A DNA stretch of 64,000 nucleotides from an uncultured Opitutales bacterium (GTDB lineage: Bacteria; Verrucomicrobiota; Verrucomicrobiia; Opitutales; Seribacteraceae). The stretch covers positions 189,001-253,000 of the forward strand of contig CALSTX010000004.1 in NCBI GenBank assembly GCA_943789375.1, given 5' to 3'. The notes beneath the pieces are model-generated. The model had not been told where the DNA came from, did no database searches, and saw nothing but the letters and a program-made list of their open reading frames with translations. Of this stretch, positions 1-64,000 are shown in pieces. Numbering within the stretch: the first letter of the stretch is position 1; the number at the start of each line of letters is the position of its first letter. Made by a program: the position numbers and the translations under genes.

Positions 1-1318
1 TCAGAGGAAAATCAATAACCCAAAGAAATTTCCACTCCTTGGGGTTGCGCAGTGATTGGCCTCGTTTTTCTAGGAGAGTCGCAGCTTCGAGTCGAACACG
101 ACCCAGGATATTACAGGAAGATTCCCAGGCGCCAGCTGCAAAAAAGACAATATCTCCATCTTTGACCTCAAGTTTATTTTTGAGGGTTTCTTGCTCAGTA
201 ACCGACAAAAATTTTAGAATCGGGGATTTCCATTCGCCACCTTCAGATTTGATAAAGGCTAGCCCTTTAGCTCCAAGGGACTTGGCTGTCTCTTCCAGGT
301 GTTTAAGTTCACCCTGGGTAATATCAGCAAGTCCTTTAGCATTAAATGCTTTCACGCAGCCACCAGACTTTACGGTGCCGGCAAATACTTTAAAGTCAGA
401 TGAACGGAAGTCTTCGGAGAAATCATGAATTTCCATTCCAAATCGCATATCAGGCTTATCGGAACCAAAGCGGTTCATGGCTTCATTAAAAGGCATGCGA
501 AGGAAAGGCGTGGCAATTTCTTCCCCAAGCGTTTCCTTCCAAACAGAGGAAAGAAGCCCTTCAATCAGGGCATACATGTCTTCGCGGTCGATAAAGGACA
601 TTTCCAAATCGACCTGAGTGAATTCTGGTTGACGGTCCGCCCGAAGATCTTCGTCGCGGAAACAGCGGGCAAGTTGATAGTAGCGTTCGATCCCGGCCAC
701 CATGAGCATTTGCTTGTACTGCTGGGGTGATTGTGGAAGGGCATAGAATTTCCCTTCATTTAAACGACTGGGGACCAGGAATTCACGGGCACCTTCCGGG
801 GTGCTTTTAAAAAGCATGGGGGTCTCGATTTCGAGAAAGTCTTGTTTGTCAAAGTATTCCCGGATGGCCATGGACGCCCGGTGGCGAAGCTTTAAAGTAT
901 TTAAATTACTCTCACGGCGGAGGTCGAGGTAGCGATAGGTAAGACGGAGGTCTTCGCCCACTTTATCTGCGGTTTCGTCCAGAGGGAAGGGCGGGGTCTT
1001 GGATTGGTTGTGCACGATAATAGAGCTGGCAAAAAGCTCGATGTCTCCGGTGTCCAAGTTGCTGTTCTCGGTGCCTTGATCACGGTTGCGAATTTCCCCT
1101 TTTACCTCAATCACACTTTCTGGTTTGAGTTTGGGGAATAGGTCGGAAAGAGTTTGATTCTCTGGATCGAGGACAACCTGAGTCTTTCCTTCACGGTCGC
1201 GGAGGTCGAGGAAGAAGACGCCTCCATGATCGCGTAGGGAATCAATCCACCCGATTAAAGTGGCGGGCGATCCGGCGTTTTCTTTGCGAAGTTGATTACA
1301 GTGATGGCTACGTTTCAT
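1..1318 (-). CDS. aspS: Aspartyl-tRNA synthetase, bacterial type (3' end outside window)
   Basis: Charges tRNA-Asp (or tRNA-Asp/Asn in non-discriminating forms) in the cytosol. Reading leftwards from the ATG at 1318-1316, an open frame of 439 codons runs off the window edge. It shows an N-terminal OB-fold anticodon-binding domain (start MKRSHHCNQLRKENAG, then GWIDSLRDHGGVFFLDLRDR), class II motif 1 around the ETPML segment, motif 2 with RCFRDEDLRADRQPEFTQ, and the GAD insertion domain typical of bacterial AspRS from about residue 290. Motif 3 and the C-terminus lie beyond base 1. It is transcribed divergently from manC. Which of the two specificities applies cannot be told from this part. The identification is firm; the family is about 590 residues, so roughly a quarter is missing. 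Confidence 0.96.
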   Translation of the reverse strand, partial: MKRSHHCNQLRKENAGSPATLIGWIDSLRDHGGVFFLDLRDREGKTQVVLDPENQTLSDLFPKLKPESVIEVKGEIRNRDQGTENSNLDTGDIELFASSIIVHNQSKTPPFPLDETADKVGEDLRLTYRYLDLRRESNLNTLKLRHRASMAIREYFDKQDFLEIETPMLFKSTPEGAREFLVPSRLNEGKFYALPQSPQQYKQMLMVAGIERYYQLARCFRDEDLRADRQPEFTQVDLEMSFIDREDMYALIEGLLSSVWKETLGEEIATPFLRMPFNEAMNRFGSDKPDMRFGMEIHDFSEDFRSSDFKVFAGTVKSGGCVKAFNAKGLADITQGELKHLEETAKSLGAKGLAFIKSEGGEWKSPILKFLSVTEQETLKNKLEVKDGDIVFFAAGAWESSCNILGRVRLEAATLLEKRGQSLRNPKEWKFLWVIDFPL

Positions 1319-1480
1319 GCCTTAATAATAAAACCTTAACTCCTTACCGAATCCATCCACGGATGGCAAGCGGGATGACGGGCGCGCAAAAAAATCAGGA
1401 TGATGATCTGGATGTATCAGGGGGAAAGTAAACTTTTTGACTCGCCATCATCTTCGCTTCCGCCATGGGTAGAGAGAGCG

Positions 1481-2563
1481 ATGAAAAATAGATATGTGGT
1501 AATCATGGCAGGTGGGCGCGGTGAGCGCTTCTGGCCCCAAAGTCGACTAAAACGCCCGAAGCATTTATTGCCAATTGTAGGGGACAGTGCGATGCTCGCA
1601 CAGACCATTGAAAGGCTTGATGGCTTGGTGCCAGCAGAAAGGGTTTTTGTCATCACCAATGCCGAGCAAAGAGATTCGGTATTGGAAACCTGCCCGAGTT
1701 TGTTGCCCGAACGGGTAATTGGGGAGCCTGTTGGCCGAGATACTGCAGCCGCGGTGGGACTGGCGGCATTATTGGTTGAGAAAGAAGATAAGGATGCAGC
1801 CTTTGCACTTCTGCCCGCAGACCATGTGATTGAGGACGGTGCTGGTTTTCGCTCCGTTCTTTCAAGTGCCTTTGATGCCGCGGAAGCAGATGACTTACTG
1901 GTTACCGTTGGGATAAAACCAAGTTTTCCTGCTACTGGTTATGGATACCTGCAGTGCGGGGAAGAGGTTGGTGGAATCTCGAGCCGTGCGGTTTCAAAAG
2001 TGCAAAGATTTGTGGAAAAACCAGATCTTGAAACGGCCAAGGATTATGTTGCAGATGGTCATTATTTTTGGAATGCCGGGATGTTTGTCTGGAGACCGAG
2101 TGTTATTCTTTCTGAAATAGACCGCTTAGTACCCGACTTGTCTACGGGCTTGCAGGAGTTACGCAGGACCTGGGCAAAAACTTCAAACCTCAAGGATGCG
2201 ATGAGGGAAGTATACCCCAACTTAAAAAAGATCTCGATTGATTTTGCGGTGATGGAACAGGCAAAGCGGGTGGTGATGCTGGAGTCAGATTTTGACTGGG
2301 ACGATGTTGGGGAGTGGCCCGCAATTGCCCGCCATTACCCGGCGGATGAAAATGGAAATGTATTTAAAGGCTCAGGGGTCGCGATCGATGCCTCCAATAA
2401 CCTAACCTTTGCCGAGCCCGGGCACTGTGTCACCTTGCTCGGTGTAGAGGATTTAATTGTTGTCCAATCGGGGGATGCCACCATGGTATGCCACAAGGAT
2501 TGTGCCCAGAAAGTCAAAGCGCTTGCCCAGGAAGTATCGGAGAAACATCCAAAGCTTTCCTGA
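1481..2563 (+). CDS. manC: Mannose-1-phosphate guanylyltransferase
   Basis: Makes GDP-mannose from mannose-1-phosphate and GTP, a precursor for surface polysaccharide. The nucleotidyltransferase signature is near the N-terminus (AGGRGERFWPQSR, then PKHLL), followed by the sugar-site motif FVEKP and a FWNAGMFVW segment; the C-terminal DWDDVGEW segment is also typical. At 360 residues it is a stand-alone pyrophosphorylase without the fused isomerase domain of longer ManC/AlgA proteins. The frame is open from 1400, but the ATG at 1481 is preferred because the signature normally begins within about 10 residues of the start, and a purine-rich AGAGAG lies just upstream. It is the first of a run of plus-strand genes. 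Confidence 0.93.
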   Translation: MKNRYVVIMAGGRGERFWPQSRLKRPKHLLPIVGDSAMLAQTIERLDGLVPAERVFVITNAEQRDSVLETCPSLLPERVIGEPVGRDTAAAVGLAALLVEKEDKDAAFALLPADHVIEDGAGFRSVLSSAFDAAEADDLLVTVGIKPSFPATGYGYLQCGEEVGGISSRAVSKVQRFVEKPDLETAKDYVADGHYFWNAGMFVWRPSVILSEIDRLVPDLSTGLQELRRTWAKTSNLKDAMREVYPNLKKISIDFAVMEQAKRVVMLESDFDWDDVGEWPAIARHYPADENGNVFKGSGVAIDASNNLTFAEPGHCVTLLGVEDLIVVQSGDATMVCHKDCAQKVKALAQEVSEKHPKLS

Positions 2564-2572
2564 TTTTTCTCG

Positions 2573-3010
2573 GTGCCAAACTATCTTGGGGTTGATTACG
2601 GAACCAAGCGAATTGGACTGGCTTGGGCCGATGAACTTGGTATTGCTTTACCGATCGGGGCGATTGCAGGAGTTGAATGCAAGGGTTACCTCGTTGAGCT
2701 AAGGCAAGAAATTCAGCAACGTCAAATTGACCATTTGGTTGTTGGCTATCCCTTGCACATGGATGGAAAAGTGGGTAAGCGGGCCAAAGAAGTAGATTTA
2801 TTTATTGGCTGCCTTGAGAAAACCTTCTCTTTACCTGTGCATCGGGTGGATGAGAGGCTGACCAGTCTTGCCGTTGTGGAGGTAATAGGAAAAAAAGCCA
2901 AAACCAAAAAAGGAAAAGAAAGTGGGAAAGTGGATGCCGCTGCCGCTTGCCTCATCCTCAAAGATTTTCTAAGCAGCGGCACCGAGGAGGGAACGCTCAC
3001 CTTTTCCTGA
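2573..3010 (+). CDS. ruvX: Putative Holliday junction resolvase / pre-16S rRNA nuclease (RuvX/YqgF)
   Basis: RNase H-fold nuclease of the YqgF family, known for 16S rRNA 5' maturation in several bacteria and proposed as a junction resolvase. The acidic residues stand out: Asp in GVDYGTKRIGLAW near the N-terminus, Glu in RVDERLTS, and Asp in the C-terminal KVDAAAACLIL. VVGYPL is the usual family signature. The start is GTG at 2573, nine bases after the manC stop, with no clear Shine-Dalgarno. The length of 145 residues is normal for the family. It is followed four bases later by truA, so the two are probably co-transcribed. Confidence 0.92.
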   Translation: MPNYLGVDYGTKRIGLAWADELGIALPIGAIAGVECKGYLVELRQEIQQRQIDHLVVGYPLHMDGKVGKRAKEVDLFIGCLEKTFSLPVHRVDERLTSLAVVEVIGKKAKTKKGKESGKVDAAAACLILKDFLSSGTEEGTLTFS

Positions 3011-3014
3011 GATC

Positions 3015-3797
3015 ATGGCTCGCGGTATTCCAGATGGTGAGCCCAGCCGGTGGAAGTGTTTGCTGGCTTATGACGGCACCGAATTTGCAGGGTGGCAAAA
3101 ACAACCTTCGGGTCTAGCTGTGCAGGATAAGGTTGAAGAAGCTCTGGTGCATATTTTTGGATCCACTGTTCGAACCATTGGCTCGGGACGTACCGATGCC
3201 GGGGTGCACGCAAAAGGGCAAATTTTCCATTTCGATGCTCCCTGGACGCATCCTGCTTCATCTTTATTGCAAGCCTTGCGTACCCATTGCCCAACGGGAA
3301 TATCTCCCCGTGCCATCTCCCAAGTGCCAGGTGATTTCCATGCCCTGCTTTCAGCCCAAGGTAAAAGGTATTGCTACCGGGCCTGTCGCGGATGGGCGAT
3401 GCCGGAGGTGGACCGTTTTATTTATTCCCTGAAAGAAAAAACCGTTGACCTAACCCGTATGCAGGAAGCAGCCAAAGTTTTTATTGGCGAGCATGACTTT
3501 TCCTCCTTTTCTGCGAGCCGGGGGGAAGAGGATAGGGGAGAGTCTAAGGTGCGTAAGGTGTGGAAGGTGAATGTGGTCGAAGTCGACCAAGAGCTTCAAT
3601 TTATTGTCGAAGGTGGTGGGTTTCTTTACAAAATGGTACGGGGTATGGTGGGAGCTCTGTTCGATGTGGGGGCAGGCAAACTCCTCCTTTCTGATATCGA
3701 GGAGATTTTTAACGCCAAAAAACGCACGGGGCGTATTGTCAGTGCGCCGGCCAAAGGCTTGTGTCTCGAAGAAGTCTTTTATCATTCTTCGAAATGA
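3015..3797 (+). CDS. truA: tRNA pseudouridine(38-40) synthase
   Basis: Isomerises uridines 38-40 in tRNA anticodon stems. The N-terminus carries LLAYDGTEFAGWQKQ. The catalytic aspartate is in GSGRTDAGVHAKGQ, and the C-terminal half has the family patterns HDFSSFSA and FLYKMVRGMVGAL. At 260 residues the length is normal. The start is the ATG at 3015, four bases after the ruvX stop. Its TGA overlaps the ATG of the comF-like gene (ATGA at 3794-3797), so translation is probably coupled. Confidence 0.96.
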   Translation: MARGIPDGEPSRWKCLLAYDGTEFAGWQKQPSGLAVQDKVEEALVHIFGSTVRTIGSGRTDAGVHAKGQIFHFDAPWTHPASSLLQALRTHCPTGISPRAISQVPGDFHALLSAQGKRYCYRACRGWAMPEVDRFIYSLKEKTVDLTRMQEAAKVFIGEHDFSSFSASRGEEDRGESKVRKVWKVNVVEVDQELQFIVEGGGFLYKMVRGMVGALFDVGAGKLLLSDIEEIFNAKKRTGRIVSAPAKGLCLEEVFYHSSK

Positions 3798-4531
3798 GAA
3801 TGAAATTATTGAGGCGAATTAAGGATGAGGTAATGGATGTTTTTTTTCCCGGAGATTGTCCAGTCTGCGGGGATCCTCCAAAGATGGATGAGGGGCACTA
3901 TGCCTGCAAGGCATGCCTCGATCAAATTGCTTGGGTGGGGGGAAGTGTTTGCAGGTTTTGCGGAATTGGTATGCATGCCATCGAGTTCCAAGGGCTTACT
4001 TGTTCCAATTGCAGAAAGCAGGAACATCTATTTCATCGGGGGAAATGTATGTTTGTGTTAGATGTAATCGGGAAGCAAATCATTCATGAGATTAAATATC
4101 ATGGGGCAAAAGATGTCTTGGATGATATTTCACATTGGTTGGATCGCTGCCCTGGATATCGAGAGTTTCTGGTCGGGGCTCATTTGGTTCCTGTTCCCTT
4201 ACACCGTAGAAGAGAATCAAAGCGTGGATATAATCAAAGCCTGTGGATTGCCAAGGCTTTAAAGAAAGACTTAGGGTCTGCCGTAGAAGTGGGAGACTTT
4301 ATGAAACGAGTCCGCAACACTTCCACCCAGACCAAGCTGGAAAAAAAGGACCGCCAAAAGAATGTGAAAAATGCTTTTGCACTAAAGCCCGGAGTTTGTT
4401 TGGATTCGATTTATAAAATCGTACTCATTGATGATGTTTTTACTACAGGAGCAACCCTCAATGCCTGCACCCAGGCGTGGAATGATGTGGGTGTCTCCCA
4501 TGTTCAAATCGCCACTCTCGGCCACGGCTAA
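3794..4531 (+). CDS. comF: ComF-like amidophosphoribosyltransferase-family protein
   Basis: Member of the ComF/GntX family: an N-terminal double zinc-ribbon followed by a type I phosphoribosyltransferase fold. In Firmicutes and Haemophilus members act in DNA uptake; in most bacteria the role is unproven. Cysteine pairs are visible as CPVCG, CKAC, CRFCG and CSNC in the first 80 residues. The PRPP-binding motif is VLIDDVFTTGATL near residue 220, and PVPLHRRRESKRGYNQ is a family hallmark. The ATG at 3794 overlaps the truA stop and is preferred to an upstream in-frame start at 3761, which would intrude far into truA. No other competence gene is in the window, so a transformation role is only a family-based guess. 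Confidence 0.86.
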   Translation: MRMKLLRRIKDEVMDVFFPGDCPVCGDPPKMDEGHYACKACLDQIAWVGGSVCRFCGIGMHAIEFQGLTCSNCRKQEHLFHRGKCMFVLDVIGKQIIHEIKYHGAKDVLDDISHWLDRCPGYREFLVGAHLVPVPLHRRRESKRGYNQSLWIAKALKKDLGSAVEVGDFMKRVRNTSTQTKLEKKDRQKNVKNAFALKPGVCLDSIYKIVLIDDVFTTGATLNACTQAWNDVGVSHVQIATLGHG

Positions 4532-4550
4532 AACTTTAATTTTTTGAATT

Positions 4551-5528
4551 ATGGCATTTTTTGGAAAACCAAAATACTCAACTGTTAGCGTAAAAGCCAA
4601 AGATGGCGTAGCCAAAGGGATATGGACCAAATGTCCAGAATCCGGGGAAATGGTCTTTGCCAAAGAGTTGGAGAAAAACCTCATGGTGGTGCCGGCAAGT
4701 GGTTACCATTTTCCTTTATCCGCCCCTAAGCGTATTGAGTCATTGGTTGATAAAGGCAGCTTTGTCGAGCATGACGCAAATTTGACATCGGCAGACCCTT
4801 TAAATTTTAAGGGCTTAGCTGCTTACAAAGATAAGCTCGCACAAAATAAGAAGAAGACGAAGCTAAATGATGCCGTTGTATCAGGGATGGCGAAAATGGG
4901 AGGTTTTCCTGTCAGTTTGGCCGTGATGGATTTTCGATTTCTTGGCGGAAGTATGGGCTCGGTAGTCGGAGAAAAAATTACCCGGGCAATCGAGCGCGGC
5001 CTTGAGCAAAAGGTTCCGGTCATTATCGTATCCGCATCCGGAGGCGCGAGGATGTATGAAGGTATTCTTAGTTTGATGCAAATGGCGAAGACGAGTGCCG
5101 CCTTGGCCCGGTTGTCGGAAGCAAAAATACCTTACTTTTCCATTTTGACAAACCCAACGATGGCGGGAGTGATGGCCAGTTATGCCACTCTTGGGGATGT
5201 GATTATTGCCGAGCCAAAGGCTTTGATTGGATTTGCCGGTCGTCGGGTTATTAAGGAAACTACCCGTGCCGACTTACCCGATGGGTTTCAAACATCTGAA
5301 TTTTTATTACATCGCGGGCTGATTGATCAAATTGTACATCGTCATGAAATGCGGGATAAGTTGATTACCTTAATCGGGCACCTTGGCCATGCCTTGCATG
5401 TAAATATGCCGGCAGCGAAGGCACCAGTGAAGAGAGCAACCCCAGCCAGAACAAAAGCCAAGAAAAAGCCACAACCGGCAGCTAAAAAAACAACTACAGT
5501 TCGCAAGAAATCTCCCGCAAAGAAATAA
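4551..5528 (+). CDS. accD: Acetyl-CoA carboxylase carboxyltransferase subunit beta, zinc ribbon degenerate
   Basis: Beta subunit of the carboxyltransferase that moves CO2 from carboxybiotin to acetyl-CoA, the first step of fatty-acid synthesis. The crotonase-like core is well conserved ([29 protein letters not shown], oxyanion-site [18 protein letters not shown]). The N-terminal zinc ribbon is altered: WTKC keeps the first Cys (residue 28), but the other three ligands become Ser31, Val47 and Ser50. The last 40 residues are a Lys/Ala/Pro-rich tail that may be disordered or bind nucleic acid. Length is 325 residues, slightly longer than the E. coli protein because of that tail. The partner accA is not in the window. 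Confidence 0.95.
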
Positions 5529-5577
5529 TCGGATAACTCAAATTCCGCTTCCTGTCCGAAGTTCGGTGCTCCCATCG

Positions 5578-6831
5578 ATGAGTGAATTTTTGGATTATTT
5601 ATACAAACTCCGCAACCGTGGCTCTGCATATGGTCTGGAGAGAATGCGCACTCTTGTTTGTGCATTGGGTAATCCCCAGAATGCCTATCCTGTTATTCAT
5701 GTAGCAGGCACCAATGGAAAGGGGTCGGTCTGTGCCATGCTCGCATCCATCTACCAAGCAAATGGGTACAAGGTTGGTCTTTTTACTTCCCCCCATTTGG
5801 TAGAACTGGGAGAGCGGATTCAAATAAATGGTGAAATCATGCCGATGACGGATATTGAGCGCTCGGTTCGATCGATTCAACCCATTGCTGAAGATATGGA
5901 CAGAATGAAAGAAGGCATGCACCCCACATTTTTCGAAATCATGACGGCTGTCGCTTTTTCAAGATTTAAAGAAGAATGTGTAGATGTAGCGATTATAGAA
6001 ACTGGATTGGGTGGACGATTGGATTCAACCAATGTGGTTATACCGGAGTTATCAATCATTACCAGTATTTCCCTGGATCATTGTGATATGCTTGGCTCCA
6101 GCCTGGATGAAATTGCCGGAGAAAAGGCAGGTATTATAAAAGCAGGGATTCCAGTGGTAACTGGTTGGTTGCCTTCTGCAGCTATTTCCAGAATTTCTGT
6201 AACTGCTTCCAGGGAAAATGCTCCTCTTCATGAATTGAACATGGAGATCGCTCAATGCCCCCAAACAAACTTACAAGGATCCTTCCAGCGAAGAAATGCT
6301 GCCCTGGCTTCCCATGCCGTCAATATATTGAACCCTCTCTTACCCATAGAAAACAAGACCTGTCAAAAAGGTTTGCTCCAGGTAAACTTACCTGGACGAT
6401 GGCAAGTGATACCGGGTAAACCCACGCTTGTCTTGGATGCTTGCCATAATCAAGGAGGAGTTATTTCTCTTTTGGAAAACCTGCAGACTTTAGAAAAACC
6501 ATTTATTGTTTGGGTCGCTGCATTTGGCAGTGATCGGGCAAAGGAAGTGATTGAAGCGGTATCTCCTCTTGCTGATCGGCTGGTTTTCTTCACCTCCCCC
6601 CAACCGAGGGCTTGCAGCTTTGCAGATATGCTTGCGGTAACGCCCCTTTTATTCCATTCCAAAGTGACCCATGGAAATTGGGGAGATTTAGACAAAGAAT
6701 TTGATCAAATAAGAGCGCATCCCAAAAAAAATTTGGTGGTAACTGGATCAATTTACCTCGTCGGTCATGTTTTGTCCTTCTTACAAAATATGGCAGATGG
6801 TAATAACTCTGAACTTCAAGATATATTGTGA
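5578..6831 (+). CDS. folC: Dihydrofolate synthase / folylpolyglutamate synthase
   Basis: Mur-ligase-family enzyme adding glutamate to dihydropteroate and folates. It has the ATP-binding P-loop HVAGTNGKGSVCAM at about residues 45-58, the family motif TSPHLVELGERI, IIETGLGGRLDSTN, and SLDHCDMLG containing the metal-site His. Length is 417 residues from the ATG at 5578; a GTG four codons earlier (5566) is also possible. It follows accD by 49 bases, the frequent accD-folC arrangement of many bacteria. A 565-base gap follows. Confidence 0.94.
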   Translation: MSEFLDYLYKLRNRGSAYGLERMRTLVCALGNPQNAYPVIHVAGTNGKGSVCAMLASIYQANGYKVGLFTSPHLVELGERIQINGEIMPMTDIERSVRSIQPIAEDMDRMKEGMHPTFFEIMTAVAFSRFKEECVDVAIIETGLGGRLDSTNVVIPELSIITSISLDHCDMLGSSLDEIAGEKAGIIKAGIPVVTGWLPSAAISRISVTASRENAPLHELNMEIAQCPQTNLQGSFQRRNAALASHAVNILNPLLPIENKTCQKGLLQVNLPGRWQVIPGKPTLVLDACHNQGGVISLLENLQTLEKPFIVWVAAFGSDRAKEVIEAVSPLADRLVFFTSPQPRACSFADMLAVTPLLFHSKVTHGNWGDLDKEFDQIRAHPKKNLVVTGSIYLVGHVLSFLQNMADGNNSELQDIL

Positions 6832-7163
6832 TTTTTTCAAGGCATTGGATTCTGATTCCTCGCCCTTATTAGCAGGGAAAACCTAATTGTAAGCATAAAA
6901 TAATTGCTCTTTTGGGAATTAGGATTCTGTTTGAAAAGTTAATTTAATAAATACAAGAGTTATATTTATATGCCCTGTTATTCCTAGATTTTTTATATTT
7001 TTACATCTCTTTAATATCTGTGAATAAGTTTTGGGTAAATTGAGGATATCTTCCAATAACTTTAACTTGGAAAATAATAAAAAATCTTCTTTTATATTCC
7101 CTTTGCATCTTGTCTTTCCTTTAATCGTGCATAGTGAGGAAATTTTGCAAAAACTTATTCACA

Positions 7164-7179
7164 GTGCTAGATATAGTGG
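7164..7179. promoter_or_regulatory. NrdR box 1
   Basis: The 16-mer gtgctagatatagtgg matches 11 of 16 positions of the known NrdR-box consensus (acaCwAtATaTwGtgt), including the core CTA...ATATAG. It is the upstream member of a pair whose starts are 32 bases apart, the three-helical-turn spacing typical of NrdR operators. NrdR is an ATP-cone repressor of ribonucleotide reductase genes. The site lies about 220 bases before the nrdB start. Confidence 0.75.
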
Positions 7180-7195
7180 CCGCTCATCATGCTAA

Positions 7196-7211
7196 ACCCT
7201 ACATATTGTGC
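7196..7211. promoter_or_regulatory. NrdR box 2
   Basis: The 16-mer accctacatattgtgc matches 13 of 16 positions of the NrdR consensus. It starts exactly 32 bases after box 1. The pair, its spacing and its place before nrdB-nrdA make NrdR control of this operon very likely, although nrdR itself is not in the window. Confidence 0.8.
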
Positions 7212-7396
7212 CATTGTTTATAAAAAAATTACAAATTCTTCATTTTTTTCTTTTCTTTTCTTTCATCTTACTCACTATCAAATCATACATTAGATGATAA
7301 GCGATATTCCAAATTTTCATAAAACAAAAACAAGTCAATCAGCGTCAAAACTTCACCACTCGGGTGTCTTTTTAGCAAGATAGGGGAACAAACAAG

Positions 7397-8482
7397 ATGG
7401 ATAAAACATACGACATAGGCGGAAAAACCTTCGTTTTAAACGAAGAAAAAGCAGTACAGGCATACCAAGAGAAAAAGGTAATTAACGGTCGGGATACCAT
7501 GACTTTTAATCTACTTCCTCTCAAATACCAGTGGGCTTATGATCTCTATCGTAAAATGAAATCCAATCATTGGGAACCCGAAGATGTGCCTATGCAGAAG
7601 GACTTAGAGCAGTGGAAAAGCACCACTGAGCTTAGTGATGCCGAGCGTTGGATTATTATGATGGGTATAGGGTATTTTTCAGCCGCTGAAGGTATTGTGG
7701 GTGATAATATTCAGCATGTTGTTCGTGAACTTGTGACCGCACCGGAACTTAAGCTAGTGCTTGGGCGTCACGCCCATGAAGAAAATATTCATGCAGACAG
7801 TTTGCTCTACATGATTAGTTCTTTGGGCATCAACCCTCATGAGTGTGAAGCTATGTTTGAGCAGGTTGATACGATTCGCCGTAAAAATGAATTTGTAACC
7901 AAAGTTTCAAAAGGTCTTCGCCGTGACCTCGATTTAACCATCACGGCAAATAAACAGGAGCTAGCCAAAAATATTTTTGTGTTTGGTCAATGCATGGAAG
8001 GCACCCAGTTTTATGGTCTTTTTGGCATGATTTTGAGCCTCGCCCGTCAAAATAAGTTTCCCGGTATTGGTCAAATGTTCCGTTACACCCTCCGGGATGA
8101 ATCCAACCACATTGAATTATTTCGTAACCTGTTCCGCGTTCTTATCGATGAAAACCCGGACATCTGGACCGATGAATTCAAAAACCAGTTGGTTGACTTA
8201 ATGAAGGAAGCCGTAGAACTGGAAAAAGAATTCATTCGTGACTGCCTTCCTGTTAATTCTGTGGGACTAAGCTCCGAAGAATTTTGTGCGTACATTGATT
8301 TTATTGCTGATCGTCGCTTGGTTGGTGTTGGGTTGGAAGTCTTGCACCCAGGTCAGGAAAACCCATTCCCATGGCTTGCGGAAATGATGGATGTAAAGAA
8401 AGAGCAAAATTTCTTTGAAGGTCGGGTAACCGAATATCAAAAATCTTCCGCCTTGGCTGAAGTTTCAGATGACGAGCTTTAA
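7397..8482 (+). CDS. nrdB: Ribonucleotide reductase class I beta subunit, Chlamydia-like, no radical tyrosine
   Basis: Metal-cofactor subunit that generates the radical for NrdA. All six metal ligands of the R2 fold can be placed: Glu98 (SAAEGIVG), Glu129 and His132 (EENIHADSLLY), Glu201 (CMEGTQFYG), Glu235 and His238 (RDESNHIELF). The position of the E. coli radical Tyr122, four residues after the first His, is Leu136. Overall sequence resembles the chlamydial class Ic protein, which has Phe there, suggesting a Mn/Fe or other non-tyrosyl cofactor. The conserved C-terminal FFE.RV.EYQ segment for radical transfer is present. Length is 361 residues. It precedes nrdA by 62 bases and lies behind tandem NrdR boxes. 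Confidence 0.95.
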   Translation: MDKTYDIGGKTFVLNEEKAVQAYQEKKVINGRDTMTFNLLPLKYQWAYDLYRKMKSNHWEPEDVPMQKDLEQWKSTTELSDAERWIIMMGIGYFSAAEGIVGDNIQHVVRELVTAPELKLVLGRHAHEENIHADSLLYMISSLGINPHECEAMFEQVDTIRRKNEFVTKVSKGLRRDLDLTITANKQELAKNIFVFGQCMEGTQFYGLFGMILSLARQNKFPGIGQMFRYTLRDESNHIELFRNLFRVLIDENPDIWTDEFKNQLVDLMKEAVELEKEFIRDCLPVNSVGLSSEEFCAYIDFIADRRLVGVGLEVLHPGQENPFPWLAEMMDVKKEQNFFEGRVTEYQKSSALAEVSDDEL

Positions 8483-8544
8483 GGCTTTTTCAAAGATAAA
8501 ATTTTAAAAACAAACTAAACAATTTGGGTGGGAGTTAAATACTG

Positions 8545-11500
8545 ATGCGTAACACGATATTCGAAGAAGATAAATTATTAGTCCAAGCGGCGGAAACACC
8601 GCGTGAAAATAAGCCCCGTTTTGACTGGGCGAATGCCTTGGATGATAACCCTTTTGAGATACCGAAAGTGCGTATCACTGATGGCGCGGGTGACCGTGAT
8701 TTCCACATCGCCGAGGTGGCTGAAGTGATCGGGGAGGCATTGACCAACCTGATGATTTCAAGGGAAGAAAACGAAATATACACCCCAAAGAACCGGGAGC
8801 TCGTGGTGGAGTCTGCCCGGATCGTCGCAGACCGTTTGATTGAACGGATTGCAGAAGAGGAGGAAGGCGGCGCCCCCCGCCTCTCCTTCGACGAACTTCA
8901 TCGTCTGATCGAAAAAGCCCTTGTGGAAAACGACGCCTACGATGTGGCGAAAAGCCTGGTGATTTCTCGTTCGGACGATGGCGGTGGGGGAGAAGGAGAT
9001 TTAAATATTCGAAATGGTGTCGATTCTTCTCTAATTCGTTTGATCAGAAGAAGCGGTCAAGTGGTTCCGTGGAATTCTTCGAAAATTGAAGTAGCTGTTC
9101 GTAAAGCATTTTTGTCTTTACGCTTGGATTCCGCCCCAGCAGTTGAAATTGCCGCCAAGGTTACCCAAAACGCAATTGGTACGGGGCAGGCATTTATCAA
9201 CATTGAAGATATTCAGGATATTGTCCAAGAGGAGTTGATGCTCCAGAAATACTTTAAGGTTGCCGAGTCCTACATTCTTTACCGGGCACGTCGTCGTATT
9301 GAGCGTGAATCCGGCGGATCACATGATGAAGTCAAGCAAGACTCCATGATTGTGGTAAAGAAAAAAGATGGAACTACTTTTTTCTGGGATGGGATTGATC
9401 TGAAGAAACGAATTACTTTTGCCAGCATTGGGCTCAATCTATGCCTCAGTCCGGAAGAGATCGAAGAGAGTTTGCGTCGTTCCGTTTTCTCAGAGATCAG
9501 CGAAGAAGACCTCCGCAAAACCATCATTTTAAACTCCAAGACCCTGATCGAGAGAGATGGCGATTTTGCCAAGTTCTCTGCTCGTATTTTACTTTCCTAT
9601 GTGTACGAGGAAGTACTGGGTTGGAATATTGCAACCAACAGCATGGACGAGTTGAAAACTTTCCATTCCGAAGGTTTAAAGAAATATTTGAAGTACGGCG
9701 TAAAGATTAAGCGTCTCGACGCCAAGTTGCTCAAATTAAACATCGCCAAATTGGCTGATGCCCTCGATCCATCCGCAGATCTTGATTTCGATTATCTCGG
9801 TATCCAAACCCTCTATGATCGTTACCTTGTTGTCGACAAGACTGGAGATACTCCCGTTCGCCTGGAAACACCTCAACTTTTCTGGATGCGTGTTGCCATG
9901 GGTGTCTTTGCTCACGAAGAATCTCCCGAAGATCAAATTATCTCACTTTATAACCTTTACAAAAGCCGTCGCTTTTGTTCATCAACCCCTACGCTTTTCA
10001 ATTCGGGGACTCCTCACTCCCAGCTGTCTTCCTGTTATCTGTACAAGGTGGATGATACCATTGAGTCCATCATGTACCGTGGGATTGCTGAGAATGCCTT
10101 TCTGTCCAAGTGGGCTGGCGGGTTAGGTGGGAGTTGGACATCAGTCCGGGGTACCGGTAGCCACATCGCTGGCACCAACGGCGAAAGCCAGGGAGTTATT
10201 CCATTCCTTAAAATGCACAATGACCAATTGTGTGCAGTCAACCAGGGCGGTAAACGGAAAGGTTCCGGCTGTGCGTACCTCGAATCCTGGCACTGTGATA
10301 TTTTAGAGTTTTTGGAGCTTCGAAAAAATACCGGGGATGACCGACGTCGTACCCATGACATGAACACTGCCAATTGGATACCTGACCTTTTTATGAAGCG
10401 CATGGAATCCCGGGGGAATTGGACCTTATTCCGAAGTAATGAGGTGGCTGACCTGCATGACCTCTACGGTCAGGCATTTGAAACTAAGTATGCTGAATAT
10501 GAAGCGAAAGCAGAAAAGGGAGAGATCTGGAGTCATGTAATGCCAGCGATTGATCTCTGGAAACAAATGCTCAAATTACTTTTTGAGACAGGGCATCCCT
10601 GGATAACCTTTAAAGATACATGCAATGTACGCAGTCCTCAGGATCATGTTGGAGTAATACACAGCTCCAATCTTTGCACAGAAATCACCTTGAATACCGG
10701 AGCCGATGAAACGGCAGTTTGTAACTTAGGTTCTGTGGTTTTAGATTCTCACCTGAAAAAGGATGGTTCTTTGGACCATGACAAGCTGCGCGATACGATC
10801 CGCACCGCAGTCCGAGCCCTGGACAATGTGATCGATGTAAATTTTTATCCAACAGATGCGGCCAAGACATCAAATATGCGACACCGCCCTATCGGGTTGG
10901 GTGTAATGGGACTGCAGAATTCTCTGTTCACCAAGGATATATCTTTTACCTCCGAGGAGGCGGTTGAGTTCAATGATGAATTCATGGAAGCAATTTGTTA
11001 CTATGCATACGAGGCATCCAGTGATTTAGCGGGCGAGCGTGGTACTTACTCTTCCTTTCCTGGATCCAAGTGGGATCGTGGAATCCTGCCTCAGGATTCA
11101 ATTGAAATGCTCGAGAAAGAACGGGGTCAGGAAATTGATGTGCCAAAAGAAGGTAGGATGGACTGGTCGGTTGTTCGCGAAAAGATCGCCAAGCATGGCA
11201 TGCGTAACAGTAATGTAATCGCGATCGCTCCAACGGCTACAATTTCCAATATCATGGGATCCTCTCCCTGTATTGAACCCACATACAAAAACCTGTTTGT
11301 TAAAAGTAATTTATCGGGTGATTTCATGGTTTTGAACAGATACCTGGTGGAAGACTTGAAAAAGGAAAATCTTTGGAACAAGGATATGTCCGACCAGCTC
11401 AAATATTTTGATGGTGAGCTTGGTGCCATTCCTGAAGTCCCTGAGTGGATTAAAAAGAAATACCTGACTGCTTTTGATGTATCTTTTGAATATGTGATCA

Positions 11501-11811
11501 AAGCTGCGGCCCGACGCCAGAAATGGATTGATCAGTCACAGTCGGTGAATTTATTCCTGGGTACCCCCGATATTAAAGTGATGTCTCACATGTATCGGGC
11601 TGCCTGGAGACAGGGGCTGAAGACTACATATTACCTGCGTACTCTTGGTGCATCCAATATTGAAAAAGCAACAGTTACGATGAAACAGGCAGACCCTGAA
11701 AGTAATGTTGCCAGTGATCCATCCCCCAAAAAAGAATTTACGGAAGCTGAGCAAAAAGCATGCAGTATTCAGGCTATGTTAAATGGCGAGGAATGCGAAT
11801 CCTGCCAGTAA
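8545..11811 (+). CDS. nrdA: Ribonucleotide reductase class I alpha subunit with three ATP-cone modules
   Basis: Catalytic subunit reducing ribonucleotides to deoxyribonucleotides. At 1088 residues it is far longer than E. coli NrdA (761). The extra N-terminal part looks like three successive ATP-cone modules: a degenerate one at about 40-140, one at about 157-255 (VVPWNSSKIEVAVRKAF) and one at about 267-360 (KDGTTFFWDGIDLKKRI). The barrel has the radical/redox cysteines: SSCYLY, the thiyl site NLCTEI, VCNLGS, and a C-terminal CESC pair for reduction by thioredoxin or glutaredoxin. PTATISNIMGSSP is the phosphate-binding loop. Multiple cones are known in chlamydial NrdA and imply elaborate dATP/ATP control of activity. 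Confidence 0.96.
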   Translation: MRNTIFEEDKLLVQAAETPRENKPRFDWANALDDNPFEIPKVRITDGAGDRDFHIAEVAEVIGEALTNLMISREENEIYTPKNRELVVESARIVADRLIERIAEEEEGGAPRLSFDELHRLIEKALVENDAYDVAKSLVISRSDDGGGGEGDLNIRNGVDSSLIRLIRRSGQVVPWNSSKIEVAVRKAFLSLRLDSAPAVEIAAKVTQNAIGTGQAFINIEDIQDIVQEELMLQKYFKVAESYILYRARRRIERESGGSHDEVKQDSMIVVKKKDGTTFFWDGIDLKKRITFASIGLNLCLSPEEIEESLRRSVFSEISEEDLRKTIILNSKTLIERDGDFAKFSARILLSYVYEEVLGWNIATNSMDELKTFHSEGLKKYLKYGVKIKRLDAKLLKLNIAKLADALDPSADLDFDYLGIQTLYDRYLVVDKTGDTPVRLETPQLFWMRVAMGVFAHEESPEDQIISLYNLYKSRRFCSSTPTLFNSGTPHSQLSSCYLYKVDDTIESIMYRGIAENAFLSKWAGGLGGSWTSVRGTGSHIAGTNGESQGVIPFLKMHNDQLCAVNQGGKRKGSGCAYLESWHCDILEFLELRKNTGDDRRRTHDMNTANWIPDLFMKRMESRGNWTLFRSNEVADLHDLYGQAFETKYAEYEAKAEKGEIWSHVMPAIDLWKQMLKLLFETGHPWITFKDTCNVRSPQDHVGVIHSSNLCTEITLNTGADETAVCNLGSVVLDSHLKKDGSLDHDKLRDTIRTAVRALDNVIDVNFYPTDAAKTSNMRHRPIGLGVMGLQNSLFTKDISFTSEEAVEFNDEFMEAICYYAYEASSDLAGERGTYSSFPGSKWDRGILPQDSIEMLEKERGQEIDVPKEGRMDWSVVREKIAKHGMRNSNVIAIAPTATISNIMGSSPCIEPTYKNLFVKSNLSGDFMVLNRYLVEDLKKENLWNKDMSDQLKYFDGELGAIPEVPEWIKKKYLTAFDVSFEYVIKAAARRQKWIDQSQSVNLFLGTPDIKVMSHMYRAAWRQGLKTTYYLRTLGASNIEKATVTMKQADPESNVASDPSPKKEFTEAEQKACSIQAMLNGEECESCQ

Positions 11812-11843
11812 AGCGGTTTTTTTTCTCCTCCTATTAGGTTCTC

Positions 11844-12374
11844 ATGAAAGTGGAGGATCGTCTCACATCTTTCCTTTCCACAAGCCCAAGCTTTGGCAAC
11901 TCCTGCTATGTGGCTTCCACGGCCACCGTGGTTGGTGATGTCAGGATCGGTAATCATTCCAGCATCTGGTATGGCTGTGTACTTCGTGGGGATATCAATT
12001 ATATATCGATTGGAGAATGTACCAATTTGCAGGATGGGGTTATTGGGCATTTGGCTGATGACTTTCCTTTAACAGTTGGAGACTTTGTTACCGTCGGACA
12101 CGGTGCTATCTTACACGCCTGTACCATCGAGGATGAATGCCTGATCGGGATGGGGGCCACAATTTTAGATGGGGCACATATAGGTAAGCAGTCGATTATT
12201 GCGGCTGGTACGGTTATTCCCATGGGTATGCAAGTCCCTCCTGGGTCTCTTGTTGCCGGTGTACCCGGCCAACTAAAGAAACCCCTGTCTCAGGAAAAGC
12301 GGAAAAGTTTACGCGGTTGGGCGGAAAAATATTTGGCCGTCAAAGAAGCCCACCGTCAGCTTGATAAAAAGTAA
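11844..12374 (+). CDS. Gamma carbonic anhydrase-family hexapeptide-repeat protein
   Basis: Left-handed beta-helix protein of the YrdA/PaaY/CaiE family, close to gamma carbonic anhydrases. The repeats run from about residue 30 to 140 (VGDVRIGNHSSIWYGCVLRG, then IGECTNLQDG). Three candidate zinc histidines sit at the usual places: one in GVIGHLADD and two in TVGHGAILHAC. Length is 176 residues. Whether it hydrates CO2 is uncertain, since many members have no measured activity. It lies 32 bases after nrdA and may be read through from it, though the two jobs look unrelated. Confidence 0.88.
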   Translation: MKVEDRLTSFLSTSPSFGNSCYVASTATVVGDVRIGNHSSIWYGCVLRGDINYISIGECTNLQDGVIGHLADDFPLTVGDFVTVGHGAILHACTIEDECLIGMGATILDGAHIGKQSIIAAGTVIPMGMQVPPGSLVAGVPGQLKKPLSQEKRKSLRGWAEKYLAVKEAHRQLDKK

Positions 12375-12391
12375 GGAGGAGGATTTCTCCA

Positions 12392-12667
12392 TTACACCGC
12401 TTCGGCACTATCCATGCCGTATGCTTTGTACAGGTCGGCAACCAAGCTAGTTAAAGGAGGGAGGGGGTGCACATGGCCTCCAGATTCTGCACAGCAGGAG
12501 AGATAAGACCGAATTGCCGGTTCATTGGCATGTTTCCCATCTTGTTGAAGAAGGGTAGACAGTTGAGATCGTGCAGCTGTCCACTCATCCTCATCAAAGG
12601 CAAAACCAATCATCATCTCTTCCCATTCTTTTTTCTCGGCCGAAGGTAAATTTTGTAACCAATCCAT
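12392..12667 (-). CDS. Small hypothetical protein (91 aa)
   Basis: I do not recognise this protein. It is acidic and probably helical, starting MDWLQNLPSAEKKEWEEMM, with a Cys-Cys pair and a His-rich spot (SCCAESGGHVH) near residue 65. There is no signal peptide or membrane segment. An AGGGAT sequence lies about 8 bases before the ATG at 12667, supporting translation. It converges with the carbonic anhydrase gene and diverges from the cysJ-like gene. Confidence 0.6.
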   Translation of the reverse strand: MDWLQNLPSAEKKEWEEMMIGFAFDEDEWTAARSQLSTLLQQDGKHANEPAIRSYLSCCAESGGHVHPLPPLTSLVADLYKAYGMDSAEAV

Positions 12668-12783
12668 AGAAAATCATCCCTATTGAGTTGGGAAAGAGGA
12701 AGCAACTTGATAATCTTTGTTCATTTCGCTTGGATTATGGAAAATCTTTTGTCAAAAGATGTATAGCCTAAATTTTATTGCCT

Positions 12784-13918
12784 ATGTCCACTTCCACAGA
12801 TTCAAACGCTCCCACCAAAGCGAACCCTTACGCATCTAAACTTCTGGTAAACAGATTGATAACCGAAGGCTCGGATAAGGAGACCCGCCACTTTGAATTA
12901 TCCTTACAGGCCAGTGGGCTGGAATACCTACCAGGTGATTCCCTTGGCGTTCTTCCCACAAACTGCGAAGAGGTGGTAAACGATCTGTTGAGTGCAGTTG
13001 GGTTAAGCGGGAAAGAAACCGTGGAAGTCGGAGGTGAAAACCTTGGGCTGCAGGATGCCTTGATGAACCGTCTTGCCTGCACGGTGCTGAGCAAGATCCA
13101 GATCAAAAAATTTAATGAATTCGCTCAGTCCGATAAGCTCAATGATCTGCTTCAAATTGCCAACAAAGACGCACTGGTTGATTATATGTGGGGCAGGGAA
13201 TTAATTGATCTCTTTTTGGAGTTTCCCCAGTCCGGTATGAGTGCCCAGGACTTTGTCGGACTCTTGCGCCCCATGCCTCCCCGGTTATATTCCATTGCTT
13301 CCAGTTTATCGGCTCATCCGGAGGAAGTACACCTGACGGTTGCTGTGGTTCGCTATGAAGGGCATGGGAGAGAAAGGAAAGGGGTATGCTCCTCTTACTT
13401 GGCAGAAAGGGTCGGGCAGACTATTCCCTGCTATTTACACCCCAATAAAAACTTTAAACTTCCAGAGGACTCCTCCACCCCGATCATTATGGTAGGTCCC
13501 GGTACCGGCATTGCCCCTTTTCGTGCCTTTGTCGAAGAACGCCAGGCTACTGGGGCAACGGGTAAAAACTGGCTCTTTTTTGGAGACCGAAGTCAAAAAA
13601 CCGATTACCTTTACCGTGAAGAGTGGGAAAACTATCAAAAAAGTGGGTTTTACATGAGCTTGACCTTGCCTGGTCCCGTGATCAGACAGAAAAAGTATAT
13701 GTGCAGCACAAAATGCTCGAGAAAAAGCAGGAATTATGGAGCTGGTTGAGTGACGGTGCCGTCTTTTATGTCTGCGGGGATGCTTCCCGTATGGCAAAGG
13801 ATGTGGATCAAGCCTTCGTTCGATTGCCCAAAGTGAAGGTGGAGTCAGTGAAGAAGATGCTGGATCCTGGGTGAAAAATTTGCAGAAGGAAAGACGATAC
13901 CTCAAGGACGTCTATTGA
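12784..13918 (+). pseudogene. cysJ: CysJ-like sulfite reductase flavoprotein (FAD/NADP domains only), two frameshifts
   Basis: FAD- and NADPH-binding part of the sulfite reductase/cytochrome P450 reductase family; the N-terminal flavodoxin domain is absent. The first frame runs to 13749 with RLYSIASS (FAD site), GVCSSYLAER and MVGPGTGIAPFRAF. After the [12 protein letters not shown] segment (about 13645) the protein continues in another frame ([29 protein letters not shown]). Near 13818 it shifts again to [16 protein letters not shown] and ends with the family's KERRYLKDVY and TGA at 13916-13918. A missing C near 13818 would restore the second join. With both indels corrected a normal protein of about 377 residues results, so sequencing error and recent inactivation are both possible. 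The ATG at 12784 is chosen over an upstream TTG. Confidence 0.85.
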
Positions 13919-14030
13919 TTTTTTTCAACGCTGTAGCTCTGCTATGGCTGTATATATAGATTCAATGTAATTCCTTTCTTTAAACCTTCTTGCTTCCACC
14001 AATACCTTGCTGGAAAGGTCCCGCTGGAAA

Positions 14031-14453
14031 TCAGGAATTAGGAGGTGGAGGTGGCTCGAAGTCGGGCGGGGGAGAAGGTGGTGGCGCGTCCGGTGGATTT
14101 CCCGGGTTCCAAGGGACCTCATTTCTCAGATACTTATTTTCTTCTTCATTGTAACCAGAAAAAAAGAGGTTGAGCATACCGTGCACCACCGGGAGTCCAG
14201 ATTGATCGTAGTTTAGGTTTGATTCGGCAACATATGTAACTTGTTGATTGCCATCGACTAATACATGATACCACGCTTGATTCCGATCGGGTTGGGTCTG
14301 ATTGGATTGGTACCAGTGATCCGGTGCCTGGCAGGAAGGATCAAAATCAACAATTACGCCGCGATAACCGTAGCGAAGATGTTGAATCACATCTCCCGGA
14401 TCAAATTTTGAGGATTCAGGGGGTGGAGCGTAGCCATCGGATAAGTTAATCAT
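14031..14453 (-). CDS. hspQ: HspQ/YccV-like domain protein with proline-rich tail
   Basis: The central domain (about residues 18-90) matches the YccV/HspQ family, known in E. coli as a hemimethylated-DNA-binding protein and a regulator of Lon proteolysis: FDPGDVIQHLRYGYRGVI, CQAPDHWYQSN, WYHVLVDG and VTYVAESNL. The last 30 residues are a Pro-rich extension (PPDAPPPSPPPDFEPPPPP) not found in short HspQ proteins, likely disordered and possibly for docking. Length is 140 residues, ATG at 14453. A 14-base perfect palindrome lies 47 bases upstream of the start. It is transcribed on its own. Confidence 0.8.
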   Translation of the reverse strand: MINLSDGYAPPPESSKFDPGDVIQHLRYGYRGVIVDFDPSCQAPDHWYQSNQTQPDRNQAWYHVLVDGNQQVTYVAESNLNYDQSGLPVVHGMLNLFFSGYNEEENKYLRNEVPWNPGNPPDAPPPSPPPDFEPPPPPNS

Positions 14454-14499
14454 AACTGATATGTGAAATTAATAATCAGTGATTTAAGGAATATGCTGA

Positions 14500-14513
14500 A
14501 GCTTTGCAAAGCT
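14500..14513. promoter_or_regulatory. Perfect palindrome upstream of hspQ
   Basis: AGCTTTGCAAAGCT is a 14-base perfect inverted repeat, 47 bases before the hspQ ATG. It may be an operator. On the plus strand it is followed by ATCTTTTTT, but a two-base loop makes a classical terminator unlikely. Function is not known. Confidence 0.35.
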
Positions 14514-14712
14514 ATCTTTTTTCATTTACTTAGCTTTGACTTCTTTTTCTAGCTTATAAACTGGTCTAATCACTTCAGAGGCTAGAGTGTGCAGAGTAGT
14601 GGATATTGTGTGTGAAGTTTATATATATATCGAGGCAATCGGATCCTTACACGGATCTCAGATTTAGCTCCTGAGTGGTCAAGTCAAGCTTTCTTCCTTA
14701 AGTAAAATAAAC

Positions 14713-14743
14713 AAAAAAAAGGGCCGTCCGATGAAGGACGACC
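14713..14743 (-). terminator. Rho-independent terminator of the porin gene
   Basis: On the minus strand GGGTCGTCC pairs with GGACGGCCC (8 of 9 pairs) around a short loop and is followed by eight T residues. It lies about 28 bases after the porin stop codon (14772-14774). Confidence 0.85.
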
Positions 14744-14771
14744 CCTAATAAACTTTTCTGAAGTACTAAAC

Positions 14772-15732
14772 TTAGAAAGTGTAAGTAAGCTCTACTGCAT
14801 ACTCATCGGTATCGAACGTTGTCATTGGTAACATCACTGTACTCCAGAATAACTCCAAGGGACATCAGTTAAACTGTAGTTAGGTGCAAGGGTTATCTTT
14901 CTCGTAATCACCATCAGTACCAGTTTGCTCATTTTGACTGATTCGAAGTGCAGCACCCCATTTATCGATTGAAGTCGTAATCGGCTAGGAGCATGTAGGC
15001 ATCCCGATCAGCAGTATCATTCATCAATTGAGTGTATTCAGCGGCAAGAAAAATCTTACCCATATTTGTTGCATACATGAAGATTCATTTCATCAACTTC
15101 ACTGGCAGAATCTTTGTTGATTATCCCATGCATAACCACCACCAGATGGAAAAGTTTTCCACGCCTGTGTAAGCAAATGATAGTTCAAGATCTAAGTCTT
15201 CATTCTCAAGGATTTGCATCCACTTGCTTCATGCAAGCGATGCAGCAAGACTGTAGGAATCTCCAGCGATAAGCGACTGACAAACCGGTTATATCACATT
15301 ACCATCAGCGTCAACTGTTTCCGCTGTTACAAGGCAGAGGTCATTCCGTAAGCTCGACTGATAGGTGTATAGATCCTGCTGGGTCTTCACGCTCGAAACC
15401 CGAGTGCTGAGCCATAATGACCGAAGGTAAAGCTTACACCATTGTCCATAGAATAAGTGAAATGAGCTTGTTCGAGGTCGACATCAGTTAGTCACCGGAA
15501 TCGGTGTCGATGTTAACCGTCACCGCTGACATTACCAACATTAAGTAAGGAAATTTAATTCCACTTCGTCAAGGTCAAGGAATTGTGAGTCTGAACCAGA
15601 GTCACTGAATCAGACCATTGTGTAAGAACCATCAATGAAACCATTGATGGAGAGGTTTTCGTTGATTTCAACAGCGGAAGCTGAAGAAGCCAAACCAATA
15701 GTTGCCAATAAGGCTAATATTTTGTTTTTCAT
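14772..15732 (-). pseudogene. BBP2/OmpL-like outer-membrane beta-barrel porin, many frame breaks
   Basis: The ATG at 15732 opens a clear signal peptide (MKNKILALLATIGLASSASA) and a mature start VEINENLSINGFIDGSYTMV, then meets a stop. Porin-like fragments continue in alternating frames on the same strand: SQFLDLDEVELNFL, NGVSFTFGHYGSALGFE, EDPAGLYTYQSS, KIFLAAEYTQLMND, ADRDAYMLLADYDFN, KWGAALRISQNEQTG and the terminal TDEYAVELTYTF with C-terminal Phe. The GxxGSxLGFExxDPxGLY pattern is characteristic of putative beta-barrel porin-2. At least ten single-base indels are needed to explain this. The original would be about 315 residues, forming an outer-membrane channel. Strong leader and terminator signals remain. 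Confidence 0.8.
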
Positions 15733-16039
15733 AGTAGTTTGTTTGTTTGTTTGTTTGTTTTAGCAAAATTTCCACCACGGGGTAGAAATAAACTTTCTAA
15801 TCAAATGATGAATTTTGCTCAAAAGTCAAGCCAGAAGTAGCCTATTCGGTTGATCGAGAGGAACAATCATCATAGAAGAATTTCAAAATGGGGAAGTGAA
15901 AGAAATAACCCGATCGCGGTAGAAATTAACATTGCGAATTCATCCACTCCATCCGCATTCAAATCTCCGATGTAGTGATAGACTTGATCAATCTCGAGGG
16001 TTGAGATCTCTCTTGATCAAGTTGGGTTTCCTAGAAGCA
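15733..16039. other. Porin upstream region with a stranded coding fragment
   Basis: Next to the TTTG repeat lies a minus-strand frame, roughly 15998 down to a TGA at 15870-15872, that reads LEIDQVYHYIGDLNADGVDEFAM. Its GDxNxDGxxEF pattern resembles an FG-GAP or EF-hand-like calcium loop. It is out of frame with the secreted protein ending at 16040 and is probably its displaced C-terminal part. Otherwise no gene is visible. The porin promoter should lie between about 15760 and 15870 but was not identified. Confidence 0.4.
15738..15760. repeat. TTTG tetranucleotide repeat in the porin 5' leader
   Basis: On the plus strand TTT followed by five GTTT units (23 bases) ends five bases before the porin ATG complement. 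On the coding strand it reads as AAAC repeats covering the position where a ribosome-binding site would lie. Slippage here could alter translation or promoter spacing. No classical Shine-Dalgarno is visible. Confidence 0.85.
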
Positions 16040-16411
16040 TCACGAACTTTGTGCCCAGTAAGATTTCTTTTCATTGATTTCCAGTTTCGGGTTTGTCCAG
16101 GGACCCTTATTTCGATCCGCATCGCTTTCCATTCCAATACGTAACTTATTGAAAAAGATTTTTCTTCCTCTTTTCTTTGGGGATGGCCAAGTTTCGGTGG
16201 CAGTCTTTGCTTCCTTGGCAGACTTGGCCACTTGCTTTACTTCTTTTTTGACTTCGGCATTGTCCGACTCGAGCCTGGACACCCGTTGCTCCAATCCCCC
16301 CACTTTGGTCAGGATGAGATCGAGCTTCTTGGAAAGATCCGCATTGGACACATTATTCTGGGCATTGAGAGCAAGGGGAAGAATAAGGGAAAGAAAAAAT
16401 AATTTATGCAT
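16040..16411 (-). CDS. Small secreted coiled-coil protein, probably frame-broken at its end
   Basis: The ATG at 16411 opens a signal peptide (MHKLFFLSLILPLALNAQ) followed by a heptad-rich coiled coil of about 45 residues (LDLILTKVGGLEQRVSRLES, then EVKKEVKQVAKSAKEA). The frame is open 12 codons further upstream, but the signal peptide fixes the start. The stop at 16040 may be caused by an indel, because a calcium-loop-like GDLNADGVDEF fragment follows in another frame (to 15870). Repairing it would give about 180 residues. Function is unknown; an envelope role is inferred from the signal peptide alone. Confidence 0.5.
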   Translation of the reverse strand: MHKLFFLSLILPLALNAQNNVSNADLSKKLDLILTKVGGLEQRVSRLESDNAEVKKEVKQVAKSAKEAKTATETWPSPKKRGRKIFFNKLRIGMESDADRNKGPWTNPKLEINEKKSYWAQSS

Positions 16412-16653
16412 ACTTTTCTTCCTGACGGATTTGGAGTCGGGTGGCAAGTTTGAGTTTTTACTAAAGAGAGGATCTTAAAGATACTTTTCTAGAATCAAGA
16501 AAAGAGAAGAGTTATTCAACCTGTAAAAACAAATGGATACATATTTATGATTCAATATGAAAATACTGTAGGCTATATTCATTCCATCATACATATTTTC
16601 ATAGGTGCATCCCCATTTACCTCCCGAATGTAAAACCAGGGAGAAATTTTTAA

Positions 16654-17751
16654 TTATCCCGGGGAGTGGGTGCGGATGGCGAGGTTTTTAAAGATGGTGG
16701 CGTGTTGCTCTTTAGGTTGGGCAAGCACTTCTTCAAAGGTACTGATCAAATTTGACTGAAGGTCGATCAGGCGACGGGTGGGAAATTTTTTGACCAGGGG
16801 TAGCAGACGACCCAAAAACCAGGGGTTTTGGGAAAATACATTAAGGGTGGTCTTTTCCGAGGGATCGGAAAAGTTTTCCTGATACTTTTGACCGATCCGT
16901 TGGAGCTGGTCCTTGCCCAGCCGTTGGTTGGGGTCGAGCTCCCGTCCATCCACCAACACCCGAAGCTGGATAAGTAAGCGGTTGCGGTTTTGGAGGGTGG
17001 CGAGAAGGGGGCGGGCATCTTTACCCTGGAAAAAGTGACGGTCAATGGCATCGATTGCCCAGTCCAGTTTGCCCGAGAAAAAGGCTTCGGAGGCTTCAAA
17101 AAAATCACCTTCCCCAAAGTCAGGAACCATTTCAATCACCATTTGCTCGGTGATCTCTCCACCATCTTTTCCCAGGTAGGACGATAATTTTTTTGTTTCT
17201 TCCACTCCAAGCCTTGGATGAGATCCAATTTTACCGGCTAAATATTCAAGGGCACCTTGGCCGAAGCGGACATTAAAACCTTGAGCGGTTTCTTCCACAA
17301 GTCTACGAAACGCGACATCTTCTTTTTCATTTTTGGCAACATCTTCAAAGATCGAATTTTTTTGTAGCCATTTTACAAAGGCATGACTGCGGTGCACCGG
17401 GCAGGCAGAAAAAATAAGTTTTGTTTCTCCCAAGTTTCCCAAAAATGTCTTGAGGCTTTCGAGTGCTTCCTTGGAGCCCTGAGCGGCACCGGTCTTGGTC
17501 TGGTTTAGGAAATTGGCCTCATTGATCCAGACCAGTTTGCCTCCACCGAAAAGGGACAGGGTTTCACCGGCGGACTTGGCTTCCTGCAGGATTCTTTCCA
17601 CATCATCCACCCGGTCTGCCCGGCCATCTATAATTTCCCGGGATAAATCATCCGGGAAACCTGCACAGAGTTCATCAAATATTTCCTTGGCCCGTTGGCG
17701 GACCAAGTAGTCATCGTCTCCAAGTACAGCAAATAAGGAATCCTTGGACAT
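16654..17751 (-). CDS. holA: DNA polymerase III delta subunit
   Basis: Delta subunit of the clamp loader that opens the beta clamp during chromosome replication. N-terminal FAVLGDDDYLVRQRAKEIFD is the usual AAA+-like start. LVWINEANFL, TKLIFSACPVHRS and the C-terminal collar helices (ARPLLATLQNRNRLLIQLRV, then SEKTTLNVFSQNPW) fit HolA. Length is 365 residues, normal for the family. As in most delta subunits no active ATPase motif is expected or seen. ATG at 17751; cinA ends 46 bases upstream in the same direction. Confidence 0.9.
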   Translation of the reverse strand: MSKDSLFAVLGDDDYLVRQRAKEIFDELCAGFPDDLSREIIDGRADRVDDVERILQEAKSAGETLSLFGGGKLVWINEANFLNQTKTGAAQGSKEALESLKTFLGNLGETKLIFSACPVHRSHAFVKWLQKNSIFEDVAKNEKEDVAFRRLVEETAQGFNVRFGQGALEYLAGKIGSHPRLGVEETKKLSSYLGKDGGEITEQMVIEMVPDFGEGDFFEASEAFFSGKLDWAIDAIDRHFFQGKDARPLLATLQNRNRLLIQLRVLVDGRELDPNQRLGKDQLQRIGQKYQENFSDPSEKTTLNVFSQNPWFLGRLLPLVKKFPTRRLIDLQSNLISTFEEVLAQPKEQHATIFKNLAIRTHSPG

Positions 17752-17797
17752 AGAAAATTAGGAGGGTTTGAAAAAGATAAAATCGAGGAATATTAGT

Positions 17798-19096
17798 TTA
17801 AACTTCTATACTTCCGGAATCGGCCGCCGCAAAAACTTCTTCAATTTTATATTTTCGCAGTTTCCGACGCATCCAGTCCAAAGCGGCTGTGGTGGCCCGT
17901 CTCCGATTGGATGCCCGATCCCCTCGTAAATGAAGTTGCTTGGCCCATACCCCTAGGGGGGAAGCATAGCCTAAGTAGATGGATCCAACCGGTAATAATT
18001 GAGTTCCACCCGTTGGCCCGGCAAACCCGGTCACGCTGAGCCCATAATCAGCCCCGAATTTTTCGCAGGCACCGGTGGCCATGGCAATGGCCACTTCTTC
18101 GCTGACCGCACCGTGTTGCTTGAGCATGCTTTCGGGGACCTCGGCCACCTGGACTTTGGCATCGTTGTGGTAGCAAACTGCTCCGCCGTGAAAGACTTTT
18201 GAGATTCCAGCAATTTCTGTAAATTGAGATGATAACAGACCCCCCGTGCAGGATTCCGCAACCGCCAAGGTTTTGTTTAAGCCTCGAAGTTCCCGGAAAA
18301 TGACTTCGGCCAGGGTACGGTCCCCAAAGCATACAAAGTCTTCCCCAAGCAATTCTCTGCACTTATCGGCAAGCTTGTGAAGTTTTTCTTCAGATAATAT
18401 ATCCGAGTCAAGGGAGCTGAGGCGAAGGTCAACCATACCGGCATGAGCACAATAGCCGACAATGAGGCCATCAATATCGTTGAGTACGGGCTCGACCATC
18501 TCGGCGAGGGCAGACTCCCCCAGACCAGCGGTACGAATCTGGAGATAACAGTCAATCTCAGGGAAAATACCTTCTTTTTGAAGCCGGGGAACCACTTGAT
18601 CCTCAAACATGGGATGCATTTCCCGGGCGGGCCCTGGAAGCATCACCAGAATTTTACCATCTTTTTTGAGAAAGAGGCCGGGTGCGGTGCCGTAGGGGTT
18701 GGATAAGACCTCGGCATTCTCAAATCGGTTGCATTGTTTGAGATTGCTTTCCGGCATCTCACGGTGGAGGGATGAAAAGCGTTCCTTGATGGCCTGCTCA
18801 ATCGACGGATCATAAATAAGTTTTTCACCCAGGGCTTCAGCGATGGACTCACGGGTCAAGTCATCTGAGGTGGGGCCAAGACCGCCGGTGGTGATGATGA
18901 GATCTGACCTTTTCCAGCAATCGGAGAAAAAGAGATGGATATCATCCGGTTGGTCACGGATTACCAGGTTTGCCGCGGGCTCAATACCATGGTGGGCAAA
19001 TTGAACACCCAAGTAAGTAAGGTGGGCATTTTCACGAATTCCAAGGAGAAGTTCATCTCCCAAGGTTATGGTTTCTACTCGAATGGGGGAACTCAT
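17798..19096 (-). CDS. cinA: CinA-like nicotinamide mononucleotide deamidase / competence-damage protein
   Basis: Two-domain CinA. The N-terminal MoaB/MogA-like COG1058 domain contains TLGDELLLG and ITTGGLGPTSDDLT. The C-terminal PncC domain (NMN amidase) contains AVAESCTGGLLSSQFTEIAG, VCYHNDAKVQ and SVTGFAGPTGGT. It recycles NMN to the deamido form in pyridine-nucleotide salvage; the first domain is an ADP-ribose pyrophosphatase in studied members. The ATG at 19096 (MSSPIRVETITLGDEL) is chosen over an open-frame start at 19147 that has no motif support. It is 432 residues, normal size, and divergent from uvrC. Confidence 0.92.
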   Translation of the reverse strand: MSSPIRVETITLGDELLLGIRENAHLTYLGVQFAHHGIEPAANLVIRDQPDDIHLFFSDCWKRSDLIITTGGLGPTSDDLTRESIAEALGEKLIYDPSIEQAIKERFSSLHREMPESNLKQCNRFENAEVLSNPYGTAPGLFLKKDGKILVMLPGPAREMHPMFEDQVVPRLQKEGIFPEIDCYLQIRTAGLGESALAEMVEPVLNDIDGLIVGYCAHAGMVDLRLSSLDSDILSEEKLHKLADKCRELLGEDFVCFGDRTLAEVIFRELRGLNKTLAVAESCTGGLLSSQFTEIAGISKVFHGGAVCYHNDAKVQVAEVPESMLKQHGAVSEEVAIAMATGACEKFGADYGLSVTGFAGPTGGTQLLPVGSIYLGYASPLGVWAKQLHLRGDRASNRRRATTAALDWMRRKLRKYKIEEVFAAADSGSIEV

Positions 19097-19181
19097 GTTT
19101 GTTCTTTGTTCAGGCTTTGTTAATTTTGAGTATTGTCTATGTACCAATTTCTAAAGTAGGCAAGAGTCTAAAATATTGCCA

Positions 19182-20666
19182 ATGCAAAATCAGATAAATG
19201 AAATGCGTAAAATTGCCCGGGGTCTTCCATCGTGCCCTGGGGTGTATCTTATGAAGGATCGACTGGGGCATGTAATTTATGTGGGAAAAGCGAAAAATAT
19301 AAAAAAAAGGGTGAGTAGCTACTTTCAGGGATCCCGACGATTTATCCGGGCTCAACCCAAGATTGCGGCGATGGTAGAAATGGTCTGTGAGATAAAGATT
19401 CACCAAACACAAAACGAGACGGAAGCTCTTTTATTGGAAGGGAAATTGATCAAGGAATACAAACCCCGCTACAATACAGACTTTACCGATGATAAACAAT
19501 TTTTACAGGTTCGGGTGGACTTGCAAAATGAAATGCCCCGTTTTCGGCTTTGCCGGAATAAGAAAGAGGATGGGGCTCATTACTATGGGCCTTTTGCTCA
19601 GGCTGGTATGTTACGATCCACCCTCTCGGAGATGAGGAAAAAATTTGGTATCCTGCTTTCGGATGCAAGCCCGGTAAAAGTTGGAGACGGGCGATATAAA
19701 TTGTACGACGACGCCCGGGCTGAAATTTTTGCCGGCCACAATGAGACCACCGTCGAAGAATATGGAAAGCGGGTGGAAGAAGCATGCTCTTTTTTGGAAG
19801 GTCGTGCCAAAAGCTGGCTTTCGGAGTTGCGGGAAAGCATGCTCACTGCGGCTGCAAATATGGACTTTGAACGGGCGGCTTACTTGCGGGATATGGCGGA
19901 AGCGATGGCCAAGACAATTGGGCGAAACCGAAAGTTTACCCGCACCTGGCCCAGGGCGGAGGAAGACGAAGGGCCAGCTCTTGAAAGGATAGGTGAAGTC
20001 TTACACCTGGAGCGTGCCCCAAAAGCGATCGAGTGCTTTGATATCTCTCATGTTTCTGGAACTTTTGTGGTGGCTTCCATGGTCCGCTTTCAAAACGGGA
20101 AGCCAGATAAGCGAGCGTACCGGAGATTTAAAATCCGGGCTTTTGAGGGCAATGATGATTTTCGGGCGATGCAGGAAGTGGTGGGCCGAAGATATGGCAG
20201 GCTGCATGAGGAGGGCACCGCCTTCCCCGATCTTGTGGTGATCGACGGAGGCATTGGCCAAGTAAGGGCAGCCCTGAAAGCATTTTTACTGATCAACGCG
20301 GAACCGCCACCAATTATTGGGCTCGCAAAAAGAGAGGAAACCGTGGTTTTCCCGGATGAGCGAGGAGAATTAAAATTGGAATTCCGGGATCCGGCTCTGC
20401 GCTTGTTGCAGCGGGCACGAGATGAAGCACACCGGTTTGCCAATCAATTTAATGCGGACCTGCGAAGTAAAAAAATTAAGGAGTCTATATTGGACGATTT
20501 TCCCGGATTGGGGAAGGTTAGGAGATCCGCCTTACTTTCTCACTTTGGTTCTCTGGAAAAAATGAAAAAGGCGAGTGTGGAAGATATGCAAAAAGTTGAA
20601 GGGATTGGCGAAAAATTTGCCAAGAATCTCTATCAATTTTTACAGAGTGGAAAGATCGCACTTTAG
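19182..20666 (+). CDS. uvrC: UvrC-type excinuclease subunit, compact and without cluster cysteines
   Basis: Dual-incision nuclease of nucleotide excision repair. The N-terminal GIY-YIG domain (PGVYLMKDRLGHVIYVGKAK), UvrB-interacting UVR motif (NMDFERAAYLRDMAE), RNase H-like domain with Asp in CFDISHVSG and VVIDGGIGQ plus His in DEAHRFANQFN, and C-terminal helix-hairpin-helix pair (DDFPGLGKVRRSALL, VEGIGEKFAKNL) are all present. Two features are odd. The four cysteines normally between the GIY-YIG and UVR parts are replaced (region DASPVKVGDGRYKLYDDARA). About 100 residues usually found between the UVR motif and the second nuclease are missing, giving 494 residues instead of about 600. The ATG at 19182 is preferred to TTG 19176. 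Confidence 0.92.
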   Translation: MQNQINEMRKIARGLPSCPGVYLMKDRLGHVIYVGKAKNIKKRVSSYFQGSRRFIRAQPKIAAMVEMVCEIKIHQTQNETEALLLEGKLIKEYKPRYNTDFTDDKQFLQVRVDLQNEMPRFRLCRNKKEDGAHYYGPFAQAGMLRSTLSEMRKKFGILLSDASPVKVGDGRYKLYDDARAEIFAGHNETTVEEYGKRVEEACSFLEGRAKSWLSELRESMLTAAANMDFERAAYLRDMAEAMAKTIGRNRKFTRTWPRAEEDEGPALERIGEVLHLERAPKAIECFDISHVSGTFVVASMVRFQNGKPDKRAYRRFKIRAFEGNDDFRAMQEVVGRRYGRLHEEGTAFPDLVVIDGGIGQVRAALKAFLLINAEPPPIIGLAKREETVVFPDERGELKLEFRDPALRLLQRARDEAHRFANQFNADLRSKKIKESILDDFPGLGKVRRSALLSHFGSLEKMKKASVEDMQKVEGIGEKFAKNLYQFLQSGKIAL

Positions 20667-20678
20667 ACCCTGGGAAAG

Positions 20679-20747
20679 GGTAAAGAAGAGCCACCTAGGA
20701 TAGATGCACTCAGGGATATTCACGATCGCTTCTTTCTCCTCTTTACC
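20679..20747. repeat. Imperfect inverted repeat between uvrC and the next gene
   Basis: GGTAAAGAAGAG at 20679-20690 can pair with CTCCTCTTTACC at 20736-20747 (11 of 12 positions), closing a 45-base loop. It lies in the 98-base gap just before the gene at 20765. There is no T-tract, so it is more likely a leader structure than a terminator. Confidence 0.4.
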
Positions 20748-20764
20748 ATTAAAACCTGGGTAAA

Positions 20765-21961
20765 ATGCTGGATCCAAAAATAAAATGCCTGGACCGGCTG
20801 GCGATCGAAATACAAGCCCGTTTAGAAAAAATAAACACTCGGCCTGAGGTTTTGCAGACCCTGTTCAAATTAATAACTGGCTACCAGGAAATGTTGAAGC
20901 GTGGTCAATGGTTAGGTATTCGAATTGATCAGGGCGAGCCCAGTAGGAAACCGCTACCCAAGCCGGAAATGCGTACGATGTTACGACCCATTGGTGATAT
21001 CGTGATTTGGACAGATACCCGAGGAGATGAATTGCTCATGGTTTTTATCCGGGATGTACTCTCGGCATGGATTGCAGGATGCTCCGTTACTCTCGTGCAC
21101 ATCGATATGGAGGACACGGACGATGAGATACTTTGCCTGCTCCAAAAAGGGTGGGAAGTTGAGGGGTGGGAGAAAAATACTTTTCGGGTTGTCAGACAGG
21201 ATAAACTCAAAGCATTTAAGGGAAACACAGAATATGCGGCATGCCAGGCTTTGGTGGTTGATTTCGTAGATCGTGAAAGGATGAAGGAGACCCAGGGACT
21301 TGTAAGGCAATGGGATAAAGTAGTACCCTGTTACAAAAATAAAAGAGCTGCTAGCCTGTCCCTTTTCCTACCTTGGATACCGGAACATGAACAGAAAGAA
21401 TTGTTGAAGAAAACCATTGAATTCTTTCGCGGAAACCATCCCGAAGTTTTTCATCCTGGCGCGATGATTCTATGCCCTGTTGAGGTGGCTGGTGATTGGT
21501 TCGGAAAACTTGGTGAAAGCCTTGGCGTATGGAATGTTGAAGTCAGGAAAGCCGAAGAGCTAACGCAATGTTTTCAACAAGAAAGAAACCATTCCAAAAG
21601 CCTTTCCGGGTGCCTATGTTTGGTTCCTTATGACGAGTTGGGCGAATGTCACCAACTTATAAAGTATCTGCCTGAGACCCGGCCAATTCAAGTGTTTGGG
21701 GCCGATATAGCGGAGCAGAAAACGGAACGACTGATGGATGAAGCCGAAAGGAAAGCGAGCTTACTTTCCCTGGGTTGTTTTCCTGATTATGAAGATTTAT
21801 TTATCCTCCCAGCCCAGGCGTTGCCAAGTTGTGGAGATTTGGGACTCAATGAACAGGTTCAGGAAATGCTATGGGTCTCGAGGTTTATGCGTCCGGTGTG
21901 TTTCCAGCAAGTTCCAGATGAATACTTGCCTCAGGAGCTGATGAGATCTAAGAGAAATTAG
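20765..21961 (+). CDS. Protein of unknown function (398 aa)
   Basis: I do not recognise this cytosolic-looking protein; it has no signal peptide or membrane segment. The N-terminal 60 residues are helical and basic. A central stretch (LRPIGDIVIWTDTRGDELLM, then IRDVLSAWIAGCSVTLVH, residues about 70-120) is faintly reminiscent of the cofactor-binding part of aldehyde-dehydrogenase-fold proteins, but no catalytic Cys/Glu pair can be assigned, so this is a guess. Cysteines are numerous and scattered. It is followed six bases later by a secreted-protein gene, so the two are probably one operon. Confidence 0.75.
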   Translation: MLDPKIKCLDRLAIEIQARLEKINTRPEVLQTLFKLITGYQEMLKRGQWLGIRIDQGEPSRKPLPKPEMRTMLRPIGDIVIWTDTRGDELLMVFIRDVLSAWIAGCSVTLVHIDMEDTDDEILCLLQKGWEVEGWEKNTFRVVRQDKLKAFKGNTEYAACQALVVDFVDRERMKETQGLVRQWDKVVPCYKNKRAASLSLFLPWIPEHEQKELLKKTIEFFRGNHPEVFHPGAMILCPVEVAGDWFGKLGESLGVWNVEVRKAEELTQCFQQERNHSKSLSGCLCLVPYDELGECHQLIKYLPETRPIQVFGADIAEQKTERLMDEAERKASLLSLGCFPDYEDLFILPAQALPSCGDLGLNEQVQEMLWVSRFMRPVCFQQVPDEYLPQELMRSKRN

Positions 21962-21967
21962 TCACTC

Positions 21968-22915
21968 ATGATCCGGTATATTTTTATATTTCTCACACTT
22001 AGTACTTGCTTGGTCTATCCATCCCCAGCTGTACCGATCAAAAAGGAAGGCCAGGCGATGGGCATTTTAGCGGCGAAAGGAGAGGCTTGGATTGATCTCA
22101 GGGAGGACAGCGGGTTCCAGCATCGGTATCTTGTTCCGTGGGTAGGGGGAGCGCCCAGTAAGGGGGGCCGGTTTGATGCTACAATGCTCGATTTGATTGC
22201 GGACACAGTTGTGGGCAACCGGGTGAAAATAAAATGGAAATTCGATGGCCATCTCAGGCTGCTGGATATAGCAGTGATTGTACCCTTGGAGAAGGAGGGA
22301 GTGTTTGTGGGGAATTTGATTGAGATCGGTGATCATTGGGTAGATTTTGAAAACCCGGATGACCGGATTCCCTGGCGCTTTTATTTGCGTTGGATTGGAG
22401 GGTACCCTGAAAACGGAGGTGGATATGATGGGGGCTCCCGGGAAGAATTAATCGCCCAAAAGGAAGAACCCTTATTCCGTTTCCATTGGACTTATGATGT
22501 TCGCCCCCGTTTTGAAGGTCTATTGCGATTAGAGGATTACCAGAAGCCCCTTTTTTATCATGGGAAAGATGACCTGCGAGGGCCGGAAGATGTAACCCCT
22601 GAGGTTAATCCTTTTGATATTCAGTCATCCCCGAAGGTAAACCCCTTTGATATGCAGGGTGCACCGGCAGGGAATCTTTTTGATCAATCTGAACCCCCTT
22701 CGTCAGGGAATCCTTTTGATATACCCCAAGCACCGCAGGGTAATCCTTTTGAACAGTCTGCTCCCGTGGTCTCACCTCCGCCTGGCGGTAATCCCTTTGA
22801 CCAAGCTGCCCCTGCTTCCATTGTGAACCCCTTTGATATTGTGCCAAGCCCCAAGGCTAAACTGGATAAGCCTGCAGCTGACGCAGGCAATCCATTCGAC
22901 CTGATGGGAAAGTAG
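21968..22915 (+). CDS. Secreted protein with internal duplication and C-terminal NPFD repeats
   Basis: It starts with a signal peptide (MIRYIFIFLTLSTCLVYPSP). Two similar units of about 70 residues follow (around 30-100 and 105-190), each with a GxxWxD turn and a W-x-GG-x-P-x-x-GG core (WVGGAPSKGGRFD and WIGGYPENGGGYD). The last 110 residues are Pro/Ser/Gln-rich with about eight Asn-Pro-Phe-Asp-like units roughly every 12-15 residues (NPFDIQ, NPFDMQ, NLFDQS, NPFDIP, NPFEQS, NPFDQA, NPFDIV, NPFDLM). No known family was recognised. The tail looks disordered and multivalent. Confidence 0.8.
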   Translation: MIRYIFIFLTLSTCLVYPSPAVPIKKEGQAMGILAAKGEAWIDLREDSGFQHRYLVPWVGGAPSKGGRFDATMLDLIADTVVGNRVKIKWKFDGHLRLLDIAVIVPLEKEGVFVGNLIEIGDHWVDFENPDDRIPWRFYLRWIGGYPENGGGYDGGSREELIAQKEEPLFRFHWTYDVRPRFEGLLRLEDYQKPLFYHGKDDLRGPEDVTPEVNPFDIQSSPKVNPFDMQGAPAGNLFDQSEPPSSGNPFDIPQAPQGNPFEQSAPVVSPPPGGNPFDQAAPASIVNPFDIVPSPKAKLDKPAADAGNPFDLMGK

Positions 22916-22937
22916 CGAGGCGGAACAGGGAGGCAAA

Positions 22938-24296
22938 TCAGTAGGGGGAAGCCTTCCAATTTGCCAAGTTTGATTTTCCGCGCAGAAAAAGTTTGGATCC
23001 ATTATGCAGAAGCCAATCAGCTTCACTGGAATTCCCCTGATTCCAATCCCGGGAAATCTTCATTCTTTTGGCAAATATGCGATTTTCTAAAGTATCCGTA
23101 GTATTTTTGAGGGGGCTACTCCAAAAAATATCAATAATTTCTCCCTTCTCATTTAAGCCGACAATATCAACCGAGGCACCCTGGTTAATAAAGACCGGAA
23201 TTTTAGGATCGTCACTCAGGTCAAGCTGGACCATCCACTCTTGAGCGAAGGGAATAATTTCATCGAGGTAAGTCTCGTAAGTTGTTTTTGGGAAATTCTT
23301 GGGAAGTAAGAAGCCATCCAGGTTTCGAACCGCAAAGCTTTGAATGTGGGAAGACCAGATTGGGACAATTTCATTTCCACGGTTATCAATAGTAAATACG
23401 AGGGCTGGCTCATTATCCGGATTTCGGTAGGAAGGGATTTCAAGGATGGACTTGGTGGCTTCATCAATCGCTCGAGAAAACCCATCCCGGGTGGTTGGGT
23501 GAATAACATCCAGTCTTTTCTTGCCTGGTAACACAACAACCAGTCCGGTTGCCCGGGGGTAATAGAATTGCTGTCGATTTTGCAACTGTCCTTTGCTTTG
23601 GTTCAGGTCGCTGAAAAAGCCTTCCTCTTTTAAGAGTTCATCAAGGGAAAGTTTCTGCCCGCCAGGATGGAAATATGCACGGTATCGACCTGTAGGATAA
23701 TCATCCTGAAATGTTGCTTGCAGGCGCAGGTGATTTTTGACCTTAATTTCTTGAGAACTCACTTTTTTGGAGGAGAATAACTTACTTATTCTTTCCCATG
23801 AAAAGAAAGGTTTGCTCGATCTTACCTCACTTAATTTATCATAGAATCGGGAAATGTCGCTGATGGAGGAGGGGTAATACAAGGTGAAATTACCATCCAG
23901 TTTATCTTCTCTGAAGTTTTTGCGGTAAACTAATTCCCCTGTTTTCCCGTAGGCAATGAAGGTGCCGTCTCTTTTTCCCTGAGAGTAAATTCCGGTGAGC
24001 TCAGGAAGCCCATTATTCTGCCAGAATTCCATTTTTCCATCCTTCAGACCATTGACAAATCCTATTTCAAAACGAATTTCTCCATTCTCATGTTTTTCAG
24101 TCACATAAGCTCGCTTCCCAGCACCGAAAGGCTTTTCTTCTCCTATGGCGTAGAGAATTTCATTTCCCTTTTCATCTTTTCGGTACTCCACATCATCGGA
24201 AGAAAGCTTTTTCTCCGAGCAAGAGCAAAAAGAGAAAGCCATGATTCCAAGGAGTGAAAGCGGAAATGCTTTCGATTGTAAGACATGAGATAACAT
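22938..24296 (-). CDS. Probable lipoprotein with MORN-like repeats
   Basis: The N-terminus has a hydrophobic segment ending in a lipobox-like FSFCSCS, suggesting a lipid-anchored envelope protein. Residues about 45-150 contain several toxin/MORN-variant repeats of the type ENGEIRFEIGFVNGLKDGKM, YSQGKRDGTFIAYGKTGEL and REDKLDGNFTLYYP. The C-terminal 250 residues (VFTIDNRGNEIVPIWSSH, YLDEIIPFAQEW, VDIVGLNEKGEI) have no family I can name. Length is 452 residues. It converges with the NPFD-repeat gene and is followed downstream by a 49-base gap from the pseudo-protease transcription unit. Confidence 0.75.
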   Translation of the reverse strand: MLSHVLQSKAFPLSLLGIMAFSFCSCSEKKLSSDDVEYRKDEKGNEILYAIGEEKPFGAGKRAYVTEKHENGEIRFEIGFVNGLKDGKMEFWQNNGLPELTGIYSQGKRDGTFIAYGKTGELVYRKNFREDKLDGNFTLYYPSSISDISRFYDKLSEVRSSKPFFSWERISKLFSSKKVSSQEIKVKNHLRLQATFQDDYPTGRYRAYFHPGGQKLSLDELLKEEGFFSDLNQSKGQLQNRQQFYYPRATGLVVVLPGKKRLDVIHPTTRDGFSRAIDEATKSILEIPSYRNPDNEPALVFTIDNRGNEIVPIWSSHIQSFAVRNLDGFLLPKNFPKTTYETYLDEIIPFAQEWMVQLDLSDDPKIPVFINQGASVDIVGLNEKGEIIDIFWSSPLKNTTDTLENRIFAKRMKISRDWNQGNSSEADWLLHNGSKLFLRGKSNLANWKASPY

Positions 24297-24345
24297 ACGA
24301 AGGCCTTATACTAGGATAATCTGCTCGAAATCCGCAATGGAAAAC

Positions 24346-25110
24346 TTATTGGTTCCGGGAGCGCACCTGATCCGCAATTTCCATTATATCTTCAACTGGC
24401 AGGGTAACGATTGCAGAAGGCCGGCCCATCTCCATTTTGTAGACCACAATGCCCAGCCATTTTCCCCGGCTGTTAAAAACCGGGGTGCCAGGCTCGGTAT
24501 TTTCAATGACAAAGTAGGGCCTGGGTTTTTGGATGACTGCATTTACCCAGCCCCTTCGGAGGGTGGATTGGCGGTATAAATTACGCCCAAGCTTGGCGAT
24601 TGAAACAACCTCATCCAGGACGGTGGGAGTGGGAGCTTTTTTGGTTAAACCGGGAACTGTAGAAAATGGGCTGCTTTTACCATCTTCCTCAGGATTGGAA
24701 ATGGGTAAGAGGTAGGCAAGGTCAAGGTCCACATCTTTGAGCAAAAGTCGGGCGGGAATTTCGGTCCCATCCTGCATTAAGATAAGGACTTCAGTGTAGT
24801 GAACCTGCACCGAAGCACCGGGAGAGCGAAGGCGTGACAGAATGCTGGATGTGGGGTCGACTTTGGTGAGGGAAAGAACCGTCAGTCCATCTTCTGCAAT
24901 GATGGTGCCTAACGCTTCCAGTTTCTGTTCCTGGGGAGGAAGACTTCTCCCGCCTGCACTCACCTCCACCCGAACCGTAGCTGATACCCAGGTTACGCAA
25001 TTTGCATGATCCTTGAGCAGGGCTCTCCATTGAGTTTCCGCTTGGGTGGAAGCATGGATGGAAAGGGAAGCAAACAGAAGGCCAGCGAAGAGAAAAATAT
25101 ATGATTTCAT
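24346..25110 (-). CDS. Inactive trypsin-fold (HtrA-like) secreted protein
   Basis: A signal peptide (MKSYIFLFAGLLFASLSIHA) precedes one trypsin-like domain resembling the protease next door, but without the triad. The His loop reads GTIIAEDGLTVLSLTKV where active enzymes have a TNHHV-type motif. The Asp loop LDLAYLL is kept. The Ser loop reads TEPGTPVFNSRGKWLGIV where the GNSGGP motif is lost. There is no PDZ domain. The ATG at 25110 with GGGGTGA nine bases upstream is preferred to the GTG at 25122, which overlaps the htrA stop. It is 254 residues and directly downstream of htrA in the same operon, suggesting a regulatory, scaffold or substrate-binding partner. Confidence 0.8.
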   Translation of the reverse strand: MKSYIFLFAGLLFASLSIHASTQAETQWRALLKDHANCVTWVSATVRVEVSAGGRSLPPQEQKLEALGTIIAEDGLTVLSLTKVDPTSSILSRLRSPGASVQVHYTEVLILMQDGTEIPARLLLKDVDLDLAYLLPISNPEEDGKSSPFSTVPGLTKKAPTPTVLDEVVSIAKLGRNLYRQSTLRRGWVNAVIQKPRPYFVIENTEPGTPVFNSRGKWLGIVVYKMEMGRPSAIVTLPVEDIMEIADQVRSRNQ

Positions 25111-25118
25111 TATAACAT

Positions 25119-27140
25119 TCACCCCTGTTGATCCCAGTCGGGTTCCAATTCAAGAAAAAGAGTATGAATCCCCCGCCGGATAAAGAATAAAACCTGTTTC
25201 TTTTGGGCGGTAACCAATTCTTTCATAATTTTTTCGAAGGCCTGAATGGAGCCAATAGGCTTGCCGTCCACATGCAAAAGTAAGTCACCCTGGCGAAGGC
25301 CAGCAAGGGCTCCCCATCCGGCTGGTTCCACATTTTCCACCATCAATCCCGATTGGTTTAAGTCCAGGCGCCGATTGACTCGGTCTGCAAAAGATAGATC
25401 CCGTAAGGTAAATTCAAATGTTTCTTCTTCATGTTTGGGAAGCTCATTGGGAGGATCCGGTTTTTTGGTCAGGTTGGCATGCCAAGACATGGGCTCTTTT
25501 CCCCTAAGCCCACTCAGTTCAATGGCCGCATCGGTTTTGTATTGCTTGATCATGTTTCCAAAAACCTCTGCATCCTCGACCCGGTGAGCCATAATGATTT
25601 GCCCATCCAGCCGGAAGATTAAGTCGCCGGCCTTGATGCCTGCTTGTTCGGCTGGAGTTTCGGGAAATACTTGGGCTACACGAATTCCTCGGGTTGTGCG
25701 AGGTAAACCAAGGGCAGAGGATAACTCCCGGGTCATGACTTGAGTGGAAATACCAAGCCATGGCTTCCATGCCTGCACCGGTTGGTTTTCCTCGGCTTCC
25801 GGCCCAATTTTCACAACGGTTAAAAGCTTGGCCAAATTTCTTTCAAAACTTACGAGAGTGGGGATGGGCTCAGCCTGACCTCGTGTGATTTTGCGGCTTA
25901 CATCGAGAAGATCTTGTATGGAATGTACGGTCTTGTCATTTACGGATACAATCACATCACCCGGGCTGAGGCTGGGCTTGGCACTGGCAGATGGGCCTCC
26001 TCGGTTTGTGGAATGGACCTGAACTCCTCGCTTGTTTTCTCTCAGTGCTTCCAACGATGACATCAGGGTGAAATTTCGAACCGTAATTCCCCAACTTTTA
26101 ATTTCGATTTCTTTGGCATAGGCAGGTTCCTTGGGAGCCGGGGTAATTTGCCACTTCTTAGCCTTTCCCTTGCGAAAACCGTGAACCCACAGTTTTTGAT
26201 TTGCCGGGCGCGAGTAGACCAATTGATTGAATACAGGAATATCTTCCGGGATCCGTGCCGATACTTTTCTACCTGCATACTTGGTGATTATATCTCCAGC
26301 CTTGATCCCTGAAAGGTAAGCAGGGGAGTCACTAATGACGCCGGCAACTAGTACACCGGACTGGTTGCCTTCGATGATAGGCTGACACTCTAAGCCAACC
26401 CAGGAACGGGAGACATACCCCTGGTTTTCCAATTCTTGGGCGACCTCTTTTGCCAAATTGGAAGGAATGGCTCCCCCGAGGCTTCCGATACCAACTTCAT
26501 TTATGCCAATAATCTTCCCGTTTTTGTCAACCAGAGGCCCGCCGCTATTTCCCGGATAAATCACCGCATCATGACCAAGCCAGCGAACCAGTTCTCCGAC
26601 ATTTTCTCCGTCGAGCCGAAAAGAGCGACTACTTGCGGAAATTAAAGCGGTGTTGGAAATAATACCCTTGGTCACAGATTGGGAAAGGCCGGCAGGGCTA
26701 CCCATAGCAAAGCACACATCTCCGACACTCACCTTGTCTGAGTTTCCAAATCTGGCTGTTTTTATTGGAACAGCTTTGTTGTCTCTTTCATCCAAGCGCA
26801 GTCGAAGCAAGGCAAGGTCGGTCATGGCATCAGCGCCCAGTAAGTCTGCCATGACCTCCTCTCCGTCAGAGAGGCGGCAGGTCAACCGCGATGCTTTGCC
26901 TGCCACATGGTGATTGGTTACTACTAATCCATTTTCGCTGATGATCACTCCACTTCCAGTTGAGCGTGACTTCATCATTCTCCCCCCCGAGCCTTGTTCG
27001 GAAACAACTTCAATTCTTACAATAGCCTGATAAACATCTTGGATTTCCTCGCTGATGGACTCAGAAGAAGGAACGGCGGACAGCAGGCAACAAAAGCTGA
27101 GTGAAAAAGGAATAAAAAAGGAACGAAATAGAAATAACAT
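25119..27140 (-). CDS. HtrA/Deg-family serine protease with about four PDZ domains
   Basis: Periplasmic protein-quality protease. After a signal peptide (about 22 residues) comes a trypsin fold with intact triad: His78 (VVTNHHVAG), Asp108 (MTDLALL) and Ser199 (PGNSGGPLV). It is followed by about four PDZ modules (roughly 235-330, 345-445, 460-560, 580-665), seen as GVISDSPAYLSGIKAGDII, the LSPGDVIVSVNDKTV segment, ETPAEQAGIKAGDLI and PAGWGALAGLRQGDLL. Usual DegP/DegQ have one or two PDZ domains in about 470 residues; this protein has 673. It is co-transcribed with the inactive homologue downstream (GTGA overlap or 8-base gap) and divergent from the AI-2E-family gene. Confidence 0.93.
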   Translation of the reverse strand: MLFLFRSFFIPFSLSFCCLLSAVPSSESISEEIQDVYQAIVRIEVVSEQGSGGRMMKSRSTGSGVIISENGLVVTNHHVAGKASRLTCRLSDGEEVMADLLGADAMTDLALLRLRLDERDNKAVPIKTARFGNSDKVSVGDVCFAMGSPAGLSQSVTKGIISNTALISASSRSFRLDGENVGELVRWLGHDAVIYPGNSGGPLVDKNGKIIGINEVGIGSLGGAIPSNLAKEVAQELENQGYVSRSWVGLECQPIIEGNQSGVLVAGVISDSPAYLSGIKAGDIITKYAGRKVSARIPEDIPVFNQLVYSRPANQKLWVHGFRKGKAKKWQITPAPKEPAYAKEIEIKSWGITVRNFTLMSSLEALRENKRGVQVHSTNRGGPSASAKPSLSPGDVIVSVNDKTVHSIQDLLDVSRKITRGQAEPIPTLVSFERNLAKLLTVVKIGPEAEENQPVQAWKPWLGISTQVMTRELSSALGLPRTTRGIRVAQVFPETPAEQAGIKAGDLIFRLDGQIIMAHRVEDAEVFGNMIKQYKTDAAIELSGLRGKEPMSWHANLTKKPDPPNELPKHEEETFEFTLRDLSFADRVNRRLDLNQSGLMVENVEPAGWGALAGLRQGDLLLHVDGKPIGSIQAFEKIMKELVTAQKKQVLFFIRRGIHTLFLELEPDWDQQG

Positions 27141-27254
27141 AGTAATTTAAGCGTTGCTGGTCTGGGGATTCGTTTTACTTTACACAGCAGAAGTTAGAAA
27201 GAATCAGACTTCTTATTAAATATCAAATGGCAAGCAAACAAAAGGAGGGATTCC

Positions 27255-28628
27255 ATGAGCAGTGAAAATAAGTCTGATATTTTGCTAGGTGAACGGCAAC
27301 GCCAGTTCATTGCATTCGTTCTGTGTTTTGCAGGTGTTCTTACCCTTGGATGCTTGGTGGCTGCTTTGATCTACATCCTCAACCAAGCGTTTTCTTTATT
27401 TGCTGGGGTAATCTGGTCCTTAGCCCTTTCTGGAATGTTGGCCATTTTACTGCGCCCGTTGGTTTCGTTGTTGGAGGTGAAAATAGGATTGAGCCGAGTC
27501 ATTGCAATCTTAGCTCTGTATTGTTTGGTGATCGCAAGTGCAGGTGGTATAACCTGGTTTTTAGGAGCCAAAGTACTACAGCAATCTCAGGAATTTATTG
27601 GAGATGCTTCTGCATGGCCCGAGCGTTTAGAGGAAAAAGGGAAGCAACATTTGCCTCCCGATACATGGAATGCAGTTTCCGGTCACTTTCTGGCATTCAA
27701 AGATTATTGGCAGAATATGTTAGCTATCGATGGAAGGGTTATAAAATTGGATCTCAGCCCTGCCCATAAAAAAATCTATAATGTCCTCGATGTCAAAGAG
27801 CGTGCGATTTTTCACAATCTTGATGCCCTGGAACGGGCGGAATTTTTTGAATTGAATCCCGCGAAAACTAGAAAAGAATACTTGGTGCAAAAAAATCTCG
27901 AGCGCAAAAACCAGTCCATGGAAATAATCGAAAAGCAAAGCGGGCAAATCGCAGTCAAATCAGCAGAAGTTTTACAATCTGCCTGGGATGGTTTGCTTGG
28001 TATATTTACCCAGATTACATTTCTGGCTGTAATCCCGATCTATCTTTTCTATTTCCTGAGTTCAAACCGCAACCTGCTTGACGACTTGGAGAAAGAACTC
28101 ACTTTTTTTTCAGATTCGGTGAGAGAAGATATAATTTTCTTACTTCGAGAATTTGTTGGAATCCTGGTGGCATTTTTTCGGGGTCAGTTGTTGATCGGTC
28201 TGCTGATGGGGATTGGTTATGCCATCGGGTTTAGTCTGAGTGGTTTGAAATTTGGGATTACTCTGGGTCTTCTTTTTGGCTTATTAAATATTGTACCTTA
28301 TCTTGGTTCAATTGTTGGGGTCTGTGTGACTCTGTTGGTTGCCTATTTTCAACCCGATGGCATCGCCGAAAGCGGACAGTGGAATGTTTTATTTAGCTGT
28401 GCGGCTTCTTTCATTGTGGTGCAAGTAATTGAGAGCTATTACCTGACCCCTAAAATAATGGGGCAACAAACCGGTCTTCACCCGGTGGTTGTGATTGTTT
28501 CCATCTTCTTTTGGGGAACAGCCTTGGGAGGAATCTTAGGCATGATTTTTGGAATTCCCCTAACTGCATTCATTATCATCGCCTGGCGCTTGCTACGAAG
28601 GAAATATTTTAGCCGTGCCACGTGCTAG
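27255..28628 (+). CDS. AI-2E-family transporter (PerM/YdiK type)
   Basis: Polytopic membrane protein of the UPF0118 family, whose members have been linked to autoinducer-2 export, Na+/H+ exchange or small-molecule export; the substrate here is unknown. About eight membrane segments are visible: two pairs in the first 100 residues and a cluster after residue 240 (LFGLLNIVPYLGSIVGVCVT is the family hallmark). Between about 105 and 235 lies a hydrophilic stretch with Lys/Glu-rich helices, as usual in the family though fairly long. A strong Shine-Dalgarno AAAGGAGG lies just upstream of the ATG at 27255. Length is 457 residues. Confidence 0.87.
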   Translation: MSSENKSDILLGERQRQFIAFVLCFAGVLTLGCLVAALIYILNQAFSLFAGVIWSLALSGMLAILLRPLVSLLEVKIGLSRVIAILALYCLVIASAGGITWFLGAKVLQQSQEFIGDASAWPERLEEKGKQHLPPDTWNAVSGHFLAFKDYWQNMLAIDGRVIKLDLSPAHKKIYNVLDVKERAIFHNLDALERAEFFELNPAKTRKEYLVQKNLERKNQSMEIIEKQSGQIAVKSAEVLQSAWDGLLGIFTQITFLAVIPIYLFYFLSSNRNLLDDLEKELTFFSDSVREDIIFLLREFVGILVAFFRGQLLIGLLMGIGYAIGFSLSGLKFGITLGLLFGLLNIVPYLGSIVGVCVTLLVAYFQPDGIAESGQWNVLFSCAASFIVVQVIESYYLTPKIMGQQTGLHPVVVIVSIFFWGTALGGILGMIFGIPLTAFIIIAWRLLRRKYFSRATC

Positions 28629-28759
28629 ACCGGGAAAATTAAATTTTCGCTCGGGTTATATCATGGGTTTTTCATCCCTCATTTGTTTTGTGAGCAAGAT
28701 TACCTTGTAAGGTGCGGCTTATTTTTGGATGAATAGGTTTTACCGTTCGTATTATACCC

Positions 28760-31700
28760 ATGGCCACCCAAGATAAAGACTTCGTACACCTTCACGTTCA
28801 TTCTGATTTCAGTTTATTGGATGGTTGCTGTCGAATGGACAGGCTCATGGATCGTGCGGTGGAGTTGGGCATGTCCGCCATGGCCCTTACTGATCACGGT
28901 AATCTTTTTGGAACCATCTCTTTCATTAAACAAGCGGAAAAGTGCGGAATAAAGCCGATTATCGGTTGCGAAGGATATATGGTTACAGATCATAAAAATG
29001 ATGAAAAACCTGGGCGTGAAAATCATAAATCTTACCACCTTGGCTTGTTAGCAAAAGATTATGAAGGGTATAAGAATTTGTCCAAAGTTGTCTCGGATGC
29101 CCATGTCGATGGGTTTTACTATCGTCCCCGAACTGATCTGGAGACGCTGGCAGAATTTTCCAAAGGTTTGATTGGGTTTACCGGCTGTATGCAAGGCTGG
29201 ATCCCCCAACTTATTTTGAAGGGCAAGGAGGGGGAAGCGGAGAAAGCCATGGGGCAGATGATTGATATTTTTGGAAAAGAAAATTACTTCGTCGAACTAC
29301 ACAATCATGGTATTGAAGAACAAGCTCAATTGGTGCCTGAACTTTTGAAATTGGCCAAGCAATTTGACCTAAAAGTTATTGCCTCCAATGATGTTCACTA
29401 TGTGAAAGGAGAAGATTGGGCTCCCCATGATGCCTTGCTTTGTATCCAGACAGCTTCAAAGCTGGATGATCCAAATCGTATGCGATACGAAGCCCGGGAG
29501 TTTTATCTGAAATCAAGACAAGAAATGGAGGAACTTTTTAAAGAAGCTCCCGAATCGATCATTAATACATTCGCTGTCGCAGAAATGTGTGATGTTAAGC
29601 TTCCCTTTGGTGAGAATAATTATCCTGTTTTCACCCTGCCTCCAGAAATATCCACCACGGTCTCCGATAATGTGGAATATTTAAAAAACCAATGCATTGA
29701 AGGTATGCAGGATCGTTATGGATTGGGTTACCTGGAAACCGATACGCGGGATGACCAAGCCGAGGGAAAAGAGCATGAACTAAGTGAGCGAATTGATTAT
29801 GAATTGGGGGTCATCGCCAAAACCGGGTTTAACGATTACTTTTTAATTGTTGCTGACTTTATGCTTTGGGCAAGAGAGCAGGGTATACCGGTTGGTCCAG
29901 GGCGCGGTTCAGGAGCTGGCTGTCTGGTGGCTTATTTGCTGGGCATTACCGATATTGATCCCCTTCGCTTTGGTCTCTTGTTTGAGAGGTTTTTAAACCC
30001 GGAAAGAGTTTCGCCTCCTGACTTTGATATTGATTTTTGTATGCGCCGAAGAGGGGAAGTTATTGAGTATGTCAGAGAAAAATATGGCCGTGACTGTGTG
30101 GCGAATATCATAACATTTGGAACATTTGGAGCCAAGATGGTGATGCGTGATGTCGCCAGAGTTCGAGATTTACCTTATGCCGAGGCAGACAAATTGGCCA
30201 AAATGGTGCCAGATGATTTGAACATTTCCCTCGATGATGCCCTCGCAAAAAGCCCTGAGTTTAAAGCGGAGTATGAGAATAATCCCATTGCCACCCAAAT
30301 CGTAGATACAGGGCGGGTGATTGAAGGAATGGTTCGAAATGTGGGGACTCATGCTGCCGGGGTAATTATTGCAGACCGCCCCTTAAAAGAACTTGTCCCT
30401 TTAACGACCCAAGACGGAGTGCTAACGACTCAATTCCCCAAAGATCCCGTAGAGGATTTGGGTCTATTGAAGATGGATTTTTTGGGTTTAAAGACTCTAA
30501 CCGTGATCGCGGAAGCTGAGACTCATATTCGAAAAAAACAAGGATTGGAAAACTTCCGGGTAGCCACAGTAGCCCTTGAAGATGAGCCTACCTTTAACCT
30601 CCTTAACGAAGCACGCACCATTGGTGTTTTTCAGTTGGAGTCGGAAGGTATGCGCCGATTATGCCGGCAAATGACGATTTCTAACGTGGATGAGATCATT
30701 GCCCTCATTGCCCTATACCGGCCAGGGCCCATGGATTGGATTCCGGATTACATCAAAGGAAAAGAAGATCCTTCTACCATAAAGTTCCCCCATCCATTAT
30801 TGGAAGATGTGTGTTCTGAGACTTACGGCGTTATGGTTTACCAAGAACAGGTGATGGAAGCTGCCCGTCTAATTGCCGGTTACACATTGGGCGGTGCGGA
30901 TATTTTACGCCGTGCCATGGGGAAGAAAAAGCCAGAGGAAATGGCAAAGCAACGAGAGATTTTTGTCAAGGGAGCCAAGGAAACCAACAAAATTGAGTCC
31001 AAGAAAGCCAATGATATTTTTAATATTTTAGAAAAGTTTGCTGGGTATGGTTTTAACAAATCTCACTCGGCAGCTTATGGAATTATCAGCTATCAGACTG
31101 CCTTCCTTAAAGCGAATCATCCTGTGGATTTTATGGCTGGTGTGCTCGCTTGTGAACTTGGGAATTCAGACAAATTATCTCATTTTATCGCGGAGTGCTC
31201 GGAGATGGGTATTGAAGTATTTGGACCAGATGTGAATGAATCCGGTGAGACTTTTACCCCGCTGGAACCCAAGGGGGATGGGTTGGGTTCGATTCGTTTC
31301 GGGTTGGCTGCAGTTAAAGGTGTCGGAGATGTTGCAGGAAAAATAATAGTAGAAGAACGAGAAAAAAATGGTCCCTATGAGGGTTTTATTGACCTGGTCG
31401 GTCGCGTGGATGGCAAGGCGGTAAACAAGAGGGTATTGGAATGCCTTATTAAAACTGGTGGATTTGATGCACTGGAAGGCAATCGGGCGGCTTTACTTGC
31501 TGATTTAGACCGAGCGATGGGCGAGGCACAACTAAGAAGAAAGGACCGGGAGGCCGGTCAAGTAAACCTTTTTGATTTAATGGGTGGAGGAGAGGAGAAT
31601 GGGAATGAGCCAGCAAATGACTTTTCGCCTGCAGCAAAACTTCCGGATGTACCCGAGATCGATGAGTTGGAAAAATTAAAACTAGAAAAAGAATTACTTG

Positions 31701-32356
31701 GGTTCTTTTTATCAGGCCATCCGGTTGATACACTTTCTGGTTTAGGCCCCCTTTTGGACACCATAAAGGCCGAGGACCTTGAAAACCTAGAAGGTAAAAG
31801 ATCCTTTAGGTTATGTGGAGTGATTGCAGACTTGGAGCGCAGGTACACGAAGAAAGACGCACGGCCCTGGGCTCGCTTTACTTTGATGACCAAAGAAAAA
31901 GATTTTTCTCTCCCCATGTTTACCGAAGCGTATGAACAATATGGACCCAAATTAGAAGAAGGTATTATTGTTCTGGTCGAGGGGGTTGCATCTCACCGGG
32001 ATGGGGAAACCCGGATGACAGTAAATTCATCTTTGCCCGTGGATACTGCCCTTATAAATATTGTGGAAGAAGTAACATGGCTACTTGATCCGGATGACGA
32101 AGAAACGGTTCCTTTTTTGGAAGATATTTTTGCTTTGGGGGATAAGGGCTTAGGTAAGACATTAGTACGCTTGGGCTTTGCCAAAGAAAAGGAAACCGAT
32201 GGCCTTGTTGTTGAGGCAGATGATCGTTTTACCATGAGGCTGACCTCTGAACTGTTTCGGGAATGGCGAACCAAAAAACCAGTTCGAGGGGCCCGGGTTA
32301 CGATCAAACCACCTGACCCCCCACAGGAAAGGACTTATGGAAGACGGTCGGGCTGA
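28760..32356 (+). CDS. dnaE: DNA polymerase III alpha subunit
   Basis: Replicative polymerase. Domains in order: N-terminal PHP domain ([25 protein letters not shown]), palm with catalytic aspartates in [13 protein letters not shown] and the third in [12 protein letters not shown], fingers ([39 protein letters not shown]), tandem helix-hairpin-helix region, beta-clamp-binding segment (GQVNLFDLM near residue 935) and an OB fold ([20 protein letters not shown]). At 1198 residues it is a full-length DnaE1 type. It stands alone, with rpsU 61 bases downstream. Confidence 0.97.
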
Positions 32357-32417
32357 ATTTTAATGTTCTTACTTCCTTGACCATCTCAATACTTTTGTTA
32401 CTTTCAGACCTTTTACT

Positions 32418-32618
32418 ATGACTATCGAAATTAAATTACGTAAAGGTGAACCCATTGATCGAGCGATTCGCCGATTGAAAAAGCGCTTGGACCGAGAAGG
32501 TGTCATTCGCGATGTGAGAGCTAAAAGGTACTTCGAAAAGCCATCTGATAAAAAGCGTATTGCCCGCAAAGTAGCTGCTTTCAGCCAAATGTTGCGTACC
32601 CGTTACGAAAAAATGTAA
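32418..32618 (+). CDS. rpsU: 30S ribosomal protein S21
   Basis: Small basic ribosomal subunit protein near the mRNA exit/anti-Shine-Dalgarno region, important for initiation. It reads MTIEIKLRKGEPIDRAIRRL and then KKRLDREGVIRDVRAKRYFE, the canonical S21 pattern; 66 residues. A hairpin terminator follows four bases after the stop, so it ends its transcription unit. Confidence 0.96.
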   Translation: MTIEIKLRKGEPIDRAIRRLKKRLDREGVIRDVRAKRYFEKPSDKKRIARKVAAFSQMLRTRYEKM

Positions 32619-32621
32619 TTT

Positions 32622-32649
32622 CAACAACTTCGAGTTGTTGGATTTTTTC
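32622..32649 (+). terminator. Rho-independent terminator after rpsU
   Basis: CAACAACT (32622-32629) pairs perfectly with AGTTGTTG (32633-32640) around a TCG loop and is followed by GATTTTTTCT. It separates rpsU from the cyclase/TIR cassette. Confidence 0.85.
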
Positions 32650-32687
32650 TCGTAAGTCTTTCATTTGTTCTCTTAACTAATTGGACC

Positions 32688-34646
32688 ATGTCCCAATTAG
32701 CCAAGAGACAAACTCTCAGCCTTCGCCAGCAATGGCGTGTTTTCGATAAGCAGAACTCTTCGTCCAAGGCATACTTGGACCTATGCGGCAGGATGATTCA
32801 AGTTGGAGAGTTCCTGCTTGCCCACGATGTGGCCAAAGATGGTCTTGGAAAGCACAAGAACGACCGTTTGCTTTCACAGAAAGCAGCCCATGCCCTTTGC
32901 AAAGCTGGTTCTCCTATGATGGCTACCAAGATACTTGAGGGGTTGGTCACTTCAGGCGTGAGAGACGTAGAAACTCAAAGTTTACTTGCAAGTGCTTACA
33001 AAGATCTTTGTGAGTACTCAAGTAATCCGGAAAATAAGTCACACTATGCAGAGCTTGCTATTTATCGGTACAAAGAAGCCTTTGTTGCTCAGTTAGAAAA
33101 AGCTGAAAAAGGAAGCGATAACCTGGAAAGCCAGTATTACCCCTGCATTAATGTAGCCTTCATGCATTTTGTTTCGCACAACCTGCCAAAAGCGCACAAA
33201 TACGCAAACTTTGCCCGGGAAATTTGCCGTACTCTTCGGCAACGAGGAGATGGGTCTTACTGGGTTCTTGCAACCGAGGCTGAGTCCAGTCTTCTTTTGG
33301 GAGAAATTAATGAAGCCATCACTGCCTATTCCACCGCAGTGAATCTTGAGGATGCTCAACCCTCCCACATAGCCAGTACCAGAAAGCAGGCATTGCAAAT
33401 CTCTTCCCTCTACAGTGACACTTCGATTCGTGATCAAGTAAGCGAAGCCTTTCCAGTTTTAGGAATTGTAGCATGCTCTGGGCATGTGATTGATAATGCA
33501 GAGGGTAACCGTCGATTTCCTCCTGAAGCTGAAAAGATAGCCAAGCAAAGAATCGAAGAGAAGCTGGAGCAAATGGGGGCAAACTGCGGCTACAGTTCCG
33601 CAGCCTGTGGTACTGATATTCTTTTCCTTGAGACCATGATTGAACGGGGAGGGGAGACTCATGTGTTCCTTCCCTTTGCCAAAGACGAGTTCATAGAAAC
33701 CAGTGTAAGAAGAGCGGGTGGCGATTGGGTTTCAAGGTTGGAAAATGTTTTGGATCACGCAACCTCTGTACATTATGTTACCCACGAAGGGTACTATGGA
33801 GATGATTCTTTGTTTTCCTTCTGTAATCAGGTCATGATTGGCTTTGCGGCGATGCGTGGTCGTGGACTTGATGAAGACCCTCAACTTTTAGTCTTTTGGG
33901 ATGGAAAGCCTGGGTCGGTTGGCGGCACCGGAGAATTAGTAAAGTCGTGGCAATCTGTTTTTAACCAACCTGAGGTTATCGATGCCAATGAAGTGCTAAC
34001 CGACCTGCCTGATATAAAGGCTGGCAGAGTTGTAGAATTGCCGGCTACCTCAGATTACTCCCAAGACGGATTCGGAGATGCTCTTCAACCCATTCGGTCG
34101 GTAAAAACGATGATTTTTGCAGATGCTGCAGGTTTCAGCCAAATAACAGAAGATTTAACCAGTCAATTTGTGGAAGCTTTTCATGGGGGAGTTGCTCAAA
34201 TGATCGATAAACTTCCCCAAAAGCCATCCTTTGTAAATACCTGGGGGGATAGTTTTTTCGCTGTTTTTGAGGATTTAGAAAGTGCACTGAAGCTGGCACT
34301 TGGTATGAGGGATTATTTTACTGACGGCAAGTGGTCTGAATGGTTGCCAAACGGGAATATGGATGTACGAATCTCCATGCACGCGGGACCGGCTTATGAA
34401 GAATTTGACCCGATCCTCAAGAAAAGAAACTTTTTTGGCAGCCATGTAAACCAAGCTGCCCGCATCGAGCCCATTGTACTGCCTGGCTCTGTGTTTGTTT
34501 CTGAGACAGTAGCTGCCCTGATTTCTTTTGGTTACGAAGAATATGATTTTGAGTATGCCGGCAATATTGATTTGGCCAAGAATTACGGAACCTATCCAGT
34601 CTATATCCTTCAGCGAAAAGGTTATTCGGATAAATTAATTTCATAA
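32688..34646 (+). CDS. TPR / Rossmann-like / class III nucleotide cyclase protein
   Basis: Cytosolic 652-residue multidomain protein. Residues about 20-240 form a TPR-like helical array resembling the TRAFs-binding/DUF4071 family (ESQYYPCINVAFMHF). Residues about 255-405 form a Rossmann-like domain with GIVACSGHVID, RFPPEAE, AACGTDILFLETM and HVFLPFAKDEFIETSV, similar in style to SLOG- or TIR-type sensor folds. Residues 470-645 are a class III cyclase homology domain: metal Asp479 (MIFADAAGFSQ) and Asp521 (TWGDSFFAVF), transition-state Asn588 and Arg592 (VNQAARIE). The two base-selecting positions are Asn517 (usually Lys) and Asn581 (usually Asp or Thr), so the product may not be cAMP. Seven bases before the TIR gene. 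Confidence 0.85.
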   Translation: MSQLAKRQTLSLRQQWRVFDKQNSSSKAYLDLCGRMIQVGEFLLAHDVAKDGLGKHKNDRLLSQKAAHALCKAGSPMMATKILEGLVTSGVRDVETQSLLASAYKDLCEYSSNPENKSHYAELAIYRYKEAFVAQLEKAEKGSDNLESQYYPCINVAFMHFVSHNLPKAHKYANFAREICRTLRQRGDGSYWVLATEAESSLLLGEINEAITAYSTAVNLEDAQPSHIASTRKQALQISSLYSDTSIRDQVSEAFPVLGIVACSGHVIDNAEGNRRFPPEAEKIAKQRIEEKLEQMGANCGYSSAACGTDILFLETMIERGGETHVFLPFAKDEFIETSVRRAGGDWVSRLENVLDHATSVHYVTHEGYYGDDSLFSFCNQVMIGFAAMRGRGLDEDPQLLVFWDGKPGSVGGTGELVKSWQSVFNQPEVIDANEVLTDLPDIKAGRVVELPATSDYSQDGFGDALQPIRSVKTMIFADAAGFSQITEDLTSQFVEAFHGGVAQMIDKLPQKPSFVNTWGDSFFAVFEDLESALKLALGMRDYFTDGKWSEWLPNGNMDVRISMHAGPAYEEFDPILKKRNFFGSHVNQAARIEPIVLPGSVFVSETVAALISFGYEEYDFEYAGNIDLAKNYGTYPVYILQRKGYSDKLIS

Positions 34647-34652
34647 GTTTTT

Positions 34653-36137
34653 ATGGATTCCTTTCATTCTGCCCATAGCTCGGCTGATGTACCTTCACCC
34701 TTTGAGTCTTATTCCGGTGATGGCCCTTATTCCTTTATTAGCTATGCCCACGCAGATAAGGTTAAAGTGTACAAAACAATTCGTGAATTTAAGACCAAAG
34801 GTATAAATGTTTGGTATGATGAAGGAATACCACCGGCTGGCGAGTGGGTAGATGAACTAGCCCAAGCCATTAAGAAATCATCAGCTTTTGTTGTCTTTGT
34901 TTCCCATCGCTCCGCTGATTCAAGGTATGTTCGTATGGAAGTGCAATATGCATTGAGTGAGCAAAAAGAGATCCTCACTATTTTCCTTGAAGACACGAAA
35001 TTACCTCCCGGGCTTTCCTTGTGCCTCCAGCAGTTTCAATCCATCTCTGTGTCGGAGAAAAATTGGATGGAAAGTGCGTGTAAAGCCTTGCTTCAAAGAC
35101 AGGATGCTGTTGCATCTGATGGTTCCATTGGAAGCTCCCAGCCAGAACTTGTCGAAGAGGAGGAGATTGATCATGGCTTGGAGCTCTGGTCGTTTTGGAA
35201 AAAGGCCCAGGCCGTGCAAAATAAGAGATTTGATCGACGCGGTAACCTTCCGCCTCGTTCTACTTTGCCTATGCACGAAAGTGTTTCAGAAAATGTTGTA
35301 CCAGATTTAAATTCCACCAGCCTTCAAGAGTCACATCCGATTCCTTCACCTCAGGATTTAGACAAAACAAGACATCCATTTGCGGTGGATGTTTCTATAA
35401 CGCCAGGACAGGCAGAAGAGAAACAAGAATTTCGTGAACACCATATTAATGATTATGCTGGGATTTTTAAGTGGATTCCTCCCGGCAAAATTACCATTTT
35501 GGTACCCTATTCCGATGAGCGTAGACTTGTTCATGTAAGAGATGGGTTCTGGCTTGGTGAGTTCGTGATCACCCAGTCGGTCTATTCAAAACTTATGGGA
35601 TCAAATCCTAGTTTTACCGAATTGGGCTTAGGAGAAAATTCAGAAAATTATCCTGTAAATAATATTTCCTGGCTCGATGCGGTTTCTTTTTGCCGTGCTC
35701 TTACCATGCTCGCTCAAAATGAAGGACAACTGCCTGCTAAACATGAGTACAGGTTACCGACCGAAGTGGAGTGGGAATACGCTTGCCGGGCTGGATCCCA
35801 AGCCGACTTTTATTTTGGGGATGACCCAACCGTTTTACATAATCATGGATGGTTTCGTGGAAACAGTCGGAAGAAAATGCACCCCGTTGGTCTAAAGTCT
35901 CCAAATCCCTGGGGTCTATTTGATCTCCATGGAAATGTCAGGGAGTGGGTGGGGAATTCTTTTGTAAATACTCTACTCAATGACAGCGAACAAGATGAAT
36001 TTAGGATCAGCCGAGGCGGAGCTTACATGAAGCCAGCGATCGAATGTAAATCGTCTTCAAGATCGACGAATTCTTTACACCATCGTTTTCGTAATCTTGG
36101 GTTCCGGGTAGCTTTGGCTCCAACCGCCAAGGTTTAA
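34653..36137 (+). CDS. TIR domain plus FGE/sulfatase-modifying-factor-like protein
   Basis: Residues about 24-150 are a TIR domain: YSFISYAHADKVKVYKTIRE, INVWYDEGIPPAGEW, AFVVFVSHRSADSRYVRMEV. Glu96 aligns with the catalytic Glu of NAD-cleaving TIR proteins. A linker rich in Ser/Pro/acidic residues spans about 150-260. Residues about 265-490 form an FGE-sulfatase (C-type-lectin-like) domain: WLGEFVITQSVYSKLMGSNP, YRLPTEVEWEYACRAG, GLFDLHGNVREWVGNS, SRGGAY and the GFRVALAP end. The copper/formylglycine-forming cysteines are not evident, so a binding role is more likely than catalysis. There is no cyclic-nucleotide-binding domain and no membrane segment. Co-transcribed with the cyclase. Confidence 0.88.
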   Translation: MDSFHSAHSSADVPSPFESYSGDGPYSFISYAHADKVKVYKTIREFKTKGINVWYDEGIPPAGEWVDELAQAIKKSSAFVVFVSHRSADSRYVRMEVQYALSEQKEILTIFLEDTKLPPGLSLCLQQFQSISVSEKNWMESACKALLQRQDAVASDGSIGSSQPELVEEEEIDHGLELWSFWKKAQAVQNKRFDRRGNLPPRSTLPMHESVSENVVPDLNSTSLQESHPIPSPQDLDKTRHPFAVDVSITPGQAEEKQEFREHHINDYAGIFKWIPPGKITILVPYSDERRLVHVRDGFWLGEFVITQSVYSKLMGSNPSFTELGLGENSENYPVNNISWLDAVSFCRALTMLAQNEGQLPAKHEYRLPTEVEWEYACRAGSQADFYFGDDPTVLHNHGWFRGNSRKKMHPVGLKSPNPWGLFDLHGNVREWVGNSFVNTLLNDSEQDEFRISRGGAYMKPAIECKSSSRSTNSLHHRFRNLGFRVALAPTAKV

Positions 36138-36214
36138 TTTTTTTTTAAATCCTTTACCGGGAATAGTTTTCCCATTGTCTTTGTCTTTCAAAATTGGCAT
36201 GATGAGTCCTTGCC

Positions 36215-37702
36215 ATGAACAAAGATTTATCCCCTGAGAAAGAAAAAAGCAAAAGTTTAGACGGCAGTGATCAAGTCGCTGTCAGGAAAGATAAATTAGA
36301 CCGAATGCGTGAGTCGGGCATCGATCCTTTTCGGGCAAATTGGGATCAAACCCATGTCTCAATGGATGCGGTCTCCTTGCTCCCGGAAGATGAGGAGGTA
36401 GGACCTGAGGTTTCAGTTGCGGGTCGGATTGTTGCTTTTCGTTTGATGGGCAAGGCATCTTTTCTGAAGATCCTGGATCGGGCAGGTAAAATACAATCCT
36501 ATGTTCGTAAAGATGAGATTGGAGAAGATGAATATGCTTTGTTTAAAAAATTAGACTTGGGTGACTTTATTGGCATCCGAGGACCGCTTTTTCGTACCAA
36601 AACAGGTGAAGTTACCATTCGAGCAAAAGAGTACAGGCTGGTGTCCAAAGCTCTCCGGCCATTGCCAGAAAAGTGGCATGGGCTTACCGACAATGAACAA
36701 ATTTACCGGCAGCGGTATTTGGATCTTGTAGTCAATGATGATTCCCGTCAGCGCTTTCGGGCGAGGAGCCAAATCATTCGTGAGATTCGTGAATTTTTCT
36801 GGAGTCGTGACTTCCTTGAAGTCGAAACCCCCATGCTTCAGTCCGTTTCAGGAGGAGCCGCCGCTCGCCCATTCCGTACTCATTTTAATGCCTTGGATTG
36901 CGACTTTTCCATGAGAATTGCCCTGGAATTGCACCTCAAGCGTCTCCTTGTCGGTGGATTTGACCGGGTATTCGAAGTGGGGCGGGTGTTTCGAAATGAA
37001 GGACTTTCCAGGCGTCATAACCCAGAATTTACCATGCTTGAGGCCTATCAGGCCTATTCGGATTATCGTGGCATGATGGAATTAACCCAGTCTTTGATCC
37101 AGCAAGTCGCTCAGAATGCGTTGGGTACCTTAACCTTAGATCGCACTGAGGGTGCACCTATTGAACTTTCTGGTAAGTGGAGGGAAGCTAAATATAAAGA
37201 TCTCATTATCGAAGCAGTCGGGCGGGATGACTGGTTTGAGTTACCCAAAGAAGCAAAGTTGGAAAAAGCAAAAGAATTAAAGATCGAGGTCGACCCCGCT
37301 TTAGAAGATTTTGAAGTTACCAATGATGTTTTTGAAAAAGTCATTGAACACACTTTAATTCAACCCACTTTTGTGACCCATATTCCTCGTGAGCTTTGCC
37401 CCCTTGCCAAGATTACAGAAACGGACTCTTCCACCATTGATGTGTTTGAGCTTTGTATCAATGGGCAGGAGATTGCTCCTGCTTATTCCGAGCAAAATGA
37501 TCCTGCGGTTCAACGCGAGGCATTCATGAAACAGGTGGGGGAGGAAACTCAGGAGTTGGATGACGATTTTCTTACAGCTCTGGAGCATGGTATGCCCCCG
37601 GCAGGAGGGATGGGAATGGGGATTGATCGCTTGGTTATTTTTCTCACCAATGCGGCAAATATTCGGGACACGATTCTATTCCCTACGCTTCGGCCTTCCT
37701 AA
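36215..37702 (+). CDS. lysS: Lysyl-tRNA synthetase, class II
   Basis: Charges tRNA-Lys. An N-terminal OB-fold (VAGRIVAFRLMGKASFLKIL) binds the anticodon. Class II motif 1 is at FLEVETPMLQSVSGGAAARP, motif 2 at FEVGRVFRNEGLSRRHNPEF and motif 3 at MGMGIDRLVIFL. Length is 495 residues, normal for bacterial LysS. ATG at 36215, 77 bases after the TIR/FGE gene. The gap has no strong terminator, so some read-through is possible. Confidence 0.97.
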   Translation: MNKDLSPEKEKSKSLDGSDQVAVRKDKLDRMRESGIDPFRANWDQTHVSMDAVSLLPEDEEVGPEVSVAGRIVAFRLMGKASFLKILDRAGKIQSYVRKDEIGEDEYALFKKLDLGDFIGIRGPLFRTKTGEVTIRAKEYRLVSKALRPLPEKWHGLTDNEQIYRQRYLDLVVNDDSRQRFRARSQIIREIREFFWSRDFLEVETPMLQSVSGGAAARPFRTHFNALDCDFSMRIALELHLKRLLVGGFDRVFEVGRVFRNEGLSRRHNPEFTMLEAYQAYSDYRGMMELTQSLIQQVAQNALGTLTLDRTEGAPIELSGKWREAKYKDLIIEAVGRDDWFELPKEAKLEKAKELKIEVDPALEDFEVTNDVFEKVIEHTLIQPTFVTHIPRELCPLAKITETDSSTIDVFELCINGQEIAPAYSEQNDPAVQREAFMKQVGEETQELDDDFLTALEHGMPPAGGMGMGIDRLVIFLTNAANIRDTILFPTLRPS

Positions 37703-37743
37703 GTCGTGCTTGTACCCATTATTGTTTATGGTCTCACAAATAA

Positions 37744-38202
37744 ATGAGCGACCGGAGTAGAGGGCTCCCCATTTTAATAAAGCCGATCTGGTGGAGACAG
37801 CTTTGTTTTACCTTCTTTCTTTTAATCTGTGCTATTTTCTTTGCTTTTATAAATTTTCTTGGAACTTTTTTGAGCTGGCTCATCACGCTGGTGATGTTGA
37901 TTTCAGCCACTTTAAATTTATTAGACCAGATTCTATCGTGGTCCCGTTTAAAAATTGATCACAACGGGTATGACTTGAGAACATGGTGGAGTCGGAAAAA
38001 ATATGCTCATCAAGAAATTAAAAGCTTTGAGTTGGATCATTATATGCACAGACAATTAATCTTCATAAACTTCAAAAAATCTAAAGATTCGACCAGTGAA
38101 AAACTGAGTTTGCCTTTTCCCTGTGCTTTTGGCCGACCTGTGGAAGACATTTTTGAAATTCTTAAAAAATCTTTGGACAAAACTCCCCGCCCTCTATCAT
38201 AG
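37744..38202 (+). CDS. Small membrane protein with a PH-like cytosolic part
   Basis: A 152-residue protein with two closely spaced membrane segments (about 20-40 and 43-65: LCFTFFLLICAIFFAF, FLSWLITLVMLISATLN). They are followed by about 85 soluble residues whose alternating strand pattern (LKIDHNGYDLRTWWSRKKYA, IKSFELDHYMHRQLIFINFK) recalls bacterial PH-like domains found after two-helix anchors. No function can be assigned. It converges with ccsA. Confidence 0.65.
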   Translation: MSDRSRGLPILIKPIWWRQLCFTFFLLICAIFFAFINFLGTFLSWLITLVMLISATLNLLDQILSWSRLKIDHNGYDLRTWWSRKKYAHQEIKSFELDHYMHRQLIFINFKKSKDSTSEKLSLPFPCAFGRPVEDIFEILKKSLDKTPRPLS

Positions 38203-38219
38203 GGCAACATTTTCGCTGG

Positions 38220-40454
38220 TTATTTTGCAGCAGGCTGCTTTTTTCTGAAAAGGGAACGGAGAGGAGTGACTAGATATGCAACTCCAATAAAAACCATTTG
38301 GGATACAATAAAACTCATCAAAGGATTAAAAGCTTTATCCATAAAGCCATAAGAGTGGAGACCGACTCCAAGCATATTGGTTCCAAACCAAGACCATGCT
38401 GTTACCACATTTCCAAATATGGCCAGGCATGCGATCCCTCGAATCTTTGCAATCCCTGCCCATCGGGCATGAAGAATAATGGCATTCCATATCACAATAA
38501 GAAGTGCCCCATTTTCCTTGGCATCCCATCCCCAAAATCGACCCCAAGACTGATCGGCCCAGATACCTCCTAACACGGTCCCAACGAGGCTAAAAAAGAG
38601 AGAAAAACAGGTGATGCCAAAGATCATAGAACCCAGAGTTTTTTCCAGTTGTTTGCGGGAGGATGAAAGAAGGCTCGATAACTTATTATCACTGGTATCC
38701 GAGACAAGAACTTGATGGATAAAGTAATAAAAAATGTAGGCGAGACCCAGGAATCCTGCGAGGAAAGTGGTGGAGTATCCAATGGTTACCGTGACTACAT
38801 GAGTCGCCAGCCAGAAGTTGGAGTCAAGCACTGCTCTCATCATCTCCATGGTGTCACCAGTCGGATTAAGGGAAGAGTCAAGGCTTAGGTTGTGGGCAAT
38901 TACAAGGCTGCCAAAACCAACCATTGCCCCCATCGATGAAGCAATACCAAGACGTAAATATTTTTCTGTAAACCAGCAAAGCAGGACCGCACCCCACCCG
39001 ATAAAGAGTGCAGATGAATAGAGATTGGTGACGGGTGGCCTTCCTTCAATGTACATTCTTCCCAGAAGTCCAAAGGTGTGAGCAATGAGAATTATAAGAG
39101 TTAGGTGATAAGCTACATTTTTAAAACTCTTTGAATGGTTGGCATTGAACTTGGCGGTGTTAATGGCCAGGCAAAGCCAGGACAGGCATGCGGATAAGAA
39201 AATGATGATGTAGGCAACTGAACAACGGTAAAAGGGCTCATAGGCATTGAATGTCTTTTCGAATCCAAGTTTTGTAACTTGGTCAGGGGCTCTTTGTTCA
39301 CAAAGTCTACGAATTGAAGAAACTGCGTCATTGAAGCCAGATGGATCATTGCGTACGTAGGCTTTACGTAACTTTTCATACAAGGGTAAAATGGGGTCAA
39401 CCTCAGTGCGTAACTTGATAGCCTCAGCGTACTGCGCGGCAAAAAGAGCAGTGGGGTTGAGCTTTTCCTTAGTCAGGATGAAATTTACTTTTTCTTGCAA
39501 AGGTACGCGGTCTGTACGAATCAAATCCTGTAGTAAGGAAGCAAATTGGGCGGGGTCAAGATTCCGCTTTTGATCGGAGTCAAGAGGCTCCTCTCCCACA
39601 AGAGACTCTCCTACTTTTCTCCACCTTTTCTTTTGATCGCCTGTTTCTGGTGGAACCGGAAAAAATTCAGACCACAAGTTTGATCTGGAGTAATGATCGA
39701 GTAAAAATACAACCCTCCCAAATTCATCACTTCCTATACGAATCGTACTTGGGTCCTGGGATATAGCTTTAGTAATGGAACGGAAACGAGAATACTCGTC
39801 AGTGCGGTCTTTGTCTTTATCTGAATCAAAGAAAAAAGTATTGAGGTCTAGATCTTCAATCATTTTAGTCTCCGGCGGAGGAGCAGGAGGTGAAAGCGTG
39901 TGCTTTAATTTTCTGTAAAGGAGCACACTCCGATAGAGATCGATAATGTTTTGATCAAAACTATCCTGTTTTTCACGCTCTAACTTTCCAGATTCGCGGG
40001 CACTTTCATCGATCTCTTTCAGAAAGGGTTTTAATTCGTTGTAGGAATAATATTTTCCATCCTTAGCAAGTTTTCGATTAAGCAGACCTAGGACTTGGTC
40101 ATGATCAATCACGAAGGTTTTCAGTTTGTCCGCTTCTTCAGGGTTAAGAAGAACATGGGCGAGCCATGATATTGCGGGGATCATTGTACCATTCTGGTCC
40201 AACGCGGATCTTTTGTTTCGTAAGACAAGTAAGGTATTACGGGCAACACTATCCAAAGGCTTTACTCTGCCCCCCCGTAGGACAGGTATCCGAGAAAAGG
40301 CCTCTAAATCGATAACCTCTTCCTTGGGCGCGGGTTCAGGCTTGAAGAAGTCGAGCAAAGAAGCCTTGGTTGTCCCAAAAGGTAGAATCGCTAAGTAAAG
40401 CCCGAAGGCAAACAAAGCACTTGGTATAAGAGGGTATTTTTTCAAAAACTTCAT
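38220..40454 (-). CDS. ccsA: Cytochrome c biogenesis protein CcsA (system II) with large N-terminal domain
   Basis: Membrane component of system II cytochrome c maturation that carries haem to the ligation site. The C-terminal 350 residues have about eight membrane segments and the haem-handling WWD signature WGRFWGWDAKENGALL, with conserved histidines around it. The first 400 residues are a long extracytoplasmic domain after one N-terminal membrane segment (IPVLRGGRVKPLDSVARNT), a layout common in Bacteroidota and PVC CcsA. Length is 744 residues. Its ATG overlaps the resB stop by four bases, so translation of the two is coupled. Confidence 0.92.
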   Translation of the reverse strand: MKFLKKYPLIPSALFAFGLYLAILPFGTTKASLLDFFKPEPAPKEEVIDLEAFSRIPVLRGGRVKPLDSVARNTLLVLRNKRSALDQNGTMIPAISWLAHVLLNPEEADKLKTFVIDHDQVLGLLNRKLAKDGKYYSYNELKPFLKEIDESARESGKLEREKQDSFDQNIIDLYRSVLLYRKLKHTLSPPAPPPETKMIEDLDLNTFFFDSDKDKDRTDEYSRFRSITKAISQDPSTIRIGSDEFGRVVFLLDHYSRSNLWSEFFPVPPETGDQKKRWRKVGESLVGEEPLDSDQKRNLDPAQFASLLQDLIRTDRVPLQEKVNFILTKEKLNPTALFAAQYAEAIKLRTEVDPILPLYEKLRKAYVRNDPSGFNDAVSSIRRLCEQRAPDQVTKLGFEKTFNAYEPFYRCSVAYIIIFLSACLSWLCLAINTAKFNANHSKSFKNVAYHLTLIILIAHTFGLLGRMYIEGRPPVTNLYSSALFIGWGAVLLCWFTEKYLRLGIASSMGAMVGFGSLVIAHNLSLDSSLNPTGDTMEMMRAVLDSNFWLATHVVTVTIGYSTTFLAGFLGLAYIFYYFIHQVLVSDTSDNKLSSLLSSSRKQLEKTLGSMIFGITCFSLFFSLVGTVLGGIWADQSWGRFWGWDAKENGALLIVIWNAIILHARWAGIAKIRGIACLAIFGNVVTAWSWFGTNMLGVGLHSYGFMDKAFNPLMSFIVSQMVFIGVAYLVTPLRSLFRKKQPAAK

Positions 40455-41734
40455 CCCGATACTTTTGATTGCTTACGGAGGAAATAAATAAGGTGGAAGC
40501 TAAATTGCCAGAGGAGCCCAACAGATAGGAGAATGCAAGCAATGTATGGAACCAACCAACTCGGGTTGCGAATAACTTGAAAAACCGTGTAGTCGGCTGC
40601 CTTGTTCATTTGGTATTGATAAAAGGTCTTACCTCTATGCCGTAAAGGTGTGTTCATGTACACCAGGGCTTTTCTTTTCTGTCCACTTTCCAGGTTGAGA
40701 TTCACATGACTTTCAAAGTTGTGGGGAATATCCGTGCCTTGGTAAAATTCGTTTTCTATTTTGACCAACTCAATGGAGTAGGGGAGATATTCCCGTATCG
40801 ACCGGAGTTCCATACCCCACAACTTTCCTTGGTGACGCAGGGGTTGAAAGGACATGCCCTCCAGTTTGGCATGGATGAATTTCCATCTGTCGTTGCCTGC
40901 AGGGTGAGCAACCGCCAACCAGGTACCCATTTCTTCGCTGCCGTTGATAAGCTGAAAAACAAGATAACCAAAATTGGCCGCATCGTTGCTAAAGTCTTCA
41001 TCCATTGGGGTAAGGCTCAGGTTTGCACTTGCCCCAATACCCTGATTTACACCCCTAGTGATTTCGCTTCGTTGATCGGCAGATTCTTTGAAGTCGAAAT
41101 TACAATTTGGGCCAAATGATTGTACTCGAACCTTAAACGGAAAACCTGGCACCCGCAGGGTGTTTCCTGGAGTAAGCAATTGTTCTGGGATGGAGACAAC
41201 CTTACTACGATTGGCGTCGGTTACATCAGTAATGGCAAGCTCAACGCCATGAAAGCGTTCAATGTAATCACTGGACTCTCCCTTGTTTATCTGCATGCGA
41301 GACTCCACCTGAATGGCTTGGGTTGTCATTTGGCCGATGAGAAGGAGGATTATGCCGAGGTGAATGATCTGGATGCCCATTTTTTTTCCAGACCATTGAA
41401 AGCGGGTAATGAAAGCGGCAATGAGGTTGATGATTAAAAGCCCGCCCAGCAGATAACCACCCGGGATAGGGAGGGGCACCATGGATAGAAAGCTTCCGCC
41501 CCAGAATTGTTCAGGATAATACCAAATGCCATAAAAGCTCTCAAAGTACTCGGCTTGAGCACCCCGAATTCCAATGCGTACCTGCTCCAGGGTTGCCACA
41601 AAAATGAGAATCATGGAGAAGCTCAGCAGTGTAAGAGTAAGACGAACGGAAGCAAAGGGGACGATCCATGGAAAAGCTTTTTTGCGAGCTCCTACAGAGT
41701 AGGCATTTTGCTTTTTTTTAGATTGATTGCTCAT
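40451..41734 (-). CDS. resB: Cytochrome c biogenesis protein ResB-like
   Basis: Partner of CcsA in system II. Three membrane segments lie near the N-terminus (LTLTLLSFSMILIFVATLEQ, the PGGYLLGGLLIINLIAAFI region, IIHLGIILLLIGQM), followed by a large periplasmic domain and a final membrane helix (VPYIACILLSVGLLWQFSFH). The pattern HRGKTFYQYQMNKAADYTVF is characteristic of ResB C-terminal domains and may present haem/apocytochrome. Length is 427 residues. It overlaps ccsA by four bases and follows a lipoprotein gene by 30 bases, forming a three-gene operon. Confidence 0.9.
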   Translation of the reverse strand: MSNQSKKKQNAYSVGARKKAFPWIVPFASVRLTLTLLSFSMILIFVATLEQVRIGIRGAQAEYFESFYGIWYYPEQFWGGSFLSMVPLPIPGGYLLGGLLIINLIAAFITRFQWSGKKMGIQIIHLGIILLLIGQMTTQAIQVESRMQINKGESSDYIERFHGVELAITDVTDANRSKVVSIPEQLLTPGNTLRVPGFPFKVRVQSFGPNCNFDFKESADQRSEITRGVNQGIGASANLSLTPMDEDFSNDAANFGYLVFQLINGSEEMGTWLAVAHPAGNDRWKFIHAKLEGMSFQPLRHQGKLWGMELRSIREYLPYSIELVKIENEFYQGTDIPHNFESHVNLNLESGQKRKALVYMNTPLRHRGKTFYQYQMNKAADYTVFQVIRNPSWLVPYIACILLSVGLLWQFSFHLIYFLRKQSKVSG

Positions 41735-41764
41735 AGAGGGAATAGGCGAATGGCTTTGTTCAAA

Positions 41765-42793
41765 TCAATGATCATGGAAACAGACAGAGCTAAGTAAATT
41801 GAGAAAGTTTTCTTTCTCAACTTTTGCAAGAGTTGTATCTCCCATAATTTTAAAAAACCAGGACCGGGATTTTCCGAATAAGAGAGCACCATAAATTGTT
41901 TTTTCAGTATTTTCAGCGAGTAGAAGGTACGCATCTTTTTCGTCTATTTTGTATGGCGAAAGGTAGGGCGAGCTTTCCAAGCTTTCAGCCTTGGGCAATT
42001 CTATCTGGGTAAGCCAGCGGTTTACATTGGATTGCAATCCACCGACATCGCCTGGGAAAGAAGTGATAGAAAAATCAAGCTCGTTACCATTTTCGTCGCT
42101 AACGCTGTAGCTGGCAATTCGAACCGAAGAGGCCTGACCGACAACCCAATGGTCTGGTGCATCCCAGGTTGGTGACCCCGATGGCTTGCTCGTCGGTGCT
42201 GCGGAAATGGGGCGGGGAGCCCGAATAATTTTTTCCCCTGCCCGTACCGTAGTTGAATCTAGAAAAGAGATGAAAGAATCCATTTCCTGGTTGATCAGTG
42301 CGGCGTTGGCCACGAAGGGGAAAAGCCAAGTTTCATCCTGTTGCCTGAAAACGGCAAGGAGGGCCATCTTAGGATCGTTCGGATTATTTTTTTCGGTTAA
42401 GTGGATCCATTCAAATTTTTTCTGCCCAACTGTTTTTGTGGTCAATACATGGGGCAGGGTATCCTCGGTAAACTTTTCATAGCCAAGTTCCATCCCAAAC
42501 ATGTTGGTTATCGCGAGAGTTGATACGGCTTCCCTGAAGGGCATTACCCCAATCCTGCCTTGGGGGCCAGAATTAGTTTTTACATGAAAGGAGCCGGCCA
42601 TGGGACCGGAAAGTTCAGGGTTTTCACCCCAAGTAGGTGGAAGTTTCCACGCGACCACTGGCCCTGTGTATTCCGGGGCGATATAATAAGTCTGAATTTC
42701 CGCTTCCTCGGTGCAGGAAACAAAACAAAATAAAGGGAAAAGTAAGAGCTTTACGGTACCTGTAATGTAGATTTTGGGGATATGAAAAGGCAT
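41765..42793 (-). CDS. Probable lipoprotein with two repeated domains, first gene of the cytochrome c biogenesis operon
   Basis: The N-terminus has a hydrophobic stretch ending FCFVSC, a likely lipobox. The mature part has two halves (about 45-190 and 215-340) with similar order: a W-x-x-P opening, a strand block (GRIGVMPF; SVRIASYSV), a GG/N-rich helix start (GGLQSNVNRWLTQIEL in the second half) and a closing helix. No family was recognised. Its position directly before resB and ccsA suggests a role in respiration or cytochrome maturation, but that is inference. Length is 342 residues, ATG at 42793. Confidence 0.7.
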   Translation of the reverse strand: MPFHIPKIYITGTVKLLLFPLFCFVSCTEEAEIQTYYIAPEYTGPVVAWKLPPTWGENPELSGPMAGSFHVKTNSGPQGRIGVMPFREAVSTLAITNMFGMELGYEKFTEDTLPHVLTTKTVGQKKFEWIHLTEKNNPNDPKMALLAVFRQQDETWLFPFVANAALINQEMDSFISFLDSTTVRAGEKIIRAPRPISAAPTSKPSGSPTWDAPDHWVVGQASSVRIASYSVSDENGNELDFSITSFPGDVGGLQSNVNRWLTQIELPKAESLESSPYLSPYKIDEKDAYLLLAENTEKTIYGALLFGKSRSWFFKIMGDTTLAKVEKENFLNLLSSVCFHDH

Positions 42794-42844
42794 GGGATAT
42801 AATTTGTCTTCGAGTAGTGAGAAGGCAACTCGAAGTCACCTGTT

Positions 42845-43953
42845 TTAGGGATTACATTTAAAGAGGGCCACATCTCCGTCCTGTAAAAACATACTCTTTT
42901 CCTTCGAGCCGTAAGCTTGCCCGCTTTCACGGGCGAGTTGCATCGCTCCCGCTGCCATCAAGTCGTCATAGGATACCACTTCCGCCTTGATGAATTTCTT
43001 TTCAAAATCGGTATGGATTACTCCCGCACATTGAGGGGCGGTCATTCCTTTGCGGAAGGTCCAGGCCCGGGCCTCTTTTTCTCCCGCAGTCAGAATAACT
43101 GGCCAGACCCCAGTAAATCATAGGTCGCCTGGATCAGGGAGGTCACGCCAGAATCGGAAACTCCCATGGCTTCCAGGTATTCATGTGCCTCCTCATGGTA
43201 AGTTCTGAGAGCTCTTCTTCCATCTTTGCGGAGATTGGGCAACATGCAGCATCCTGCTGGGTGGCTGCCCATGCCTTAAAATTATTAAAGGTTCATTGCT
43301 AGTTGGGATCCGCAATTTCTTCCTCTTTCAGGTTACAGGCATAGAGCATCGGCTTGGAGCTCAGTAGATGAAAGGATTTCAGGCGTTCCTGCTCGTCCTC
43401 GTCCATGGGGAGAAGATTGGCTGGTTTGCCCTCATCCAGATGGGGAATGAGTTTCTCGAGCAGGGCCACATTGGCCGCGGCATCTTTGTCCTGTCCGCGA
43501 GCTTTTTTGGAATTCTTTTGTAACTGACTGGCCACCGACTCGGCATCGGCAAGGATCAGTTCGGTCATGATCACCTCGGCATCACCCACCGGGTCGACCC
43601 TGCCCATATTATGGATGATGTCCTCATCCTCGAAACAACGCACCACATGTACGATCGCATCCACCTCGCGTACATTCGCCAGGAATTTGTTTCCCAGATC
43701 CTTCTCCTTTGCTGGCTCCTTCGACCAGCCCCGCAATATCCACCATCTCAATGGCAGCGGGGATCAGGGTAGTTGTCTTGACCAGTTCGGCCAGAGGGAT
43801 AAGGCGGGCATCGGGAACCTGGACCACTCCCACATTCGGATCAATGGTGCAGAATGGATAGTTTGCCGCCTCCGCCTTGCGTGTCTTGGTCAGGGCATTA
43901 AAGAGAGTGCTTTTGCCCACATTGGGCAGTCCTACGATTCCAGCTTGTAGCAT
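42845..43953 (-). pseudogene. ychF: Redox/ribosome-associated GTPase YchF, frame broken by several indels
   Basis: Obg-family P-loop NTPase normally of about 365 residues. The ATG at 43953 opens [20 protein letters not shown] (G1), then [15 protein letters not shown] (G3). An extra base near 43698 shifts the frame; the protein goes on as [20 protein letters not shown] and YACNLKEEEIADPN, then meets TAG/TGA near 43300. The same frame resumes with FNNFKAWAATQQDAACCP and ISAKMEEELSELT, shifts near 43194 to EEAHEYLEAMGVSDSGVTSL, shifts again near 43105, and ends GMTAPQCAGVIHTDFEKKF to FKCNP with TAA at 42845. The total span is close to a normal gene. No substitution decay is visible, so consensus error is at least as likely as pseudogenisation. 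Confidence 0.85.
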
Positions 43954-44080
43954 AACGAATATAAAAGAGGGCTCATCATGTCGTAGAGCTTGGGTTCGGT
44001 CAATAAGGATGGGATGGATTTGAGCAAACCTTTCCCATTGACGATCCAATACGAATGCTTAATTTAGATTGTTCCTTTGT

Positions 44081-44158
44081 GGCGATAGTAGCTCAGTTGG
44101 TTAGAGCACTGGTTTGTGGTACCAGGGGTCGCCGGTTCGAATCCGGTCTGTCGCCCCA
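44081..44158 (+). tRNA. tRNA-His (GTG)
   Basis: A full cloverleaf can be drawn. The extra 5' G (-1) at 44081 faces C73. The acceptor GCGATAG pairs with CTGTCGC, including one G-T wobble. The D arm begins GCTCAGTTGGTTAGAGC. The anticodon loop is TTGTGGT with anticodon GTG (His), closed by CTGG/CCAG-type pairs. The T arm is GCCGG-TTCGAAT-CCGGT, and the CCA end is encoded. The built-in G-1/C73 pair is the normal histidine identity element of bacteria. Confidence 0.96.
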
Positions 44159-44804
44159 CTTTTTTATAGTTACAGTGGATTTATCGTTGGTAAAGTTGCT
44201 TTCCTAATTTTAGGTCATTGCATTGCTTTTATGAATGATTTCAGTGCTGAAAAGCGGACCTGTGCTTTACTGCAACCCTACCAAGTGTCGAGGGGGAAAC
44301 TTTTCCCCTGAACGGTTTAGCAATTTTAAATTTATTGATCTTGCACTTGTCTCCAATTGTATGGAACGGACGCGATTTTCATTTCATCAAGAGGAATCTT
44401 ATCAAAAATTCAAGACCTGCTTGGTTTCACCAAAGCGGCTGATTTATTTATTCAATTCCGAGATCCGGAATACCTTCATGCTATTTTCGCCCTTTTGTAT
44501 GAATTTGAAGAATAAGGCGTTAATGAATCGATGGGTTACCAGTCACCTTCTGAACTTTGACGGAGATATAACCATTTCTTTCGGGGCATGGTTCATTAAT
44601 AAGTTGAGGAGGGCATTTCTCTTCTTCAGGTTAGTCAGCAGGTGAAAGAGTGAATTAGTCGCCTGCATTCTCATGTGTTTGAATGAGAACATTCAAACTA
44701 GTTCTTCGATTTTAATGAGAAGTTAAAAAATGTGGGGAGAAGTAATAATTTATTACAAGCTGTAAATTTTGCTCTTCAGCCATATACTGATCTTACGATT
44801 CGCT
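44159..44804. other. Intergenic region after tRNA-His without a convincing gene
   Basis: About 646 AT-rich bases. A plus-strand frame of 136 codons (44235-44645) is open, but its composition (many Phe, Asn, Arg, no domain, no Shine-Dalgarno) does not look coding. Two small hairpins are visible: GGGGAAAC...TTTTCCCC near 44290-44308 and TTCTCAT...ATGAGAA near 44668-44689. No copy of the tRNA 3' end was found nearby, so there is no sign of an integrated element here. Confidence 0.5.
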
Positions 44805-45611
44805 TTACATTTTTCCTTCCAGCTTTTCTCGTATAGATTTCCGTACTTTTTCTCCGGTGAAATCAAGAAAGGTGACGATGACTAACATGCAGAGTAAAAC
44901 CAGGGAGAATTTATTCCAGCTATCCGCGGACTCAGCATAGAGTTTAAGGTGAAGCCCAATGCCCCCGGCTCCCACATAGCCAATGATACTGGCTGATCTC
45001 ACATTATATTCAAGCATCCATAAACAATGGCTCCAAATGACCGGTCTTAGGTTGGGCCATAAACCATATTGAAAGGCCTGCCAACGGCTTGAGCCTAAGG
45101 ACTGTAGGGCTTTTTGGGCTTTTAAATCAGCTGATTCAAAGGCTTCACTGAAAAATTTGGCAAGGTAACCGGTGCTGTAAAAAGTAAGAGCGATGACGCC
45201 GGCAAGGGAATTGGACCCGACTAGCACGACAGCCAATATCGCCCAGAGCAGGCTGGGGATGGTACGAATAATATTTAAGAGCATTCGCGTAATAAAGACC
45301 AACCATCTCGGGCTGATGGTCCGAGCGGCTCCTAAAGATAGGAAGAGCGAAAAAATAGATGCAAGAAAGGTGGAGATACCCGCAATTTGAACAGTCTCCC
45401 AAAGCCCAGTCATAGTCTGGCCTAGTATGGACCAGTCAGGGGGGAAGAATTGGTCGGTGAAGCGAAGGAAGTTTCCCCAGTAATCCAAGTCGCGACCTGA
45501 TCCCTCCAAAGCGGGGAGGGAGCTGAAAGCAAGCAATAAAAAGAGAACGAAAGTAACGCCCGGAAGATCGAGTCGGTTATACCAAGGCATGTTTTTCATT
45601 TCAGGGTTCAT
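44805..45611 (-). CDS. phnE: Phosphonate/phosphite-type ABC transporter permease PhnE
   Basis: Inner-membrane permease with about six membrane segments. The cytoplasmic coupling loop typical of binding-protein-dependent permeases is visible (EAFESADLKAQKALQSLGSS, then RWQAFQYGLWPNLRPVIWSH), and SIIGYVGAGGIGLHL is the PhnE-family hallmark. Length is 268 residues. Its ATG overlaps the phnC stop by four bases (ATGA). No phosphonate-degrading genes accompany it, so the substrate could be phosphonate, phosphite, or phosphate. Confidence 0.9.
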   Translation of the reverse strand: MNPEMKNMPWYNRLDLPGVTFVLFLLLAFSSLPALEGSGRDLDYWGNFLRFTDQFFPPDWSILGQTMTGLWETVQIAGISTFLASIFSLFLSLGAARTISPRWLVFITRMLLNIIRTIPSLLWAILAVVLVGSNSLAGVIALTFYSTGYLAKFFSEAFESADLKAQKALQSLGSSRWQAFQYGLWPNLRPVIWSHCLWMLEYNVRSASIIGYVGAGGIGLHLKLYAESADSWNKFSLVLLCMLVIVTFLDFTGEKVRKSIREKLEGKM

Positions 45612-46291
45612 ACCTTATTTGGGGTATTCATCAAAACATTCCATTTTTCTGGCTTTTGGGGATCGGCCTGGATGATTTTATCCGCGAATTGATCGACTTG
45701 ATCGAGGTCGTGCAGAGAGCATATAACGCAAGCGTCTTGGGCTTGTGCATATTGTTTGAGCATGCCTAAGGTAATCTCGGCCCACTTTCCATCCAAGCTA
45801 GCCACTGGCTCATCTGCCAATAAGATCGATGGTTGTGCCAAAAGGGTACGGGCAATCGCAAGCCTCTGTCTTTCCCCGCGTGATAGCGTAGATGTCCATT
45901 GGTGTAGTTTTTTTTGGAGTCCAAGTTTTAGGAGTAAAGAAATGGCTTTGCCTTTTTCTTCCTCCGGGAAACCAAGTAGTGTTTGAAAAGAAGAGTGGCG
46001 ATAGAGGCATCCGCTGAGTACATTTTTTAAAGTGGTTGAACCTTCTGCAAGCTGTAAATCTTGATGAATCATACCAATCGGCAGGGGGCTTGTCGTATGA
46101 GTAATTGTTTGCCCCCCAGCCAAAGGGATATCTCCTGCTATTCCCCGCAATAGTGTTGTTTTTCCTGAGCCTGAGCTCCCCACCAGAGCAATGAATTCAC
46201 CCCTGTTTACAGAAAAAGAAAGGTCTTGGACCAGCCAGCGTTCACCGATGCGAAGACTGAGGTCTTTACCCTCGATCAAGCATCTTTCCAT
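45608..46291 (-). CDS. phnC: Phosphonate-type ABC transporter ATP-binding protein PhnC
   Basis: Cytoplasmic ATPase of the importer. Walker A is GSSGSGKTTLLRG, the Q-loop is GMIHQDLQLAEGST, the signature is TLSRGERQRLAIARTLL (Arg instead of Gly at its third position), Walker B is ILLADEPVASLD, and the switch His is in CSLHDLDQV. Length is about 227 residues from the ATG at 46291; a TTG three codons earlier is possible. It lies between phnD and phnE in one operon. Confidence 0.9.
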   Translation of the reverse strand: MERCLIEGKDLSLRIGERWLVQDLSFSVNRGEFIALVGSSGSGKTTLLRGIAGDIPLAGGQTITHTTSPLPIGMIHQDLQLAEGSTTLKNVLSGCLYRHSSFQTLLGFPEEEKGKAISLLLKLGLQKKLHQWTSTLSRGERQRLAIARTLLAQPSILLADEPVASLDGKWAEITLGMLKQYAQAQDACVICSLHDLDQVDQFADKIIQADPQKPEKWNVLMNTPNKV

Positions 46292-46312
46292 CCCTTTCAA
46301 AAGTACTAAAAG

Positions 46313-47248
46313 TTATGGTTTAAGGGTCTTTTGCAGGCGAAGTGCTTCCCGGGTAACCTGGAGGTGTTCATCTTCATCAACTACGATAAGTTCACCGTTA
46401 AATATCCTGTCTCGGAGCTCAGGGTTTTCTTGATTCATTGCAAGGAGTGCTTTCTTTAAAATTCTACGGTCATTGGGGGACATGGTTGAGCGAATGCAGA
46501 GAGTATGGGCTGGAACCGGGCCTTGTTCCTGAATTATGCGGAGTTTCGCTTTTTGGGCATCGTCCAAGTATTTGTTATTTCCTTTAAATACATAATCACT
46601 GACCGCAGCTGCCTCCACTTCGCCCGAAAGTACTTTTTCCACCGCCGAAACATAGCCCGTGCCGTACAAGGTAAGGGAAAAATAGTCGGTGAGAGATTTT
46701 TGGGTTCCAATTAAGCCCTTCTTCATCATATCCCATGTGGGAATAAGGTAGCCGGATGTACTGGAGCGGCTGGCAAAGGCAACCGGCTTTCCTTGTAACT
46801 CGAACACGGATTTATAAGTTTTTTCTTTCTTAGTGAGCCAGACACTTTGGTAATTTGGCTTACCATTCTTAAGGTGTACAAGCAATACACTCGCTGTTTC
46901 TTGCCCAACATTGCGGGCTGCATCTGTTGAACTGAGATAGCCTAGGTCAAGGGTCCCATTTCGAAAGGATTCGACGACAATGCTGGAGTCGGTAGGGATT
47001 AATACTTCAATCGGACGATTCAATTTCTGAGATAAGTAAGCCTGTAGTTCCTGTTTTTCGATCAGCATACTGGCTGGTTGCTTGTTCGCCTTTAGAGCAA
47101 TTACAAGTTTTTTTAGACTGAGCTCGGTGCTATTTTCCTCACTCGTTATCTCTTTCTCTGGGGCACTGCAGGACCAGATGCACAGGCTGTTCAGAGTAAA
47201 CAGGACATGGGTGGAAATTAAGACTTTTTTGGATATAAAACTTTTCAT
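46313..47248 (-). CDS. phnD: Phosphonate/phosphate-type ABC transporter substrate-binding lipoprotein PhnD
   Basis: Periplasmic receptor of the PhnD/PtxB family (type II periplasmic-binding fold). The N-terminal signal ends in a lipobox LCIWSCS, so it is membrane-anchored. Family motifs are LDLGYLSSTDAA, the anion-binding RSSTSGYLIP segment and EVEAAAVSDYVF. The ATG at 47248 (MKSFISKKVLISTHVLF) is preferred to an open-frame start at 47278. It is 311 residues and the first gene of phnD-phnC-phnE. Which oxyanion it binds cannot be read from sequence. Confidence 0.88.
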   Translation of the reverse strand: MKSFISKKVLISTHVLFTLNSLCIWSCSAPEKEITSEENSTELSLKKLVIALKANKQPASMLIEKQELQAYLSQKLNRPIEVLIPTDSSIVVESFRNGTLDLGYLSSTDAARNVGQETASVLLVHLKNGKPNYQSVWLTKKEKTYKSVFELQGKPVAFASRSSTSGYLIPTWDMMKKGLIGTQKSLTDYFSLTLYGTGYVSAVEKVLSGEVEAAAVSDYVFKGNNKYLDDAQKAKLRIIQEQGPVPAHTLCIRSTMSPNDRRILKKALLAMNQENPELRDRIFNGELIVVDEDEHLQVTREALRLQKTLKP

Positions 47249-47320
47249 TAAAAACTGCTTATTGATACTCAGTCTCAATAAGGATTACTTTGGAATTGGT
47301 CAATGTATGAATGAAAACTT

Positions 47321-48610
47321 TTATTTTTCCAGGGCTCGGGTGATGGTGTCGAAAGTAAAGATAGAGGGGGATCCTTGTTTATCCATCCACTGCATAGCTT
47401 TAATTTTTAGCTCGGTTCTTTTTTCTCTGTCATTGGCAAGTAACCTAAGTTCTTTTATCACATCACCTGATGTTCTACACTCAATGGCTGCCTGGTGCAA
47501 AAACATATCTGTGCAGGTTTCATGAAAATTTTGAAAATGAGGGCCGACAACTAAAGGAATTTGTAGGGCAACGGGCTCAATTGGATTTTGTCCGCCTCGG
47601 TTGGGTGGTAATGTTTTTCCCATGAATCCAAGATCAGCCACTCGGATTAATTGGGAGAGTTCTCCTGTGGTATCTCCCAAGTAGACTACATTTCCATCAG
47701 GTGCGGATTGGGTTTGGGTGCGGATGTGGTTAGGGAGTTCACAAGTTTGAAGGGTTTTGATTACATCATTTCGTCTTTCTGCATGCCTGGGTACCAGAAG
47801 TAAGCGAACGTCTAGATTTTCCAATCGAAGGCTTTGGGTAATTTCGATGAGCATTTTCTCTTCACCGGGCCAGGTGGAAATGCCTGCAATAACCACCGAT
47901 TCCTGATCAAAGCCAAATTCTTTGATTAATGATGCCCGCCCTTTGGTGCCAGCACGGGAGAGATCAACGGCATCAATTTTTAAGTTTCCTGATGTGAGAG
48001 TTTTCTCTGGGGGCAATCCCAGTGATTTCCACCTCTTGGTTTGTCTTTCGGAGGCGGTGATCACTTGTAGGTTTTTGGGCAAGAGGAGTGGGTGTAGCCC
48101 CTTTAATTTGCGGAGTCTCGAATAAGAACGATCGGATAACCTGGCATTAATAATAATGAGTGGAATCCCTCTTTTCTTCGCCTGATGAAAATGCTCGGGC
48201 CATAGTTCGCTGTCGACCATTACGATGAGGTCTGGCTCAATTTGTTTCCACGCTTTTTGGGAAAAGGGTAGCCAGTCAAGAGGGAAGGGACCGTGAGCTT
48301 TAACTTGGTTGCCAAATTTATTTTCTGCTGTTTTCAGCCCCGTGCTTGTGGTGCCGGAAAGAACGATTTCAAAATTTTCGTTTTCAAAAAGCAAACCCAA
48401 GAGCTTTGTGATCGATGAAACTTCTCCCACGCTAACTGCTTGAATCCAAATCCTTTTCTTCCCGCCTGCTTTTTCTCCAAGCTTTGGCCAAAGGCCGAGG
48501 CGATATTTCAATTTTTTTTGGTAGCCTCCACGCCGAAGCATTCTTCTCAAATAATATGGAGAAAGAAGAATGGCTAATACAGGGAAAAGAATACGATATA
48601 AAATAATCAC
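47321..48610 (-). CDS. waaA: 3-deoxy-D-manno-octulosonic acid (Kdo) transferase
   Basis: Adds Kdo to lipid A precursor, the first step of LPS core synthesis at the inner membrane. It has an N-terminal membrane-associated helix (IILYRILFPVLAILLSPYYL), the glycosyltransferase-N domain with IWIQAVSVGEVSS, the conserved MVDSELWP motif, INARLSDRSYSR, and a GT-B C-terminal half with MGKTLPPNRGGQNPIEP. Length is 429 residues. The start is a GTG at 48610. It implies an LPS-bearing outer membrane. Divergent from trpA. Confidence 0.93.
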   Translation of the reverse strand: MIILYRILFPVLAILLSPYYLRRMLRRGGYQKKLKYRLGLWPKLGEKAGGKKRIWIQAVSVGEVSSITKLLGLLFENENFEIVLSGTTSTGLKTAENKFGNQVKAHGPFPLDWLPFSQKAWKQIEPDLIVMVDSELWPEHFHQAKKRGIPLIIINARLSDRSYSRLRKLKGLHPLLLPKNLQVITASERQTKRWKSLGLPPEKTLTSGNLKIDAVDLSRAGTKGRASLIKEFGFDQESVVIAGISTWPGEEKMLIEITQSLRLENLDVRLLLVPRHAERRNDVIKTLQTCELPNHIRTQTQSAPDGNVVYLGDTTGELSQLIRVADLGFMGKTLPPNRGGQNPIEPVALQIPLVVGPHFQNFHETCTDMFLHQAAIECRTSGDVIKELRLLANDREKRTELKIKAMQWMDKQGSPSIFTFDTITRALEK

Positions 48611-48690
48611 TGCAAATTCGTTAAAGATCCGTCCTTTACCATTGCCAAATATGCCTTGGATACGAGATTATTCCTCTCTTTTTCTAAGAT

Positions 48691-49506
48691 ATGAAGACTA
48701 ACGATAGAATCGCTGAACTTTTTTCCACCTGCAAGGATGCAAACCGCGCAGCCTTCATTGGCTATGTTTGTGCTTGTGACCCAGACTTCGATACATCCCT
48801 TGAAGTTTGCCGAAGCTTAATTGATAATGGGGTCGATATATTGGAGCTCGGCGTTCCTTTCTCTGACCCCCTTGCAGATGGGCTCACCAACCAACTTGCC
48901 GCCCAGAGAGCTTTGGAGTCTGGTTGCACGGGAGAGGATGTGTTTAAATTGGTTGGTGCCATTCGTGAGTTTTCCGATATTCCTATTGTTTTCTACACAT
49001 ATTATAATCTAATTTATTCTCAGGGTATCGACAAGTATGTGGCATTGGCTAAAGAAGTGGGCGTAGATGGTATGCTTACCCTCGACTTGCCCCCTGAAGA
49101 ATCAACCGAGTTGGTGCAATCCTGCCAGAAGCATGGCATGAAAAATATTTTTATTGTAGCTCCGACCACTCCGTTATCGAGGATTCCCGTTATTGTTAAA
49201 CAGGCTTCTGGCTTTGTTTACTATGTTTCCAGGGAGGGTGTGACCGGGGTGCGTGATGACTTAGCCGGTGACCTTGACCAACGAGTGAAGGAGATCCGAA
49301 AGCATACGGAATTGCCTGTGGTGGTTGGGTTTGGTATTTCCACTCCGGAACAGGTCCAGGGAGTATCCGCGTGCTCGGATGGTGTTGTGGTTGGAAGCGT
49401 ACTGGTGAATTGTATTTCAGAGAACCTCGGGAACCGAGATTACATTCTTGAGAATATTGGTTCGAAATCTCGATGGTTAACCACTGGAGTATTGGAAAAA
49501 ATATAG
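48691..49506 (+). CDS. trpA: Tryptophan synthase alpha chain
   Basis: Cleaves indole-3-glycerol phosphate to indole for TrpB. The catalytic Glu is in ILELGVPFSDPLADG, with the catalytic Asp in the same loop. The phosphate-binding end has VVVGFGISTPEQV and DGVVVGSVLV. VYYVSREGVTG is the usual loop 6 region. Length is 271 residues, a single TIM barrel. trpB is not adjacent in this window, so trp genes are not in one block here. miaA follows after 18 bases. Confidence 0.96.
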   Translation: MKTNDRIAELFSTCKDANRAAFIGYVCACDPDFDTSLEVCRSLIDNGVDILELGVPFSDPLADGLTNQLAAQRALESGCTGEDVFKLVGAIREFSDIPIVFYTYYNLIYSQGIDKYVALAKEVGVDGMLTLDLPPEESTELVQSCQKHGMKNIFIVAPTTPLSRIPVIVKQASGFVYYVSREGVTGVRDDLAGDLDQRVKEIRKHTELPVVVGFGISTPEQVQGVSACSDGVVVGSVLVNCISENLGNRDYILENIGSKSRWLTTGVLEKI

Positions 49507-49524
49507 CTCTTCCTCTTTACGGTC

Positions 49525-50466
49525 ATGTCTTCAGATCAAGGTGCTCTGTATGTAATTGCAGGAGTAACTGCAGCCGGAAAAACAGAGTTGGCTCTTTCTT
49601 GGGCGGAGCAATACGGTGCTGAAATCCTGTCCTGTGATTCTGTATCCATCTACAGAGGTCTGGATATCGGTTCCGCAAAGCCAGACCTGGAGCAAAGAAA
49701 TCGGGTGCCGCATCATGGCATAGATCTTTTTGAACTATCACATGCTTGTGATGTGGGGCAATTTTCTTCCCATGCGTTTAAAGTCGTTGATGAAATAAAG
49801 AAAAGGGGGAATCCTGTATTGGTGGTCGGCGGAAGTGGGTTTTACCTCCAATCTTTTTTTCAACCCGTAGTCGATGATATTGTAGTCAGTCAAGAAGTAA
49901 GAAATGAGGTTCAGTCTTTTTATGAAAAGCGTGGATTGCCTGCCTTGGTTGAAAGGTTGAGGCACCTGAATCCTGGCGGGCTTAATGGTCTAGATTATCT
50001 AAATCCGCGTCGAGTGACCCGCGCTCTGGAGAGATGCCTGGTATCGGGGAAATCTTTGGAAAAGTTAAAAGTAGAATTTAACGCTAAGCCCAAACCTTTC
50101 CCCGGCTTTTGCAAAAAAGTTATTTGGCTGGATCGTGAAAACTCTGATTTAGAGAAAAGGATAGAACAGCGTACACAAAAAATGCTTGATGACGGGCTTG
50201 TAGATGAGACTGCCCGGCTTTTAAAAAAGGGACTCTTAGATAACGGACCGGCTTCGAATTCCGTTGGGTACCGAGAGGCAATTTCTTGTTTGCAGGGTAT
50301 TCTCTCCCCAAAGGATTTAAAAGTAGAGGTAATGTCAGCGACAAGAAAACTTGTTTCCAAGCAAAGAAAATGGTTTCGAAAGCACCTGCCGCCTGGATCC
50401 CGTTATATGCTAGAAAAAAAGTGTGCGGTTCAACCGGATGGTATAATTTGGCATACAGGTACTTGA
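49525..50466 (+). CDS. miaA: tRNA dimethylallyltransferase
   Basis: Adds the dimethylallyl group to A37 of tRNAs reading UNN codons. P-loop GVTAAGKTELALSWA, CDSVSIYRGLDIGSAKP, VGGSGFYLQSFF and QRKWFRKH near the C-terminus are family hallmarks. Length is 313 residues. It lies 18 bases after trpA and 57 bases before nadK, in one direction. Confidence 0.95.
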   Translation: MSSDQGALYVIAGVTAAGKTELALSWAEQYGAEILSCDSVSIYRGLDIGSAKPDLEQRNRVPHHGIDLFELSHACDVGQFSSHAFKVVDEIKKRGNPVLVVGGSGFYLQSFFQPVVDDIVVSQEVRNEVQSFYEKRGLPALVERLRHLNPGGLNGLDYLNPRRVTRALERCLVSGKSLEKLKVEFNAKPKPFPGFCKKVIWLDRENSDLEKRIEQRTQKMLDDGLVDETARLLKKGLLDNGPASNSVGYREAISCLQGILSPKDLKVEVMSATRKLVSKQRKWFRKHLPPGSRYMLEKKCAVQPDGIIWHTGT

Positions 50467-50523
50467 CCCCTAGACCTTCCTTTGACTAGATTGACTTCGT
50501 TTGTTAAATTATTTGTCATTTAA

Positions 50524-51342
50524 GTGAAGCCTCTGCAAAATATTGCTATTCTCTCCAATGCATCTCAAAAAGGTGCAGAAAAAGCCGGTTTTCAACTCAA
50601 GAAAATAGCTGAGAGCCATGGGATTTTTGTGAAAATATCGGACAACTTTCCGGTTCCTGATCAGTTTTTAGATGGGATGGATGCTTGCTTTGTAATGGGT
50701 GGAGACGGCACTTTGCTTAGCTTGTTAGAACAGGGGGTAAAATATGGGGTGCCGGTGGCCGGCGTCCGGTACGGGAAGCTTGGTTTTTTGGCCACTTTTT
50801 CACCGGAAGGCTTGGACACCCAAATGCCCCAAATTTTCAATGGGGATTACAGGATTGGTTCCAGAAGCCTCTTATCTTTTCAGGAAAAGGGGGGAGAGCC
50901 AAAACTTGCTCTGAATGATCTGGTTGTCAAAAGTGGATCCAATGGGCGTTTGGCCCGTTTTTCAGTCTTTGCCGATGATGAACCGGTCGCAGATTATGCC
51001 TGTGATGGGATCGTTTTTTCCACTCCCACAGGCTCAACCGCATATAACCTTGCAGCGGGTGGACCGGTTGCCCACCCCCACGCTCGGGTTGTACTTATGA
51101 CCCCCATCTCTGCCCACACCCTAACAAGCCGGAGTGTTGTTTTTCCCAGCGGGGTTACCTTGCGAGTTCAGTCCAATAACAATCCTGACACTCCCCTTGT
51201 CTCTGCCGATGGGCAGCCAGCCTTTTCACTCACTTCAAATTTCCCCCTGGAAGTATCCGCTTCGGAATTAACTTTTCCGTTGCTCGAAGAATTGAACCAC
51301 TCGCACTTTAGGGTTTTACGAAATAAACTTAAATGGGATTAA
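50524..51342 (+). CDS. nadK: NAD kinase
   Basis: Phosphorylates NAD to NADP. The GGDGTLLS motif is near residue 60, the substrate-binding NDLVV segment near 138, and the CDGIVFSTPTGSTAYNLAAG motif near 162. The start is GTG at 50524. Length is 272 residues, normal for bacterial NadK. It is followed 24 bases later by the pseudokinase gene. Confidence 0.95.
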   Translation: MKPLQNIAILSNASQKGAEKAGFQLKKIAESHGIFVKISDNFPVPDQFLDGMDACFVMGGDGTLLSLLEQGVKYGVPVAGVRYGKLGFLATFSPEGLDTQMPQIFNGDYRIGSRSLLSFQEKGGEPKLALNDLVVKSGSNGRLARFSVFADDEPVADYACDGIVFSTPTGSTAYNLAAGGPVAHPHARVVLMTPISAHTLTSRSVVFPSGVTLRVQSNNNPDTPLVSADGQPAFSLTSNFPLEVSASELTFPLLEELNHSHFRVLRNKLKWD

Positions 51343-51366
51343 GCTCAAAATAACACTCTTAGATTT

Positions 51367-53007
51367 ATGCTTTCATCAGGTACGCGTATTGGTCCATCAA
51401 GAATAATCTCTTGGCTGGGAGATGGATCATGCGGGCAAAGTTATGAATGTATTCAAACAGATGGTGAGAATAAGGGAGAAAAAGTCTACGCAAAGTTAAT
51501 TCACCGAGAGATTTCGGAAAGCAAAGGATTTGAAGACTATTTTCTGCAGGAGTGTCAGGCCTTGGAGCAACTTGAAGGGCCTGGTATCTGGCCCATTCAA
51601 AAATTTGGTCTTATGAAGTGGAAGCATTGGATTTATTATCCTTGGCTGCAGGGTCAAAGTATGATGCTTGCCAAGCCTTCTTCCCCCGAGGAAGAAGAGC
51701 AGGAGAAGGAAGAGTTTTGGCTTCGGTCACTTGCAGATTTTTTAGAGCACAAGCCCGAAGAGATGAGCCCAGATGTATTACTGGAGATTATGACTTTTCT
51801 TCACCAAGCCATCCATCGAGCCCACCTTGGCGGTGTAGTTCATGGCAATTTGAAGCCTCGCAATATTCTCGTGGAATGGAGCGGGGCAGGAAAAGTAAAA
51901 GCATGGGTTACCGAATTCGGGCTATGGAAGATGAATGCTTTTGCCTCCCTTGGACAGGAAGAAACCGAAGCCCTTGGGGTTTCCTTGAACTTAGACGTGC
52001 AGGAGTCGGTTGCAGAAGCGGCCAAGTTTCGTCCGGAGGGAGTATTAGTAACAGATGTTCCAGATGAAAAATGGGACCGTTGGGGCTTGGGGAAAATTGT
52101 TCATTGGATTGTAGAAAAAAAAGGCTCAGAGCAGGATGCTGCCTGGCAAGAGTGGAGGGCATGGGCGGAACAAGCGGCTACAGCCTCAGGTTTCCCATCT
52201 GTCGCTCACTCCATGCAAGCGTTACCTGGCATGAGTGACATTTCTCAGTATGGTCTCAGGTTGGAGGACGAAAATGATTCGGTCAAAATTGATCCGGAAG
52301 AAGTTAGGGTTAAGAGGGAGTTAGAATGGAGTTTTCAGGAAAAAAGAGACAACCTTCGCTTCCGTCGCAACATGACCTCTTTTGTTGGAGGGATCTGTCT
52401 TTTTGTATCTTTGGTGTCCATGACTTATAATTTTTTCCGTCCGTCGCCTTGGTCTGAATATTCAATGGATGGCATACTCGATAGTTATCAATTAGGAGCG
52501 GGGATCTTCAGCGGTCAGGCTTGGGGGATTGTTCCTGCTGCCTACGATGATGAAAATAAGGGAGGGCAGGATGTAGTTGGTGAATGGGAGAAAGAAGAGG
52601 ATCTTTTTAAGCTTAGTTTTCGGAAGTTTAAAATGAAGCCAAATGATGAGGGGGACAAAAAACTTTGGCAATATATTGGAACAGGAAAGACAAGTCGGGA
52701 TGATTATCATAATTGGCAAGACTACCTCCGTTTTGATCGTGCAAGAGAAGCAATGATCCTGGTTAAACGGATCGACGACCGTAATGAATATAAACCTGGG
52801 TATCGTGGCAGCGATGCCCCACGACTCTTTCCTACTGAAAGATTTTCTGGCAAAGGTGCCATTAAAAATGCCGAATTAGCTTTCACTAACCAGGGTAGTA
52901 AAAGTAGAAATTGGGCCTTCTTTTTTGCGGTTGGCTTTTTGCTGGCAGCGTCACTTTATCATCGGGAGACCAAAAAAATTGAGGCTGAGCAAAGCGGAAA
53001 GGATTGA
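51367..53007 (+). CDS. Membrane-anchored Ser/Thr protein-kinase-like protein, probable pseudokinase
   Basis: Residues about 1-280 follow the eukaryotic-type kinase fold: glycine loop LGDGSCGQSYEC, Lys43 in the VAIK-equivalent strand (KVYAKLI), and a catalytic loop. That loop reads HGNLKPRNIL, with Asn161 in place of the catalytic Asp of HRDLKPxN, and the DFG motif reads EFG (Glu183). Both changes argue against normal phosphotransfer. One membrane helix lies at about 350-370 and another at about 517-535. The roughly 145-residue segment between them (SMDGILDSYQLGAGIFSGQA, WEKEEDLFKLSFRKFKM) is probably periplasmic. Length is 546 residues. It may act as an ATP-sensing or scaffold protein. Next to a lipoprotein and a PpiD-like gene. 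Confidence 0.82.
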   Translation: MLSSGTRIGPSRIISWLGDGSCGQSYECIQTDGENKGEKVYAKLIHREISESKGFEDYFLQECQALEQLEGPGIWPIQKFGLMKWKHWIYYPWLQGQSMMLAKPSSPEEEEQEKEEFWLRSLADFLEHKPEEMSPDVLLEIMTFLHQAIHRAHLGGVVHGNLKPRNILVEWSGAGKVKAWVTEFGLWKMNAFASLGQEETEALGVSLNLDVQESVAEAAKFRPEGVLVTDVPDEKWDRWGLGKIVHWIVEKKGSEQDAAWQEWRAWAEQAATASGFPSVAHSMQALPGMSDISQYGLRLEDENDSVKIDPEEVRVKRELEWSFQEKRDNLRFRRNMTSFVGGICLFVSLVSMTYNFFRPSPWSEYSMDGILDSYQLGAGIFSGQAWGIVPAAYDDENKGGQDVVGEWEKEEDLFKLSFRKFKMKPNDEGDKKLWQYIGTGKTSRDDYHNWQDYLRFDRAREAMILVKRIDDRNEYKPGYRGSDAPRLFPTERFSGKGAIKNAELAFTNQGSKSRNWAFFFAVGFLLAASLYHRETKKIEAEQSGKD

Positions 53008-53039
53008 ACTTCTGAAAACCAACACTTATCAGTACCATT

Positions 53040-53807
53040 ATGATTCCTCTTTGGGCTAGGCTTTTCAGATTATATTTTTTGTCTTCTCTCCTGTTTGTTT
53101 TTGTTTCCTGTACAACTCGATCCCCAGAAGGGGAGTTCAGTGGAGAAATTAAAGATTGGGTGCATGAGGTTTTTCAGGGTAAATATGTTTCGGCCCAAGA
53201 TGAAAGCCCTATCGAGCTCATTTTGCGTCAAACGCCGAACGGAATGCTTGCTGAGATGACATTTCAGCACCCGCAGCTGAAAGTAATCAAGCGTACTGGA
53301 ACTTGGGAAGTTGGGGATGGCGAGCGTGTCATTCGATTTGATGATGATAAAAGTCCGTCTGAATATTACCTTATAAAGAGAGGTGTACGCTTTGCCTTTC
53401 AAACAAAAGAGGGATTGAGTAATGATGATGGGTCCCCGATTTTGTTGATGAGAAATGTTGGCGTATCGAGAAAATCATCCTACCCCTTAGAGATTAAAAT
53501 GAAGCAAGGTGGGGAAGCTGTGGTAAAGGGGGGGGCGGCTAAATCTTTTCTGGCGGGGGAATGGAGGCAGGCGGGCCAAGGATTTGTGGTGATTACAAAA
53601 TTATTGGCTGAAGATAACAACAAGGACTCTGATTCCTTGGAAACCTATAAATATTTCTTGGAGTGGGGAGGTGACAATTCTCAAGATCTCATTCTTAAGA
53701 AAATCGTGCTTACGAGGCCTTTCCTAAAAAAAGACGGAACCAAGCGCCAGAGTTGGATGAGTTCATTGATTTTTAATGATAATCCAAGGCTTAAGCGGAA
53801 GGGGTAG
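53040..53807 (+). CDS. Probable lipoprotein of unknown function (255 aa)
   Basis: The N-terminus has a signal ending in a lipobox-like FVFVSCTT. The mature protein is beta-rich with a motif order reminiscent of NlpE-like small barrels: LILRQTPNGMLAEMTF, RTGTWEVGDGERVIRFDD, then a second half with LAGEWRQAGQGFVVITK and FLEWGGDNSQDLILKK. The resemblance is weak. It lies 32 bases after the pseudokinase, whose extracytoplasmic segment could be a partner, but that is only positional inference. Confidence 0.7.
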   Translation: MIPLWARLFRLYFLSSLLFVFVSCTTRSPEGEFSGEIKDWVHEVFQGKYVSAQDESPIELILRQTPNGMLAEMTFQHPQLKVIKRTGTWEVGDGERVIRFDDDKSPSEYYLIKRGVRFAFQTKEGLSNDDGSPILLMRNVGVSRKSSYPLEIKMKQGGEAVVKGGAAKSFLAGEWRQAGQGFVVITKLLAEDNNKDSDSLETYKYFLEWGGDNSQDLILKKIVLTRPFLKKDGTKRQSWMSSLIFNDNPRLKRKG

Positions 53808-53883
53808 GTAGTTTTGCCTCTTGGTCTAAGGTTTGACGTCTTGGTAAAGTTCGGCATCATGATCGATTACATTATTTTTTTTC

Positions 53884-56412
53884 ATGATTACAGCTCTTCA
53901 AAATTTTACAGCAAAAAGGGGTCGCCCCTTTTTCTTTTTTCTCCTCATTGTAGTTGGGGTATCTTTTGTTCTTTACCTCTCGCAGGGGACATCAGTCTTT
54001 GATTTTCTTCCCGACCCTAATCGTGAGACACGAGAATTCTACGGTACAGACTTTAACGATCCTGACGAACGACGGATTCTTTCAATTACTAATCAAGTAG
54101 CGGCAGACTTGGGTGCTATATTACCCCCGACCCGTGATGTACTTGAAAAAGCAGATGCTAGGTATTTTGAAAGCTTGCAGAATCAGCTTCGGGCAGCGTA
54201 CCAACCAGAAAATCGTGATAAAGTTGATCAGGAAACATTGCAGAACATGTTTGGTTACATGCAATCTTGGCGGAATTTTCCAGATGCAGTCAAAGTGATG
54301 GCAATTGCAAGAAGCGGAAATTATGATTTTGAATTTTCGGATGCCTCGATTCGGGCGAAGCTTATAATGGACAGCCTTGCAGACGAATTAAACTTCATGC
54401 CTTTGGATGTAAATCACCCCACGATTAATTCCTATTATCATGATTTTGTCAGTCAATTAAACCCAATGTTGAGCGAGGATGAAAATCGTAGTATTGCTTT
54501 TACCAACATCGCCAGGTATCGAGGAGTCGCCCCTCGGGATGTAGACGCCATTCTCTACTCTCACTTCCGTTCTCACCAAGTGGACCGTTCATTCACGCAA
54601 TCAGGTTACACCTTGGATACAGAAGGTGAAATCGAAATGCACCGTGATCAATTTGCATGGGATGCAGAGGCTATCTCTCTTTCATCGGATGACTTCCCTT
54701 TTCAGAATCCTGCCTTGGCCTCCGTCAGCTTTCAATCCATGCCCGAGGCGGGAAATAAGCTTTCCATAGACTTAGGCCGCGCCCAAGCCAGCTTTGAGTT
54801 TGTGGTTACTCCAAGAGATGCAAACGGTTCCTCTTATTTCGTTACCCTTGGCAAAAATATTGAATCATCTCTACGGGCTCTCAGTAAACAGATCCTAAAA
54901 TCAAAACTTAACCTGAAAACTCGCTTATCCCAAAAATCCATTTCATTGTTGGCGGAAAGCGATGCATTGTCGAAAAAGAATCCGTCTTTTACAAGCAATA
55001 CTACTTCACTAGTCTTTGCTTACTCCTTGGAAGGTGAACTTAAGTCATTTCATGAAGAAGTTAAAATGGATCCCCTTTTTGTTGAGCCTGCTCAGACTTA
55101 CGCATCGGTCATAAGCTTTGACTCTGAAGATTTTTACACCCCTTTCCCTGAGCCTGATGAAGCGAGAATGCGGTCCTATTTTGAGAGGAACAAAATGCTT
55201 TTCGAACCCTTGCCAGAGGCTCCTTCTTTGAATTCTTTAAAGAAAAAGGCCGGAGCTAAGGGACCAGAGGGTGATAAAGGGGCAGATGGAAATTGGACAG
55301 AATCCGATGGGAAATCTTCTCTTACCCAAGCCTTAAGGGCAGACTTGAACAAATCTCAAGCACCCTTGGTTGCTTATGAAGATGTCAAAGAAGAAGTTAG
55401 AAAGAGAATTATGGAGGGGGACAAGCTTGATGCAGATAGAGAAGCCAGGGAATTGGCGAAGGAGTCAGCCCTGGCATTTTTGGAAGCGATTAATGCCTTG
55501 AGCGATCGTTTACACTCGACCTATGAGAGTTATCAAGAAATTCGCCAGTCTCCGGAACTGCTTCAAGGGCTTAAAGCATCGGGTGGGAAGCTTAAACGGG
55601 TCAAGTTTTCGAGTAAGGATATGGGATTACAGTCACGCATCCTAGGGTTGGAAACAAGGGGGAGCGAAAGAACGGCAAACCGAAATCCCTTAGAAGAGGT
55701 GGAAGCACTTACCGAAAAAAAGTTTTTTACTCGTTCAATTCGACAAACCCAAAATGGGTATGCTGTTTTTATCTTAGATCGAAAAACCAAAGAATCCATG
55801 AGTGATTTTGAAAAGGCAGACTTTAGTTTGCTTTACCGCGAGTTCCTTAAGAAAATGAGAACCAATGAGTTTGCAAAGTGGATTGATACCCAATTTGAGA
55901 AACTTACCAAGCCAGGTTCCTCTTTTTCATTGGGAAACAAGGTTGCTTTCAAGGCAAAGAGTGCCCAAGCCATTCGCTCATCTTACGATAGGGAAAGTTC
56001 CAAGATTAGAAATCAACTGCAGGATCTGCAAAATGAAAGAAGTGATATCAGTTCTGCTCAGCGGGACAAAAATGCGACACAGGCTCAAATCTCAAGGAAG
56101 CCTGACCTCGATAAGCAAATTGAAGATTTACGTAAATCACAAAGCGAGAGTAACAGCCAAAGGCTTCTGAGTAATCAACTGATCGAAGTAGTTGATACCA
56201 TCGAACCGGATGGCCAGTGGGTAGAGCAGGAGAGGACCGAAGATAGCGCCTTGTTTGTTCGGCTCACTGGTGTCTACACGCTCCGAAATCAAAATTTGAA
56301 CCAGGAACAACTCAAAAACCGAGTGAGTGATTTAGAGTATTCGAGGGCGGAAGTGGCACGAAGCATGATTCTCGATGATTTGATTACTTCGGGTTCGAAC
56401 CAGTCATTTTAA
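53884..56412 (+). CDS. Membrane-anchored periplasmic folding-factor-like protein (PpiD/SurA style)
   Basis: 842 residues with a single N-terminal membrane helix (PFFFFLLIVVGVSFVLYLSQ) and a long periplasmic part, the layout of PpiD. The N-terminal periplasmic portion (about 60-235) is helical like SurA_N domains. The end of the middle part (YFERNKMLFEPLPE, YEDVKEEVRKRIMEGDKLDA) matches PpiD helices. A clear parvulin catalytic domain cannot be placed; the GYAVFILDRKTKESMSDFEK segment is similar to the end of SurA/PpiD proteins. A coiled coil lies at about 705-770 (IRNQLQDLQNERSDISSAQR). Likely an outer-membrane-protein chaperone. It overlaps tlyA tail-to-tail by three to four bases. Confidence 0.68.
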   Translation: MITALQNFTAKRGRPFFFFLLIVVGVSFVLYLSQGTSVFDFLPDPNRETREFYGTDFNDPDERRILSITNQVAADLGAILPPTRDVLEKADARYFESLQNQLRAAYQPENRDKVDQETLQNMFGYMQSWRNFPDAVKVMAIARSGNYDFEFSDASIRAKLIMDSLADELNFMPLDVNHPTINSYYHDFVSQLNPMLSEDENRSIAFTNIARYRGVAPRDVDAILYSHFRSHQVDRSFTQSGYTLDTEGEIEMHRDQFAWDAEAISLSSDDFPFQNPALASVSFQSMPEAGNKLSIDLGRAQASFEFVVTPRDANGSSYFVTLGKNIESSLRALSKQILKSKLNLKTRLSQKSISLLAESDALSKKNPSFTSNTTSLVFAYSLEGELKSFHEEVKMDPLFVEPAQTYASVISFDSEDFYTPFPEPDEARMRSYFERNKMLFEPLPEAPSLNSLKKKAGAKGPEGDKGADGNWTESDGKSSLTQALRADLNKSQAPLVAYEDVKEEVRKRIMEGDKLDADREARELAKESALAFLEAINALSDRLHSTYESYQEIRQSPELLQGLKASGGKLKRVKFSSKDMGLQSRILGLETRGSERTANRNPLEEVEALTEKKFFTRSIRQTQNGYAVFILDRKTKESMSDFEKADFSLLYREFLKKMRTNEFAKWIDTQFEKLTKPGSSFSLGNKVAFKAKSAQAIRSSYDRESSKIRNQLQDLQNERSDISSAQRDKNATQAQISRKPDLDKQIEDLRKSQSESNSQRLLSNQLIEVVDTIEPDGQWVEQERTEDSALFVRLTGVYTLRNQNLNQEQLKNRVSDLEYSRAEVARSMILDDLITSGSNQSF

Positions 56413-57167
56413 TCCCCGTTTTTTTTCCAGGCGAAGAAAAATTCCAGGTTTCCATCCGAGCCCCGCGGTTTCGCTTCCTTTTCGTGAAGCAAAAAAGAAC
56501 CCGAAAGGTTTTCCTTTGAAAATGCCAAAATTTCCTTTTTAACTCGTGCATGCGTCTCTTCCGACCGAATCACTCCTTTTGATTCTGATGCTTCTTCCCG
56601 AGTGCATTCAAACTGAGGTTTCACCAAAGAGATTAGCATTCCCTCTGCAGCCACAAAATTCCATGCTTGTGGTAAAACTTTTTGAAGAGATATGAAGGAC
56701 AGGTCCATCACGACGAGAGGAAAAGGTGCCCCTTCAATGTCATTTTTGCTTAAGTGTCGAAGGTTCACTTTTTCAAAGTTTTGAACCCTTTTATCTATTC
56801 TCAGTTTGTAGTGGAGCTGGCCGTGTCCAACATCCACACAGGTTGCCTGCTTTGCTCCCATTTGTAATAAGCAATCCGTGAAGCCCCCGGTAGAAGCTCC
56901 TAAATCAAGGATAGACATGCCCGATGGGTTAAGGTGAGAATCAGTTAGAAAGTTTTCCATCTTGAGCCCTCCTCTGCCCACATATTTGAGCGGAGTTTTT
57001 ACCAATACCTGAGTGTCAACTGCAAGGGACCTACTCGCCTTATCGAGTCTTTCGGTTCCTTGCCAAATCTGACCTGCAAGGATTAAAGCCTTGGCTTGCG
57101 CCCGGCTTTCACAATGGCCCTGCAGTACAAGTAGTTCGTCCAGGCGCTTTTTCCTGATCTTTTTCAT
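56409..57167 (-). CDS. tlyA: TlyA-family rRNA 2'-O-methyltransferase / hemolysin A homologue
   Basis: An N-terminal S4 RNA-binding domain (RLDELLVLQGHCESRAQAKA) is followed by a FtsJ-like methyltransferase. YVGRGGLKMENFL, the SAM-binding ILDLGASTGGFTDCLLQMGA, DVGHGQLHYKLR and LISLVKPQFE are the family hallmarks. Studied homologues methylate 16S and 23S rRNA cytidines; haemolysin activity is a historical label. Length is 252 residues. It is convergent with the PpiD-like gene and divergent from mraZ. Confidence 0.93.
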   Translation of the reverse strand: MKKIRKKRLDELLVLQGHCESRAQAKALILAGQIWQGTERLDKASRSLAVDTQVLVKTPLKYVGRGGLKMENFLTDSHLNPSGMSILDLGASTGGFTDCLLQMGAKQATCVDVGHGQLHYKLRIDKRVQNFEKVNLRHLSKNDIEGAPFPLVVMDLSFISLQKVLPQAWNFVAAEGMLISLVKPQFECTREEASESKGVIRSEETHARVKKEILAFSKENLSGSFLLHEKEAKPRGSDGNLEFFFAWKKNGD

Positions 57168-57258
57168 AGAGCCAACAAAAAAGAGTAGGAAGTTATCAAC
57201 CGCAACGCTTGATTTTCTCTTAAAAAATAAAATTTTTAAATTTTTTTTAAAATACTAC

Positions 57259-57264
57259 TTGACG
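57259..57264 (+). promoter_or_regulatory. Probable -35 element of the mraZ promoter
   Basis: TTGACG matches five of six positions of the sigma-70 -35 consensus. The matching -10 would fall inside the MraZ repeats (around 57282-57288, TAAAAG-like), so bound MraZ should block the polymerase. It lies about 70 bases before the mraZ start. Confidence 0.5.
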
Positions 57265-57268
57265 CAAG

Positions 57269-57313
57269 TGGGTTAAAATGGGTAAAAGTGGTGAGTAATG
57301 GTAAATGTAGGTT
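57269..57313 (+). promoter_or_regulatory. MraZ operator: TGG-type direct repeats every 10 bases
   Basis: TGGGT (57269), TGGGT (57279), TGGTG (57289), TGGTA (57299) and a weaker AGGTT (57309) follow one another with exactly 10-base periodicity, separated by A-rich 5-base spacers. MraZ is known to bind three or four TGGG-type direct repeats with this phasing upstream of its own gene. The array overlaps the presumed promoter and ends 15 bases before the mraZ ATG, indicating autoregulation of the division/cell-wall cluster. Confidence 0.85.
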
Positions 57314-57328
57314 AAATGGAAAGAGGAA

Positions 57329-57775
57329 ATGTCGGAAATCGGAACAACATTCTTTGTAGGAGAATTCACTCATGCTCTAGACCCCAAGGGCAGGCTGACG
57401 ATTCCTTCAAAGTGGAGGATTCCAGGAGGGGAGAACACTTACCTCGCATTACCGAATCCAGGAGGTTACATTACCGTTTACCCGCCGAAAATGGTGGCTC
57501 GGTTAGAGGAGAAGGTTGCGGAGGCAAGCTTCAGCGATACTCGGACACAAGCTCTGTTGATGGAGCTTTTTTCGAAGGCGCACTCCTTTGGTTGCGACAA
57601 GCAGGGTCGTATCAATCTGAACGACAAACTGCTCGAGCATGCAGGTATAAAAGGAAAGGCTGTGTTGGTTGGGAACTTTTCAGCTTTTGCGATATGGTCG
57701 GAGGATCAGTATGCTAGCCGAGAGTCTGCAGACCAAAGGAATATTTTTGATGCGATGAGGGAGTTGGGGTTATGA
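57329..57775 (+). CDS. mraZ: Transcriptional regulator MraZ
   Basis: AbrB/SpoVT-like DNA-binding protein forming ring oligomers and repressing the dcw cluster. It contains two swapped-hairpin units: FTHALDPKGRLTIPSKWR near the N-terminus and FGCDKQGRINLNDKLLEHAG in the second half, each with the conserved D-x-x-GR core. Length is 148 residues. A Shine-Dalgarno (AGAGGAA) directly precedes the ATG. It is the first gene of the cluster and sits just behind the repeat operator. Confidence 0.95.
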   Translation: MSEIGTTFFVGEFTHALDPKGRLTIPSKWRIPGGENTYLALPNPGGYITVYPPKMVARLEEKVAEASFSDTRTQALLMELFSKAHSFGCDKQGRINLNDKLLEHAGIKGKAVLVGNFSAFAIWSEDQYASRESADQRNIFDAMRELGL

Positions 57776-57854
57776 GGATTATGAACTTGTTAGGGATAAC
57801 TTTTAGGGTGGTTGTCCGACGAAGGGGAATGAGTTCATTTCTTGCCTGGCTCCC

Positions 57855-57880
57855 TTGCGCTTCTTTTTTTAAGAACGCAA
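57855..57880 (+). promoter_or_regulatory. Hairpin just upstream of the rsmH ribosome-binding site
   Basis: TTGCG-C-TTCTT pairs with AAGAA-CGCAA around a T5 loop (ten pairs with one bulged C). The rsmH Shine-Dalgarno GGAGGGG begins three bases after it. It could tune rsmH translation or mRNA processing in the 120-base mraZ-rsmH gap. There is no trailing T-tract, so it is not a terminator on this strand. Confidence 0.45.
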
Positions 57881-57895
57881 AGTGGAGGGGTTGTG

Positions 57896-58867
57896 ATGTA
57901 TTGTGGTGCGGTTGAATTTGTTTGCTCTCCATCAGCGGTGAGTCACATACCTGTATTACTTGAGGAGTGTATGGGGTTTCTTGATCCTGATCAGGGTGGT
58001 CATTTTGCTGACTTAACTTTTGGTGGTGGCGGGCACAGTAGGGCGATGCTAGGGGCTAACCCTGAGAATACATTGATGGCCATGGATTGTGATCCGGATG
58101 CCACCGACCGAAGTTTATCGCTGTCCGAAGAGTTTGGTCAGCGATTTCGCTTTGAAGACCGGTCCTTTAGTGAGCTTGATCAGGTTTCTTCGGAGGAAGA
58201 ATTTCAGGGTATTCTTATGGATCTAGGGATTTCTTCTTTTCAGTTAATGGAGCCAACGAAAGGTTTTTCTTTCAGGCTTGATGCGCCAATCGATATGAGG
58301 CTTAACCCGAGAGAAGGTCAGAGTGCAGCAGACTTCCTTGAGACTGCATCTCGTGAAAGTTTAGTCAGGGCAGTTCGTGAGTATGGGGAAGAGCGTAGGT
58401 GGAATCGAGTGGTGAATGCGATAATTAATGCGAGAGGTACTGGCGTGTTGGGCCGTACGATGAGTGCAGCAGAGTTGGTGGCTTCCGCAGTGGGAGGACA
58501 TCGTTCTCGTCAGAGAATTCACCCGGCAACTAGGACATTTCAAGGTATAAGAATTGCGATTAATGGTGAACTTGAAGCGTTGGCGTTGACTTTACCAAAA
58601 GCCTTTAGAGGCTTAAAGCCTGGCGGCGTGCTTGCGGTCATATCTTTTCATTCTTTAGAGGATCGCATAGTGAAGCGATTTATGAGGAAAATGGCAGGCA
58701 GGCCTGAACATAGAGGTGATTCTAGGCTAATCGATGAAAGGACATCCTATGGAGAGTTAATCAAGTCCAAAGCCATTTTTCCAACGAAAGAAGAGGTAGA
58801 GGCAAATCCGAGAAGCCGATCAGCAAGGTTACGAGTTTTGAGGAAAATTAGGAATCCACAACTCTAG
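57896..58867 (+). CDS. rsmH: 16S rRNA (cytosine1402-N4)-methyltransferase
   Basis: SAM-dependent methyltransferase of the decoding centre (formerly MraW). Near the N-terminus is SHIPVLLEECMGFL, then the SAM motif ADLTFGGGGHSRAML, MDLGISSFQL, GFSFRLDAPIDMRL, the RIHPATRTFQGIRIAINGEL region and ISFHSLEDRIVKRFM. Length is 323 residues from the ATG at 57896, which has GGAGGGG at good spacing; an upstream in-frame TTG at 57842 is less likely. Confidence 0.95.
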   Translation: MYCGAVEFVCSPSAVSHIPVLLEECMGFLDPDQGGHFADLTFGGGGHSRAMLGANPENTLMAMDCDPDATDRSLSLSEEFGQRFRFEDRSFSELDQVSSEEEFQGILMDLGISSFQLMEPTKGFSFRLDAPIDMRLNPREGQSAADFLETASRESLVRAVREYGEERRWNRVVNAIINARGTGVLGRTMSAAELVASAVGGHRSRQRIHPATRTFQGIRIAINGELEALALTLPKAFRGLKPGGVLAVISFHSLEDRIVKRFMRKMAGRPEHRGDSRLIDERTSYGELIKSKAIFPTKEEVEANPRSRSARLRVLRKIRNPQL

Positions 58868-58871
58868 GAAA

Positions 58872-59225
58872 ATGAGTAACCGATTAATCATTATAATACT
58901 TTGCCTTATATCAGTTTTAGGAACGGGTTCGATTGGTTTAGTCTGGTTAAGGATGGAGATTTCATCGGTCGCAAAACAGTGCGGTGACCTTGAAGATGAA
59001 TTAGAAATTATTGCAAGAGAGGTGCATGAGTTGAGAGCTCAGAAGTCAAGGGCAATGAGACCGTCATCCTTGGCGTCCATGGTGCATGGAAGGTTGTCTA
59101 TGCCAAGCTCTAGGTTGACCTTTCATGTGAGTGAGGAAGATATGAGTAGAAGACTGAGTGCTCCATCAAATGTAGCTTCTATTCGAAGTTACAATTCTGC
59201 AGGGGAGTTTGCGGGAACTAGGTGA
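58872..59225 (+). CDS. ftsL: FtsL-like cell-division protein
   Basis: 117 residues: a short N-terminus, one membrane helix (LIIIILCLISVLGTGSIGLV) and a coiled-coil segment (ISSVAKQCGDLEDELEIIAR, then EVHELRAQKS), the usual FtsL architecture. Sequence conservation in FtsL is low, so the assignment rests on topology and on its place between rsmH and ftsI. FtsL bridges FtsB/FtsQ and activates FtsWI in the divisome. Its stop is one base before the ftsI ATG. Confidence 0.8.
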   Translation: MSNRLIIIILCLISVLGTGSIGLVWLRMEISSVAKQCGDLEDELEIIAREVHELRAQKSRAMRPSSLASMVHGRLSMPSSRLTFHVSEEDMSRRLSAPSNVASIRSYNSAGEFAGTR

Positions 59226-59226
59226 A

Positions 59227-61032
59227 ATGAAGAGTATCTTTGTTTCTCCTGTTCGTTTTTATTTAGTTTTCTTATCCATCGCTTTCGCTTTCTGCTTCTT
59301 GGGCGGCCGACTTTATTATCTACAGGTTCATCAATCTGAGAAATATAGTAAATTTGCTTTAGGAGCCCGAAAAAACTTTATTAATATCGATGCTAGACGC
59401 GGAGATATTGTAGATAAGAAAGGAAATTTACTGGCTAGTACTCGTTCTGTGGTGACAGTTGGTCTTGACCCTCATTCAGTAGAATCTGACGAGGATTGGA
59501 AGTATAAAGAGTTGGCTAAGTTATTGGAGCTTCCAGTTGAAAATATTCAGGAAGCCATATCCAGGAAAATAAGGATAAGTGGGAAGCTTGGAGAAAAGAT
59601 AACTAAAATAAGGTGGGTGAAGTTAAAAGATGAAGTGGATGAGGGTACTTACCGAAAGATACAGTTCTTGCGTGTAAAGGGCGTATACGGAAACTTTAAG
59701 CATTCACGGATTTATCCAAACCGTAATTTAGCAAGTCATATATTAGGCTTTGTTAACAAGGAAGGTGTGCCAGCCATGGGGGTTGAGCGCTTGGCTGATT
59801 ATTATCTTCGTGGTCAAGATGGTTGGAGGGAAAGTGAAAAAGATGGAAGGCGTAGAGAAATGCCACAATACCGATCTTTTGAAGTAGCTGAGAGAGCAGG
59901 TCTGAATATTGAGCTCAGCTTGGATCGAATTATTCAGGGTATTGTTGAAAAGGAACTTAAGCATGTGGTTGAGGAATTTGATCCTTTAAGTGCAAGTATC
60001 ATTGTGGGCGATCCTCGCAGTGGATCTATTCTCGCACTCGGCAATGTACCTGATTTTGATCCTAATAATTTTAATAAATACGAACTATCAACCCAAAGAA
60101 ATCGTGCTGTTTCAGATTTATATGAACCGGGTTCAACTTTTAAAATTGTACCTGTAAGCGCGGCCCTGAATGAAGGAATTGTACATGGCCAGCAAATTAT
60201 TGATTGTTCGGTCTCAACTTATCAAAACGGAAGCCGAAGATTAAGGTTGCCGAGTGACCACCATCCTCTAGGAAAAATCAGTGTTCACAAAATAGTACAA
60301 AAATCAAGTAATCGTGGAGCCGCACAATTAGGGATAAAGTTGGGTTCTAATAGGTTGTATAATTATTGTAAAAAATTTGGCTTTGGTGAAAAGACAGACT
60401 TTGGAATGGGTGGTGAACGGAAAGGCTTGCTCCATCATCCATCCAAGTGGGATGGTTTAACTATTACCAGATTACCGATGGGGCACTCAGTAAGTGTGAC
60501 ACCAATGCAGGTGCATGTTGCGATGTCAGCTATGGCAAACAAAGGGATTTTGATGAAGCCAAGATTTATAAATCGTGCATTTGATGAAAAAGGAAAAACC
60601 GTAGTTTCATTTGATCCCAAGCCCGTAAGAAGAGTAGTTTCATCTCAGGTCGCTCAGAATGTAACTAATATGCTTGTCGATGTTGTTTCAGTTGAGGGAA
60701 CAGCTAGGCAAGCAATGATTGATGGCTTTAGAGTGGCTGGAAAGACTGGGACCACTCAAAAGATTATTGATGGTAAATATTCAAACAGGCACCATGTTGC
60801 TTCATTTGCAGGGTATTTTCCCGCAGATAATCCAAGATTGATGATTACCATTGTGGTGGATGAACCTAAAATGAAAAAAGGTAGATTAGGATACGGTGGA
60901 AGTGTTGCCGGACCATCTTTCCAGCGTATTGGAAAACAAATGATAAGCTATCTCGGTCTGAAGCCAGAGGAGAAAAAAGAAATAGCGAGTACAGAACTGG
61001 CATCCAAATTTAAAAAGTCACAAGCCCTTTAA
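59227..61032 (+). CDS. ftsI: Division-specific peptidoglycan transpeptidase (PBP3/FtsI)
   Basis: Class B penicillin-binding protein that cross-links septal peptidoglycan. It has an N-terminal membrane helix (FYLVFLSIAFAFCFLGGRLY), a PBP dimer domain (INIDARRGDIVDKKGNLLAS) and a transpeptidase domain with SxxK in EPGSTFKIV, SxN in QKSSNRGAA and KTG in VAGKTGTTQKI. No PASTA domain follows. Length is 601 residues from the ATG at 59227; the TTG at 59209 inside ftsL is less likely. Confidence 0.95.
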   Translation: MKSIFVSPVRFYLVFLSIAFAFCFLGGRLYYLQVHQSEKYSKFALGARKNFINIDARRGDIVDKKGNLLASTRSVVTVGLDPHSVESDEDWKYKELAKLLELPVENIQEAISRKIRISGKLGEKITKIRWVKLKDEVDEGTYRKIQFLRVKGVYGNFKHSRIYPNRNLASHILGFVNKEGVPAMGVERLADYYLRGQDGWRESEKDGRRREMPQYRSFEVAERAGLNIELSLDRIIQGIVEKELKHVVEEFDPLSASIIVGDPRSGSILALGNVPDFDPNNFNKYELSTQRNRAVSDLYEPGSTFKIVPVSAALNEGIVHGQQIIDCSVSTYQNGSRRLRLPSDHHPLGKISVHKIVQKSSNRGAAQLGIKLGSNRLYNYCKKFGFGEKTDFGMGGERKGLLHHPSKWDGLTITRLPMGHSVSVTPMQVHVAMSAMANKGILMKPRFINRAFDEKGKTVVSFDPKPVRRVVSSQVAQNVTNMLVDVVSVEGTARQAMIDGFRVAGKTGTTQKIIDGKYSNRHHVASFAGYFPADNPRLMITIVVDEPKMKKGRLGYGGSVAGPSFQRIGKQMISYLGLKPEEKKEIASTELASKFKKSQAL

Positions 61033-61047
61033 TAATCAAAAAAAGCT

Positions 61048-62586
61048 ATGAATACCAAACAGCAAAACCTTGAATCACTGAAAGATATCCATCAAAGATT
61101 TTCAGAAACGGTAAGTTTGAACAGATTAACAGGAAATGATCCACGAGCCGAAGTAAATGTAGCAAGTGCTGAGGTGACCTCTTTGGTTACAGATAGTCGA
61201 AGGGTTACCCCGGGTTCTGCCTTTTTTGCCATTCGTGGATTAAGAGCTAATGGGGAGGAATTTATTGGTGAGGCTATTCAGCGGGGTGCACAAGTTTTAG
61301 TGGGTGAAGACCTTAATTTGAATGCACACCCGGGAGTTGCAAAAGTACAAGTTGCAGACTCCCGAAAAGCTTTAGCTGAAATGGCTAGAAGGTATCATGG
61401 TTATCCAGACAAAAGTATTAAATTAGTTGGTATAACAGGTACAAACGGAAAAACAACGGTTTCAACTTTAACGCGTCATTTACTCGAAGAATCAGGCAGA
61501 CCTGTTGGCTTGATTGGAACCGTGAAATATCATCTCGGTGATCGGGAGCTTCCCTCCTTTAGGACTACCCCTGAAGCTTCAGATCTATATCCCATGCTGA
61601 GAAGTATGTTGGCAGGAGGATGTTCTGAGGCGGTGATGGAAGTAAGTTCCCATGGAATCCATCAATCTCGGGTGGCTGGCATGGAAATGGAAGTGGTCAC
61701 CTTTCTCAATCTAACTCGTGATCATTTAGATTATCATAGTAATATGGAGTCTTACTTCAGGGAAAAAAGAAAAATTTTTAATGGTGAAAATGGAAAATTA
61801 CCGAAGGTTGCCATAATCAATGGAGATTGTCCGTATGGTAAACGACTGTTAGAAGAGTTACCCCCACAAGTTCGGGTTTTATCATTTGGTCTGGAGGAAA
61901 ATAATTTATTTCGTGCCAAGAATATTAATTTAGAATCAACGGGAACCGAATTTCTTTTGGAATCTCCGGAAGGATCAATGGTTATCAAAAGCCCATTGCT
62001 TGGTAGATACAATGTTATGAATTTGCTTGCAGCACTTTCAATTTTACACGCAATGGGAAGATCGATACCTGATTCAATCAGGAAAATTGGAGCCTTTGAA
62101 GGCGTGGACGGAAGAATGGAAACCGTTGATGATGGTCAGTCCTATAATGTCGTCGTTGACTACGCTCACACACCGGACGCGTTACGCAATGCATTGGGTA
62201 TGCTGAGAGAGTGCACCGAAGGGAAATTGCATCTTGTTTTTGGATGTGGAGGAGATCGGGATAAAGGAAAACGCTTGGAGATGACAAGAGTTGCCTGTGC
62301 AGGTGCGGACCGAGTATGGGCTACTGCAGATAATCCACGAACTGAATCACTTGAGGGTATATTTAAAGATATGCGAAAAGGTCAGACACGAGGTGCCAAA
62401 ATTTCATTTATTGATGATCGACGCAGAGCGATAAGCCTTGCCCTGGATCACGCAAAACCAGGTGATTGTGTATTGATTGCAGGAAAAGGGCACGAATGTT
62501 TCCAGGAAGTCCAATATACCGCCATTCCCTTTGACGATAGAAAAGTGGCCAAGGAACTCATTCAAGTGAAATCATTGACCTGTTAA
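61048..62586 (+). CDS. murE: UDP-MurNAc-L-Ala-D-Glu:meso-diaminopimelate ligase
   Basis: Adds the third amino acid to the peptidoglycan stem. P-loop GITGTNGKTTVSTL, FRTTPEASDLYPM, EVSSHGIHQSRV with the region of the carbamylated lysine downstream, FLNLTRDHLDYH, and VVVDYAHTPDALRNAL. The DNPR motif that selects meso-diaminopimelate is present (TADNPRTES), so a Gram-negative type wall is expected. Length is 512 residues. Its stop shares a base with the murF ATG (TAATG). Confidence 0.96.
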   Translation: MNTKQQNLESLKDIHQRFSETVSLNRLTGNDPRAEVNVASAEVTSLVTDSRRVTPGSAFFAIRGLRANGEEFIGEAIQRGAQVLVGEDLNLNAHPGVAKVQVADSRKALAEMARRYHGYPDKSIKLVGITGTNGKTTVSTLTRHLLEESGRPVGLIGTVKYHLGDRELPSFRTTPEASDLYPMLRSMLAGGCSEAVMEVSSHGIHQSRVAGMEMEVVTFLNLTRDHLDYHSNMESYFREKRKIFNGENGKLPKVAIINGDCPYGKRLLEELPPQVRVLSFGLEENNLFRAKNINLESTGTEFLLESPEGSMVIKSPLLGRYNVMNLLAALSILHAMGRSIPDSIRKIGAFEGVDGRMETVDDGQSYNVVVDYAHTPDALRNALGMLRECTEGKLHLVFGCGGDRDKGKRLEMTRVACAGADRVWATADNPRTESLEGIFKDMRKGQTRGAKISFIDDRRRAISLALDHAKPGDCVLIAGKGHECFQEVQYTAIPFDDRKVAKELIQVKSLTC

Positions 62587-63995
62587 TGCCATTTTTCGTT
62601 CCAGAGCAACTGTCCTCTTGGTCAGGCGGCAAGTGGCATGATTTGCCAAAAAGTCCAGTGCAAGGTTTCTCAATTGATGCAAGAAAACTTTCAGCAGGTG
62701 AGATGTTTGTTGCGATTGAAGCAGAAAGAGATGGGCATGACTTTGTGGAGCAAGCTTTAGAAAACGGAGCATCTTCTGCATTGGTTAATCGTCTACAGTT
62801 AAATATTCCCATTCCACAGCTCTTGGTAGAAAATACACTGAAAGCTTTTCAGGAGATCGCATCAACTCATCGAAATGCCTTTCAAGGACCGATTACTGGA
62901 ATTACTGGAAGTTGTGGGAAAACAACTACCAAAGAGGTGCTTAGTTTATTACTCGGTAGTCATTGTCACCGCACCAAAGGAAATTTAAATAATTATTTAG
63001 GCGTTCCATTAACTCTCTTGGAATTAGATTCCTCTAATGACTCTGGGGTCATTGAAGTCGGAATCAATCAAATTGGAGAAATGTCAGAATTAGCTAGTAT
63101 TTTGTCACCTAATTTGGTGGTTATTACAATGATCGGACTTTCTCATCTTGAAGGGCTTGTTGACCTTGAAACGATTGCATCCGAAAAAGCTAAAATTTTT
63201 GAGGATTCAGAGGTTGTACCAAAAGTAGTGTTTCACCACGAATGCCTTCAATATGAACCGTTTAAGGTTTGGAGGGAAAAAGGAAAGCCCCACGTAATTT
63301 TAATTGAAGGGGAAGTGGATCCTGAAAAGATTTCCTGTGATACCGCTTTTTATGAAATTTGGACTGAAACAAACAAAATAGGGGACTCATGCATGCTACG
63401 GCTTTGGCGGCATGAGTCCCCGGTTCTTGTTACTTCCATACCTGTCGCATCCAGTGGTGTGCATAAAAATATCGCTCTTTCTATACTCGCTGCCTGTGAG
63501 CAGGGAATAAGTCACCAAGCAATTTCTGAACGCCTACCCCAATATCGCCCTTCGACCTTGAGAGCAGCCAGCTTTCAGGGTCGGGGGCGGACCTATTTTG
63601 TTGATTGTTATAATGCTAACCCCTCTTCTATGAAAGATAGCATTGAGTTCTTTTCTTCGAAATTTAAAGGAACCCCCAAGTTATATATTTTGGGGGGAAT
63701 GGAAGAACTTGGTGAGCAGGGAATGATTTTACATGAAGAAGTTGGTTCAACTGCGACAGTGGAGACCACCGATCTTTTTGTAATGATTGGAGAAAAAGCC
63801 TCCTGGTTTGCTCCAGGGCTTATGAGAAGTGGTGCCATGCCGGAACAATTGGTGATTTTAAATGACTTAGACTCTGCCCGCTCTTTGGTCGATGACTTTC
63901 AAGGGTCAGTGTTGCTGAAAGGAAGCAGGTCAAATGGTCTTGAGGAACTATTACCTCCTTGGGCAGTTCAGGAAGAAAAGGTTTTTGGGTGCTAA
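62586..63995 (+). CDS. murF: UDP-MurNAc-tripeptide:D-Ala-D-Ala ligase
   Basis: Adds D-alanyl-D-alanine, completing the pentapeptide precursor. It has an N-terminal uridine-binding domain (FSIDARKLSAGEMFVAI), the ATP P-loop GITGSCGKTTTKEVLSL, KGNLNNYLGVPLTLL, EVGINQIGEMSEL and YNANPSSMKDSIEFF in the C-terminal domain, followed by LGGMEELGEQG. Length is 469 residues. It is translationally coupled to murE; the next dcw gene (mraY by convention) would start beyond the window. Confidence 0.95.
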   Translation: MPFFVPEQLSSWSGGKWHDLPKSPVQGFSIDARKLSAGEMFVAIEAERDGHDFVEQALENGASSALVNRLQLNIPIPQLLVENTLKAFQEIASTHRNAFQGPITGITGSCGKTTTKEVLSLLLGSHCHRTKGNLNNYLGVPLTLLELDSSNDSGVIEVGINQIGEMSELASILSPNLVVITMIGLSHLEGLVDLETIASEKAKIFEDSEVVPKVVFHHECLQYEPFKVWREKGKPHVILIEGEVDPEKISCDTAFYEIWTETNKIGDSCMLRLWRHESPVLVTSIPVASSGVHKNIALSILAACEQGISHQAISERLPQYRPSTLRAASFQGRGRTYFVDCYNANPSSMKDSIEFFSSKFKGTPKLYILGGMEELGEQGMILHEEVGSTATVETTDLFVMIGEKASWFAPGLMRSGAMPEQLVILNDLDSARSLVDDFQGSVLLKGSRSNGLEELLPPWAVQEEKVFGC

Positions 63996-64000
63996 GCTAT

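What the first reader, a model, noticed from the sequence alone, without database searches (positions are those of the whole stretch)
32688..36137. Two-gene cyclase plus TIR/FGE cassette: candidate cyclic-nucleotide signalling or anti-phage system
Seen: a TPR/Rossmann-like/class III cyclase protein, seven bases upstream of a TIR protein with the candidate NADase Glu96 and a C-terminal FGE-like lectin-fold domain. Known: Pycsar pairs a class III pyrimidine nucleotide cyclase with a TIR or membrane effector, and TIR NADases act in several abortive-infection systems. Inference: this pair may be a stand-alone signalling or defence module in which the TPR/Rossmann part senses a trigger, the cyclase makes a signal, and TIR depletes NAD. 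It differs from described Pycsar in having no cyclic-nucleotide-binding domain on the TIR protein and in carrying an FGE-like recognition domain. The cassette sits alone between rpsU and lysS, with a terminator before it.
Basis: partly seen in the sequence, partly recalled or inferred. Interest (0 to 1): 0.72.

Follow-up and report, generated by a model that had tools for sequence, protein, structure and literature searches.

The report
Cyclase–TIR signalling pair in marine Opitutales
Two neighbouring genes in a marine verrucomicrobial bacterium encode a nucleotide cyclase and an NAD-cleaving-type TIR protein; the pair is a fixed part of the chromosome in this bacterial family, and because similar cyclases sit next to TIR genes in several other phyla, it probably marks an undescribed kind of two-protein alarm circuit.

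Summary
32688-34646 encodes TPR-S + SLOG-like Rossmann domain + class III cyclase; 34653-36137 encodes TIR (Glu96) + FGE/C-type-lectin domain. Metal and transition-state residues of the cyclase and Glu96 are conserved. The operon lies between a terminator after rpsU and one before lysS.

It is not a mobile defence cassette in this lineage. It sits at the same dnaE-rpsU-X-lysS site throughout its family: the cyclase is found in 40 of 42 genomes and TIR-FGE beside it in 36 of the 38 where the site is assembled, under strong purifying selection.

The link between the two functions is nevertheless real and wider than the family. Among 42 distant homologues (Cyanobacteria, Proteobacteria, Acidobacteria, Actinobacteria, Bdellovibrionota, Verrucomicrobia), 12 have a TIR gene within two genes (0.3 expected) and two more have DUF4062, a TIR-like NADase. 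The TIR partners carry varied C-terminal domains; no cyclic-nucleotide-binding domain was detected in them. The cyclase protein carries a SLOG-like domain, the type that receives TIR products in Thoeris.

Pairing is well supported; direction, product and defence role are untested.

The parts
32620..32650 (+). rpsU terminator-like hairpin with T run, upstream boundary of the operon
   Evidence: terminator scan, 10-bp stem then TTTTTT; the sequence itself. No sigma-70-like promoter was found in the gap
32688..34646 (+). TPR-S / SLOG-like / class III cyclase protein, 652 aa
   Evidence: Pfam TPR-S and Guanylate_cyc; AlphaFold model with mean pLDDT 83; orthologues in 40 of 42 family genomes
32720..33447 (+). 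TPR-S helical region (about residues 12-253)
   Evidence: PF20308 at residues 57-159; helices 12-253 in the model
33462..34001 (+). SLOG-like Rossmann domain (about residues 259-438); motifs CSGHVID, SAACGTDILFLE, LPF, GGTGE
   Evidence: model secondary structure; Foldseek DprA-like viral protein, TM 0.78 over the target, E 7e-5; hhalign to the N-terminal domain of a SLATT_1-type protein, E 6.6e-16
34095..34616 (+). class III cyclase catalytic domain (about residues 470-643): metal Asp479 and Asp521, Asn588, Arg592; base-specifying positions Asn517 and Asn581
   Evidence: PF00211; Foldseek to Rv1900c, CyaC and others; residue alignments
34653..36137 (+). TIR-FGE protein, 494 aa
   Evidence: Pfam TIR_2 and FGE-sulfatase; adjacent orthologue in 36 family genomes
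34728..35087 (+). TIR domain (residues ~26-145) with invariant Glu96
   Evidence: Foldseek best hits SARM1 TIR, AbTir and plant TIRs; Glu96 invariant
35463..36122 (+). FGE / C-type-lectin-fold domain (residues ~271-490), more conserved than the TIR; one of the two FGE copper cysteine positions is Lys460
   Evidence: PF03781; best PDB relative TvpA; 70% against 63% mean pairwise identity
36110..36147 (+). terminator-like hairpin and T run at the end of the operon, before lysS

Best explanation
This is a two-protein nucleotide-signalling module of immune type that has become a fixed chromosomal locus in this Opitutales family. Most likely mechanism: the TIR-FGE protein is the trigger-sensing enzyme, whose FGE/C-type-lectin domain binds a conserved ligand or partner and lets TIR domains assemble and process NAD+ into an ADP-ribose-type product (inferred). 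The SLOG-like domain of the TPR-S/cyclase protein receives that product, as SLOG does in Thoeris ThsA (inferred), and switches on the class III cyclase, which makes a cyclic mononucleotide of unknown base that reaches receptors encoded elsewhere (inferred). Shown here: the domain content, conservation of catalytic residues, the fixed operon, and the recurrent pairing of this cyclase architecture with TIR or TIR-like genes across phyla.
For: Pairing: TIR within two genes of 12 of 42 distant homologues, 0.25-0.35 expected from the TIR content of the same genomes. Two further loci have DUF4062, reported to be a TIR-like NADase (PMC13174449). The label needs at least 14 changes on the cyclase tree, so the pairings are not one inherited event. 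Direction: the TIR partners differ in their C-terminal modules (WD40 in L124, L131, L135, L138; TPR in L145, L148; SIR2 in L127, L139; DUF4062 in L130; FGE here), and no cNMP-binding domain was detected in them. The constant partner carries the SLOG-like domain, and SLOG is the receptor of TIR-made 3'cADPR in Thoeris (PMC11204291). The cyclase is kept, with intact catalytic residues, in two genomes that have lost TIR-FGE (G001 with a deletion scar, G028); both have other TIR genes. Active sites: metal Asps and Arg592 are conserved in all 42 distant homologues aligned, and TIR Glu96 is invariant in the family.
Against: No enzymatic activity, ligand or phenotype has been measured. The SLOG assignment is remote: no Pfam SLOG or PDB sequence match, no profile match to DprA, and pocket residues were not compared with ThsA. 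The fixed location between housekeeping genes fits a constitutive signalling role as well as immunity. In G001 the TIR-FGE deletion could be an artefact of single-cell amplification. 28 of the 42 distant loci have no TIR or DUF4062 neighbour, and some of the pairs are divergent rather than co-directional.
Confidence: 0.42

Rival explanations
1. Pycsar-like direction: TPR-S/SLOG senses a trigger, the cyclase makes a cyclic mononucleotide, and this activates TIR-FGE to deplete NAD+, giving growth arrest or abortive infection.
For: Class III cyclase next to a TIR with intact Glu96; gene order and translational coupling; Pycsar works this way with a CNBD-TIR receptor (PMC11224242). The base-specifying positions Asn517 and Asn581 differ from canonical adenylate or guanylate cyclases.
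Against: No cNMP-binding domain on TIR-FGE or detected on TIR partners elsewhere. PADLOC has no match to the cyclase. The cyclase is retained without TIR-FGE in G001 and G028. Asn at the Lys position is near-invariant in the whole family, so it is a family trait rather than a sign of pyrimidine specificity.
Confidence: 0.25
2. A constitutive physiological signalling pair, not immunity: for example stress, envelope or developmental cNMP signalling in marine Opitutales, with TIR used as a regulated NADase or scaffold.
For: Present in essentially every family member at one fixed site with low dN/dS; the window is a housekeeping neighbourhood; no phage homologue.
Against: The partner domains (TIR, TPR-S, SLOG, FGE, DUF4062, STAND, SIR2) are those of conflict systems (PMC7159879). 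A Tolypothrix plasmid carries a truncated cyclase plus a TIR gene.
Confidence: 0.27
3. The two genes are functionally unrelated neighbours kept together by synteny in a slowly rearranging family.
For: The whole dnaE-lysS-ccsA block is syntenic in the family, so adjacency inside the family alone proves little.
Against: Translationally coupled overlaps in some genomes and repeated cyclase-TIR adjacency in unrelated genomes far above expectation.
Confidence: 0.06

Closest known systems
Thoeris (ThsB TIR + SIR2-SLOG ThsA)
   Same: TIR enzyme with a recognition part, beside a partner protein carrying a SLOG-like domain; the TIR also matches ThsB_TIR (PF08937) above its cut-off
   Different: The partner's output domain is a class III cyclase with TPR-S instead of SIR2 or TM-macro; the locus is fixed in the family, not an accessory island
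Pycsar (PycC + PycTIR)
   Same: Class III cyclase next to a TIR protein
   Different: No CNBD on the TIR protein, extra TPR-S and SLOG-like domains on the cyclase, an FGE domain on the TIR, and no PADLOC match to the cyclase
FGS (FGE-fold) effectors of MoxR-vWA ternary conflict systems and DGR targets (PMC7159879)
   Same: FGE/C-type-lectin domain at the C-terminus behind another conflict domain, with TvpA as the nearest solved relative
   Different: No vWA, MoxR or DGR was seen at the locus, and the FGE domain is more conserved than the TIR, so it is not diversified
Swarozyc (DUF4062 TIR-like NADase; PMC13174449)
   Same: DUF4062 proteins sit beside the same cyclase architecture in L061/L121 and L134, suggesting interchangeable NADase partners
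   Different: Swarozyc as described acts without a cyclase and is activated directly by the phage portal
Mycobacterial Rv1900c-type class III cyclases
   Same: Nearest solved cyclase domain by fold (1ybt)
   Different: Different domain partners; the substrate of the present enzyme is unknown

Membership tests
Pycsar | class III cyclase catalytic motifs (two metal Asp, transition-state Asn and Arg) | tested here: met
   Asp479, Asp521, Asn588 and Arg592 conserved in all family orthologues
Pycsar | effector with a cyclic-nucleotide-binding domain | tested here: not met
   P0002 has only TIR and FGE; none detected in 12 TIR partners elsewhere
Pycsar | cUMP or cCMP product | not testable with these tools
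   base-specifying positions are Asn/Asn, which does not decide the base
Pycsar | match to a curated defence-system model | tested here: not met
   no PADLOC family for P0001 at E <= 1
Thoeris | TIR protein of ThsB type | tested here: inconclusive
   PF08937 36.6 bits against a cut-off of 21.2, but TIR_2 scores higher (76.3) and PADLOC's best match is SAVED-TIR
Thoeris | ThsA with SIR2-SLOG or TM-macro architecture | tested here: not met
   partner is TPR-S + SLOG-like + cyclase
Thoeris | SLOG-type receptor domain on the partner | tested here: inconclusive
   fold match to a DprA-like protein and homology to the N-terminal domain of a SLATT_1-type protein; no Pfam SLOG match, no PDB sequence match, pocket not compared
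Formylglycine-generating enzyme (catalytic) | two copper-binding cysteines | tested here: not met
   by the human FGE pattern (known positions, aligned by eye) the first is Lys460, near-invariant; Cys465 is kept
DGR-diversified FGE/TvpA-type protein | hypervariable C-terminal region | tested here: not met
   the C-terminal stretch DEFRISRGG...FRNLGFR is among the most conserved in the protein
Mobile anti-phage cassette | patchy presence or variable insertion site | tested here: not met
   same site in the whole family
TPR-S conflict-system proteins (PF20308) | TPR-S domain above the Pfam cut-off | tested here: met
   44.7 bits against 27.6; also in distant homologues L061-L064 and L144

The most novel reading that the evidence does not exclude
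A widespread, undescribed two-messenger relay: diverse TIR or TIR-like sensors make an ADP-ribose-type signal that a SLOG-bearing class III cyclase converts into a cyclic mononucleotide, joining Thoeris-type and cyclic-mononucleotide signalling in one circuit, and domesticated as a core locus in marine Opitutales.
Probability: 0.33. Interest if true: 0.88.

Novelty: new variant of a known kind. Interest (0 to 1): 0.62.

Why it matters
Two known bacterial immune strategies, TIR/SLOG (Thoeris) and class III cyclase/TIR (Pycsar), use parts that are combined here in one conserved locus and recur as neighbours across phyla. If the relay is real, an NAD-derived signal would be translated into a cyclic nucleotide, giving amplification and allowing many receptors. 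The family-wide fixation also gives a testable case of an immune-type module becoming a core gene pair, with two natural TIR-FGE losses as controls.

Tried and rejected
Mobile defence cassette: rejected for this family. DGR-diversified recognition domain: rejected, because the FGE domain is more conserved than the TIR. Active formylglycine-generating enzyme: unlikely, one copper Cys is replaced. Direct profile match of the Rossmann domain to DprA, PDB sequences or Pfam SLOG families: not found; the assignment rests on fold and on a SLATT_1-linked domain. An ABC transporter with a cNMP-binding domain overlaps the cyclase in G067 and was tested as a conserved receptor in the window's genome: only the cNMP domain aligns, so the lead was dropped. 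LSDAT_prok (PF18171) search: no match in 38 relatives. The protein upstream of the Caballeronia plasmid homologue is not a TIR. The TIR-FGE structure was too weak overall (mean pLDDT 64) to judge the FGE surface. Pyrimidine specificity inferred from Asn517/Asn581: considered and dropped, because Asn at 517 is near-invariant across the whole cyclase group and, from memory, Rv1900c, the nearest fold, carries Asn at the same position and makes cAMP. One search was a mistaken call on a protein alignment.
Full report
WHAT IS THERE. Two + strand genes lie between rpsU and lysS. Gene 1 (32688-34646, 652 aa) has TPR-S (PF20308) and a class III cyclase domain (PF00211) by Pfam. The AlphaFold model (mean pLDDT 83, pTM 0.82) adds a central alpha/beta Rossmann domain, residues about 259-438. 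Gene 2 (34653-36137, 494 aa) has TIR_2 and FGE-sulfatase. Its TIR domain is closest by fold to SARM1 and other NADase-type TIRs. The genes are 6 bases apart; in relatives the gap is -4 to 18 bases, so they are probably co-translated. A terminator-like hairpin follows rpsU (32620-32642) and another overlaps the TIR-FGE stop. No sigma-70-like promoter was found in the short gap, so expression may depend on read-through or another promoter type; this was not tested.

CATALYTIC RESIDUES. In all family orthologues the cyclase keeps both metal Asps (479, 521), Asn588 and Arg592. The base-specifying positions are Asn517 (Lys in adenylate cyclases) and Asn581 (Asp in adenylate cyclases). The NTWGD motif with Asn517 is near-invariant in 42 distant homologues, so it is a trait of the whole group; position 588 is mostly Asn, Ser or Thr there. 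The nearest solved cyclase domain by fold is Rv1900c, so the base cannot be predicted. TIR Glu96 is invariant in 27 orthologues. The FGE domain has Lys at one of the two copper-cysteine positions, so it is unlikely to be an active FGE; its C-terminal stretch is nearly invariant, which suggests a fixed ligand.

FAMILY DISTRIBUTION. The cyclase is found in 40 of 42 family genomes; in the other two the genome is 60% complete (G020) or the contig appears to end inside TIR-FGE (G027). TIR-FGE is adjacent in 36 of the 38 genomes where the site is assembled. In the 15 family neighbourhoods examined the site is dnaE-rpsU-cyclase-(TIR-FGE)-lysS. Genome titles place the family in marine Opitutales/Opitutia, Verrucomicrobiota. 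dN/dS between G000 and G026 is about 0.025 for the cyclase and 0.05 for TIR-FGE. Two genomes keep the cyclase and lack TIR-FGE: G028, where the cyclase is followed directly by lysS, and G001, where a scar joins the first codons (PFESYLGEGL) to the last (YRLRNLGFRVALA). G001 is a single-cell genome, so an amplification artefact is possible.

BEYOND THE FAMILY. One scan of genome contigs returned homologues of the same architecture (29-36% identity) in Cyanobacteria, several proteobacterial groups, Acidobacteria, Actinobacteria, Bdellovibrionota and other Verrucomicrobia. Of the 42 loci outside the family, 12 have a TIR gene within two genes: L124, L127, L130, L131, L135, L138, L139, L142, L143, L145, L146 and L148. 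From the TIR content of the same 42 genomes, 0.25-0.35 such loci are expected. About ten of the 42 loci form one alphaproteobacterial clade of small genomes without TIRs, and several contigs are short, so the fraction is probably a lower bound. Two more loci (L121, L134) have DUF4062 next door, reported in 2026 to be a TIR-like NADase (PMC13174449). The TIR/DUF4062 label needs at least 14 changes on the cyclase tree (several forks are weak), and a Tolypothrix plasmid carries a truncated cyclase followed by a TIR gene. The pairing is therefore recurrent, not one ancestral accident.

WHO TALKS TO WHOM. The TIR partners differ in their C-terminal parts: WD40 propellers, TPR, SIR2, DUF4062, FGE. 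No cyclic-nucleotide-binding domain was detected on them; for L131 only the best 25 of 44 Pfam families were listed, so that case is less complete. The constant partner carries the Rossmann domain. Its fold matches a phage DprA-like protein (TM 0.78 over the target, E 7e-5), and its profile matches the N-terminal domain of a SLATT_1-type protein (hhalign E 6.6e-16); comparison with the TIR-FGE profile is negative. SLATT_1 is named for association with SLOG domains. Direct sequence matches to SLOG or DprA families were not found, so the assignment is good on fold and weak on sequence. In Thoeris, SLOG is the receptor for TIR-made 3'cADPR (PMC11204291). The simplest reading is that the TIR protein senses and signals, and the cyclase protein receives and amplifies. 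Retention of the cyclase without TIR-FGE in two genomes that still have other TIR genes fits that direction, but it also fits a separate role for the cyclase.

SHOWN AND INFERRED. Shown: domain content, conserved catalytic residues, fixed operon, cross-phylum pairing. Inferred: NADase activity, cyclase activity and product, SLOG ligand, direction, trigger, and any role against phages.

MEMBERSHIP. Not Pycsar (no CNBD effector). Not Thoeris as defined (no SIR2-SLOG or TM-macro ThsA), though it may work like one. Not a DGR target or an active FGE. It belongs to the broad set of TPR-S/SLOG/TIR conflict-type proteins.

NOVELTY. I found no description of a TPR-S/SLOG/cyclase plus TIR module in the papers searched. 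Two older surveys by the group that described such domains were not in the library, so earlier mention of the cyclase architecture cannot be excluded.

Noticed in passing
L178:2847-4898 (G000 contig C6): The same genome has a GYF-TIR-FGE protein of 684 aa; in G001 a GYF-TIR gene and an FGE gene lie side by side as two ORFs (L179). TIR plus FGE is a repeated theme in this family.
   Followed up: partly
L177:2635-4944 (G000 contig C6) and similar matches in many family genomes: A second TIR protein (TIR-TPR, 770 aa) appears conserved through the family and resembles the TIR-TPR partners of cyclases in L145 and L148.
   Followed up: partly
L061:10101-14522 and L134:3314-4357: DUF4062 proteins (one DUF4062-NACHT-TPR, 8 bp downstream) lie next to the same cyclase architecture; DUF4062 was reported in 2026 as a TIR-like NADase.
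   Followed up: partly
L064:261-3302 and L064:3256-5541: In G067 a RyR-TPR-S-cyclase-like gene overlaps an ABC transporter with a cNMP-binding domain, a possible direct receptor of the cyclase product in that lineage.
   Followed up: partly
L139:47-4656: SIR2-TIR plus nSTAND1 genes directly upstream of a cyclase homologue: a three-gene conflict-type cluster in Casimicrobiaceae.
   Followed up: no
L127, L129, L132: Three homologues lie in metagenome bins whose titles read Bordetella parapertussis; the bins look environmental and may be mislabelled.
   Followed up: no
window 32619-32687: The cyclase start lies about 45 bases after the rpsU terminator stem with no recognisable sigma-70 promoter; in relatives a T-rich ATTTTT..CTCGT stretch after rpsU is often similar.
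   Followed up: no
window 44805-47278: Phosphonate-type ABC transporter genes (permease, ATPase, binding protein) on the - strand.
   Followed up: no
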